From Candidatus Saccharibacteria bacterium (GTDB taxonomy: Bacteria > Patescibacteriota > Saccharimonadia > CAILAD01 > BJGX01), in assembly GCA_016191105.1 (NCBI GenBank), contig JACPPH010000005.1:64721-104685 (forward strand): a stretch of DNA of 39,965 nucleotides, written 5' to 3'. This document shows, in pieces, positions 1 to 39,965 of the stretch. The notes under the pieces were generated by a model that was not told where the DNA came from, did not search any database, and worked only from the letters and a program-made list of their open reading frames with translations. Positions within the stretch are counted from its first letter, which is position 1, and each line of letters starts with the position of its first letter. The translations under genes were made by a program, and so were the position numbers.

Positions 1-2073
1 AGCATTAATCCTAACGATATTCGAGCCGAGGTAGAGAACTATCTAAGCTCACAGACTTACCAACAAGAAGATGGCCGGCCTACTGCTACAACTGGGGCTA
101 AAACCAACACCAAAACCCCAGCGCTTGATCATTTTGCGATTGATTTAACTCAAAAAGCCCGCGACGACAAGCTCGATCCTATGATAGGTCGCGAAAACCA
201 GTTAGAGCGAATGATCTCAATTTTGAATCGCCGTACCAAAAACAATCCGGTTCTAATAGGCGAGCCAGGTGTAGGCAAAACCGCTATTGTTGAAGGGCTG
301 GCCAAGCGAATTGTTGATGAGCAGGTGCCCGACATGCTGTTGGGTAAGCGCATTATGATGCTCGACATGGCTTCTATAATTGCTGGCACCAAATTTCGCG
401 GTGAATTTGAAGAGCGGCTCAAGAAGGTAATCGACGAGGCTACCTCCGACGAAACGGTCGTATTATTTATTGATGAGTTGCATAACGTTGTAGGTGCTGG
501 TTCGGCCGAAGGGGCAATAGACGCTGCCAACATATTAAAGCCGGCTCTAGCTCGGGGCGAGGTTCAAACCATTGGCGCCACCACGCTCGACGAGTATCGT
601 AAATATATCGAGAAAGATAGTGCCTTGGAGCGCCGATTCCAACCGGTGGTTGTGCCCGAGGCCACGCTCGAAGAAACCATTGCGGTACTTGAAGGTTTGC
701 GACCGCGCTACGAAGAGTTTCACCAAGTTAAAATTAGCGATGAGGCTATTAAACAAGCGGCTGAGCTGGCCAAACGCTATATTTCCGACCGGTTCTTGCC
801 CGATAAGGCTATCGACCTAGTCGACGAGGCCTCGGCTCAAGCTCGCATTAAGCGCGGTACCAGCACCAAAAAAGACAAAGGCTTAGATGGCAAGTTAAGT
901 GATGTTATGAGCAAAATCGATGACGCCGTATACAACCAAGATTTCGAATATGCCGCCAAACTCAAGGCCGAGGCCAGTCTGCTCGAGCAAAAGATCAATA
1001 AAGCTACTGCTACTCTCAATAAAGCCAGCGTAACAGTTACGGCCGAAGATGTGGCCGCAGTTATTTCTCAGAGCACCGGTATTCCAATTACCAAACTTAT
1101 TAAGTTCGAAACCGAGGCTTTGCGCAAGCTCGAAGCCAATCTAAAAGCTAATGTGATTGGCCAAGATGAGGCCGTCGAAGCCGTTGCCAAGGCCATTCGC
1201 CGCTCGCGCACCGGCATCGCCGACGCCAACCGACCAATCGGTAGCTTCATATTCCTAGGGCCCACAGGCGTGGGTAAAACCGAGCTAGCCCGAGTTTTGG
1301 CCGAAGAGTTGTTCCACGATAAAGATGCCATGATTAAGGTCGATATGAGTGAATTCATGGAAAAGCACAATGTGTCTAGGCTGGTGGGCGCACCAGCTGG
1401 TTATGTGGGTTACGACGAGGGCGGCCAACTAACCGAAAAAGTTCGGCGCAAACCTTACAGCCTAATTCTGTTCGACGAGATCGAAAAAGCTCACCCCGAT
1501 GTGTTTAACATGCTGCTGCAGATACTAGAAGATGGCCAGCTGACAGACGCCAAAGGCCGCAAGGTGGATTTTCGCAACACCATCATAATCATGACCAGCA
1601 ACGTTGGTGCCAAGCAATTACACGAAGAGGCTCGCATTGGTTTTGCTACCGATACCATTGCCGAAGAAAAGAAGCTCGAGAAGTTTCATGAGCACATGCA
1701 AAAGACCATTAAGCAAGAGCTAAAGAAAAGTTTCCGACCGGAGTTCTTAAACCGCATCGATCACATTGTGATCTTTAAGGCTCTAAGTAAACTCGACATT
1801 CGTAAGATTATAGACCTGCAGCTCAACGACCTGCGAGCTCGCCTAGAATCTAAAGAGGTTAGTGCTAAATTCAGCGAGCCTCTTAAAAAGCTCCTTCTTA
1901 AAGAGGGCTACGATGCCGAAAACGGTGCCCGCCCCATGCGCCGAGCGATTCAAAGACTCATCGAAGACCGCATTGCTACCGAGATGATAGAAGGCTTTAT
2001 TAAGCCGGGCGATACCGTGGCCCTCTCGGCCAAAGGCGACGAAGTCGAACTCAAAGTCGCTGCTGGCGTATAA
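1..2073 (+). CDS. clpC: ClpC-type AAA+ unfoldase, 5' end cut by the window
   Basis: ATP-driven protein unfoldase that feeds substrates to ClpP, whose gene lies 18.6 kb downstream. The reading frame is open from base 1, so the N-terminal repeat domain and true start lie outside; the internal ATG at 181 is inside the first AAA domain and is not the start. Visible: first Walker A GEPGVGKT (nt 259-282) with sensor region LFIDELHNVVGAG; a UVR-like coiled middle segment (nt about 880-1010) typical of ClpC rather than ClpB; second Walker A GPTGVGKT (nt 1258-1281), Walker B LILFDEIEKAH, and a C-terminal D2 small domain. No ctsR or mcsAB is seen nearby. The identification is secure; the choice of ClpC over ClpA/E rests on the UVR segment. 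Confidence 0.95.
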   Translation, partial: SINPNDIRAEVENYLSSQTYQQEDGRPTATTGAKTNTKTPALDHFAIDLTQKARDDKLDPMIGRENQLERMISILNRRTKNNPVLIGEPGVGKTAIVEGLAKRIVDEQVPDMLLGKRIMMLDMASIIAGTKFRGEFEERLKKVIDEATSDETVVLFIDELHNVVGAGSAEGAIDAANILKPALARGEVQTIGATTLDEYRKYIEKDSALERRFQPVVVPEATLEETIAVLEGLRPRYEEFHQVKISDEAIKQAAELAKRYISDRFLPDKAIDLVDEASAQARIKRGTSTKKDKGLDGKLSDVMSKIDDAVYNQDFEYAAKLKAEASLLEQKINKATATLNKASVTVTAEDVAAVISQSTGIPITKLIKFETEALRKLEANLKANVIGQDEAVEAVAKAIRRSRTGIADANRPIGSFIFLGPTGVGKTELARVLAEELFHDKDAMIKVDMSEFMEKHNVSRLVGAPAGYVGYDEGGQLTEKVRRKPYSLILFDEIEKAHPDVFNMLLQILEDGQLTDAKGRKVDFRNTIIIMTSNVGAKQLHEEARIGFATDTIAEEKKLEKFHEHMQKTIKQELKKSFRPEFLNRIDHIVIFKALSKLDIRKIIDLQLNDLRARLESKEVSAKFSEPLKKLLLKEGYDAENGARPMRRAIQRLIEDRIATEMIEGFIKPGDTVALSAKGDEVELKVAAGV

Positions 2074-2074
2074 T
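2069..2074 (+). promoter_or_regulatory. -10 box TATAAT overlapping the clpC stop codon
   Basis: TATAAT lies exactly 6 nt before the ATG of the flavin reductase, so a transcript started here would begin at the start codon. There is no Shine-Dalgarno. No good -35 is seen. Confidence 0.5.
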
Positions 2075-2080
2075 AGCAAA

Positions 2081-2635
2081 ATGAAAATTTTAATACTGTC
2101 GGGCAGCGCTCGGCCAAAATCACACACAGTTGCTCTTGCCAAGGCAGTAGCTAATGAAATTAAGAAACAGGATGGTGAAGTTGAACTAATAGACTTAGCT
2201 GAACTCGATTTGCCGCCTGCCAACCCCGAGTTTCACAAGGATCCATTGAAGAATCCTGATCCAAAAGTTGTTGAGCTAGCCAAAAAAGCCAACGAGGCCG
2301 ATGGCTTTATGCTTTTGAGCCCCGTCTACCACAATTCTTATTCGGGTAAGCTTAAAAACGCCTTAGACAACTTAGCAATTGCACAATTTGCCGGTAAACC
2401 CATGGCTTTTGGCGCCCAGGGCGGCAACCGCACAACCCAGCCGATAGATCAGCTAAGGATAGTGGCCCGAGGCTTAAATGCAATCGGTCTTCCTTCGCAA
2501 GTCTGTGCGACCGAGGAAGATTTTGAAGAAACCGATAACGGCTTTGAGCTTACTAACAAAAAAATCAAGGAACGTGTAGAGGGAGTAGCTAAAAGGCTTG
2601 TAGAAACCACAGAACTGTTTAAGGGCTACAATTAG
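2081..2635 (+). CDS. NAD(P)H-dependent FMN reductase family flavoprotein
   Basis: 184-residue flavodoxin-like protein, expected to transfer electrons from NAD(P)H to FMN or to quinone/azo substrates in the cytosol. The N-terminal strand and phosphate loop ILILSGSARPKSHT bind FMN phosphate. SPVYHNSYSGKLKNALD matches the family flavin/substrate loop, and the GAQGGNR segment matches the second flavin loop. Length is typical of the SsuE/azoreductase-like family. It starts 7 nt after the clpC stop with no Shine-Dalgarno; a TATAAT box suggests its own leaderless transcript. Its stop overlaps the GTG of the next gene by one base, so the two are co-translated. The exact substrate cannot be told. Confidence 0.88.
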   Translation: MKILILSGSARPKSHTVALAKAVANEIKKQDGEVELIDLAELDLPPANPEFHKDPLKNPDPKVVELAKKANEADGFMLLSPVYHNSYSGKLKNALDNLAIAQFAGKPMAFGAQGGNRTTQPIDQLRIVARGLNAIGLPSQVCATEEDFEETDNGFELTNKKIKERVEGVAKRLVETTELFKGYN

Positions 2636-2943
2636 TGAGACCAACGTCTATAGACCACATAGCAATCTATGTAAGTGATCTAGGTAAAGCTAAGAAGTTT
2701 TTTCAAGACCTTGGGCTAGAAGTTGATGGCACGTATGGCGATGAGGTTTTCTTTCGAATTGGCAAACAAAAACTTGCTATATTTAAAGGCAACAACACCG
2801 ACCAGACGGTCAATCACATTGCGATTAGTGTGGGGGATTTCGAAGAAACTATAGCTCATTTAAACAAGTTAGGGTATAAGGTCTACGACTCTGATATGGT
2901 AGATGGTCCCGATGGGATTCACATACAAATTGTAAAGAGATGA
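2635..2943 (+). CDS. VOC-superfamily (glyoxalase/bleomycin-resistance fold) protein
   Basis: 102 residues starting at GTG, whose G is the last base of the preceding TAG stop. IDHIAIYVSDLGKAKKFFQD at the N-terminus and VNHIAISVGDFEETIAHLNK in the middle are the two beta-alpha-beta-beta-beta modules of a VOC fold; the C-terminus GPDGIHIQIVKR carries the usual last strand. Candidate metal ligands are the His in each module and a C-terminal acid or His. The family includes glyoxalase I, methylmalonyl-CoA epimerase and resistance proteins; the length is that of a single-domain dimeric member. Specific activity is unknown. It ends in TGA, one of the proofs that UGA is a stop here. Confidence 0.82.
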   Translation: MRPTSIDHIAIYVSDLGKAKKFFQDLGLEVDGTYGDEVFFRIGKQKLAIFKGNNTDQTVNHIAISVGDFEETIAHLNKLGYKVYDSDMVDGPDGIHIQIVKR

Positions 2944-2953
2944 CATTCGCTTA

Positions 2954-2982
2954 TTGTTCGTATAAATGGATTGTAGTATACT
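2954..2982 (+). promoter_or_regulatory. radA promoter TTGTTC-17-TATACT
   Basis: TTGTTC at 2954-2959 and TATACT at 2977-2982 are 17 bp apart. The start point would be near 2989, giving a leader of about 75 nt that holds the stem-loop at 3006-3057. Confidence 0.7.
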
Positions 2983-3005
2983 AAAAAAAGTAAACAGGAA
3001 GTTAT

Positions 3006-3057
3006 CGTTCGAGACTTGCCGAGAACTACCTTGCCATAGTTCTCGCTTTGCTCGAAC
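3006..3057 (+). promoter_or_regulatory. nested stem-loop in the radA leader
   Basis: Outer arms GTTCGAG (3007-3013) and CTCGAAC (3051-3057) enclose inner arms CGAGAACTA (3020-3028) and TAGTTCTCG (3037-3045) with an 8-nt loop. It ends 6 nt before the first ATG of radA, where no Shine-Dalgarno is present, so it could affect initiation. No known riboswitch is recognised. Confidence 0.5.
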
Positions 3058-3062
3058 AATAG

Positions 3063-4403
3063 ATGCTTATGGCCAAGCCAACCAGTCAATTTGTATGCCA
3101 AAATTGCGGCGCCACTTACTCTAAGTGGAGTGGCAAGTGCATGCAGTGCGGTGCGTGGGATAGTTTAGTCGAAGAGGCTATAGCTATGCCAATAGGGGGT
3201 AGCAAAACTAGTGCCAAGCCAATTAAGCCAACAAAGCTCAGTGCTGTCGGCAGTCAAAAACAAGCTCGCTTTAGCACCGACCTAAGTGAGGTCGATACGG
3301 TTTTGGGTGGCGGCATTGTGCCGGGAAGTTTAATCTTGCTAGCTGGCGACCCAGGTATTGGCAAAAGTACATTGGTGCTACAAGTAGCGGCACATCTGAG
3401 TAAAAACAAGTCGGTACTCTATGTGAGCGGCGAGGAGTCGGCCGGCCAAATTAAAATGCGAGCTGATCGCATAAAAGGCATTAAGCCTAACTTTGACTTT
3501 GTAAGCAGTACCGATCTCGACTCGGTATTGGCTAGCGTGCAAGCTAGCGATTATGACTTGGTAGTCTTGGATTCCATACAGACCATGAACACTGGCCTGA
3601 GCGCTTCGGCAGCTGGTACTGTTAGCCAAATCACCAATGCCGCGGCTGCCATAATGAATGTTGGCAAAAGTACCAATACGAGCTTTGTAATCATTGGCCA
3701 CGTAACCAAAGAGGGCAACTTGGCCGGACCACGCCTGCTCGAGCATTTAGTGGACACAGTACTGTATCTTGAGGGTGAAAAATACGGAGCCTTCAAAGTA
3801 CTCAAGTCGGTAAAGAACCGGTTTGGTAGTACTAATGAGGTTGGAATACTGGAGATGACAGACTCGGGTCTAAAAGCCGTAGGTAACCCAAGCCAGCACC
3901 TACTGCAAGAGCGTTCACAGGCACCTGGTAGTGCCATATTCGCTACCATGGAGGGCAGCCGACCCCTACTTGTTGAGGTGCAGGCCTTGGTGAGCCCAAG
4001 CGTGTTTGGCTACCCCAAACGCTCGGCTGTAGGCATTGATTTAAATAGGCTAAGTTTGTTAGCGGCAGTAGCAACTAAGCGTGGCGGCATCAACTTGAGC
4101 ACGAGCGACATTTATGTTAACATCGTAGGCGGTCTACGGATTACCGAGCCCGCAATTGATCTGGCAATTATTTTGAGCATTGCTTCGGCAAGTAAAAATG
4201 TCATTATAGATTCTAAAACTGTGGTATTTGGCGAAGTGGGTTTAAGCGGCGAAGTCCGTTCTGTCCACATGGCCGACCGTAGGATATCTGAGGCCAAAAA
4301 ACTTGGCTTTAGCCAGGCCATTGTGCCGCCGCAGATCAGGTCTGTCGGAGCACACAGCGCCAAATCGATCGTCGAGGCGATCAAGCTTATCTCTAAAAAA
4401 TAA
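3063..4403 (+). CDS. radA: DNA repair protein RadA
   Basis: 446 residues. RadA is a hexameric ATP-dependent helicase that drives branch migration of RecA recombination intermediates. Domains in order: N-terminal C4 zinc finger (C12, C15, C26, C29); RecA-like ATPase with Walker A GDPGIGKST (95-103) and Walker B LVVLDSIQ (166-173); the diagnostic RadA motif KNRFG (251-255); and a C-terminal Lon-protease-like domain (about 280-446). An ATG two codons in (3069) is an equally plausible start; no Shine-Dalgarno separates them. A promoter and leader hairpin precede it. The PIN-TRAM gene follows after 19 nt, the same radA-yacL order as in many Gram-positive genomes. Confidence 0.96.
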   Translation: MLMAKPTSQFVCQNCGATYSKWSGKCMQCGAWDSLVEEAIAMPIGGSKTSAKPIKPTKLSAVGSQKQARFSTDLSEVDTVLGGGIVPGSLILLAGDPGIGKSTLVLQVAAHLSKNKSVLYVSGEESAGQIKMRADRIKGIKPNFDFVSSTDLDSVLASVQASDYDLVVLDSIQTMNTGLSASAAGTVSQITNAAAAIMNVGKSTNTSFVIIGHVTKEGNLAGPRLLEHLVDTVLYLEGEKYGAFKVLKSVKNRFGSTNEVGILEMTDSGLKAVGNPSQHLLQERSQAPGSAIFATMEGSRPLLVEVQALVSPSVFGYPKRSAVGIDLNRLSLLAAVATKRGGINLSTSDIYVNIVGGLRITEPAIDLAIILSIASASKNVIIDSKTVVFGEVGLSGEVRSVHMADRRISEAKKLGFSQAIVPPQIRSVGAHSAKSIVEAIKLISKK

Positions 4404-4422
4404 CAGAAAGGACTGTCTCCCT

Positions 4423-5421
4423 GTGATTATATTTATTGCTGTAGCTTTAGCGGTACTCTTGTTTGCTTACCTGGCAGTTAAACTGTTGCAGCTTAAGCCA
4501 CAAAAACTTGTACTAGTGATAATTGGCTTTGTAACCGGCTCATTAGTGGGCGCGCTATTTTCGGTGCCGCTATCGCGCCTGCCCGATCCTTACGGTAATG
4601 TCTTGCCAATAACTGTTACAGCTCTCTCGGCGCTCACTTTTGTGTTTGTGTTCTACTCCCAACACAACAACCTAAGTCAGCTCTTGCCAAAGTTTGGCAA
4701 AAAGCAGTCACCAACCGAGGGCGATCAAACAAAAGCCAAAAGCCAAATATTGGTAGACACCAGTGCAATCATTGATGGTCGAATTGCCGACATCACCAAA
4801 ACTGGCTTTGTACCTGGTAAGCTTTTGGTGCCGCGATTTGTGCTGGCCGAACTGCAAAATATTGCCGACAGCGAGGATTCCATGCGCCGCAGTCGCGGCC
4901 GCCGCGGCCTAGAGATGCTTAACATGATGCGGCAAAACCCGAGCGTAGAACTTGATATTGTTGAAGAAGACCCCAAAGATGTTAAGGAGGTTGATCACAA
5001 GCTGGTGCACTTGGCTCGGCGCTATGGCACGGACATTTTAACAACCGACTACAATCTTAATAGAGTTGCAACCATCGAATCTGTAAAAGTTTTGAATATT
5101 AATGAGCTAGCTAATTCTATCCGCCCCGTGGTCTTGCCGGGCGAAGAAATGCTGGTTAAAGTAGTTCAGCCGGGCAAAGAGAAGAATCAGGGCGTTGGCT
5201 ACCTACCAGATGGCACCATGATAGTTGTGGAAAACGGCGATAAACTAATAGGCAAAGAGGTTAAGACAGAGGTCACTAGGATATTTCAGACTGTTGCTGG
5301 CAAGATGATATTTGCAACCCCCATGAGCGCCAAAAGCCAAGTCAAAAACGGTCAGTCTGGGCAAGCGCCAAAACCGCCAAAGGCTAGCTCCAAAAATCGA
5401 CCAACAAACAGCCATAAATAA
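4423..5421 (+). CDS. YacL-like membrane PIN-TRAM protein
   Basis: 332 residues from GTG 4423, chosen because AGAAAGGA ends about 10 nt upstream and because an earlier in-frame ATG would lie inside radA. Three or so N-terminal hydrophobic segments (first at residues 2-20, then about 29-50 and 57-75) are followed by a linker, a PIN nuclease domain starting ILVDTSAIIDGRIADI with the catalytic-type acidic residues, and a C-terminal TRAM RNA-binding domain containing GVGYLPDGTMIVVENG. This architecture is YacL (PIN and TRAM domain). It is probably a membrane-anchored RNase acting on RNA; the target is unknown. The adjacency to radA supports the family call. Confidence 0.88.
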   Translation: MIIFIAVALAVLLFAYLAVKLLQLKPQKLVLVIIGFVTGSLVGALFSVPLSRLPDPYGNVLPITVTALSALTFVFVFYSQHNNLSQLLPKFGKKQSPTEGDQTKAKSQILVDTSAIIDGRIADITKTGFVPGKLLVPRFVLAELQNIADSEDSMRRSRGRRGLEMLNMMRQNPSVELDIVEEDPKDVKEVDHKLVHLARRYGTDILTTDYNLNRVATIESVKVLNINELANSIRPVVLPGEEMLVKVVQPGKEKNQGVGYLPDGTMIVVENGDKLIGKEVKTEVTRIFQTVAGKMIFATPMSAKSQVKNGQSGQAPKPPKASSKNRPTNSHK

Positions 5422-5435
5422 TAGCCCAAAAACGG

Positions 5436-5441
5436 TATAAT
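5436..5441 (+). promoter_or_regulatory. -10 box TATAAT for the ABC permease gene
   Basis: Six nt separate TATAAT from the ATG at 5448; no Shine-Dalgarno is present. This predicts a leaderless mRNA. No clear -35. Confidence 0.55.
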
Positions 5442-5447
5442 AAGCTT

Positions 5448-6197
5448 ATGTGGTATTCACATAAGCTACATACTCATAGGTTGCAATCAAGTCCAAAGGC
5501 CGCCCGGCGACACATACTCATAAGTTTTGTGTTTATAGCCACAATCTTAATTATTCTATTTATATTGGCTCAGACAGGGTCAATTAATTGGCCGCAGTTT
5601 TTGTATTTCTTTGTCTCGAGTGCAATTAATGTGGCTATTGCCTATGTTATTGCGGCCATACTCGCATTGGCATTGGCTTTGGGCATAACTCGTAGCAAGA
5701 TTTTAGAATCACTTTTTTTACCGATTCTAGATGTTGCCCAAAGCTTTCCGACCTTTGCGCTTATACCGGTGTTACTAGTACTATTTGGTAGGACACGCTG
5801 GGTGGTGATAACGTTTTTGGTTGTCACCATAATCTGGCCGATTGTATTTACACTTATAACCGCCATTAAGACTGAACGCCAAGACCTGGCCGATGCCGCT
5901 ACTATTTACGGAGCCAAGGGCGTAAGCAGGTTTTTGCACTTTCGCTTGCCAGAGATTTTCCCTAGCTTTATTACAGGGTCGATTATTGGCTGGGGGGAGG
6001 CCTGGGAAGCATTAATTGGGGCTGAGATTATTGTCCAAATTGCTGGGATTGGGCACTATTTGAATGGTCTGGGCGCAAGCGGGAACGTGCTGACGTTGAC
6101 ATTGGCAATAACTATGTATCTGTTCTTGATATTCATATTCAACCAGGTGATTTGGCTACCACTACTCAACTATAGTTCGAGGTATCAAAATGACTGA
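5448..6197 (+). CDS. ABC importer permease, SsuC/TauC/NrtB-like
   Basis: 249-residue integral membrane protein with about six hydrophobic helices, the first at residues 24-42. The EAA cytoplasmic loop that docks on the ATPase is visible as DLADAATIYGAKGVSRFLHF followed by RLPEIFPSF. Such permeases import nitrate, sulfonates, taurine, thiamine precursors or similar small organics. Its last 8 bases overlap the ATPase gene, so the pair is an operon. No periplasmic binding protein gene is adjacent, so the substrate is open. The first about 20 residues are basic and hydrophilic. Confidence 0.88.
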   Translation: MWYSHKLHTHRLQSSPKAARRHILISFVFIATILIILFILAQTGSINWPQFLYFFVSSAINVAIAYVIAAILALALALGITRSKILESLFLPILDVAQSFPTFALIPVLLVLFGRTRWVVITFLVVTIIWPIVFTLITAIKTERQDLADAATIYGAKGVSRFLHFRLPEIFPSFITGSIIGWGEAWEALIGAEIIVQIAGIGHYLNGLGASGNVLTLTLAITMYLFLIFIFNQVIWLPLLNYSSRYQND

Positions 6198-6915
6198 CCA
6201 AATTTTGATAGAGAACATAAGCAAAACATTTACCCAGAACGGCGTAAATAACAAGATTTTGCACAACATAAACCTAAAGGTTCATCCGGGTGAATTTGTT
6301 TGTATAGTTGGTGCCTCAGGAGCCGGTAAGTCTACCCTGTTAAAGGTGCTGACGGGTTTAGAAAAGCCGTCGAGTGGAACGATTTTGGGCATGCCCAAGG
6401 CTGTTGGCTTTGTATTCCAAAACTTTGCCTTGTTCCCATGGCTCGATGTGGCCAGCAACATTGGCTTTGGCTTAAAAATGCAAGGCCAAAAACCGCAAGT
6501 AATTGCCAATATTGCCCATCGCCAGATTGATCGCATGGGCTTGGGTGGTTTTGCTAATGCCCACCCCAAAGAGCTATCGGGTGGCATGAGGCAGCGGGTT
6601 GGCATTGCCAGGGCACTGGCGGTGAGCCCCGAAGTTTTGGTGCTCGACGAACCATTTAGTAGCCTCGATGAAATTACGGCTAAAGCTTTACGCCAAGATC
6701 TTTTGCAGATATGGCGGGTCGAAAAACCAGCCAAAACAATAATCATGGTAACCCATTTAATAGAAGAGGCCGTGGAGCTGGCCGACACAATTGTGGTAAT
6801 GGATCATGACCCTGGGCGGATTAAGAAAATAATTTCTAATAACTTAAACAGGCCACGCAACTTACGCAGCTCAGAGGCCTATAGAATTATTGATAATGTA
6901 ACTAATCTTATTTAA
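6190..6915 (+). CDS. ABC importer ATPase, SsuB/TauB/NrtD-like
   Basis: 241 residues. All ATPase motifs are intact: Walker A GASGAGKST (41-49), Q-loop Q77, signature LSGGMRQR (129-136), Walker B VLVLDEP (149-155), D-loop SSLD and switch His189. The sequence type matches nitrate/sulfonate/taurine importers and pairs with the overlapping permease. It should power uptake from the cytoplasmic face. Its stop codon shares bases 6913-6914 with the stop of the convergent PBP gene. Confidence 0.93.
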   Translation: MTDQILIENISKTFTQNGVNNKILHNINLKVHPGEFVCIVGASGAGKSTLLKVLTGLEKPSSGTILGMPKAVGFVFQNFALFPWLDVASNIGFGLKMQGQKPQVIANIAHRQIDRMGLGGFANAHPKELSGGMRQRVGIARALAVSPEVLVLDEPFSSLDEITAKALRQDLLQIWRVEKPAKTIIMVTHLIEEAVELADTIVVMDHDPGRIKKIISNNLNRPRNLRSSEAYRIIDNVTNLI

Positions 6916-9782
6916 CTTTTAGGAATTGTTTGGCCATCAACCCGAGCCTCGGCGGGCCAACTGGGGTTGGTGTATGATCCAGGCCAGCTTACGGAGTTAG
7001 TACCGCTCTTGGGATTTCCAGCTGCTGAGCCGCCATTAACAAACAAAAAGGCATTTGTTATTGTCCCGCCGCCTAGCTTGGCCAAGGTGCACGACGGTAT
7101 GGAGCAACTTAGTTTAAAACCCAATGAGTCACCAGTCGAAGTAACCGAAACCGTGTTGCTGCTAGTGCTATATAGCGCGCTGTCTTCGACAACCGCACTG
7201 TAGCTATGGTTGCCAGCTGGCGGGGTATCGGTAATGCTGGTGGTAGTGCTGCCACTAAGTCCTTGAGCGCTCAAGACAGCTCCATCTCGATAGTAGGTTA
7301 TCTTAGTGGTTGGGTAGCGGCCGCTAGTAACACCAGCAGTAATGGTGAAGGTGGAGCCGGTTGACGGGCTAACCGAAAGTGAAACTTGTGGTTTGGCGTC
7401 ACCACAATCATGCACATTGTCGTTTTCGGTAGGAATAGCGCCACCACTGTCATACCCCAATGACCGAGCCAGGGCTTGGACTGGTGGGTTCCATCTGTTA
7501 AAGGCTGGATCGTTTGGAGATACCTCGGCTGTTATGAGGGCACCCGAGATTTGTCTTTTGGCAGATTCTGGCGTGCAAGATGTAGCCAATTTGCCCGAGA
7601 TTGTATCGATAGTAGCGCTTTGGGTGTTGTCGGCCTTTGGTATGTTATACCAACTCGGGAAGACATCGGTTCGAGTTTTCTTAGTGGCAGCCGTTGGTGC
7701 CTTACCGGTGTTAGCATCGATTGTAATGTCTTTTATGCCGGTAGGCCGGCTGGCGGTTAGCTGTTCAACTGGGTCATTCTTGGTGACAGCCTGCATGTAT
7801 TGTCGCCAGATAGGTGCCGACACAATACTGGCAGCTTGAGTCATGGGGGAGTTGTTGTTGTTGCCAGCCCAGACGCCTGTTACTACTTTGGGAGTGTAGC
7901 CCATGGTCCAGGCGTCACGAAAGTCTTCGGTGGTGCCGGTTTTGGCGGCCACTGGCCGGCCGGGTAGTGTTAGGGGGTTGTTGCATTGGAAAGCGCCTAG
8001 ACTACAACGAGCCGAATTATCACTCAAAATACTGTTGATCATATAGGCTATTTGGGGGTCAAGCACTTGCTTGGGCTTGTTGCTATCTGGCTTGGTATTA
8101 TCCTCCAAAACTTTGCCGCTGGAGTTGGTAACTTTTAAGGCATAAACTTGATTGCGATGTTGCCCGCCCTGAGGGAAGGTGCTGAAGGCGCTAACCATGT
8201 CAACCAGACGAACTTCGCCCGAGCCAAGAGCCAAACTCAAGCCGTAATCGCTGGCACTCCGGTTGAAAGTGTTTATACCCATGTCTCTGGCCGTACCAAT
8301 CATTTCGTTTATACCACCAAGGTACAAGGCCTTTACGGCATCGATATTCAGAGAGCTGGCCAGAGCTTGCCGGACAGAGACTACTCCATAGGTATTGCCC
8401 GTATAGTTTCTGGGCGAATAGCCGCCGCCAAAGTCGGTTTTAACATCGTACAGAGTAGTACCGGCGCCATAGCTTTTCTTAAGTAAATTTGAATATACGA
8501 TCGGTTTAATGCTCGAACCCGGCTGGCGCAGAGCCGTAGCAACATTGAATGAGCCAAAGTCTTGATTGTTATAATCGTAACTACCGACCATAGTTAAAAC
8601 TTGGCCGTTACTTGGATCTTCCGAAACCAGCGCGGCATTACTACCACCAAAACCACGTACCCCTTTCATGTTATCAGTAATGGCTTGTTCAGATAATTTT
8701 TGCTTCTCAAGATCAAGCGTGGTGATTACCTTAAGGCCACCCTCGTTGACTTGTTTTACGCCATATTTAGTCTCGAGTTGCTCACGCACATACTGAACAA
8801 AATGGGGAGCAGTTACATTGGCATATGGATTGTACGGTTTAACTTGAGCCAATACATCGATTTGTTTGGCTTGCTCGGCTTGTTCGGGAGTGACATATTT
8901 TTGCTGAACCATCAGATCTAGAACGCGATTCTTTTTGGCAATCAGTTCGTCGGTGTTGTTGCCGCGCGGCGAATAATAAGATGGTGCTTGGGGTAGGCTG
9001 GCCAGCAGGGCGCACTGTGATAAGCTAAGATCTTTGGCCTCGATACCAAAGTATTGCTTTGAGGCCGCCTGAATTCCGTAAGCTGTCGAACCGTAAGGAA
9101 TTTCATTGAGATATAGCTTAAGAATATCGTCCTTTTTGTATATTTGTTCTATTTCAATTGCCAGAATCAGCTCTTTGATCTTGCGGGCGTAGCTTCGCTC
9201 GCCGGTTAAGAGAGCATTTTTAACGTATTGCTGGGTTATGGTGCTGCCGCCACCTTTGCTGGGGTCGCGAAAAATAATACCGGAAAACGCCCGTACGATA
9301 CCAAGTGGGCTAAACGCACCTTGTTTGTAGAAGTTCTTATCTTCTAGTGAGACTGTAGCGTCCTTAATACACTGGGGCATTTGGTTAAATTCAATTATGC
9401 TGCGATCCTTGTTGCCGTATATTTCAACTAGCAGTTGTTGGCCGGTGCGGTCGTATAGCTTGGTGGTTTGGGCGCCGGTTATGGAGTTGATCTTGTTGGG
9501 GCTAGGCAGATCTTTGGCAAACCAGGCAAATATGCCAGCTATCAATAGAAAGAAAGAAAGCGCGGCAATGCCGTAGATTTTGAGAGCCTTTTTACTCGAA
9601 GCAACAGCCCACATGTGCTTGGGGTTAAGCTTGGCCCAACCCTTGGCCTTGGGCACCGTGTTAGCCCGTACTTTGCGCACACTTCGTGTCACGGCAGTGT
9701 TAGTGCCACCACTACCATCTTTACCGCGAGGTATGCGCACCACGCGGCGGTTGCCGTTTAATCTGGTTTTCCGCTTAGCCAT
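6912..9782 (-). CDS. class A penicillin-binding protein (PBP1A-type)
   Basis: 956 residues. Bifunctional peptidoglycan synthase anchored in the membrane. A basic cytoplasmic tail (1-65) precedes one TM helix (about 68-89). The GT51 glycosyltransferase domain has the catalytic SLEDKNFY (Glu147) and GGGSTITQQYVKN; the usual His of EDxxFYxHxG is Gln here. The transpeptidase domain has SxxK at PGSSIKP (Ser423, Lys426), SxN at SSLN (477-479) and KTGT (614-617). After residue about 730 comes an extension: an Ig-like beta domain (about 795-890) and a Cys-containing C-terminal segment, likely cell-wall facing. Upstream on the minus strand a TATAAT lies 20 nt before the ATG, with no Shine-Dalgarno. 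Confidence 0.95.
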   Translation of the reverse strand: MAKRKTRLNGNRRVVRIPRGKDGSGGTNTAVTRSVRKVRANTVPKAKGWAKLNPKHMWAVASSKKALKIYGIAALSFFLLIAGIFAWFAKDLPSPNKINSITGAQTTKLYDRTGQQLLVEIYGNKDRSIIEFNQMPQCIKDATVSLEDKNFYKQGAFSPLGIVRAFSGIIFRDPSKGGGSTITQQYVKNALLTGERSYARKIKELILAIEIEQIYKKDDILKLYLNEIPYGSTAYGIQAASKQYFGIEAKDLSLSQCALLASLPQAPSYYSPRGNNTDELIAKKNRVLDLMVQQKYVTPEQAEQAKQIDVLAQVKPYNPYANVTAPHFVQYVREQLETKYGVKQVNEGGLKVITTLDLEKQKLSEQAITDNMKGVRGFGGSNAALVSEDPSNGQVLTMVGSYDYNNQDFGSFNVATALRQPGSSIKPIVYSNLLKKSYGAGTTLYDVKTDFGGGYSPRNYTGNTYGVVSVRQALASSLNIDAVKALYLGGINEMIGTARDMGINTFNRSASDYGLSLALGSGEVRLVDMVSAFSTFPQGGQHRNQVYALKVTNSSGKVLEDNTKPDSNKPKQVLDPQIAYMINSILSDNSARCSLGAFQCNNPLTLPGRPVAAKTGTTEDFRDAWTMGYTPKVVTGVWAGNNNNSPMTQAASIVSAPIWRQYMQAVTKNDPVEQLTASRPTGIKDITIDANTGKAPTAATKKTRTDVFPSWYNIPKADNTQSATIDTISGKLATSCTPESAKRQISGALITAEVSPNDPAFNRWNPPVQALARSLGYDSGGAIPTENDNVHDCGDAKPQVSLSVSPSTGSTFTITAGVTSGRYPTTKITYYRDGAVLSAQGLSGSTTTSITDTPPAGNHSYSAVVEDSALYSTSSNTVSVTSTGDSLGFKLSCSIPSCTLAKLGGGTITNAFLFVNGGSAAGNPKSGTNSVSWPGSYTNPSWPAEARVDGQTIPKS

Positions 9783-9826
9783 AAGAGTATTTGTTGAGAG
9801 TAATTATAGTATAAAAACGCTATATT

Positions 9827-9835
9827 TGCTACAAT
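9827..9835 (+). promoter_or_regulatory. extended -10 (TGCTACAAT) of tyrS
   Basis: TGC-TACAAT ends 7 nt before the ATG at 9843. With start about 7 nt downstream of the box, the mRNA would be leaderless or have one untranslated base. No Shine-Dalgarno and no clear -35. Confidence 0.55.
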
Positions 9836-9842
9836 GTGACTC

Positions 9843-11021
9843 ATGAGCAGACCTGATATCGATGATCTTTTAAGCCGAAACGTCGAAGAAATCATAGGCC
9901 GCGAAGAGCTCGAAAAAAAGCTCAAAAGTGGCAAGAAACTTCGTATTAAACTTGGTTTTGATCCAACTGGTTCGAGATTACACATTGGCCGGGGAGTAAC
10001 TCTTTGGAAGCTACGCCAATTTCAGGATCTTGGCCACAAAATCACCTTTGTAATCGGTGATTTTACCGCTCAAATAGGCGATAGCTCCGACAAAGACGCT
10101 GAACGCCAGATGTTAACGCTCGAAGAGGTTAAGAAAAACTTCAAAGACTACCACGATCAGCTGTCTAAAATACTAGATATGAAAAAGGTCGAGCTGTTTC
10201 ATAATGGTAGCTGGTTTAACCCCATGCATCTCGACAAGTTCTTTAAGTTAGCTAGCTTATTTACAATCCAACAGATGACTGAGCGCGACAACTTTGCCAA
10301 GCGCATAGAAGCCGGCAAACCAGTTGGGTTGCACGAAACCCTATACCCACTCTTTCAGGGCTATGATTCGGTCGAGATGAAAACAGATCTGGAAGTGGGC
10401 GGTTCGGATCAGCTGTTTAACATGCTCGCTGGGCGTACTGTTCAAAAGGCTCACGGCATGGAACCACAGGCTGTTATGACATTTTCTCTACTGGAAGGTA
10501 CGGATGGGCGCAAGATGAGCACAAGTTGGGGCAACTGTATTTACATTACCGACGAACCGCTCGAGATGTACGGCAAAGTTATGACCATCCGCGATGAGCT
10601 GATTCCGGCTTACTTTAAGGCCGCTACAGATATGACACTAGATCAAATTGAACAGATCGAGAAAGATCTAGCCAATGGCGACAACCCGCGCGATACCAAG
10701 GCCAGCTTAGCTCGACACATTGTAGCTCGCTACCACGGCGAGGAGGCAGCTGTTAAGGCCGAAGAAGCCTGGAGCAAACAATTTCGTGAGGGCAAGCTGC
10801 CAGATGACATTCCTACTTTTAGCTTAAAGAAGAAAACAGAGCTAGTTAACCTAATCCACGAAGTTTTCGGTGTGTCCCTATCCGAAGCCAAGCGACTTGT
10901 CGGGCAGGGCGGGGTTAAATTTGGTGGTAAAAAGATGGCCGACCCTAGCTTTGAAGTTAATAAAGCCGGAATACTGCAAGTCGGCAAACGCCGCTACGCC
11001 GAGATAGTTAAGAAAAACTAG
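9843..11021 (+). CDS. tyrS: tyrosyl-tRNA synthetase
   Basis: 392 residues. Class I synthetase charging tRNA-Tyr. The HIGH-type motif is LHIGRG (46-51), in the context LGFDPTGSRLHIG that marks the TyrRS (TyrZ-like) family. The KMSKS-type loop is KMSTS (224-228) followed by WGN. The C-terminal about 60 residues form an S4 RNA-binding domain (AKRLVGQGGVKFGG). Length is normal. It is transcribed divergently from the PBP gene. Its TAG stop is part of a CTAG shared with the stop of the convergent Nudix-like gene. Confidence 0.96.
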   Translation: MSRPDIDDLLSRNVEEIIGREELEKKLKSGKKLRIKLGFDPTGSRLHIGRGVTLWKLRQFQDLGHKITFVIGDFTAQIGDSSDKDAERQMLTLEEVKKNFKDYHDQLSKILDMKKVELFHNGSWFNPMHLDKFFKLASLFTIQQMTERDNFAKRIEAGKPVGLHETLYPLFQGYDSVEMKTDLEVGGSDQLFNMLAGRTVQKAHGMEPQAVMTFSLLEGTDGRKMSTSWGNCIYITDEPLEMYGKVMTIRDELIPAYFKAATDMTLDQIEQIEKDLANGDNPRDTKASLARHIVARYHGEEAAVKAEEAWSKQFREGKLPDDIPTFSLKKKTELVNLIHEVFGVSLSEAKRLVGQGGVKFGGKKMADPSFEVNKAGILQVGKRRYAEIVKKN

Positions 11022-11530
11022 CTGTCATATTTATTTAGGAAGTCGATCAATTCTTCTTTTTCCCACCATCCGAATTCGTCTGGAATAGAATTCTTGGTAA
11101 AAGACACCACTTCGGTGATTTTGTTACCGTTGTTGCCCGGTACCGGCATCTCCTCTAGTTCAACAAAAGTGTAGGGGGTCCAGGCCCACTGATTAGTATC
11201 CTTGTAGACCTCCATTTCCAAGTGGGCAACTTTGAACTCTTTAACACTGACGCCCGATTGTTCAAGAACCACACGATGAATATAAGTTTCCAGATCTTCA
11301 CCCCATCTGGGCAGATTGTGAATAAAATATAACAGGCCATCTGAATTATTTTGAGCTTTTTGTGGGACTTCGTGACCTGGAATCGCATATGGACGACGTA
11401 ATGCGATGTACTTTCCTTGATATTTAGGAATGTTCTCAATGGAAATGTGCGTACCACCACTGACTTCTTTTGGGACGGGCGGTCCAAAGTTTGCCTCCTT
11501 ATTGCTCCAGATGTACTCGAAATCACTCAC
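11018..11530 (-). CDS. Nudix-like protein with a degenerate Nudix box
   Basis: 170 residues from a GTG start. Residues 77-94 (GEDLETYIHRVVLEQSGV) align with the second part of the Nudix box GE-x-REVxEE-x-G, but the REUxEE core is RVVLEQ, so two of the metal-binding glutamates are missing. The flanking pattern (ALRRPYAIPGHEVP before, WTPYTFVELEEMP after) also fits a Nudix fold. It may be a non-catalytic nucleotide- or effector-binding relative, or an enzyme with moved ligands. A TGGTATAAT extended -10 lies 7 nt before GTG, predicting a leaderless transcript. The gene is divergent from recG and convergent with tyrS. Confidence 0.6.
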   Translation of the reverse strand: MSDFEYIWSNKEANFGPPVPKEVSGGTHISIENIPKYQGKYIALRRPYAIPGHEVPQKAQNNSDGLLYFIHNLPRWGEDLETYIHRVVLEQSGVSVKEFKVAHLEMEVYKDTNQWAWTPYTFVELEEMPVPGNNGNKITEVVSFTKNSIPDEFGWWEKEELIDFLNKYDS

Positions 11531-11537
11531 TGGTCAA

Positions 11538-11546
11538 ATTATACCA
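11538..11546 (-). promoter_or_regulatory. extended -10 (TGGTATAAT) of the Nudix-like gene
   Basis: On the minus strand TGG-TATAAT ends 7 nt before the GTG start at 11530. It overlaps the left arm of the inverted repeat 11541-11564, which also touches the recG promoter. Confidence 0.55.
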
Positions 11547-11564
11547 GAGATGCCAGCCTGGTAT
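11541..11564. promoter_or_regulatory. inverted repeat between the divergent Nudix-like gene and recG
   Basis: ATACCAG (11541-11547) and CTGGTAT (11558-11564) are perfect arms around a 10-bp centre. The left arm lies in the minus-strand -10 region and the right arm abuts the recG extended -10, so a protein bound here could control both genes. It could also be chance symmetry of two facing -10 boxes. Confidence 0.35.
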
Positions 11565-11572
11565 GAGATAAT
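11563..11572 (+). promoter_or_regulatory. extended -10 (TGAGATAAT) of recG
   Basis: TGA-GATAAT ends 6 nt before the ATG at 11579, which supports that ATG over the one at 11573 as the start and predicts a leaderless mRNA. Confidence 0.5.
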
Positions 11573-11578
11573 ATGTGC

Positions 11579-13612
11579 ATGAAGCTAACTGATTCGGTTA
11601 AAACATTAACTGGTGTGGGGCCAGTGGTGGAGAGGGGTTTGCAAAAGCTTGGTCTAGAAACTATAGGCGACCTTTTGAATTATTTTCCACGTAAGTGGGA
11701 AGATTACAGCAAGATTACTAAAATTCGCAGCATTCGACCGGGCAATGTGGCCTTGCTTGCACATGTTGAGACAATCCACGCTCGGCGCTCATTTCGCAAC
11801 CGCCGCCTAGCCATTACCGAGGCTATATTGAGCGATGGCACTGGCACTATTAAGGCCACTTGGTTTAATCAGCCCTACCTAGCCCAAACCCTCAAGCCCG
11901 ACGAGGAGTATCTGTTTGCTGGGGTATTTGAGTTTAAGAATAGCTTTTTGAGCTTGCAGAACCCAACATTCGAAAAAATTGAGGGCAAGCAGGCAGGTGG
12001 GCGAATATTTTCGGTTTATCCCGAGAACAAAGTCATAACCTCTAAGATCATTCGCAAACTTGTGGCTCAATGTATAGATCTGAGCAGTAGTTTGAGCGAC
12101 TATTTGCCGGTTGAAATCGAAAAAGATCACAAACTCACCAATTATGCCGAGGCCATTCGCAATCTTCACCAACCAGAATCAACGCAACAACTCGAAGAAG
12201 CCAAACGTCGACTAGCCTTTGGCGAGCTGTTTAGCTTAATATTAACCAGCTTAGTGCTAAAACGTCAGATTAAAACCGAGGTTTCGCCCAAAGTTTCGTT
12301 TAAACTCGAGTACGTTGAAAAGATTCTGGGCCAGCTAGATTTTAAGCTAACCGATGCTCAGCGCAAAGTGGCTTGGCAGATATTTCAAGACCTAGAGGGT
12401 GAGCATCCCATGAATCGCATGCTCGAGGGCGACGTGGGCAGTGGTAAAACCCTGGTGGCGCTATTGGCCGCGGCTCAGGCAATTAAGGCCGGCTATCAGG
12501 TTGCCTTAATGGTGCCAACTGAGATTTTGGCTCGCCAACACGCCAAGACAGCCGAAAAGTTGCTGAATCCACTGGGTATCAAAACAGAACTATTAATCTC
12601 GGCCCTAAAAACCGCCGAAAAGAAACTGATTCACGATCAGCTAGCTAGTGGCGACATTGGTTTAGTTATAGGTACTCACGCGCTACTGGGCGAAAAGGTA
12701 GAGTTTAAAAACCTGGGCTTAATTGTGATCGATGAACAGCACCGATTTGGTGTAAACCAGCGTCGGGCCATAAAAACCAAGGCTAAGACCATGCCGCATG
12801 TACTAACCATGACGGCCACACCCATACCGCGTAGCCTGGCCCTAGTTGTTTATGGTGATCTGGATATTTCGGTGATCGACGAACTGCCGCCGGGTCGCAA
12901 GCCGGTTAAAACACAGGTTGTGTTTGATAGTGTTAGAGGCGAAGTCTATAAACACATTGAAGGGCGGATTGCAGCCGGCGAGCAGGTATTTGTAGTCTGC
13001 CCATTGATTGATGAAAGCGATGTTGGCGGTAGACGCAGCGTGACAGCTGAGGCAGACCGATTAAACAAAATCATATTCTCGCATCGTAGGCTAGCGATTC
13101 TTCATGGCAAGATGAAGCCCGATGAGAAAGAGAGTATTATGACCGATTTTCGCAACGGCAAATATGATATTCTAATATCTACCACGGTGGTCGAGGTCGG
13201 CGTGGACATTCCAAATGCCTCAGTAATTATTATCGAAAACGCCGATCGGTTTGGTTTGGCGGCGCTGCACCAGCTGCGGGGTCGAGTTGGTCGTTCGGGC
13301 CAGCAAGCTTATTGTTATCTATTTACCGACTCAGACAGCCCAACCACTGTAAAGCGATTGGGCGCACTCGAGCGCAGTAATGATGGATTTAGAATTGCTC
13401 AGATTGATCTGGAACTACGAGGGCCAGGCGAGATATATGGTGCTCGCCAGCACGGCCAGCTGGACCTCCGCCTGACCGACGTTACCGATGCCAAGCTCAT
13501 CGCCGAGGTGCACGCGGTAGCTCAAGCTTTTTTAGATCAGGATAAAATGGTAAAATACCCCTATATTATGAAGAGAGTGGACGAGCTAAAAGCTCTAACA
13601 ACGTTGGAATAA
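11579..13612 (+). CDS. recG: ATP-dependent DNA helicase RecG
   Basis: 677 residues. RecG reverses stalled forks and branch-migrates Holliday junctions. N-terminal wedge/OB domain (about 1-200) starts with helix-hairpin-like LTGVGPVVERGLQKLGL. Helicase core: Walker A GDVGSGKT, DEQH box VIDEQHRFG, motif III TMTATPIPR, motif VI region LHQLRGRVGRSG. C-terminal TRG-type segment contains GEIYGARQHGQ. I take the start at 11579 because the -10 box ends 6 nt before it; ATG 11573 would lie upstream of the predicted start point. The last base of the stop is the A of the next gene's ATG (TAATG overlap). Confidence 0.95.
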   Translation: MKLTDSVKTLTGVGPVVERGLQKLGLETIGDLLNYFPRKWEDYSKITKIRSIRPGNVALLAHVETIHARRSFRNRRLAITEAILSDGTGTIKATWFNQPYLAQTLKPDEEYLFAGVFEFKNSFLSLQNPTFEKIEGKQAGGRIFSVYPENKVITSKIIRKLVAQCIDLSSSLSDYLPVEIEKDHKLTNYAEAIRNLHQPESTQQLEEAKRRLAFGELFSLILTSLVLKRQIKTEVSPKVSFKLEYVEKILGQLDFKLTDAQRKVAWQIFQDLEGEHPMNRMLEGDVGSGKTLVALLAAAQAIKAGYQVALMVPTEILARQHAKTAEKLLNPLGIKTELLISALKTAEKKLIHDQLASGDIGLVIGTHALLGEKVEFKNLGLIVIDEQHRFGVNQRRAIKTKAKTMPHVLTMTATPIPRSLALVVYGDLDISVIDELPPGRKPVKTQVVFDSVRGEVYKHIEGRIAAGEQVFVVCPLIDESDVGGRRSVTAEADRLNKIIFSHRRLAILHGKMKPDEKESIMTDFRNGKYDILISTTVVEVGVDIPNASVIIIENADRFGLAALHQLRGRVGRSGQQAYCYLFTDSDSPTTVKRLGALERSNDGFRIAQIDLELRGPGEIYGARQHGQLDLRLTDVTDAKLIAEVHAVAQAFLDQDKMVKYPYIMKRVDELKALTTLE

Positions 13613-14370
13613 TGAATTCAGGCTTACTAACATTTGCAACCAAGGGCAAGGCCTTTAAAACCTTCGGCACCCATCAAAAGTTCGACCGAGAAGCTCATCG
13701 ACTAGCTTCGGCCTATATTGGAACTGGATTTCCGACTCGAAAACAAATTTTAAACTTCGAGGGCATGGGCGGACCCGATGGGCTTAAGTTTAAAGGCAAG
13801 TACACCGCTGATCATTTGTGGGATCCCATCAATGAGATCGGCTTCTTGCCCATCTGGATAGACGTGCACTACAAAAACCTTGTAACCGCCCTAAAACTAG
13901 GCGATACCCAAAAAGCTGCTTTTGAGGCTGGCTACATGGCGCACTATCTTACCGACAGCCTTACGCCGGCTCACCACTTGAGTTTTAAGTTGATTATGGC
14001 GGGCTACGAAGATTCTGGAAGATGGCGCAAAAAGTGGCTAGCTTGGGGCGGGCGCAAAGGCCCTATGCGCTCTCATGTGGCTTTCGAAACCGGTGTGAGT
14101 TCGGCAGTTTCGTTTGGATCCATACATGCTAATTTTGATCCTCAACTATTCAAGAACATCCAGAAGAACGGCTTGCCGGCCGTGGTTAAACAAGAATCGC
14201 GATCGATTGCGGAGCTAGATTTATACCAGAAATTCTTGCGCTCGGGCTGGACAGTCAGCCTGGCCAAAGCCGTGAAAGCCGTGGTAGTTAAGCGCATTCC
14301 GCAGCTGATTGCTGCCGCCTGGGTGGCGGCGTATGCAGAGGCTGGTCACGAACTTAAGACTAAGCCATAA
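13612..14370 (+). CDS. putative zinc-dependent hydrolase (phospholipase C/S1-P1-like)
   Basis: 252 residues, not firmly recognised. His/Asp clusters suggest a helical zinc enzyme: GTHQKFDREAH (19-29), ADHLWDP near residue 67, and HYLTDSLTPAHH near 105-116. HxxTDxxxPxHH is reminiscent of zinc-dependent phospholipase C and S1/P1 nucleases. No clear signal peptide or TM segment; the N-terminus is only mildly hydrophobic, so it may be cytosolic or exported by another route. It is translationally coupled to recG by a TAATG overlap. Its last codons ACT AAG CCA TAA lie in the left copy of a 15-bp direct repeat flanking the hairpin element. Function is an inference. Confidence 0.5.
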   Translation: MNSGLLTFATKGKAFKTFGTHQKFDREAHRLASAYIGTGFPTRKQILNFEGMGGPDGLKFKGKYTADHLWDPINEIGFLPIWIDVHYKNLVTALKLGDTQKAAFEAGYMAHYLTDSLTPAHHLSFKLIMAGYEDSGRWRKKWLAWGGRKGPMRSHVAFETGVSSAVSFGSIHANFDPQLFKNIQKNGLPAVVKQESRSIAELDLYQKFLRSGWTVSLAKAVKAVVVKRIPQLIAAAWVAAYAEAGHELKTKP

Positions 14371-14371
14371 C
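14357..14371. repeat. 15-bp direct repeat, left copy
   Basis: AGACTAAGCCATAAC, identical to 14771-14785. It encodes the end of the hydrolase gene. It lies 10 bp from the left inverted repeat of the hairpin element. Together with the right copy it looks like a target-site duplication. Confidence 0.8.
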
Positions 14372-14381
14372 CAACTGCATT

Positions 14382-14770
14382 CTCTCCGACACTCGAGAAT
14401 CAGAAAGCAAAGCTATATGAACACTTCTGCTCGAGCACGAGTGCCGTCTCTGTCGCAGAACAGAAAGATAAATACAGCCTTGTGATTCTAAATTTGAGCC
14501 TATGTTGGAAGCTTTGGCAACTTTTCGCTACAAAGAAGTCCAGCGCGGACAGCGCAAAACTGTTTCGGCAGTTTAGCCGACTATCTTTTGAAAGACCAAA
14601 AGATAGCAAAAGTCTTTGGCCTGTGCTTACGATCGAACAGCACTCGGCTGCCTACAACTTCCTGTTGCTGCGCGGTTTGCTAGCCAGCGAATTCTCGCAA
14701 CAAGAGCGTTGTTGGCTAGCCTCACTTGCTGATCGCAGCAACGGCCTGAGAAGAATCGAATGTCGGAGAG
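14382..14770. mobile_element. 389-bp non-coding hairpin-chain element with 15-bp terminal inverted repeats
   Basis: Ends: CTCTCCGACACTCGA (14382-14396) and the reverse complement of 14756-14770, one mismatch in 15. Inside are many perfect stems: TTCTGC/GCAGAA (14425/14455), GTCC/GGAC (14538/14547), AAACTG/CAGTTT (14557/14569), CTATCTTTTG/CAAAAGATAG (14581/14597), CAGC/GCTG (14638/14647), a three-way junction at 14679-14720, and TTGCTG/CAGCAA (14726/14736). Open frames inside lack a Shine-Dalgarno and resemble nothing known. It could be a MITE-like insertion, a structured RNA, or both. RNase P, tmRNA, SRP RNA and group I/II intron signatures were looked for by eye and not found. Confidence 0.55.
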
Positions 14771-14785
14771 AGACTAAGCCATAAC
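14771..14785. repeat. 15-bp direct repeat, right copy
   Basis: AGACTAAGCCATAAC, directly abutting the right inverted repeat of the hairpin element. It encodes the last codons of purF on the minus strand (GTT ATG GCT TAG). Confidence 0.8.
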
Positions 14786-16186
14786 TGAGATCGATTTAAT
14801 CTCGGCCGTTCGTTCCATAATATCGATTGGGTATTTACCACTAAAGCAGGCGGTACACAGCATGTCCTCACTTACGCCAATAGCATCGATCATGCCTTCG
14901 TAGCTAAGAAAGCTTAAACTATCTGCCCCTACTAGTTGGGCAATCTCGGCTGGAGTTTTGTGCGACGATATCAACTTGCTTTGGTCGGGTGTGTCTATAC
15001 CATAAAAATCCGGATAAATAATCGGTGGGCAACTTATGCGCACGTGGATTTTGCCAACATTGCAGCTACGCAACATCCCAATTAGCTGTCTTAGGGTTGT
15101 GCCGCGCACTATTGAATCGTCAACCAGAACCACATCTTTACCCTCAAGCGTACTGCGCAACGGATTAACCTTCATCCTTACGGCTTGCTCACGCAACTCT
15201 TGTGTTGGGTGAATAAAAGTGCGGTGCACATAGCGATTTTTTATTAAGCCGTGATCAAAGTCGATGCCACTTGCTCGAGCAAACCCGAGCCCGGCCGGAA
15301 CAGCCGAGTCGGGCACAGGTACCACCACGTCGGCTTTGGCCGGAGACTCCTCGGCTAACTTCTCGCCCAATCGACGGCGCACTTCGTTAACAGTTTGTCC
15401 GAGCAAACGGCTATCGGGTCTGGCAAAATAAATAAACTCAAACACTTCGAGCTTGGGATCTGGCTTTTCGATTTGGTAGCTTGTTAGGCCGCGGCCAGTG
15501 ATTTTTACCAACTCTCCCGGCAAGACATCGCGCATAAACTCCGCGCCTATAAGATCGAAGGCACAGGTCTCCGAGGCTATGGCATAGCCAGAACCCAGCC
15601 GGCCAACGCTGAGCGGGCGAATACCGCGACTGTCGCGAAAAGCGTATATGCCGTCATGATCCATCAGCACACAGCTGAAAGCTCCGGTAAATAAGGGCCA
15701 AGCTTTTTTGATCGCGGTGGCAGCACTGCTGCCATGGTACATATAGTAGCGAATGGCATCGGCCATCATCTCGCTATCGTTGCTGCCGCGCTTGTAGATC
15801 TTCTTAAGCTTTAGGAACTTCATTAGCTTGGTAGTGCTGGGTAGATTACCATTGTGAGCCAGGGCTATTAGGTCGTCACCGCGCAAAACTGGCTGTATGT
15901 GGCCATCTTGCTTACTACCAGAAGTGGCATAGCGATTATGCCCAATCGCCATATGACCGTTAAGTCTACTCAAATGAGCCTCCGAAAAAACCTGCGACAC
16001 CAATCCGCCAGCGCCATGGGCAAAAAACTCGTCGCTGTTGCTACTAACAATCCCGGCCGCTTCTTGACCACGATGTTGCAGGGCTGATAAGCTAAAGTAC
16101 ACCAAACGTGCGGCCGTTTCGTTGTTTGTAAAAACGGCACTTACTCCGCACTTTTCTTGGAGCCGGTCGCCCGTATAGCCCTCCAT
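14774..16186 (-). CDS. purF: amidophosphoribosyltransferase
   Basis: 470 residues. First committed step of purine synthesis: PRPP plus glutamine to phosphoribosylamine. A 12-residue propeptide precedes the N-terminal nucleophile Cys13 (LQEK|CGVSAVF), as in B. subtilis-type PurF. The glutaminase half contains LQHRGQEAAGI and GHNRYAT. The PRTase half contains the PRPP loop VVLVDDSIVRGTT. C-terminal CTACFSGKYP is the region that carries Fe-S ligand cysteines in the Bacillus enzyme. No other pur gene is in the window, which is unusual for this gene. A TACAAT box 10 nt before the ATG suggests a near-leaderless transcript. Its end lies in the right direct repeat. Confidence 0.95.
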   Translation of the reverse strand: MEGYTGDRLQEKCGVSAVFTNNETAARLVYFSLSALQHRGQEAAGIVSSNSDEFFAHGAGGLVSQVFSEAHLSRLNGHMAIGHNRYATSGSKQDGHIQPVLRGDDLIALAHNGNLPSTTKLMKFLKLKKIYKRGSNDSEMMADAIRYYMYHGSSAATAIKKAWPLFTGAFSCVLMDHDGIYAFRDSRGIRPLSVGRLGSGYAIASETCAFDLIGAEFMRDVLPGELVKITGRGLTSYQIEKPDPKLEVFEFIYFARPDSRLLGQTVNEVRRRLGEKLAEESPAKADVVVPVPDSAVPAGLGFARASGIDFDHGLIKNRYVHRTFIHPTQELREQAVRMKVNPLRSTLEGKDVVLVDDSIVRGTTLRQLIGMLRSCNVGKIHVRISCPPIIYPDFYGIDTPDQSKLISSHKTPAEIAQLVGADSLSFLSYEGMIDAIGVSEDMLCTACFSGKYPIDIMERTAEIKSISVMA

Positions 16187-16196
16187 AGTTAAATTA

Positions 16197-16202
16197 ATTG
16201 TA
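16197..16202 (-). promoter_or_regulatory. putative -10 box TACAAT of purF
   Basis: On the minus strand TACAAT ends 10 nt before the purF ATG, predicting a leader of about 4 nt. It lies in the 29-bp space shared with divergent rsmD. Confidence 0.4.
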
Positions 16203-16215
16203 CACCTAGGTAGTT

Positions 16216-16740
16216 ATGCTTACAATTGTTTCTGGCAAATATAAAGGACGAAAACTTAGTTTTCCGCCCCAAACTATTACTCGAGCAGTTTCAGAAAAAG
16301 TCCGAGCGGCTATTTTTAATAGCTTAGCTGACCGAATTGAGGGGGCGAAGGTACTAGATCTTTATGCCGGTAGCGGAGCGTTGGGGCTTGAATCGTTAAG
16401 TCGTGGGGCTAGCAGCGTAACCTTTGTAGACAAAAGTCGAGAGGCCGCTTTGGTGATAAAAAAGAATGTCACGACCCTTGAATCCAACGAGGTATCCATT
16501 TTGACGGAATCTGTCGAAAAGTTTGTCGAGACAGGGCAAAAGTTTGATATTATCTTTTTTGATCCGCCTTATGCCGAGCTTAACTTTGATCTGGTAAAGC
16601 AGGCCCTAAATCTGTTACAATTAGACGGCATATTGGTACTAAGTTGTTCGAGTAAAACCAAAATTGATGATTCTCAGTTTAATGTTGTGCAGCAAAAGAT
16701 TTATGGCGACACCCGAATAGCTTACTTATCACCAAACTAA
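16216..16740 (+). CDS. rsmD: 16S rRNA (guanine966-N2)-methyltransferase
   Basis: 174 residues. RsmD methylates G966 of 16S rRNA on the 30S subunit using SAM. Start region IVSGKYKGRKLSFPP is the family N-terminus, followed by TRAVSEKVRAAIFNSL (the family's TRPTxxxVREAxFN). The SAM loop is VLDLYAGSGALGLESLSRG and the catalytic motif is FFDPPY. Length is slightly short for the family but complete. It is divergent from purF with only 29 bp between starts and no Shine-Dalgarno is visible. A tRNA-Leu gene follows 9 nt after the stop. Confidence 0.94.
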   Translation: MLTIVSGKYKGRKLSFPPQTITRAVSEKVRAAIFNSLADRIEGAKVLDLYAGSGALGLESLSRGASSVTFVDKSREAALVIKKNVTTLESNEVSILTESVEKFVETGQKFDIIFFDPPYAELNFDLVKQALNLLQLDGILVLSCSSKTKIDDSQFNVVQQKIYGDTRIAYLSPN

Positions 16741-16749
16741 TCAAAACAC

Positions 16750-16836
16750 GCCGCGGTGGTGGAATTGGCAGACACGCTAGCCTTAGGAGCTAGTGAGGTA
16801 ACACTCGTGAGAGTTCGAGTCTCTCCCGCGGCACCA
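16750..16836 (+). tRNA. tRNA-Leu (anticodon UAG)
   Basis: Acceptor GCCGCGG pairs with CCGCGGC (16826-16832), discriminator A, CCA encoded (16834-16836). Anticodon stem CTAGC/GCTAG holds loop CTTAGGA, anticodon TAG, reading CUA and likely other CUN codons. The long variable arm AACACTCGTGAG and T-loop TTCGAGT are as expected for a class II tRNA-Leu. Confidence 0.96.
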
Positions 16837-16858
16837 AGCATTTATTGAGGAGGCAACT

Positions 16859-17296
16859 ATAGAGGCCAAAAAGATCGGTGTCGGCTTTGGGGTAATGGTC
16901 TTGAATGACGGCAAGATTCTGTTAGGCAAACGTCACGATGACCCAGCCAAAGCATCGAGCCTGCTAAACGGTGCCGGAACCTGGACTATGCCGGGCGGCA
17001 AGCTACATTTTGGCGAAAGTTTCGAGGATGGTGCCAAGCGCGAAACTCTAGAAGAAACAGGCATTAGCTTAAAAGAAGTTGAAGTTATAAGCATTAATAA
17101 TGATTGTGTGGAAGGAGCCCACTTCGTAACAGTTGGGCTTTTTTCGACCAAATTTACTGGCGAGCCTAAGGTTATGGAGCCAGATGAAATTACTGCGTGG
17201 CGGTGGTTTGATCTGAACGATCTGCCCAAACCAATTTATTTCCCTAGTCAGAAAATTCTAGATAGCTATACAAACAAAAGATTCTACACAGCTTAG
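16859..17296 (+). CDS. Nudix hydrolase with apparent AUA start
   Basis: Perfect Nudix box GGKLHFGESFEDGAKRETLE continuing ETGI, so catalytic glutamates are intact; likely cleaves a nucleoside diphosphate derivative such as an oxidised dNTP. The family is about 140 residues. The first in-frame ATG (16895) would remove the opening KIGVGFGV strand. In frame 12 codons earlier an ATA lies 5 nt after the excellent Shine-Dalgarno GAGGAGG, giving 145 residues and a complete fold. No ATG, GTG or TTG is available there. Either AUA is used, or it is a recent mutation or sequencing error of ATG; the conservative start is 16895. It follows tRNA-Leu by 22 nt. Confidence 0.85.
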   Translation: MEAKKIGVGFGVMVLNDGKILLGKRHDDPAKASSLLNGAGTWTMPGGKLHFGESFEDGAKRETLEETGISLKEVEVISINNDCVEGAHFVTVGLFSTKFTGEPKVMEPDEITAWRWFDLNDLPKPIYFPSQKILDSYTNKRFYTA

Positions 17297-17308
17297 CTGT
17301 AAGAATTT
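17288..17308 (+). terminator. weak hairpin terminator after the Nudix gene
   Basis: ACAGC-TTA-GCTGT (17288-17300) followed by an A/T-rich tract with five Ts. The stem is short and the T run is imperfect. Confidence 0.3.
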
Positions 17309-17311
17309 TTA

Positions 17312-17340
17312 TTACAAGAAATTATTTTTATCTATATAAT
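17312..17340 (+). promoter_or_regulatory. promoter TTACAA-17-TATAAT of the MOSC gene
   Basis: TTACAA 17312-17317 and TATAAT 17335-17340 with 17-bp spacing. Start point about 17347, leader about 33 nt with AGAGAGG upstream of the ATG. Confidence 0.7.
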
Positions 17341-17379
17341 TGCTGCACTATCCACACCTTAACAGAGAGGCTAGAAGCC

Positions 17380-18087
17380 ATGAGATTCTGGTATCGAAAG
17401 ACAGCGCGGGTGATCTTTACCGGAGTCAGCCACGCACAGAAGTCTGAGCCGTTTCCGTTCTTGGAGCTGGATCTAGACGGCATTGAGGGAGATAGTTATT
17501 ACGGTCAAACCTGTCGCTTGGGTGCTGCCGGCAGCGGCCCAATTGCCCGCTACTTTGGCTACTCCAATAAGGATAGGTGCGAGAATGACCGCCAGTTCTC
17601 GGCAGTCTCGCTTGCCGAGATCGAGCGTTTGATAAGCGAGCTTGGACTTATAGCGGAGCGCAAGGGTGAGCCATCGCTTACGCTCAAGAAGGGTGTTGCC
17701 CAATGCATGGCGGTGAACTTGGTGATCGATGGCATTGACTATTTCGATAAGTTGCCACCTGGGTCGGTCATGGTTTTCGAGAATCCCCTTGGTGAAGACA
17801 CCTTTCAGCGAGGCACTATGCTCGAAGTTGGCAGCCATAGCTCACCGTGCCTTGTGCCGCACAGCAACATCGTAGAAATGATGCGGGCCGAGGTGGATCC
17901 GTTTTGGGGACCCAAAGAGCGCTTTGGTAAATATGCCACCGCCTGGCAGGGAACCTTCGGTAGGGTGAAGCTGGGTGGCGACATATTCCCCAACCGCGGG
18001 GTTGAGGTGTGGGTGCCTGGGCACATCAAGATGGAGGAGTTCGCTCTGCAAGACGGCTTTGAGTCGATCGAGCTCCCAGCGCACTAG
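17380..18087 (+). CDS. MOSC-domain protein
   Basis: 235 residues. MOSC domains carry sulfur or bind a molybdenum-cofactor-like group; the stand-alone bacterial ones resemble YiiM. Supporting motifs: LDLDGIEGDSYYG (the family's DGIxGDRH), RQFSAVSLAEIERL, the central CMAVNLVIDGIDYFDKLPPG (family xNLxxxGxxxxxLxxG), and a conserved-type Cys157 in SHSSPCLVPH. Substrate unknown; no molybdenum cofactor genes are seen here. It has its own promoter, a Shine-Dalgarno within a small GGCT/AGCC hairpin, and a strong terminator. Codon use (more G/C-ending codons) differs from the clp, rec and rpo genes, which may point to transfer. Confidence 0.75.
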   Translation: MRFWYRKTARVIFTGVSHAQKSEPFPFLELDLDGIEGDSYYGQTCRLGAAGSGPIARYFGYSNKDRCENDRQFSAVSLAEIERLISELGLIAERKGEPSLTLKKGVAQCMAVNLVIDGIDYFDKLPPGSVMVFENPLGEDTFQRGTMLEVGSHSSPCLVPHSNIVEMMRAEVDPFWGPKERFGKYATAWQGTFGRVKLGGDIFPNRGVEVWVPGHIKMEEFALQDGFESIELPAH

Positions 18088-18124
18088 CCCCCGAGGGGGT
18101 CGCGGAACCCCTTCGGGGGTTTCG
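18088..18124 (+). terminator. double hairpin terminator after the MOSC gene
   Basis: CCCC-gag-GGGG immediately after the stop, then AACCCC-TTCG-GGGGTT (18106-18121) with a UUCG tetraloop and a short T run. Confidence 0.75.
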
Positions 18125-18136
18125 TGTTGCTTATGG

Positions 18137-18165
18137 TTTAATGTTTTTATAAATTATTAGATAAT
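18137..18165 (+). promoter_or_regulatory. putative promoter TTTAAT-17-GATAAT
   Basis: Boxes at 18137-18142 and 18160-18165, 17 bp apart, upstream of the unknown gene at 18219. Alternative overlapping A/T-rich boxes exist. Confidence 0.4.
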
Positions 18166-18218
18166 TGTCGCTGACCGAAGCGAATCTGAACAAGTGAATA
18201 GGAAAGAAGGTGGTCACA

Positions 18219-18659
18219 GTGACCGCAACGAAAAACGAACGCGGGCTTACCGACGAAGAGATGGAAGTCTTCGGTGAGCTCAAGCGAAGGATCAGGGCTT
18301 CCGCCGAGGCCTACTTGGCTTCACCGAACATCAAGAAGCTTGCCGAGTGCGCGCCGGTGATCCTCGAGGTCCTGCAAGAGGAAGATGACCCCGTGCTGGT
18401 TCTGAAGGCCCTCACAGAGCTCTACTACGAGGAGATCTACTGGGCGTTCAAGCAGTTCCCTATGTACGAACTGGTCGTCGACGGCAAGTCCAGGTGGTTC
18501 ACGCTGGGCAAGGCTGGCCCCGTGTATGACAACGGCCACATTCAGGTGCGTTTCGGCACCGAGGTCATCCTCAACAACCATGGGGAAACCAGAGCGATGA
18601 CCGATGCCGACAAGAAGGCGATCTCAGATGCAGCCGATGAATACAGCGCTAGCAAGTAG
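18219..18659 (+). CDS. hypothetical protein, G+C-rich accessory gene
   Basis: 146 residues from GTG 18219, chosen because GGAAAGAAGG ends 8 nt upstream; an in-frame GTG at 18210 lies inside that Shine-Dalgarno. Mostly helical first half (DEEMEVFGELKRRIRASAEA, then LEVLQEEDDPVLVLKALTEL) and a beta-rich second half with aromatic residues (YELVVDGKSRWFTLG). No TM segment, signal peptide or catalytic motif is seen, and I do not recognise the family. 34 of 60 bases at 18241-18300 are G or C, higher than the core genes nearby. Its leader contains CCGAAGCGAA, resembling leaders of other accessory genes in the window. Confidence 0.75.
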   Translation: MTATKNERGLTDEEMEVFGELKRRIRASAEAYLASPNIKKLAECAPVILEVLQEEDDPVLVLKALTELYYEEIYWAFKQFPMYELVVDGKSRWFTLGKAGPVYDNGHIQVRFGTEVILNNHGETRAMTDADKKAISDAADEYSASK

Positions 18660-18725
18660 ATCTTGACCCACAAGCTAAAAAGGAGTAGAATCTCTCGGTA
18701 CTGGGCCTTCCAAGCTCAAGCACCA

Positions 18726-18797
18726 GTGGCTGTAGCTCAGAGGTTAGAGCAGGTGCCTCCAAAGCACCGCGCGGGGGTTCGAATCCCTCCAGTCACG
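18726..18797 (+). tRNA. tRNA-Trp (anticodon CCA)
   Basis: Acceptor GTGGCTG pairs with CAGTCAC (18790-18796); discriminator G73 fits Trp identity. D-stem GCTC/GAGC; anticodon stem GGTGC/GCACC with loop CTCCAAA, anticodon CCA; T-loop TTCGAAT. The 3' CCA is not encoded. Confidence 0.95.
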
Positions 18798-18821
18798 CGT
18801 AAAATGCATAAAAATATATAT

Positions 18822-18927
18822 CCTCGGGCCATAATGCCAAGGCCCCTGCCGGTTAGTAAGGCGCAAGCGAGCACTCGCAGTTCAAGAGTGCTTTTGCCAA
18901 ATGTGCCACCAAACGGTAAGCCCGAGG
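18822..18927 (+). ncRNA. candidate structured RNA of unknown class
   Basis: Closing arms CCTCGGGC (18822-18829) and GCCCGAGG (18920-18927) pair perfectly over 106 nt. Inside, AGCACTC/GAGTGCT forms a 7-bp hairpin with a 9-nt loop, itself framed by GGCGCAAG and CTTTTGCC. An A/T-rich TATATA box ends just before the closing helix and could be its -10. It lies between tRNA-Trp and a tRNA-like gene. It has no SRP GGAAG motif and was not matched to tmRNA, 6S or RNase P. Confidence 0.4.
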
Positions 18928-18962
18928 CTCCTGGGGTAAAATAAAAAGTAAAAATGCTTCGT

Positions 18963-18990
18963 GGTGGACGGTTTCCGAGCCCGTTCCACC
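18963..18990 (+). other. short hairpin upstream of the tRNA-like gene
   Basis: GGTGGA-CGG pairs with CCG-T-TCCACC around a 9-nt loop. It has no T run, so it is not a standard terminator; it may be a processing or folding element. Confidence 0.35.
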
Positions 18991-18996
18991 GCACCC

Positions 18997-19073
18997 GGTC
19001 GGGCAAGCTCAGTATTGGTAGAGCGTCAGCTTATCACGCTGAAGGTTCGCCGGTTCGATTCCGGCCCCGACCA
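18997..19073 (+). tRNA. tRNA-like gene with anticodon ATC, possibly a pseudo-tRNA
   Basis: Acceptor GGTCGGG/CCCGACC (7 bp), D-stem GCTC/GAGC, anticodon stem TCAGC/GCTGA, T-stem GCCGG/CCGGC with loop TTCGATT all pair. The anticodon loop is TTATCAC, so the anticodon is ATC (Asp GAU codon), whereas bacterial tRNA-Asp uses GTC in CTGTCAC. Other faults: three nt (CAA) between acceptor and D-stem with no U8, a 6-nt variable loop, discriminator A instead of the Asp G73, no CCA. It could be a decayed tRNA-Asp copy or a repurposed tRNA. Confidence 0.6.
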
Positions 19074-19102
19074 CGCACCACTCGTAATAGGAAAGGACTA
19101 GC

Positions 19103-19247
19103 GCCAAGTACTGTCCGGAAAGCTACTTGGCCTGTCTCCGACTGAAGCGAGTGTGAACCATGGGTGCCGCCTTCCCTTGTGCGGGGTTAGTGGCGAGCTT
19201 CGGCTCAACTCTGGTTCAAACGCACCGAGGCTTCGCTCCGGTGTGCC
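19103..19247 (+). other. hairpin-rich segment, candidate untranslated RNA or leader
   Basis: Perfect stem GCCAAGTA/TACTTGGC (19103-19110, 19124-19131), a GAGC-TTCG-GCTC tetraloop hairpin (19195-19206) and a CACC-GAG/CTC-GGTG hairpin near 19224-19243. It ends at the terminator 19248-19275. A 41-codon ATG frame (19160-19285) runs through these stems into the terminator, so coding is doubtful. The stretch GACTGAAGCGAG resembles the leader of the gene at 18219. Confidence 0.35.
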
Positions 19248-19275
19248 AAAGGGCGTCCCTGCGGGGGCGCCCTTT
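19248..19275 (+). terminator. hairpin terminator upstream of tig
   Basis: AAAGGGCG (19248-19255) and CGCCCTTT (19268-19275) around a 12-nt loop; the downstream tract has only a short T run (AATTTT). Confidence 0.65.
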
Positions 19276-19307
19276 CGAATTTTAGGCTAGAAATAATTTA
19301 ACCAATC

Positions 19308-19316
19308 TGTTATACT
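19308..19316 (+). promoter_or_regulatory. extended -10 (TGTTATACT) of tig
   Basis: Ends 9 nt before the ATG, so the leader would be about 3 nt. No Shine-Dalgarno is present. Confidence 0.5.
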
Positions 19317-19325
19317 TTCACAGTT

Positions 19326-20600
19326 ATGAAGCATTCTATTAGCAAAAAATCCAGCACCGGCATCACTCTAAGCATAAGTGTCGACGAACAATTTATTAGC
19401 CCTTATAAACAAGCTGTGCTCAAACGGCTCAAAAAAGATCTAAAAGTTGATGGCTTTCGACCCGGCCAAGCGCCCGATCATATAGCCATTCGCCAGATTG
19501 GCGATGACCGCGTCCAGGCCGAGGTGATTGAAGAAGTAATTACGCATGCCTACACCCGCGCGGTACGCGAACAAAAGCTCGATACCATTGCCTCCCCCAA
19601 AATCAGTCTCAAAAAATTTGTGCCTTATAGTGAAATAGAATTTGAGGCCGAGGTGGCAACCATGCCCGAGATTAAATTCGACCACACTAAGCTGCGAGTT
19701 AAGCCAAAAGAAGTCAAAGCCGAGACTAAAGAGGTTGAGGAGACATTAGCCGGCATGCAAAAACAAATGGCCGAACGCAAGCCCAGCGAGGGCCCGGCCA
19801 AAGATGGTGATGAGCTAAAAATCGATTTTGAAGGCAAACGTGGTGGCAAGCCGGTTGAAGGTGCGGCCGCCAAAGATGCCGCAATTACAATTGGCGATAA
19901 GCAGTTTATACCAGGGTTCGAAGAGAACTTAGCCGGGCTTAAAAAGGGTGACAAGAAGACCTTTGATGTCACATTCCCCAAAGACTATCACGCCACAGAG
20001 TTAGCTGGCCAAAAGGTTGAATTCAGTGTGCAAGTGCACGAAATACACAACATGATCAAACCCGAGATCAACGATGATTTTGCAACCCATGTAGGCAAGT
20101 TCAAGAACTTAAAAGAGCTTAAGGCTGACATAGAAAAAACCATCAAGGCTCAAAAAGAGGCTCAAAATGCGCAGGAGTATGAGAATAAGGTGGTTGATGA
20201 GTTAATAGACAAAACCAAGTTCGATGTGCCGGAATTCTTGCTCGAAGACAATGAGCACCGCTTGCAGCATGAGGTCGAGGACAACCTAAAGAACAGCGGC
20301 ATGGATCTTAAAAAATGGCTGGAAATTCAGAATAAGACCGAAGACGATTTTAAAAAAGAACTTCGCACCGAGGCCGAACGCCGGGTTAAATTGGGCATTC
20401 TTATGCGTTACATTATAGAAAAAGAAGACATTAAAGTTAGCGATGCCGAGATCGATGCCGAAATGGAACGACTGCGCAGCCAATATAGCGACCCCAAAAT
20501 GCAAGAGGAGCTAACTCATGGGCATTTTCGCGATGACTTGCGAAACCACATGATGACCCAAAAAGCTGTTGCCAAGCTTGTGGGCTACGCCAAACAGTAG
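19326..20600 (+). CDS. tig: trigger factor
   Basis: 424 residues. Ribosome-bound chaperone and peptidyl-prolyl isomerase. The N-terminal ribosome-binding domain has the loop DGFRPGQAP (E. coli GFRxGKxP). The FKBP-type PPIase insertion (about 155-240) contains GDELKIDFEGKRGGKPVEG and IPGFEENLAGLKKGD. The C-terminal arms (about 250-424) are charged and helical. Length is close to the standard 430. It is followed by clpP after 83 nt with its own promoter, the common tig-clpP order. The near-leaderless start suggests efficient initiation without Shine-Dalgarno. Confidence 0.96.
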   Translation: MKHSISKKSSTGITLSISVDEQFISPYKQAVLKRLKKDLKVDGFRPGQAPDHIAIRQIGDDRVQAEVIEEVITHAYTRAVREQKLDTIASPKISLKKFVPYSEIEFEAEVATMPEIKFDHTKLRVKPKEVKAETKEVEETLAGMQKQMAERKPSEGPAKDGDELKIDFEGKRGGKPVEGAAAKDAAITIGDKQFIPGFEENLAGLKKGDKKTFDVTFPKDYHATELAGQKVEFSVQVHEIHNMIKPEINDDFATHVGKFKNLKELKADIEKTIKAQKEAQNAQEYENKVVDELIDKTKFDVPEFLLEDNEHRLQHEVEDNLKNSGMDLKKWLEIQNKTEDDFKKELRTEAERRVKLGILMRYIIEKEDIKVSDAEIDAEMERLRSQYSDPKMQEELTHGHFRDDLRNHMMTQKAVAKLVGYAKQ

Positions 20601-20620
20601 CTTGCTTCATTGATCGACAT

Positions 20621-20649
20621 TTGAGCTAGAAAATTGTAAAGTATATAGT
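20621..20649 (+). promoter_or_regulatory. clpP promoter TTGAGC-17-TATAGT
   Basis: Boxes at 20621-20626 and 20644-20649, 17 bp apart. The start point would be about 20656, giving a 28-nt leader with AGAAAGGAAG as Shine-Dalgarno. Confidence 0.6.
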
Positions 20650-20683
20650 TGAAGCTTTTAGATGGGGAGAAAGGAAGTCACTT

Positions 20684-21298
20684 ATGAGTGATAGTATTCG
20701 AAGTCAAATATTAGTACCGACCGTGATCGAAAAAACCAATGCTGGCGAACGAGCTTACGACATATATTCACGTTTACTTAAGGAGCGCATAATTTTTCTG
20801 GGTACCGAGGTAGACGACACCGTGGCCAACCTAATAATTGCCCAGATGCTGTTCTTGGAGAGTGAAGACTCCACAGCCGACATTAAACTATATATCAATT
20901 CCCCGGGTGGCAGTGTAACTGCGGGGCTAGCTATATTTGACACCATGGATCATGTAAAGTGTGATGTAAGCACCATTGTGGTCGGCATGGCCGCCAGCAT
21001 GGGTGCATTTTTGGCGGCCGTGGGTAAAAAGGGCAAGCGCTATGCCCTACCCAACTCTCGAATTATGATTCACCAACCATCAGGTGGTTTCCAAGGTACA
21101 GCGTCGGACATCGAAATTACCGCCAATGAGATTGTAAAAATTCGCCACCGCTTAAACGAAATCTTAGCCAAAAAAACCGGCCAAGATCTTAAGAAAATTG
21201 AAATTGATAGTGATCGTGATTTTTGGCTAAGTGCCGGCGAAGCCAAGGAATATGGGCTGGTAGATTCAGTCGTAAGCGACAAGAAATCACAAAACTAA
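20684..21298 (+). CDS. clpP: ATP-dependent Clp protease proteolytic subunit
   Basis: 204 residues. Tetradecameric serine protease that degrades substrates delivered by ClpC. Catalytic Ser105 lies in GMAASMGAF, His130 in MIHQPSGG, and the Asp in [20 protein letters not shown] is the oxyanion-loop region. Length is normal. It has a proper Shine-Dalgarno (AGAAAGGAAG), unlike tig upstream. The MFS gene follows after 13 nt and may be co-transcribed. Confidence 0.97.
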
Positions 21299-21311
21299 GT
21301 AAGCCAAAAAA

Positions 21312-22559
21312 GTGTATAGAAGCCTACTCAAAAACAAACAGTTCGCTAAGATTTGGTCGGCTCAAGTCATGTCTGGCTTGGCCGCCAATCTTTTAAATTT
21401 TGCCCTTGTTATACGGGTATTCGATCTAACTCGCGGTACCAAGGTGGCCAACATTGCTGTTAGTTTGTTAATCATGAGCTTTGCAGTGCCATCCATAATA
21501 TTTGCGGTTTTTGCTGGTGCTTATGTCGACCACCTAGATAGACGCAAAGTGCTCTATATTACCAACTTTGTTCGAGCGGCTCTGGTGCTGTTCTTTTTGT
21601 TCTTTGAAAGTAATTTGTTGGTGGTATATGGACTGGTGTTTGTTATATCGATTTTTACACAGTTCTTTGTGCCGGCCGAAGCGGCAGCTTTGCCCAAGCT
21701 GGTAAAACGCCAGGAATTGCTCAGTGCCAATTCGTTATTTTTGTTCTCGTTTTATGGCAGTTTTGTAGTTGGCTATGCTCTGGCCGGCCCCATAGTTGCG
21801 CAGTTTGGACCGACGTCGGTTTACATAATTACCGGTGGTGCTTTCTTGTTGGCTGGAATTTTGACCATTACTTTGCCCAGCCTTAAACCAGAGGCCGCCA
21901 TAGTTAAGTGGAAAGAAATTAACCAGCAGGTGTTTGGTGTTGTGCGAGCCAGCACCAGAGAGATATTTTCGACCCCGCGGCTGGTTTTTCCAATATTTCA
22001 TCTTACAGTTGGTCAGGCGCTGTTGGGCGTGGTGGCCGTGCTGACGCCAGGGCTTGCCTTGCTGCTGTTTGGCAAAAGCTTGGCTCAGGCTAGCATTCCA
22101 TTGATTGTGCCGGCTGCTATCACCATGGTGCTAGGTGCAATTGCTATCGGGCAGTTCGGCAAGCATGTGCGCAAGACCACGCTTATAAACTATGGCTTGG
22201 CGCTGGCCGTGATAGGTCTGGTGGGCATGAGCCTAGCTAAATATTTCCAGGGTCTAGGCCACTTTACGCTTATAATAATTGGTATCTCAGCAGTCTTAGG
22301 GCTGGCAAACGCACTGGTGACAGTCTCGGCTCAAACTTTGTTACAAATGAACTCGACTGACGAAACAAGGGGCAAAATCTTTGGCACGCTCAACATGATG
22401 GTGAATGTTGCCGCCCTGGTGCCGGTCCTCTTGGCCGGCGTTACGGCCGATCTTATATCGCCGTTTTCGGTGCTTCTAATAATTGCCGGCCTATTGTTTG
22501 TGTATGGCTTGGTACAGTTCAGCTTTTACCACCGGCTTAATTTGAGAACGGTCGAGTAG
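21312..22559 (+). CDS. MFS transporter (DHA3-like exporter)
   Basis: 415 residues from GTG 21312 (MYRSLLKNKQFAKIW). About 12 hydrophobic helices. The MFS motif A loop between TM2 and TM3 is GAYVDHLDRRKVL, and the N-terminal segment LKNKQFAKIWSAQVMSG is typical of the macrolide-efflux/enterobactin-exporter branch. It probably exports a small molecule by proton exchange; the substrate cannot be told. It sits 13 nt after clpP and 10 nt before the GNAT gene, so it is likely in one transcript with both. Confidence 0.87.
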   Translation: MYRSLLKNKQFAKIWSAQVMSGLAANLLNFALVIRVFDLTRGTKVANIAVSLLIMSFAVPSIIFAVFAGAYVDHLDRRKVLYITNFVRAALVLFFLFFESNLLVVYGLVFVISIFTQFFVPAEAAALPKLVKRQELLSANSLFLFSFYGSFVVGYALAGPIVAQFGPTSVYIITGGAFLLAGILTITLPSLKPEAAIVKWKEINQQVFGVVRASTREIFSTPRLVFPIFHLTVGQALLGVVAVLTPGLALLLFGKSLAQASIPLIVPAAITMVLGAIAIGQFGKHVRKTTLINYGLALAVIGLVGMSLAKYFQGLGHFTLIIIGISAVLGLANALVTVSAQTLLQMNSTDETRGKIFGTLNMMVNVAALVPVLLAGVTADLISPFSVLLIIAGLLFVYGLVQFSFYHRLNLRTVE

Positions 22560-22569
22560 ATTTTAAACA

Positions 22570-23076
22570 ATGACTAATGCAAAAGTTATCCAAGACGCAC
22601 CAAGGGCAATAGAGGTAATTAAAAACTCTGCTCAGTGGTTGGTAGATAGTGGTAAGGAGAATTCAAAATGGTGGGATCCAGCTAAACTCAGCCTGAATTT
22701 CTTCTGCCCCTACGCAAAAGCAGATGAATTTTATGTTTTATTAGTCGATAACCAACCAGCAGCGGCCGTGATATTGCAAGCTAAACAGAATATGCAAGAC
22801 TGGAGTGCTGTAGATGGAAGTTCCAAACCAAAAGCCCTATATATCCACTATGTAGCTGTGCACAGAGATTTCGCCGGCCAAAACCTAGTTAAACACCTGA
22901 TGGACTTTGCTACCAAACTGGCAAAGAAGCAAGCTCTTCAGGCTTTAAGGCTCGATACCAATGCTAATGAACCTAAACTTTGCGACTTATATGAGGGCCT
23001 AGGATTTAAAAGGGTTAAGGTGCTTAAAGAAGAGGGAGGTGCAACCGTGCTTTATGAGAAAAGATTAAAGCAATAA
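22570..23076 (+). CDS. GNAT-family N-acetyltransferase
   Basis: 168 residues. The acetyl-CoA-binding region is IHYVAVHRDFAGQNLVKHLM (strand 4, then the R/QxxGxG/A-type loop RDFAGQ), followed by ALQALRLDTNANEPKLCDLY and the closing LYEGLGFKRV. The order is typical of GNAT enzymes acting on small amines or protein N-termini. Substrate unknown. Gap to the MFS gene is 10 nt with no strong Shine-Dalgarno. It is the last gene before the rpoB promoter region. Confidence 0.82.
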   Translation: MTNAKVIQDAPRAIEVIKNSAQWLVDSGKENSKWWDPAKLSLNFFCPYAKADEFYVLLVDNQPAAAVILQAKQNMQDWSAVDGSSKPKALYIHYVAVHRDFAGQNLVKHLMDFATKLAKKQALQALRLDTNANEPKLCDLYEGLGFKRVKVLKEEGGATVLYEKRLKQ

Positions 23077-23183
23077 AACCGCTTGACATAAGATTAAAAA
23101 CCAGATAATATAGTACTCAAGAGGAAGCTTAAACAACTAGAACCGGAGAACCCCAACAGGGAGTACCGCCGGTTTATTGTCGG

Positions 23184-23211
23184 TTTAGAAATGCCTCGGC
23201 TTCATTATACT
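23184..23211 (+). promoter_or_regulatory. putative rpoB promoter TTTAGA-16-TATACT
   Basis: Boxes at 23184-23189 and 23206-23211; start point about 23218, leader about 43 nt with GAGGGAG upstream of the ATG. Upstream, AACCGG...CCGGTT near 23140-23175 could form a hairpin. The ribosomal genes rplKAJL usually found before rpoB are absent here. Confidence 0.45.
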
Positions 23212-23260
23212 CAAACCAAATAAAATTTGAATCACTTATCTAGAGGGAGAACAAAGCTTC

Positions 23261-26200
23261 ATGCCTAAAGCTGCGGCGTCGAAACGTGTTTATCTAAACC
23301 AAGACAAAAACATACTACCCCTACCAAACCTAATTAAGATTCAAACCGACTCTTACGATTGGTTTGTAAAAGAGGGCTTGACCGAGTTATTCGAAGAAAT
23401 TTCGCCTATCGAGGACTTTACCGGCAAAAAATTTGCCCTAAGTCTCAAAGATTATCACTTCGAAACCCCCAAAATAACTGAAGCTCAAGCTAAAGAGAAG
23501 AACATCTCTTATGAGGCCTCACTAAAAGTTAATATTGAGCTTTTAGTAAAAGAAACCGGCGAAGTCAAAACTCAAGAAATATTCTTGGGTGATTTTCCTA
23601 TTATGACAGAGCGCGGCACCTTCATTATCAATGGCGTTGAGCGGGTAGTAGTAAGTCAACTAGTTCGATCCCCGGGAGTGTTCTTTACCATCGATGGCGG
23701 TGAGTACTTTGGAGCCAAGATAATTCCAAGCCGCGGCGCTTGGCTCGAGCTCGAGACTGGCCAAAACGGTGTTATGAACGTCAAGATCGATCGTAAACGT
23801 AAGCTTCCGGTCACCACCTTGCTGCGGGCTTTTGGATACGGCACCGACAGCGAAATTAAGCAACTATTTGCAGAGGTCGATAACGGTGAAGTTCGGTTTA
23901 TCGATGAAACTCTGGCCAAAGACCCAACCAGTACTACAGCTGAGGCGTTGATGGAAGTTTACCGACGCATTCGACCTGGCGACATGGCTACGGTTGAAAA
24001 CTCCAAGAGTCTTATAGACTCCATGTTTTTTGACTTTAAGCGCTACGACTTTAGCAAAGTTGGCCGCTACAAGACCAACAAGCGCTTAGGGTTGAACATT
24101 AAGAACGATCAAGCCGGCCGCACCCTACACAAAGAAGACTTTGTGGCTATTGTGGCCGAAGCCATTCGCCTAAGCAATGCCAAGGCTCAATCTGAAGACA
24201 TTGACCACCTTGGCAACCGCCGACTCAAGATGGTGGGAGAGCTTATGCAGGGTAAATTCCGAGTTGGTTTACTACGTATGGAGCGAATCGTAAAAGACCG
24301 CATGAGTGTAGCCGATCCAACCACCATTATCCCGGGTCAGCTGGTAAATGTTCGCCCAATCGTGGCAAGTGTTAAGGAGTTCTTTGCTTCGCACCAACTA
24401 AGCCAGTTCATGGATCAGGTTAATCCGCTGGCCGAAATCGTACATAAACGCCGCTTGAATGCCATGGGTCCAGGTGGCTTGAACCGTGAGCGAGCTGGCT
24501 TTGAGGTTCGCGATGTGCATCGCACCCACTATGGCCGTATTTGCCCAATCGAAACACCTGAGGGTCCAAACATCGGTTTGGTTTCAGTTCTCTCAACTTA
24601 TGCGCGCGTAAACGAATACGGGTTTATAGAAAGTCCTTACCTCAGAGTGTTGAATAAGGTAGAGCCAGCCAAAGCTGCGGGCGAAATTGCCAGCCGCCAG
24701 CTCAAAGACGACAAAGGCAATGTGGCAGTAAAACCAGGCGACAAAATTACTCCAGCGGCTGTTACCAAGCTTAAGAAAGCCGGCCTAGATCTGGTGCCAA
24801 TTAAGGCTCGTTTAACCAGCACGGTTGATTATCTCGATGCTAGCGATGAAGAGAAAGCTGTAATTGCTCAGGCTAACACCCCAACTGATAGCAAAGGCTA
24901 CTTTGTTCAAAGTCGTGTGTCGGTACGAGGAGTTGGTGGTGAAGCTGATGAAGAAGATGCCAATAGCGTTGATTATATGGACATCTCGAGTAAACAAATT
25001 GTTGGTGTTTCGGCTGCCCTAATACCTTTTTTAGAGCATGATAATGCTAAGCGCGCGCTTATGGGCGCCAACATGCAACGCCAAGCCGTGGCACTGGTAC
25101 GACCAGAGTCACCAATTGTGGGTACCGGCATTGAGGCCAAAGTAGCCGAAGACTCAGGGCTGGTGGTTTTGGCCGAAACCGATGGCGAAGTAACTTCGGC
25201 CTCAGCTGACAGCATTACGGTCAAATACAAAACCGGATCAAGCAAAACCTATTCGCTTATTAATTTCGTGCGCTCAAACAATGGCTCTTGCATTCATCAG
25301 CGTACGGCTGTGGTGAGTGGCCAGAAGGTAAAAAGGGGCGACCTATTAGCCGATGGCATGAGCACTGTCGATGGCGAGCTGGCACTCGGTCAGAATGTGT
25401 TGGTAGCTTTTATGCCATTCGAGGGCTTGAATTACGAAGATGCGATCATTATTTCGCAACGCTTGGTGCAAGATGATCGGTACTCCTCGATCCACATTGA
25501 GACTCACCAAATCGATGTGCGCGACACCAAGCTTGGTTCAGAAGTTGTAACTCGCGACATTCCAAACGTATCTGAGGATTCGCTGCGCGATCTCGACGAC
25601 ACCGGCATTGTTCGGATTGGCGCCGAAGTAACGGCAGGCGATATATTGGTTGGTAAGATTACGCCCAAGGGTGAGACCGATCTAAGCAGTGAGGAGCGAC
25701 TGCTACGAGCCATTTTTGGCGAGAAGGCTCGTGATGTTAAAGATACCAGCCTGAGACTGCCAAACGGTGCCACCGGCAAGGTGGTAGATGTTAAGATTTT
25801 AAGCCGTGATAGTGGCGACGATCTGGCGGCTGGTGTGATAGAGCAAATTTACGTTTCGGTAGCCGAGTTGCGCAAAATTTCGGTGGGCGATAAAATGGCC
25901 GGCCGACACGGCAATAAAGGAGTAATTTCAAAGATTTTGCCAATCGAGGATATGCCTTATGCCAAGGATGGCACACCAGTAGATATTATCTTGAACCCAC
26001 TTGGCGTTGGTGCCCGTATGAATATTGGCCAGGTACTAGAAACGCACTTGGGCTGGGCCGCTGCTTGCTTGGGCTACAAGGTGGCCTCGCCGGTGTTTGA
26101 TGGCGTCAGTCTCAAGCAAATTCGCGACGAGCTTAAAAAGGCTGGTTTGCCAGAAGACGGTAAAACCCAGCTGCTAAGTGGCTTTACAGGCGAACCATTT

Positions 26201-26770
26201 GCCGAGCGTACCACGATTGGCTACAAGTATATGCTTAAACTTCACCACATGGTTGACGATAAAATTCATGCTCGCTCAACCGGACCGTACGCCATGGTTA
26301 CCCAGCAACCGCTAGGTGGTAAGGCCCAAATGGGCGGCCAGCGCTTTGGCGAGATGGAAGTCTGGGCTCTAGAAGCCTATGGTGCCTCGCACACCCTACA
26401 AGAGATTCTGACCATTAAGTCCGACGATGTAATTGGGCGATCCAAGGCCTATGAGGCGATTATTAAAAATGAAGAAATTAAAGGTCCTCGCATTCCAGAG
26501 TCGTTTAATGTCTTGGTTAAAGAGCTGCAGAGCTTAGCTCTAGCGGTTGATCTTGAGCGCACTCATCAGGTTGTTGATGCCGAAGAGGTAATTGCCGATG
26601 AGCTAGACGCCGAAGCCAAAGACCTGGCCGAAGACGGCTTGTTGGTTGGTGAAGCGGTTGAAGGTGAGGCTATAGTTGATATGGATGGACCAGCTGGCGA
26701 TGAATTTGAGGCTTTAGCCGAAAACCAAAGCCATAAAAAATTAGCTAATGAAACTGAAGGAGAAAAATAA
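23261..26770 (+). CDS. rpoB: RNA polymerase beta subunit
   Basis: 1169 residues, complete. Forms the catalytic cleft with beta-prime. Family hallmarks: [17 protein letters not shown] near the N-terminus, [18 protein letters not shown] and [12 protein letters not shown] at the rifampicin region, [10 protein letters not shown], and [20 protein letters not shown] near the end. In the rifampicin region the usual DQNNPL is DQVNPL (Val codon 24419-24421) and the usual RISALG is RLNAMG (Asn codon 24458-24460, E. coli Ser531). A C-terminal acidic tail of about 60 residues follows the conserved core. The TAA stop overlaps the rpoC ATG by one base. Confidence 0.98.
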
Positions 26771-29700
26771 TGGCCGCCACAACTCCTAATAACCAAAGCA
26801 ACAAGACCGCTACGCCGCTTCACGACCAGCCAATTACCGACTTCGATGCCATTACTTTGAGCCTGGCTTCGCCAGATCATATGGCAGAATGGTCGCATGG
26901 CGAGGTTACCAAGCCAGAGACCATTAATTACCGCACGCAAAAACCCGAAAAAGACGGTTTGTTCTGCGAAAAAATCTTTGGCCCAACCAAAGACTGGCAA
27001 TGTTATTGTGGTAAATACAAAGGCATTCGTTACAAAGGCATTGTTTGTGATAAATGCGGCGTGCTGGTAACCCGCAGCATTGTACGACGTGAGCGCATGG
27101 GCCACATTCAACTAGCCGTGCCGGTTGCTCATATTTGGTTCTTGCGTGGCACACCATCGGCCGTCAGCCTAATTTTAAATTTAAGCGTGCGTGATTTAGA
27201 GCGCGTGGTTTACTTTGCCAACTTTATTGTTACCGAGGTAAACGAGGTTGCCAAAACCAAGGCCCTCAAGGATTTAGAGGTTGATTATAAATCCCGGCAG
27301 GCCGATGTGCTTAAAAAACACAAGCTGAAATCAGCCAACGCCCCTGGTGCAGGCGACGACGTAAAACATGAACTCGAAGAGCTAGAAAACTCCTATCAAG
27401 GTGCCAAAACAGACCTGGCCAGCCTAGTAAAATACGAGCTTTTGCCAGAAAGCCGCTACCGTGAGCTCAACTTAAAATTTGGCGAGGTTTTTCGTGCCAG
27501 CATCGGCGCCGAAGCTATTCGTCAGTTGCTCGAAGAAGTTGATCTCAAAAGATTAGCCAAAGACTTGCAAGCCGAAGCCGAGGCCAGTGTGGGTCAAAAG
27601 AAAAAGAAAGCCCTAAAGCGACTTAAATCGGTTGAGGGTCTTATGAAGGCTGACTTGCGGCCCGAATGGATGATTATTACCACTCTGCCGGTTATTCCAC
27701 CCGATCTGCGTCCAATGGTGCAGCTCGATGGTGGTCGCTTTGCCGCCTCAGATCTTAACGATCTGTACCGCCGGGTTATTAATCGCAACAACCGCCTTAA
27801 GAAGCTTTATGCCCTCGAGGCGCCAGAAGTAATTTGCCGCAATGAAAAGCGAATGCTGCAAGAGGCTGTCGATGCTCTAATCGACAACAACGCCCGTCGT
27901 GATCGAGCTGTTTCGGCTGCCGGTAGTCGAAAGAAACTCAAGAGTTTAACTGATTTACTCAAGGGTAAACAGGGGCGTTTTCGTCAGAACCTCTTGGGTA
28001 AGCGGGTTGATTACTCGGGCCGCTCCGTAATTGTTATTGGGCCCCATCTGCGGCTAGATCAGTGTGGGTTGCCCAAAATGATGGCGCTCGAGCTATTTAA
28101 ACCGTTTGTTATCGGTAAGTTAATCGAACAAGGCTATGCTCACAATGTGAAGAGTGCTAGCCGCATGATTGAACGTGCGCGCAATGAAGTTTGGGATACG
28201 CTCGATGAAGTCATTGCCGGCAAACATGTGCTCTTAAACCGTGCGCCTACCCTGCACCGCCTGGGCATTCAGGCCTTTAAGCCGGTGCTGATCGAAGGTA
28301 AGGCTATTCAACTGCACCCACTGGTTTGCGAGGCTTTTAATGCCGACTTCGATGGCGATCAAATGGCTGTACACGTACCGCTGAGCGAAGCTGCACAAGC
28401 CGAAGCTCGCGAGATTATGCTTTCCCGTATTAACCTGCTTAAACCAGCCGATGGCAGCCCGGTAGTCAAGCCGAGCAAAGACATTGTACTAGGTTCATTC
28501 TTCTTAACTAGTGTTAAGGACGGACAAAAGGGCAGCGGCAAGATCTTTTCAGATGCCAAAGAGGCTATTTTGGCACATCAAGATGGTGCGGTAGACCTGC
28601 GGGCTGCTGTTAAGGTGAGAATTGATGGTAAGCTGGTCGACACCACTGTTGGCCGACTAATATTTAACGAAGCCCTCCCAGAAGGTATTGAGTTTGTAAA
28701 CGAAACCCTAAACAAAGCCAAGCTTAAAAAAATCATGGCCGAAGTTTTTGCCAAGCTGGGCAAAGAGGCTACTGCCGAGCTTGCCGACAATATCAAGACT
28801 CTCGGTTTTAGCTACAGCACGCTTTCGGGCATGTCAATTGGTGCCGACGATCTGGTGGTGCCACAAACCCGCGATGGGTTAATCGCTGAGGGTGAAAAGA
28901 AGATTGTGGAATATGTAAAGCAGTATGAACAGGGTCTAATAACCAACGAAGAACGTCGGGCCCGTACCATCGGCACCTGGAAGCAAGTTGGTGAAAAGGT
29001 TGAGGCCGAGCTAGTCAAATCGCTTGAAGATAGTGATTCAACCTTGGCTATTGATATGGAATCAGGCGCCCGTGCTACCATGGCTCAGGTGAATCAGATG
29101 GCTGGCATGTTGGGCTTAATGCTTAACCCAACCGGCCAAACTATTGAGCTACCTATACGCAGCAACTACAAAGATGGTTTGTCGGTGTTAGAGTACTTTA
29201 TTTCAACCCACGGTGCGCGCAAGGGCCTTACCGATACTGCTCTACGAACCGCTGAATCGGGCTATCTAACCCGGCGTCTGGTCGACGTTAGTCAGGATAT
29301 TGTAATTGCCGAAGACGACTGTGGCGACAAGACCGGCTACTTAGTAACTCGTTCTGAAGCCTTAGCTGCTGGCGAAGAGGGCCTATCGAGCTGGATTGCT
29401 GGCCGTACCGCTTTAGAAAAAATTATCGATCCTAGTTCCAAAGAAGTGCTAGTAAAAGCCGGTATATTAATTGACGACCAGGCTGCCAAGAAGATCGACG
29501 AGCTTGGCTTGAATTCGGTTCGAATTCGCTCGATCTTAAAGTGTCAAAGCCAATGGGGGGTGTGCAAGAAGTGCTACGGTGTTGATTTGGCTACCGGCGA
29601 GCCAGTTCAGCCTGGTGAGGCCGTGGGTATTATGGCCGCCCAAAGTATTGGCGAGCCAGGTACTCAGCTAACCATGCGCACCATGCACTCTGGCGGTATT

Positions 29701-30597
29701 GCAGCTGAAGATATCACCCAGGGTCTGCCGCGTGTCGAAGAGATCTTTGAGGCTCGTTCACCCAAAGGCCAAGCCATATTGGCCGAGCTCGATGGCGTGG
29801 TGCAGATTAAGCGCAGCGAGGGCAAGCAAATAGTAACTGTGTTGCCAGCGGATCAAAAAGTCACTACCTATGACCTAACCGGCATGAAACCGCAGATTAA
29901 AACTGGCGCCCATGTAACCCGCGGCGAGCTATTGGCTAAGGCCGAAACCGGCCGCAAAACCATAAAAGCCGGTGCTGCTGGTACGGTTAAGGTTGGCAAA
30001 TCTGCCATCGAGTTGGTGCACGAAGGTGGCGGTGGTCGCGAATACAGCCTGGGTGAGTATGTAAATATCGAAGTCAAAAACGGCGACCTAGTAACGGCTG
30101 GCCAGCGACTGACAGAAGGCTCGGTCAACTTGCAAGATATGCTTAAGCTACTGGGTGAAGAAGCCGTACAGCGCTACATTATCGACGAAGTTCAGGCTAT
30201 TTACCTCAGTCAAGGTCAGGCTATTGCGGCCAAACACATCGAGGTAATTATTCGCCAGATGTTTAGCAAAGTTCGCATTGAAGAGCCCAACGGCACCAGC
30301 TTTATCTCGGGCGATGTAGTTAGCAAAACTGTGCTTATGCAAGAAAACCGGCAAGCCATTACCAAGAAGGACAAACCGGCTACCTTCGAGCAATTGCTGT
30401 TGCCAATTACTAAGATCTCGACCGGCTCAGATAGTTGGCTAAGTGCCGCTTCGTTCCAAGAAACCACTCGCGTATTAATTACAGCTGCTATGCGTGGCAA
30501 GAAAGATCACTTGCATGGTCTGAAAGAGAATGTGATTATCGGCCGACTCATACCAGTAGGCACGGGCTTTCGTAATGCCGACAAGGACGATAAGTAA
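26770..30597 (+). CDS. rpoC: RNA polymerase beta-prime subunit
   Basis: 1275 residues, complete. Catalytic Mg loop NADFDGDQM at nt 28339-28365. N-terminal zinc finger [20 protein letters not shown]. Second zinc site [13 protein letters not shown] in the C-terminal half. Bridge and trigger regions [21 protein letters not shown] are intact. A lysine-rich coiled stretch (about residues 160-290) separates the clamp parts, as in other bacteria. Translation is coupled to rpoB by TAATG. rpsL begins 43 nt downstream from its own promoter. Confidence 0.98.
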
Positions 30598-30599
30598 TC

Positions 30600-30628
30600 T
30601 TGACCCTGCGGCCTAAATCTGATAAACT
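30600..30628 (+). promoter_or_regulatory. rpsL promoter TTGACC-17-TAAACT
   Basis: TTGACC 30600-30605 overlaps the end of rpoC by no more than the gap base; TAAACT is 30623-30628; spacing 17 bp. Start about 30635, only 6 nt before the rpsL ATG. Confidence 0.7.
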
Positions 30629-30640
30629 CACTACTTGTAT

Positions 30641-31060
<420 letters not shown>

Positions 31061-31067
31061 TTAAGAA

Positions 31068-31544
31068 ATGCCACGCAAAACTACCAAATCTCTCAAACGC
31101 GAAATTACTCCAGATCTTAAGTACCAAAGTGTGCTGGTTACCAAGACCATCAACAAGGTAATGTTTGATGGTAAAAAGCAACTTGCCGAACGCTTAGTTT
31201 ATAGTGCAATTGAAAGTGCTAGCGCTAAGGTTAAAAAAGAACCGGTCGAAGTGCTCGAAACCGCGGTTAAGAATGTCAGCCCACAGGTGATGGTTAAAAG
31301 TAAACGTATTGGTGGCGCCAACTACCAGGTGCCAATGGAAGTTAAGGGTGATCGCAAGGTTCACTATGCGCTCATGTGGATTCTAGACAGTGCTCGTACT
31401 AAAAAGGGCCAGAGTTTCGACAAAAAACTAGCCAACGAGTTAGCCTCGGCCTATGCCAATGAGGGCGATGCTGTTAAGAAGAAGCAAGATGCTCACCAGA
31501 TGGCCGAAGCCAACAAAGCCTTCGCTCATTTTGCCCGCTACTAG
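31068..31544 (+). CDS. rpsG: 30S ribosomal protein S7
   Basis: 158 residues. Primary binder of the 3' major domain of 16S rRNA and organiser of the 30S head. The start PRKTTKSLKREITPDLKYQS and ALMWILDSARTKKGQSFDKK match the family, as does KKQDAHQMAEANKAFAHFAR at the end. It lies 7 nt after rpsL in the same operon. In most bacteria fusA follows directly; here a 3.3-kb accessory block intervenes, starting with a large nested hairpin one base after the stop codon. Confidence 0.97.
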   Translation: MPRKTTKSLKREITPDLKYQSVLVTKTINKVMFDGKKQLAERLVYSAIESASAKVKKEPVEVLETAVKNVSPQVMVKSKRIGGANYQVPMEVKGDRKVHYALMWILDSARTKKGQSFDKKLANELASAYANEGDAVKKKQDAHQMAEANKAFAHFARY

Positions 31545-31545
31545 C

Positions 31546-31666
31546 GGCACATTTTCAGAACGAATTACGGCGTTATAGCAAAAACCGCAAGACATTCACC
31601 GTAGGTCTACTACGACTCATGCTTGCGGTTTTTGCATGCCTTGTACTTCATTACTGAAAAAGTGCC
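31546..31666 (+). repeat. nested inverted repeat directly after rpsG
   Basis: Outer 13-bp arms GGCACATTTTCAG (31546-31558) and CTGAAAAAGTGCC (31654-31666), one mismatch. Middle 14-bp perfect arms GCAAAAACCGCAAG (31578-31591) and CTTGCGGTTTTTGC (31622-31635). Inner CGTAG/CTACG. It could be a complex terminator (the right middle arm gives a T-rich stretch), an RNA stability element, or a small inserted palindromic element. Confidence 0.6.
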
Positions 31667-31689
31667 TTATCTTAATGTAGAGTGCGACG

Positions 31690-31729
31690 AGCCCCGACGA
31701 ATCGGGTGCCCGTCGGGGCTTCAGTTTTT
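31690..31729 (+). terminator. strong hairpin terminator
   Basis: AGCCCCGACG (31690-31699) and CGTCGGGGCT (31711-31720) followed by TCAGTTTTT on the plus strand. The minus-strand gene ends at 31721 right beside it, so it separates two converging transcripts. Confidence 0.75.
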
Positions 31730-32113
31730 GACGACAGGACAGATTTTGTCGTGTTCGTCCATATCAGTTTCGAGCACCTGACGCTCGCACCGGCAGCAAA
31801 CCACAACCACCACCAGCTTGTAGTTGAGCCTGTAGTCTCTCTTTGACAAGCTCAGACGCTGAACATAGTCGGGGTGAGCGACATATCGGCGAATATCGCT
31901 GCGGTAGTCAACGATAGGACCGAATGACTCCTGGATTCTACGCAGGGTTTGCTCGAATCCGCTAATGGAGTCTGTGCTGTGCATGGCAGCGCTTCCACGC
32001 GGGATTTGGCTTGGCTCAAGGGTTGAGCACCACTCTTTATACAAATCTCTGAGTTGTTTTTCCGTCAGGCCTTCGGGGTGTTCTTCGAGGGCTTTGACTA
32101 TGTACATATACAC
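31721..32113 (-). CDS. hypothetical protein with C-terminal C2HC zinc-finger-like motif
   Basis: 130 residues from GTG (AGGAG 6 nt upstream). The first half is helical (EHPEGLTEKQLRDLYKEW). The C-terminus has CCRCERQVLETDMDEHDKIC, with Cys-x2-Cys then His-x4-Cys spacing, so a zinc-binding end is likely. No family recognised. Last gene of a tight minus-strand trio (18 nt after the HTH gene), so likely acts in the same process; a DNA- or RNA-binding role is an inference. Ends in TGA at the terminator hairpin. Confidence 0.75.
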   Translation of the reverse strand: MYMYIVKALEEHPEGLTEKQLRDLYKEWCSTLEPSQIPRGSAAMHSTDSISGFEQTLRRIQESFGPIVDYRSDIRRYVAHPDYVQRLSLSKRDYRLNYKLVVVVVCCRCERQVLETDMDEHDKICPVVKN

Positions 32114-32131
32114 GAGTTTCTCCTCTGTCGG

Positions 32132-32359
32132 TCAAAGCAGGTTGATCAGGTACTCATCGCCCCAAATGTTCATGGGGTGTAGGTTGAGGCTAGTGGCGAT
32201 TTGGTTGGCTGTATCTATGCGAATACGGTGCTTGCCGTGTCGCCACCGGTTCACGGTTTCGCGCGACACTCCCAAGCGCTTGGCCATTTGCACATCATTG
32301 GTGCGCGACAGTGCGGCGAAGAGTGACTGGGGGTCGAGCGTGGATTGTTTGCGTGGCAT
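32132..32359 (-). CDS. small HTH (Cro/CI-like) DNA-binding protein
   Basis: 75 residues from ATG 32359, chosen because GGAAG lies 7 nt upstream; an earlier in-frame TTG would be inside that Shine-Dalgarno. The helix-turn-helix is DVQMAKRLGVSRETVNRWRHGKHRI written in two parts: helix 2 VQMAKRLGVS and recognition helix RETVNRWRHGK, followed by IDTANQIATSLNL, the usual XRE tail. It is probably a repressor of its own operon or an antitoxin-like regulator. It sits 23 nt after the CPDC gene and 18 nt before the C2HC gene. Confidence 0.82.
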   Translation of the reverse strand: MPRKQSTLDPQSLFAALSRTNDVQMAKRLGVSRETVNRWRHGKHRIRIDTANQIATSLNLHPMNIWGDEYLINLL

Positions 32360-32382
32360 GACTCTACTTCCTTTCTTCAAGT

Positions 32383-32841
32383 TTAATTCTTGCTAGCACC
32401 AACCCGGACTGGTTGGGGCAGGCCTTGTGCTTCAGCCCACTGAGTAACGGCTGGGGGCCAAAAGTCGGTGCCTATGCTTTGAGTCCAGACCTCACGAACG
32501 GCTAGCTCGGGCATATCTACAATGACGTCAATGTGTTCGGGCAGTTTGCAATCGGGGCAGGTGGTGTAGACTTCTTCGGGCCGGCCTTGCACGTGCACTA
32601 CCTGTAATTGGCTCTCTGGCACTAGGTGGGTTATGAAGGCGTCGACCGTGCAAAGCCCCAGCCCGTGTTCGATTAACGACTTTATTACTATTTGTCGGAG
32701 CTGTTGGTTGTAAGCTTGTACTGCCGTGTCGATCACTCGGTGGGTCGAAACTTCGGTTTTAGCTTGTTGGTTGTTTTGGTCGAGCTGTTCTATAAACTGC
32801 TTGACAGTTTGCAGAGCAACTAGGTCGTATAGTTGTATCAT
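32383..32841 (-). CDS. hypothetical protein with a CPDC zinc-ribbon-like motif
   Basis: 152 residues, first gene of the trio; AAGGAG precedes the ATG. Long helical N-terminal part rich in Gln and Asn (LQTVKQFIEQLDQNNQQAK). A central CPDCK motif occurs only once, with another Cys in LGLCTVD, so at most half a zinc site is seen. The C-terminus ends WPPAVTQWAEAQGLPQPVRV. No known family. Its upstream region is shared with the divergent winged-helix/Nudix gene and is rich in TTGAC-type inverted repeats. Confidence 0.72.
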   Translation of the reverse strand: MIQLYDLVALQTVKQFIEQLDQNNQQAKTEVSTHRVIDTAVQAYNQQLRQIVIKSLIEHGLGLCTVDAFITHLVPESQLQVVHVQGRPEEVYTTCPDCKLPEHIDVIVDMPELAVREVWTQSIGTDFWPPAVTQWAEAQGLPQPVRVGASKN

Positions 32842-32960
32842 TTTTAAATCTCCTTGCTTAAAATTTCAAAAAAAAATTAATTGACGTTTTGAGCTACGAA
32901 CTAATTTTCAAGGTACGCCCATAGCATAAGTCCGATCAATTTAACCTTCTAGACTAGACC

Positions 32961-32997
32961 TTTTGACGTAATTTAAGTTGAGTCAAAATCATTGACT
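32961..32997. promoter_or_regulatory. cluster of TTGAC inverted repeats, operator candidate
   Basis: TTTTGAC (32961-32967) faces GTCAAAA (32982-32988), and AGTCAA (32981-32986) faces TTGACT (32992-32997) over a 5-bp gap; another TTGACG is at 32881. All lie in the 190-bp divergent region between the CPDC operon and the winged-helix/Nudix gene. The likely binder is one of the two neighbouring regulators. Confidence 0.45.
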
Positions 32998-33015
32998 TAA
33001 TTGTCACACCCACTG

Positions 33016-33024
33016 TGCTACACT
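33016..33024 (+). promoter_or_regulatory. extended -10 (TGCTACACT) of the winged-helix/Nudix gene
   Basis: Ends 7 nt before ATG 33032; predicts a leaderless transcript. The TTGACT at 32992 is 21 bp upstream, too far for a standard -35. Confidence 0.55.
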
Positions 33025-33031
33025 GAGTGTA

Positions 33032-33700
33032 ATGATGCACATAATTCAAAAAGAAATCCTGGCCAAACTAATAGGCGCCAAAAGCCTCCGGTTTTCTCAA
33101 CTCAAACCGGTAGATATTGAGAGTAATCACTTTATGTATCACTTGCGAGCCCTGATTCGCGAAGGCTTGGTCGAAAAAAAACCAACCGGGGAGTATTCGC
33201 TTACCACCGAGGGCAAACTCTATGCCGACCAAGTTAACCTCAAAACTCTAAAAGTTCGGCGGCAACCCAAGATAGTTACCTTGGTGGCAGTACAGAACAA
33301 AGAGGGGAATTGGTTATTATATAAGCGCAACCACCAGCCGCTGATTAATCAAATTGGCTTTCCCTACGGCAAACTCCACTTGGGCGAAACGGTTAACGAG
33401 GCGGCCGAACGTGAGTTACTCGAAAAAACAGGCCTTAAATGCAAATTAACCCACAAGGGCGATGGCTATATTATTATGCACGAAGACGGCAAGCCAGTGA
33501 GCCAGATTTGTTTCCACTTGTTTTATGGCAAAAACCCGACCGGGAATATGAAGACCGAGACACACTATGGCAAGATCTTTTGGTCTAAACCAGGCGAGGA
33601 TTTTAAAACCAAGCCGCATATGGCGGCCCTGCATGATTTAGTGAAGCTGGCCAGCCGTAAACAAAAAGACAGATTTTTTGCCGAACTAACTTATAAATAA
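33032..33700 (+). CDS. winged-helix/Nudix fusion, putative regulator
   Basis: 222 residues; ATG 33035 is an alternative start. Residues 1-70 form a winged helix: LRFSQLKPVDIESNHFMYHL, the recognition-type segment ALIREGLVEK, and wing GEYSLTTEGKLYAD, resembling ArsR/PadR-type folds. Residues about 80-205 are a Nudix domain with box GKLHLGETVNEAAERELLEK then TGL (113-135); one glutamate of the EE pair is Lys, so catalysis may be weak. NrtR regulators join the same two domains in the opposite order. It may sense a nucleotide derivative. Divergent from the HTH trio and preceded by the TTGAC repeats. Confidence 0.75.
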   Translation: MMHIIQKEILAKLIGAKSLRFSQLKPVDIESNHFMYHLRALIREGLVEKKPTGEYSLTTEGKLYADQVNLKTLKVRRQPKIVTLVAVQNKEGNWLLYKRNHQPLINQIGFPYGKLHLGETVNEAAERELLEKTGLKCKLTHKGDGYIIMHEDGKPVSQICFHLFYGKNPTGNMKTETHYGKIFWSKPGEDFKTKPHMAALHDLVKLASRKQKDRFFAELTYK

Positions 33701-33712
33701 TTGCATATAAAT

Positions 33713-33742
33713 GGAGAAGCCCCGGCCGAAGCCGGGGTCTCC
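33713..33742 (-). terminator. long G+C-rich hairpin between convergent transcripts
   Basis: CCCCGGC (33720-33726) and GCCGGGG (33731-33737), extended by GGAGA/TCTCC. On the minus strand the loop is TTCG, which fits a terminator for the minus-strand pair; the T run is poor. It may serve both directions. Confidence 0.6.
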
Positions 33743-33782
33743 GGTCTCGATCGGGGCGATGTTGCGTTCGCTCGCTTATGGC

Positions 33783-34172
33783 TCAGTTCTTTACGCGCCT
33801 GACCTCCTCCCTCAGGAACTCCTCGAGCTCCTTCATGAGTTTGCATTCGGCCTCACGCAGGGCCCTCTCGGCTTTCTGGGGATCCTTCTCGTCCACGACA
33901 GGCTGTTGAGGTTGCACGGTCCACAGCTGTTTGCCATGATTGCTGAAGACGTTGATTTCGACGGGGCGGATCGTGCTAGCCACCTCGCCGATCTCAAATC
34001 GAGTCTTCGGATCGCGACCAGCTGACTTCGGCGAAGCCACAACGACCTTCTTCACCAGGTCATCGTTGTTGCAGATTCGGCCGAAGATTGAGCCTGTGCC
34101 TGGCAACAGCGGGCTACCGCTGTGCTTTACTTTGGCCGCTCCCTTGAGTGTGGCTACTTTCTGTTTTCCCAT
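33783..34172 (-). CDS. hypothetical protein, second gene of a minus-strand pair
   Basis: 129 residues; GAGGAGG lies 7 nt before the ATG. Basic, Gly/Ser-rich N-terminus (GKQKVATLKGAAKVKHSGSP), a middle possibly beta-rich (VKKVVVASPKSAG), and a highly charged helical C-terminus (AERALREAECKLMKELEEF) that could form a coiled coil. No TM segment or recognised motif. Codon use is richer in C/G third positions than the rpo genes. It follows the neighbouring gene by 28 nt, so the pair is one transcript ending at the hairpin 33713-33742. Confidence 0.72.
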   Translation of the reverse strand: MGKQKVATLKGAAKVKHSGSPLLPGTGSIFGRICNNDDLVKKVVVASPKSAGRDPKTRFEIGEVASTIRPVEINVFSNHGKQLWTVQPQQPVVDEKDPQKAERALREAECKLMKELEEFLREEVRRVKN

Positions 34173-34200
34173 CTGCTTCCTCCTCTGTAGTCGGATGGGC

Positions 34201-34605
34201 TTACTTGGACTGCTGGATGTCTATGTGGTCGAGCGAGTGTTGCTCATGGTGGCGAAAAGCTTCTTCTTGCAGATCGTCTTTGGTGATATCGATCTGGTCG
34301 AGCACCAGCTGTAGCTGCGGGTGGATGAGCAGTTGCGAGCTCACCAACAGATCTATCAGCTTGAGTAGCCAAACGACAGCCAACGACTTTGACTCATCAG
34401 CGTCGGTATCGGAGACCAGGCTCCAATACTTCTTGCCACTTGCAACCAGCCACCCCTCGATCTCGTGGTAGCTGGTGTCTACGTCGTGAGGCGCAACACT
34501 GCTATCGACCAACTTTGCCAGATCTAGCGCAAACGCTAGACCACCCTGGCGACAGAGGTCGACATAATGCATGGCCTCGTGGTGCGCGCGGGATTTAGTT
34601 AGCAC
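34201..34605 (-). CDS. hypothetical protein, first gene of a minus-strand pair
   Basis: 134 residues from GTG 34605, chosen because GGAGGAGG ends 7 nt upstream; the frame extends further but into the promoter. Largely helical: RAHHEAMHYVDLCRQGGLAF, then LAVVWLLKLIDLLVSSQLL (amphipathic rather than a clear TM segment), and a His-rich end EEAFRHHEQHSLDHIDIQQ. The His/Glu-rich ends might bind metal, but no known motif fits. It lies in the accessory block between rpsG and fusA, transcribed away from fusA. Confidence 0.72.
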   Translation of the reverse strand: MLTKSRAHHEAMHYVDLCRQGGLAFALDLAKLVDSSVAPHDVDTSYHEIEGWLVASGKKYWSLVSDTDADESKSLAVVWLLKLIDLLVSSQLLIHPQLQLVLDQIDITKDDLQEEAFRHHEQHSLDHIDIQQSK

Positions 34606-34655
34606 GTTTTCACCTCCTCCCGGAGTTGTAGGAAACATTCTTGCGAACAGATTAC

Positions 34656-34683
34656 ATATTAACATAAAAGAGTTAAAAGTCAA
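34656..34683 (-). promoter_or_regulatory. promoter TTGACT-16-TAATAT of the minus-strand pair
   Basis: On the minus strand TTGACT is 34683-34678 and TAATAT is 34661-34656, 16 bp apart. The start point would be near 34649, leader about 44 nt. Confidence 0.6.
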
Positions 34684-34701
34684 CAGATTAGACCCAGCCA
34701 C

Positions 34702-34730
34702 TTGTATCTGTTGGCTAAATTTGCTATACT
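34702..34730 (+). promoter_or_regulatory. fusA promoter TTGTAT-17-TGC-TATACT
   Basis: TTGTAT 34702-34707 and TATACT 34725-34730, 17 bp apart, with an extended -10 TGC. The start would be about 34737, just before a GCCGCATGCGGC palindrome followed by five Ts (34740-34757), which could attenuate or mark an operator. Confidence 0.7.
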
Positions 34731-34779
34731 AGCTCAAAAGCCGCATGCGGCAGTTTTTAAGTTTGCTTTACAGTTAACC

Positions 34780-34838
34780 TGTCATTCTGAACGAACGTGA
34801 AGAATCTCTGAGATCCTTCGTTAACACTCAGGATGACA
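34780..34838. repeat. long imperfect hairpin repeat in the fusA leader
   Basis: GTCATTCTGA (34781-34790) pairs with TCAGGATGAC (34827-34836); GAAGAATCT (34799-34807) pairs with AGATCCTTC (34811-34819). The arms resemble the dispersed CATCCTGAGCGAAG-type palindromes known from many bacterial genomes. It ends 2 nt before the AAAGGAG Shine-Dalgarno of fusA. Confidence 0.65.
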
Positions 34839-34857
34839 AAGGAGAAAAGGATAATTT

Positions 34858-36966
34858 ATGGCGCGCGAATATAGTTTAGAAGACACACGTAATATTGGTA
34901 TTATTGCCCACATCGATGCCGGTAAAACCACCGTAACCGAAGGTGTTTTGTATCGCACTGGCCGGGTGCACAAGATTGGCGAGGTTCACGAAGGTGAGGC
35001 TACCATGGATTGGATGGAACAAGAACGCGAGCGTGGCATTACCATTACCAGTGCTGCTACAACTTGTTTTTGGAAAGACAAGCGCATAAACATTATCGAT
35101 ACCCCGGGGCACATCGACTTTACAGTCGAGGTTGAACGCAGCCTTCGTGTGCTCGACGGTGCGGTTACGGTTTTTGACGGCAAAATGGGTGTAGAGCCAC
35201 AGTCCGAAACTGTTTGGCGCCAGGCCGACAAATACGGCGTGCCGCGCATTTGCTTTATTAACAAGATAAACCAAACTGGCGGTGACTTTTATAAATCACT
35301 CGAAAGCATTCATGAGCGCTTGAGCAAACACGCCTACCCAATTCATCTACCAATTGGCTTTGAACAAGAGATAAGCGGCGTGATTGATCTGATTGCTATG
35401 AAGGCCTACACCTACAAAGAATATGTCGACAGGGAGTTGGTAGAGGGCGAAATCCCCGATGACATGAAAGAAAAGGCCCAGAACTATCGACGCCACCTTA
35501 TTGAGGCTGCAGTTGAGGCCGACGATGCCATAATGGAAAAATATCTCGAAGGCACCGAACTTACCGACGACGAAATCAAAGCTTGTATTCGCAAAAGTGT
35601 ACTGCGTGGTGACTTCTTTATCGTATCTGGTGGTGATGGTCGCGGGGTGATTGTTGAAAAACTGCTCGACATTGTTACCGAATACTTGCCAAACCCGCTC
35701 GATATAACGCCACCACTAGCAGTCGACGAAAAGACGGGTGACGAAAAGGTGCTGCAGGTAAGCGACGAAGCTCCGTTTGCCGCACTGGCCTTTAAAATTG
35801 CCACCGACCCATTTGTGGGTAAGCTGGCGTTCTTTCGCGTTTACTCGGGCACCCTTAGTTCGGGCAGCTACATTCTAAACCCCAGCACCGGTGAAAAAGA
35901 GCGTATTGGGCGAATCTTGCGCATGCATGCCAACCAACGCGAAGAGGTAAAAGAAGTATTTGCTGGCGAAATCGCTGCCGCTGTCGGGCTTAAAAACACC
36001 GTTACGGGCAATACCCTGTGCGACCCTTCGCACCCTGTAGTCCTAGAGAGCATTACCTTCCCTGAGCCAGTTATTAGTATTGCCATCGAGCCCAAAACTA
36101 AGGCCGACCAAGAAAAGATGGGTATTGCCCTGAGTCGTCTGGCCGAAGAAGACCCTACATTTAAAGTCCACTCCGACGAAGACAGCGGCCAAACCATTAT
36201 CGACGGCATGGGCGAACTCCACCTCGAAGTAATTGTTGATCGTATGAAACGCGAGTTTAAGGTTGAGGCCAACGTTGGCCGACCGCAAGTGGCTTACCGT
36301 GAAACTATTAAGGGCACTGCCCAGGTCGAGGGCAAGTTTGTGCGACAATCTGGTGGTCGTGGTCAATACGGTCATGTTTGGCTCGAGCTCAGTCCTTTAG
36401 TCAAAACAGAAGAAGACGACAAAGGCAAGATATTTGAATTTCAGAATGCCATTGTAGGTGGCGTAATCCCCAAAGAATACATCAATCCCGTCGAACAAGG
36501 CATAAAAGAAGCCATGCAAAACGGTGTGTTGGCCGGCTACCCTGTGGTAGATATTCACTGCAAGCTCTACGATGGTAGCTATCACGAAGTCGACTCCTCA
36601 GAAATAGCCTTTAAGATTGCTGGCTCCATGGCCCTGCAAGAAGGTGTGCGTAAGGCTCAACCAGCCATTCTAGAGCCAGTTATGAAAGTCGAGGTTATTA
36701 CCCCCGAGGAGTTTATGGGCGATGTAATTGGCGACATCAATGCCAAACGCGGTCGAGTAGAGCAAATGGAAGACCGCATGGGCGCCAAGGTGGTTGATGC
36801 TTTTGTGCCGCTAGCCGAAATGTTTGGCTATGCCACCAGCTTGCGATCTATGACCCAAGGCCGTGCGGCTTACAGCATGGAATTCGATCACTACGCCGAA
36901 GTTCCTGGTAATGTGGCTGAAGAGCTTAAGGGTAAATATACTGCTGCTAGGGAGGAGGGAAGGTAA
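34858..36966 (+). CDS. fusA: elongation factor G
   Basis: 702 residues. Translocase GTPase. G1 is AHIDAGKT (17-24), G2 region [13 protein letters not shown]3 DTPGH (81-85). The G4 motif, normally NKMD, reads NKIN (135-138; Asn codon 35269-35271). The region of G5, normally GSA followed by Lys/Phe, reads VSGGDGRG. Domains II-V are intact, ending in [16 protein letters not shown] typical of EF-G. It has its own extended -10 promoter and an AAAGGAG Shine-Dalgarno. It is separated from rpsG and from tuf by accessory genes. The identification is secure; the altered guanine pocket is unusual. Confidence 0.96.
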
Positions 36967-36977
36967 ACTCCCTCTTA

Positions 36978-37004
36978 GTCATCCCGGACTTGATCTGGGA
37001 TCTC
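36978..37004. repeat. palindromic repeat after fusA
   Basis: ATCCCGGA (36981-36988) pairs with TCTGGGAT (36994-37001) around CTTGA. It resembles the GTCATCCCGGACTTGATC-type palindrome dispersed in other bacterial genomes. Confidence 0.6.
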
Positions 37005-37006
37005 CG

Positions 37007-37029
37007 AAAAAGACCTTAGGGTCTTTTTT
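37007..37029 (+). terminator. fusA terminator
   Basis: AAAAAGACC-TTAG-GGTCTTTTTT: a 9-bp A/T-closed stem with a clear run of six Ts. Confidence 0.85.
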
Positions 37030-37031
37030 GT

Positions 37032-37037
37032 TATAAT
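37032..37037 (+). promoter_or_regulatory. -10 box TATAAT of the 102-residue gene
   Basis: TATAAT directly after the fusA terminator, no good -35. The start would be about 37044, leader about 28 nt with GCGAGG as Shine-Dalgarno. Confidence 0.45.
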
Positions 37038-37071
37038 GTTACTGACCGACTAGCTCCGAAAGCGAGGCGCA

Positions 37072-37380
37072 ATGCCCTCTACATTGGAACCACACGACTG
37101 GAATGAGACCGTTGCGTGGGGGATCGAGCAGGTTCTGTCTGGAAAGACCGCCGAATGCCGCTCCCTGAAGGATCTCGAGCGGCTGATTGCCGCGCGGTTT
37201 CGCGAAGAACGCCAATCCAGCAGCGACAACCATCATTACACAACGCCAGTAACCACTCCTGGTATGTGTGCCGAGACGATCCTGTGGATGCAAGCCAACG
37301 ATCATCCAGGCTTTCCGCTGGTGGAGGGTCTTCATGAAGAGGCAGCTGCCTACTACGCGGAGACACATTCAAAGCAATAG
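37072..37380 (+). CDS. hypothetical protein in the fusA-tuf gap
   Basis: 102 residues, acidic and helical (VAWGIEQVLSGKTAECRSLK, then LEGLHEEAAAYYAETH-like end). Two Cys (in TAECRS and GMCAET) and several His are present, but no recognised metal site. No TM segment. Family not recognised. Its leader CTCCGAAAGCGAGG resembles that of the next gene, and it has its own promoter and terminator, so it is a self-contained unit inserted between fusA and tuf. G+C-rich codon use differs from the flanking genes. Confidence 0.7.
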   Translation: MPSTLEPHDWNETVAWGIEQVLSGKTAECRSLKDLERLIAARFREERQSSSDNHHYTTPVTTPGMCAETILWMQANDHPGFPLVEGLHEEAAAYYAETHSKQ

Positions 37381-37439
37381 GTCTGGGGTCGATACCACAC
37401 ATTGTCTGCGAGGAAAAGAGAAGTCACACCAATGACGTT

Positions 37440-37460
37440 CCCGCCTCGCGGGCTCTTTTT
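37440..37460 (+). terminator. terminator after the 102-residue gene
   Basis: CCCGC-CTC-GCGGG (37440-37452) followed by CTCTTTTT. Confidence 0.8.
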
Positions 37461-37469
37461 CGTTTATGC

Positions 37470-37498
37470 TTGTATTTTTTGCTAAATTGGCGAATAAT
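37470..37498 (+). promoter_or_regulatory. promoter TTGTAT-17-AATAAT
   Basis: Boxes at 37470-37475 and 37493-37498, 17 bp apart. The start would be about 37505, giving a leader of about 96 nt that contains the hairpin 37508-37564. Confidence 0.5.
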
Positions 37499-37507
37499 AC
37501 CGACCAC

Positions 37508-37564
37508 ACTCCGTGAGAACGGTTGTGAGGGCTGCCCGGATGTTTTAGGGCAGGGAAGCGGAGT
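37508..37564 (+). promoter_or_regulatory. structured leader of the 138-residue gene
   Basis: ACTCCG (37508-37513) pairs with CGGAGT (37559-37564); inside, CTGCCC (37532-37537) pairs with GGGCAG (37548-37553). The fold starts near the predicted transcription start and ends 36 nt before the ATG. No known riboswitch class is recognised. Confidence 0.5.
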
Positions 37565-37600
37565 ATTGTCAGTGTCGGCTCTACCGAAAGAGAGACCCGA

Positions 37601-38017
37601 ATGCCGAACGACGATACGCCCAAAGCAGCATCCGAAGAAGTAACTACCGAAGACAAGTTGGCGGCTCTGGCCGAGGACTCTGAGCTAGATCGCGCCGATC
37701 TGATTCGAGCTCTTCGCCAGACAGCTGATCTTCTGGAGCAACTCGAAGTTGATGTAGCGGAGCCGGCAGACCTAGATAACCCCAGGGTTCGCCAGGTGTT
37801 AATGGCCGAGGTACAGGAGCTAACGGGGCGAAAGCCCTCGAGGCAGCCGAGCCCAGACCATCCCGATCCGACCCGTCACCCCTCAGCCCATATGCCCGAA
37901 GGGACGGGCAAACCAGCTGATCCAGGGTCGCTCAAACGACTCCGCAACCGCATTGCCAACGAGGAGGTGGCTCAGCGCATGTTCGACGACAAGCCAGATC
38001 CACCAGTAGCCTCCTGA
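37601..38017 (+). CDS. hypothetical acidic, partly disordered protein
   Basis: 138 residues. An acidic N-terminus (EEVTTEDKLAALAEDSELD) leads to an amphipathic helix with heptad-like spacing (RADLIRALRQTADLLEQLEV), then a Pro/Asp/His-rich linker (RQPSPDHPDPTRHPSAHMPE) and a basic helical end (SLKRLRNRIANEEVAQRMF). No Cys, no TM segment, no known domain. It could be a small scaffold or nucleic-acid-linked factor, but this is only a guess. It has its own promoter, structured leader and downstream hairpin; the CCGAAAGAGAG leader resembles that of the preceding gene. Confidence 0.68.
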   Translation: MPNDDTPKAASEEVTTEDKLAALAEDSELDRADLIRALRQTADLLEQLEVDVAEPADLDNPRVRQVLMAEVQELTGRKPSRQPSPDHPDPTRHPSAHMPEGTGKPADPGSLKRLRNRIANEEVAQRMFDDKPDPPVAS

Positions 38018-38034
38018 TCAATCGCTCACGGCTA

Positions 38035-38065
38035 AATGGCTCTCACTCCTTTGCGGGGTGGGGGT
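38035..38065 (+). terminator. hairpin after the 138-residue gene
   Basis: AATGGCT (38035-38041) pairs with AGCCATT (38059-38065); inside, CACTCC pairs with GGGGTG. No T run follows, so it may be a weak or factor-assisted terminator or a 3' stability hairpin. Confidence 0.45.
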
Positions 38066-38105
38066 CATAGCCATTAATGACCAAGAACAATGCTGTTAAA
38101 AAAGC

Positions 38106-38134
38106 CTTTACAAACTGCAAGATTGCACATATAA
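38106..38134 (+). promoter_or_regulatory. tuf promoter TTTACA-17-TATAAT
   Basis: TTTACA 38106-38111 and TATAAT 38129-38134 with 17-bp spacing, the best consensus match in the window. Start about 38141, leader about 74 nt with a small GGGCA/TGCCC hairpin and an AGGAGAA Shine-Dalgarno. Confidence 0.8.
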
Positions 38135-38214
38135 TAAACAAGTCTAAATAAAAGGGCATTTTTTATATTGCCCAAAATTTATTACTAAATCTAACCGAGG
38201 AATTAGGAGAAAAA

Positions 38215-39390
38215 ATGGCAGATTTTAAGCGCGATAAAACCCACGTCAATGTTGGTACTATTGGCCACGTTGACCACGGTAAAACTACGCTGACCGCAGC
38301 GATCACTACATATTTGGCTAAATCAGGTAAGGCCGAGGCTCGCAAATACGCTGAGATCGATAACGCTCCCGAAGAAAAAGAGCGTGGAATTACTATTGCA
38401 ACTAGCCACCAGGAGTACGAAACCGACAAGCGCCACTACGCTCACGTCGACTGCCCTGGTCACGCCGACTATGTTAAGAACATGATCACTGGTGCCGCTC
38501 AGATGGACGCCGCCATTTTGGTGGTAAGCGCTGCCGACGGTCCTATGCCTCAAACTCGCGAACACATTCTGCTTGCCAGCCAAGTAGGTGTTAAGCAGAT
38601 CCTGGTGTACATGAACAAAATGGACATGGCCGACCCCGAACTAGCCGAACTAGTCGAAGTTGAAATCCGCGAACTGCTGGACAAATACGGCTACCCAGGA
38701 GACAAAACCCCTGTTGTTAAGGGCTCGGCTCTTAAGGCTCTCGAAGGCGATGCCGACAACGAAAAAACCATCCAAGAACTCCTAGACAAAATGGATGAGT
38801 ACATTGAAGACCCAGTACGCGATCTCGACAAGCCATTTCTTATGCCGATCGAAGACGTGTTCTCAATTAAAGGTCGTGGTACAGTTGCCACCGGTCGTGT
38901 TGAGCGCGGTGTAGTTAAGGTTAACGAAGAAGTTGAAATTGTAGGTATTAAAGACACCACCAAGAGTGTGGTAACTGGTGTAGAGATGTTTAAAAAGCTT
39001 CTAGACCAAGGTCAAGCTGGCGACAACGTTGGCGTACTGCTTCGTGGTGTAGAGCGCGAAGACATTGAGCGCGGTCAAGTTTTGGCCAAGCCAGGCACTA
39101 TTACTCCCCATACTGAATTCGACTGCGAAGTGTATGTGCTCAAAAAAGAAGAAGGTGGTCGACACACGCCATTCTTCAAGGGCTACAAACCACAGTTTTA
39201 CTTCCGAACTACCGATGTAACTGGCGAAGTTGAGCTACCAGAAGGCACCGAGATGGTTATGCCTGGCGACAACATCAGCGTAAAGGTTAAACTAATCACT
39301 CCAATCGCCATGGATGAGGGTCAACGCTTCGCCATTCGCGAAGGTGGCCGCACCGTAGGCTCTGGAGTCGTAACGAAAATAAGTAAATAA
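38215..39390 (+). CDS. tuf: elongation factor Tu
   Basis: 391 residues. Delivers aminoacyl-tRNA to the ribosome. G1 is GHVDHGKT (17-24), G3 DCPGHADY, G4 NKMD (intact, unlike EF-G), G5 region GSALKALEG. Domains II and III are complete ([25 protein letters not shown] at the end). It has a near-consensus promoter and a strong Shine-Dalgarno, as expected for a highly expressed gene. rpsJ follows after 42 nt, so tuf-rpsJ form the distal part of the split str operon. Confidence 0.98.
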
Positions 39391-39432
39391 CTCAAGCAAG
39401 TAAACTCCAACTAACCAAAGCACCTTACAACA

Positions 39433-39753
39433 ATGCCAGAAAAAACCGAAAAACAACGCATCCGGATCAAGCTCAAGGCCTACGATAGCAAGATTATCGA
39501 TCAGTCGGCCAAGCAGATTATTGATACCGCAGTGCGAACTGGTGCCAATGTAGCCGGGCCTATCCCGCTACCAACCGAGAAGAGTAAGTACACGGTTTTG
39601 AGCAGCCCGTTTGTTTTTAAAGACGCGCGCGAGCAGTTCGAGATGCGCACTCACAAACGACTGATCGACATCACCGAGCCCACACCTAAAACAATTGACT
39701 CGTTGATGAACCTGAGCTTGCCAGCTGGCGTAGATATCGAAATCAAGATGTAA
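39433..39753 (+). CDS. rpsJ: 30S ribosomal protein S10
   Basis: 106 residues. S10 is part of the 30S head and also partners NusB in antitermination. [20 protein letters not shown] and the loop [20 protein letters not shown] are diagnostic; the end [16 protein letters not shown] matches the family. It normally leads the S10 operon (rplC next), but here a strong terminator and an unrelated gene follow. No clear Shine-Dalgarno is seen in the 42-nt gap after tuf. Confidence 0.97.
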
Positions 39754-39766
39754 AACAAAGCAGAGA

Positions 39767-39787
39767 AGCCCCGAAAGGGGCTTTTTT
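39767..39787 (+). terminator. terminator after rpsJ
   Basis: AGCCCC-GAAA-GGGGCT followed by five Ts: a GNRA-loop stem with a clean T run. Confidence 0.9.
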
Positions 39788-39843
39788 GATACAATTAGAC
39801 ATAAAAAAGCAGAACTAGACACTTGGGTTCTTTAAACTAAAAC

Positions 39844-39899
39844 GGAACAAGCCTTACAATTAGGTTGCAAACTAACAACTTAACGAAAGGACTTGTTCC
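39844..39899. promoter_or_regulatory. inverted repeat in the leader of the last gene
   Basis: GGAACAAG (39844-39851) and CTTGTTCC (39892-39899) are perfect arms; the right arm touches the ATG and covers the space after GAAAGG. A TACAAT box (39855-39860) lies between the arms. It could be an operator or a start-masking hairpin. Confidence 0.4.
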
Positions 39900-39965
39900 A
39901 TGTATACATTACTAAATTTACCTCAGGATAACCAGGAGTGTGTTGAGCTGGTGGTACATCAACTC
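39900..39965 (+). CDS. unknown gene, 3' part cut by the window
   Basis: Only 22 residues are visible (MYTLLNLPQDNQECVELVVH and two more) before the window ends. GAAAGG 9 nt upstream of the ATG supports the start, and a TACAAT box about 40 nt upstream may be its promoter. Too little to assign a family. Its position breaks the usual rpsJ-rplC link. Confidence 0.6.
   Translation, partial: MYTLLNLPQDNQECVELVVHQL

Follow-up and report, generated by a model that had tools for sequence, protein, structure and literature searches.

The 39,965-nucleotide stretch of a Candidatus Saccharibacteria genome analysed here, which we call the window, contains a cloverleaf that ARAGORN calls tRNA-Asp(atc) (18997-19074). 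The question is whether this gene decodes at all: the preliminary description left a decayed tRNA-Asp, an insertion scar or a repurposed tRNA as its possible identities. The parts of the module are as follows.

18997-19073, + strand: tRNA-like module "tRNA-Asp(atc)" (ARAGORN, RF00005, direct reading)
18997-19003 with 19066-19072, + strand: acceptor stem of the module (direct reading)
19007-19024, + strand: D arm (direct reading)
19026-19042, + strand: anticodon arm (direct reading)
19049-19065, + strand: T arm (direct reading)
19073, + strand: discriminator (direct reading)

All stems are complete (acceptor 7/7, D 4/4, anticodon 5/5, T 5/5), and all 21 pairs are Watson-Crick. The linker reads CAA where U8-A9 is expected, that is, U8 is missing and one base is extra. 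The anticodon loop is TTATCAC with the anticodon ATC, and it retains U33 and the usual seven nucleotides. The variable loop has 6 nt, and the discriminator A73 is followed by C-G-C, with no encoded CCA. It means that the gene is just as first described: tRNA-like with four paired stems, ATC, no U8, the extra linker base, the 6-nt variable loop and A73. The RF00005 match of the module found with Infernal (45.7 bits, E 9.6e-7) has the second-lowest score among the 44 matches in the genome, and only a partial tRNA-Glu fragment scores lower. The cloverleaf folds at -32.7 kcal/mol, and an alternative fold of the same 77 nt is slightly more stable (-33.6), unlike the nearby tRNA-Trp, for which the cloverleaf is the best fold.

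Bacterial tRNA-Asp has U8, a two-base linker, a GTC anticodon and G73. The module has none of these and no encoded CCA, and the tRNA closest to it in sequence is not a tRNA-Asp. The genome of the window (G000) is 928 kb in 10 contigs and 99.7% complete, and ARAGORN, run on the stretches around all Infernal matches, gave 43 tRNAs. Among them 41 encode CCA, and the only two without it are the module and the tRNA-Trp at 18726-18797. Elsewhere this genome has a normal, CCA-bearing tRNA-Asp(GTC) (L025), which answers the check proposed at the outset, and no conserved tRNA-Asp(ATC) was found in relatives that would be without a GTC copy. The CCA-adding enzyme, searched as the PF01743 family alone, was not found in any of the five genomes searched (G000, G001, G003, G006 and G023), while the control was positive in 10 of 10 bacteria. 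This family is patchy in the class Saccharimonadia (7 of 99 genomes) and was found in none of the 13 searched genomes of the family to which the window genome belongs. Our literature search found no paper on the CCA-adding enzyme in CPR/Patescibacteria. Because the module is without CCA, neither encoded nor to be expected from a PF01743 enzyme, it probably cannot be charged in the usual way in this cell, and a role as a functional tRNA-Asp is unlikely.

Some other features of the tRNA set were observed. No other G000 tRNA has A at position 34, and arginine CGN is read by the anticodons GCG and TCG. The assembly is without tRNA-Thr(GGT), tRNA-Thr(TGT), tRNA-Tyr and a CCA-bearing tRNA-Trp. We considered whether the CCA-less tRNA-Trp is the only tRNA-Trp of the cell; an assembly gap is more likely, because the four missing genes form one cluster in G003. 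Directly after an intact tRNA-Glu there is a copy of the 3' half of tRNA-Glu with CCA (L029 1-415, G000:C8:174736-175150), which is possibly an old integration scar.

The module does not stand alone. It lies inside a proposed noncoding unit in a GC-rich island, with the following features.

16750-16836, + strand: CCA-bearing tRNA-Leu(TAG), the conserved neighbour on the left side of the island (ARAGORN)
17380-18087, + strand: orphan ORF of 235 aa, in the same GC-rich island as the unit
18210-18659, + strand: orphan ORF of 149 aa, in the same GC-rich island as the unit
18663-18691, + strand: promoter-like site TTGACC-17-TAGAAT, directly behind the 149-aa ORF and its stop codon (consensus scan, 10/12; a consensus match only)
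18698-19280, + strand: proposed unit of structured noncoding RNA, about 580 nt long (fold z, GC; predicted)
18726-18797, + strand: CCA-less tRNA-Trp module, anticodon cca, discriminator G followed by CGT (ARAGORN; RF00005, 64.4 bits)
18806-18957, + strand: structured spacer between the two tRNA modules (predicted fold; pairing details differ between the short and the whole-unit fold)
18961-18992, + strand: hairpin directly upstream of the tRNA-like module (predicted fold)
19079-19153, + strand: long hairpin domain (predicted fold)
19154-19218, + strand: branched hairpin domain (predicted fold)
19221-19245, + strand: hairpin (predicted fold)
19248-19275, + strand: GC-rich hairpin of 12 bp with an imperfect T tract, a probable terminator (predicted fold)
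19326-20600, + strand: ORF which we take to be tig (trigger factor), conserved right neighbour of the island, with a homologue in 237 of 244 class genomes, its own included

The 583-nt unit folds at -240 kcal/mol (z -4.65), and none of 100 shuffled sequences was as stable. Its GC content is 0.573, against 0.462 in tig. Promoter-like sites are found four times in the stretch scanned, against 0.4 expected in shuffled sequences. The terminator scan did not report the hairpin at 19248-19275, whose T tract is broken. In the region 18650-19330, cmscan gave no Rfam family other than tRNA at E<=5, chance-level rows aside.

The two ORFs of the island gave no family in Pfam, PHROGs, NCBIfam or PADLOC. 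The 235-aa protein has no relative in the 243 other class genomes or in viral contigs; the 149-aa protein has none in viral contigs or phages, and only two weak matches (E~1e-3) in the 243 genomes. A tRNA-Leu(UAG) is also located upstream of tig in many relatives. An assembly chimera was judged unlikely, as the genes on either side of the island, tRNA-Leu and tig, are arranged as they are in relatives. The idea of an insertion scar can be kept in part, since the block as a whole forms an island with tRNA-Leu on one side and tig on the other.

Two other places in the window were observed. Positions 37039-38060, between an EF-G-like and an EF-Tu-like gene, are GC-rich (0.52-0.56) and hold two orphan ORFs (37072-37380 and 37601-38017) with no Pfam or PHROGs match. 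Positions 31720-34700, between ribosomal-protein and EF-G-like genes, form an island of small, mostly minus-strand ORFs with a NUDIX-looking gene; the ORFs tested there had no family match or a weak one.

The upstream side of tig was read in 81 genomes, namely the window genome, 20 others (L082-L101) and a further 60 (L102-L161), where several stretches ended at contig ends. Odd, short, CCA-poor tRNA-like modules were found there in five of the 81: G000, G001, G006, G010 and G023. Four of them are among the 12 genomes of the window family, and one among the 69 elsewhere. G001 (JAUPVL010000016.1) has four modules, two of which have a two-base anticodon according to ARAGORN, and G023 (JACAFG010000003.1) has two. 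G006 (JAHFOQ010000004.1) and G010 (JAKOQC010000247.1) have one each; the former was detected by cmscan and not by ARAGORN, the latter by ARAGORN and not by cmscan at the gathering score. Left out of the count were a "tRNA-Thr" of 96 nt in L109, which cmscan did not see, and a tRNA-Leu without CCA in L226.

A scan for structure upstream of tig placed the five module loci at ranks 1, 2, 4, 7 and 8 of 81 (80 named loci and the window), with the rank taken from the mean of the three most structured 200-nt windows and the scores partly raised by the tRNA parts themselves. The difference between module loci and the others was significant for the loci with enough windows (5 against 73, Mann-Whitney p 2e-6); in L173 the unit was only partly inside the scanned stretch. 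Several windows outside the five module loci were equally structured, as in L166 and L167. These two have very stable hairpins upstream of tig (window z -8.3 and -8.5) and no tRNA-like modules there.

Folded as whole units, G001 reached z -10.6 and G010 z -8.7, against -4.65 for the window. The units are about 0.56-1.2 kb in size, and all five have a promoter-like site TTGAC(A/C)-17-TA..T upstream and a hairpin or terminator downstream. Beyond the tRNA parts, blastn found no similarity of the window unit to the other units. What ties the window unit to its analogues is the position, the layout from promoter to hairpin, the lack of CCA, the C that follows the discriminator, and the structure; on these grounds they may be one class and may do the same job.

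Two of the units can be aligned with each other. The common core of G006 and G010 has 413 columns with 83.5% identity, and the other large aligned blocks between the loci have 68-78%. Searched against 392 class genomes, the G010 core was found in G006 and G010 only. In the module of this core the anticodon arm differs at 14 of 17 positions and the remainder at 2 of 55 (p 2.5e-10, with the bounds of the arm set after looking). Five of the six pairs of the anticodon stem are changed and none is broken. The loop has four nucleotides, AGTT in G010 and TTCG (UUCG) in G006. The first module of G001 also has a simple arm in the predicted fold, a 6-bp stem with a TACG loop. In decoding tRNAs the opposite is expected, with the anticodon arm kept and the rest varying. 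Because the body is almost unchanged while a different anticodon arm, still with a paired stem, has taken the place of the old one, the pattern points to selection on structure and not on decoding. Over the whole core, both partners differ in 15 of 145 predicted pairs, and no pair is broken; this count uses two sequences only, with the structure predicted from their own alignment, and it lends modest support to structural conservation. ORFs of 91-117 aa are open on both strands through the G010 core (L162 4416-5035), and they were taken as incidental.

To look at its origin, we compared the module with 135 tRNAs: 40 of its own genome, 55 of an actinobacterial plasmid and three actinobacterial phages, 18 of relatives and 22 of a Ruegeria phage. 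The best match was the CCA-less tRNA-Phe(GAA) of the Tsukamurella plasmid, identical at 62 of 77 positions (80.5%), and the second-best had 74%. The tRNA-Phe of a Nocardia plasmid, added outside this set, has 60 of 77 (77.9%). The tRNA-Asp of G000 itself has 66%, and the four tRNA-Asp compared, this one included, have 57-69%, so a decayed tRNA-Asp is not what the body resembles. A discriminator A73 fits tRNA-Phe. As the closest match is a tRNA-Phe and tRNA-Asp is lower, we would regard the label Asp(ATC) as incidental. Counted per position, the differences are more frequent in the anticodon arm, 8 of 17 positions against 9 of 60 elsewhere for Tsukamurella and 7 of 17 against 11 of 60 for Nocardia. 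The other differences from both include the bases added in the linker, the D loop and the variable loop.

The 3' ends were also compared. C stands directly after the discriminator in all 10 modules of the five loci, and CCA is absent in nine; the exception is the G006 module, which is followed by CCA. In the actinobacterial set (the Tsukamurella plasmid and the three phages), 48 of 54 scored tRNAs are CCA-less, and in 47 of the 48 the discriminator is followed by C; in the Ruegeria phage 21 of 22 tRNAs have CCA. This comparison set left out tRNAs whose acceptor is paired at fewer than 6 of 7 positions. The CCA-less pattern with C after the discriminator fits a descent of the modules from actinobacterial mobile tRNA arrays. 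The C could also be a requirement of tRNA processing.

Such arrays occur on actinobacterial plasmids and phages, according to the consulted part of PMC5966550. Both window modules share with them the lack of CCA and the C after the discriminator. The arrays examined are dense with mostly ordinary anticodons; here there are one to four modules with odd anticodon arms, spaced by hairpins on a saccharibacterial chromosome. The window unit is not a dense array, as it has two modules only and one of them has a non-standard anticodon. A route of transfer from Actinobacteria to Saccharibacteria exists, because Actinobacteria are established hosts of some Saccharibacteria and actinobacterial CRISPR spacers co-target some saccharibacterial phages, as reported in the consulted part of PMC10746230.

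Searches beyond the tig locus reached mainly the tRNA parts. With blastn at the "distant" level, the listed matches of the island in phages and of the unit in plasmids all lay in the two tRNA modules, and the listed phage matches of the G001 unit all lay in its tRNA modules. The G010 core had no match in phages, and the exact patterns had none in viral contigs. The island found itself and short matches in its own genome. A DNA search with 18980-19090 in 60 relatives matched ordinary tRNA genes and one short stretch without a tRNA call. Among covariance models, R1 (the 5' hairpin of G006/G010) gave nothing significant outside the two loci, its other rows being their own reverse strands or E>0.8. 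R2 (the G006/G010 module region) reached the G001 and G023 modules mainly by the tRNA part, and the window in the tRNA part only (E 0.015).

Large RNAs found near tRNA islands offer a comparison. GOLLD and ROOL are RNAs of this kind, with a function given as not known, and the linker of GOLLD sometimes holds tRNAs (PMC12286853, consulted in part). GOLLD also co-occurs with mycobacterial tRNA clusters, as stated in the portion consulted of PMC9569102. Like GOLLD, the window unit is large and predicted to be densely folded, and it has a tRNA-Trp and a tRNA-like module inside. Unlike it, the units here contain tRNA modules with altered anticodon arms, and their size is about 0.56-1.2 kb. ROOL likewise shares the large size and the vicinity of tRNA islands (the same partly consulted source, PMC12286853), and differs in that the tRNA modules here are inside the unit. 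In the cmscan lists, GOLLD had no row in 18650-19330 (E<=5) or in the four analogue loci (E<=2), and ROOL had no match in the window unit or the four loci. The units may resemble GOLLD and ROOL in context, and because there is no Rfam match, membership is not claimed.

The tRNA-like domain also recalls tmRNA, and the G006 module has a weak tmRNA match (29.5 bits, below the cut-off of 47). A tmRNA or permuted tmRNA was ruled out, since a full tmRNA that scores above the cut-off is present separately in each of the five genomes; that of G000 is at G000:C6:45973-46365. This sub-threshold match and chance-level rows aside, no unit had an Rfam match other than tRNA. Our literature search found no paper that describes these units in its title or the start of its abstract, and in the literature found there appeared to be no large ornate RNA from Saccharibacteria.

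Repurposing is the best supported of the three possibilities named at the outset: CCA and a PF01743 match are absent, the predicted structure is dense, modules recur at this locus, and the arm is replaced in two relatives. We give a probability of about 0.5 to the reading that the module is a retired, non-decoding tRNA which serves as a structural or processing part of a larger folded noncoding RNA. We infer the transcription, processing and origin of the unit as follows. A noncoding RNA unit of about 580 nt, running from promoter to hairpin, would have been inserted between tRNA-Leu(UAG) and tig. Its module would derive from a CCA-less tRNA of actinobacterial plasmids or phages, most likely a tRNA-Phe. 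The acceptor/T half may be kept as a stable minihelix recognised by RNase P and perhaps RNase Z, and the module could then act as a processing signal and a protective cap inside the large folded RNA. The D and anticodon arms would be under no such constraint and could vary or give way to simple stems. Some observations speak against this. In the window module the 7-nt loop with U33 is still there and no tetraloop has taken its place. Its tRNA-Trp neighbour, which looks canonical but for the CCA, is as expected of a recently imported array. The G006 module is followed by CCA, and outside tRNA parts neither blastn nor the covariance models connect the window unit with the others.

Decay is the main rival and a serious one, because the window unit has no sequence homologue. 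Here an imported CCA-less tRNA-Phe of actinobacterial type would have lost its function and would be drifting, with the flanking hairpins as debris. The extra bases in the linker, D loop and variable loop and the altered anticodon loop look like drift, the adjacent tRNA-Trp is intact save for CCA, the island is GC-rich with orphan ORFs, and the search in 60 relatives found no counterpart beyond ordinary tRNA or short matches. Against decay, all 21 stem pairs are still Watson-Crick and the unit is far more structured than its shuffles; and analogues recur at the same locus, where that of G006/G010 is conserved above its neighbours with pairs kept. We therefore regard decay as a real possibility, though on balance not a likely one.

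It is improbable that the unit is a decoy or sponge, in which tRNA-like RNAs absorb tRNA-cleaving toxins or tRNA-binding proteins of the host or a phage. Changed anticodon loops on intact tRNA bodies would suit this role, and so would the co-targeting of saccharibacterial phages by Actinobacteria described in the consulted part of PMC10746230. A bait for anticodon nucleases should keep the anticodon loop, which is lost in G006 and G010, and the two orphan ORFs matched no defence family.

Still less credit is due to a working accessory tRNA of phage type, whose end would be completed by another CCA-adding activity, either here or inside an actinobacterial host. The retained U33 and 7-nt loop, and the C after the discriminator as in actinobacterial arrays, are what such a tRNA would show. 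PF01743 was not found, however; A34 sits on an Asp-type anticodon, U8 is missing, the linker has an extra base, the loops of the relatives cannot decode, and a normal tRNA-Asp is present. YrlA is a Y-RNA-like tRNA mimic for the Ro60 protein, and such an RNA is the least plausible identity here: the tRNA-like body without anticodon in G006/G010 resembles it in having no decoding role, against which cmscan, where lower overlapping matches of the same clan are dropped, listed no YrlA row in the window unit or the four analogue loci.

For annotation, the preferred reading of a retired tRNA advises caution: in genomes without CCA-adding enzyme, CCA-less tRNA calls with odd anticodons would best not be annotated as decoding tRNAs. 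The organism is very small, and probably it lives on other bacteria. We speculate, with considerable doubt, that the large ornate noncoding RNAs in the family of the window genome form a class of their own that is new. Retired tRNA modules, of the type found on actinobacterial mobile elements, would be among their components, with anticodon arms that became plain or tetraloop-capped stems under structural selection. Cells without CCA-adding enzyme would make these RNAs, and the place or the target of their action may be the actinobacterial host or phages shared with it. If this is true, the few large ornate RNAs listed from bacteria so far would gain candidates from a lineage for which the literature found had none. 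It would also mean that tRNAs of mobile elements can lose their decoding role and persist as components of large folded RNAs.
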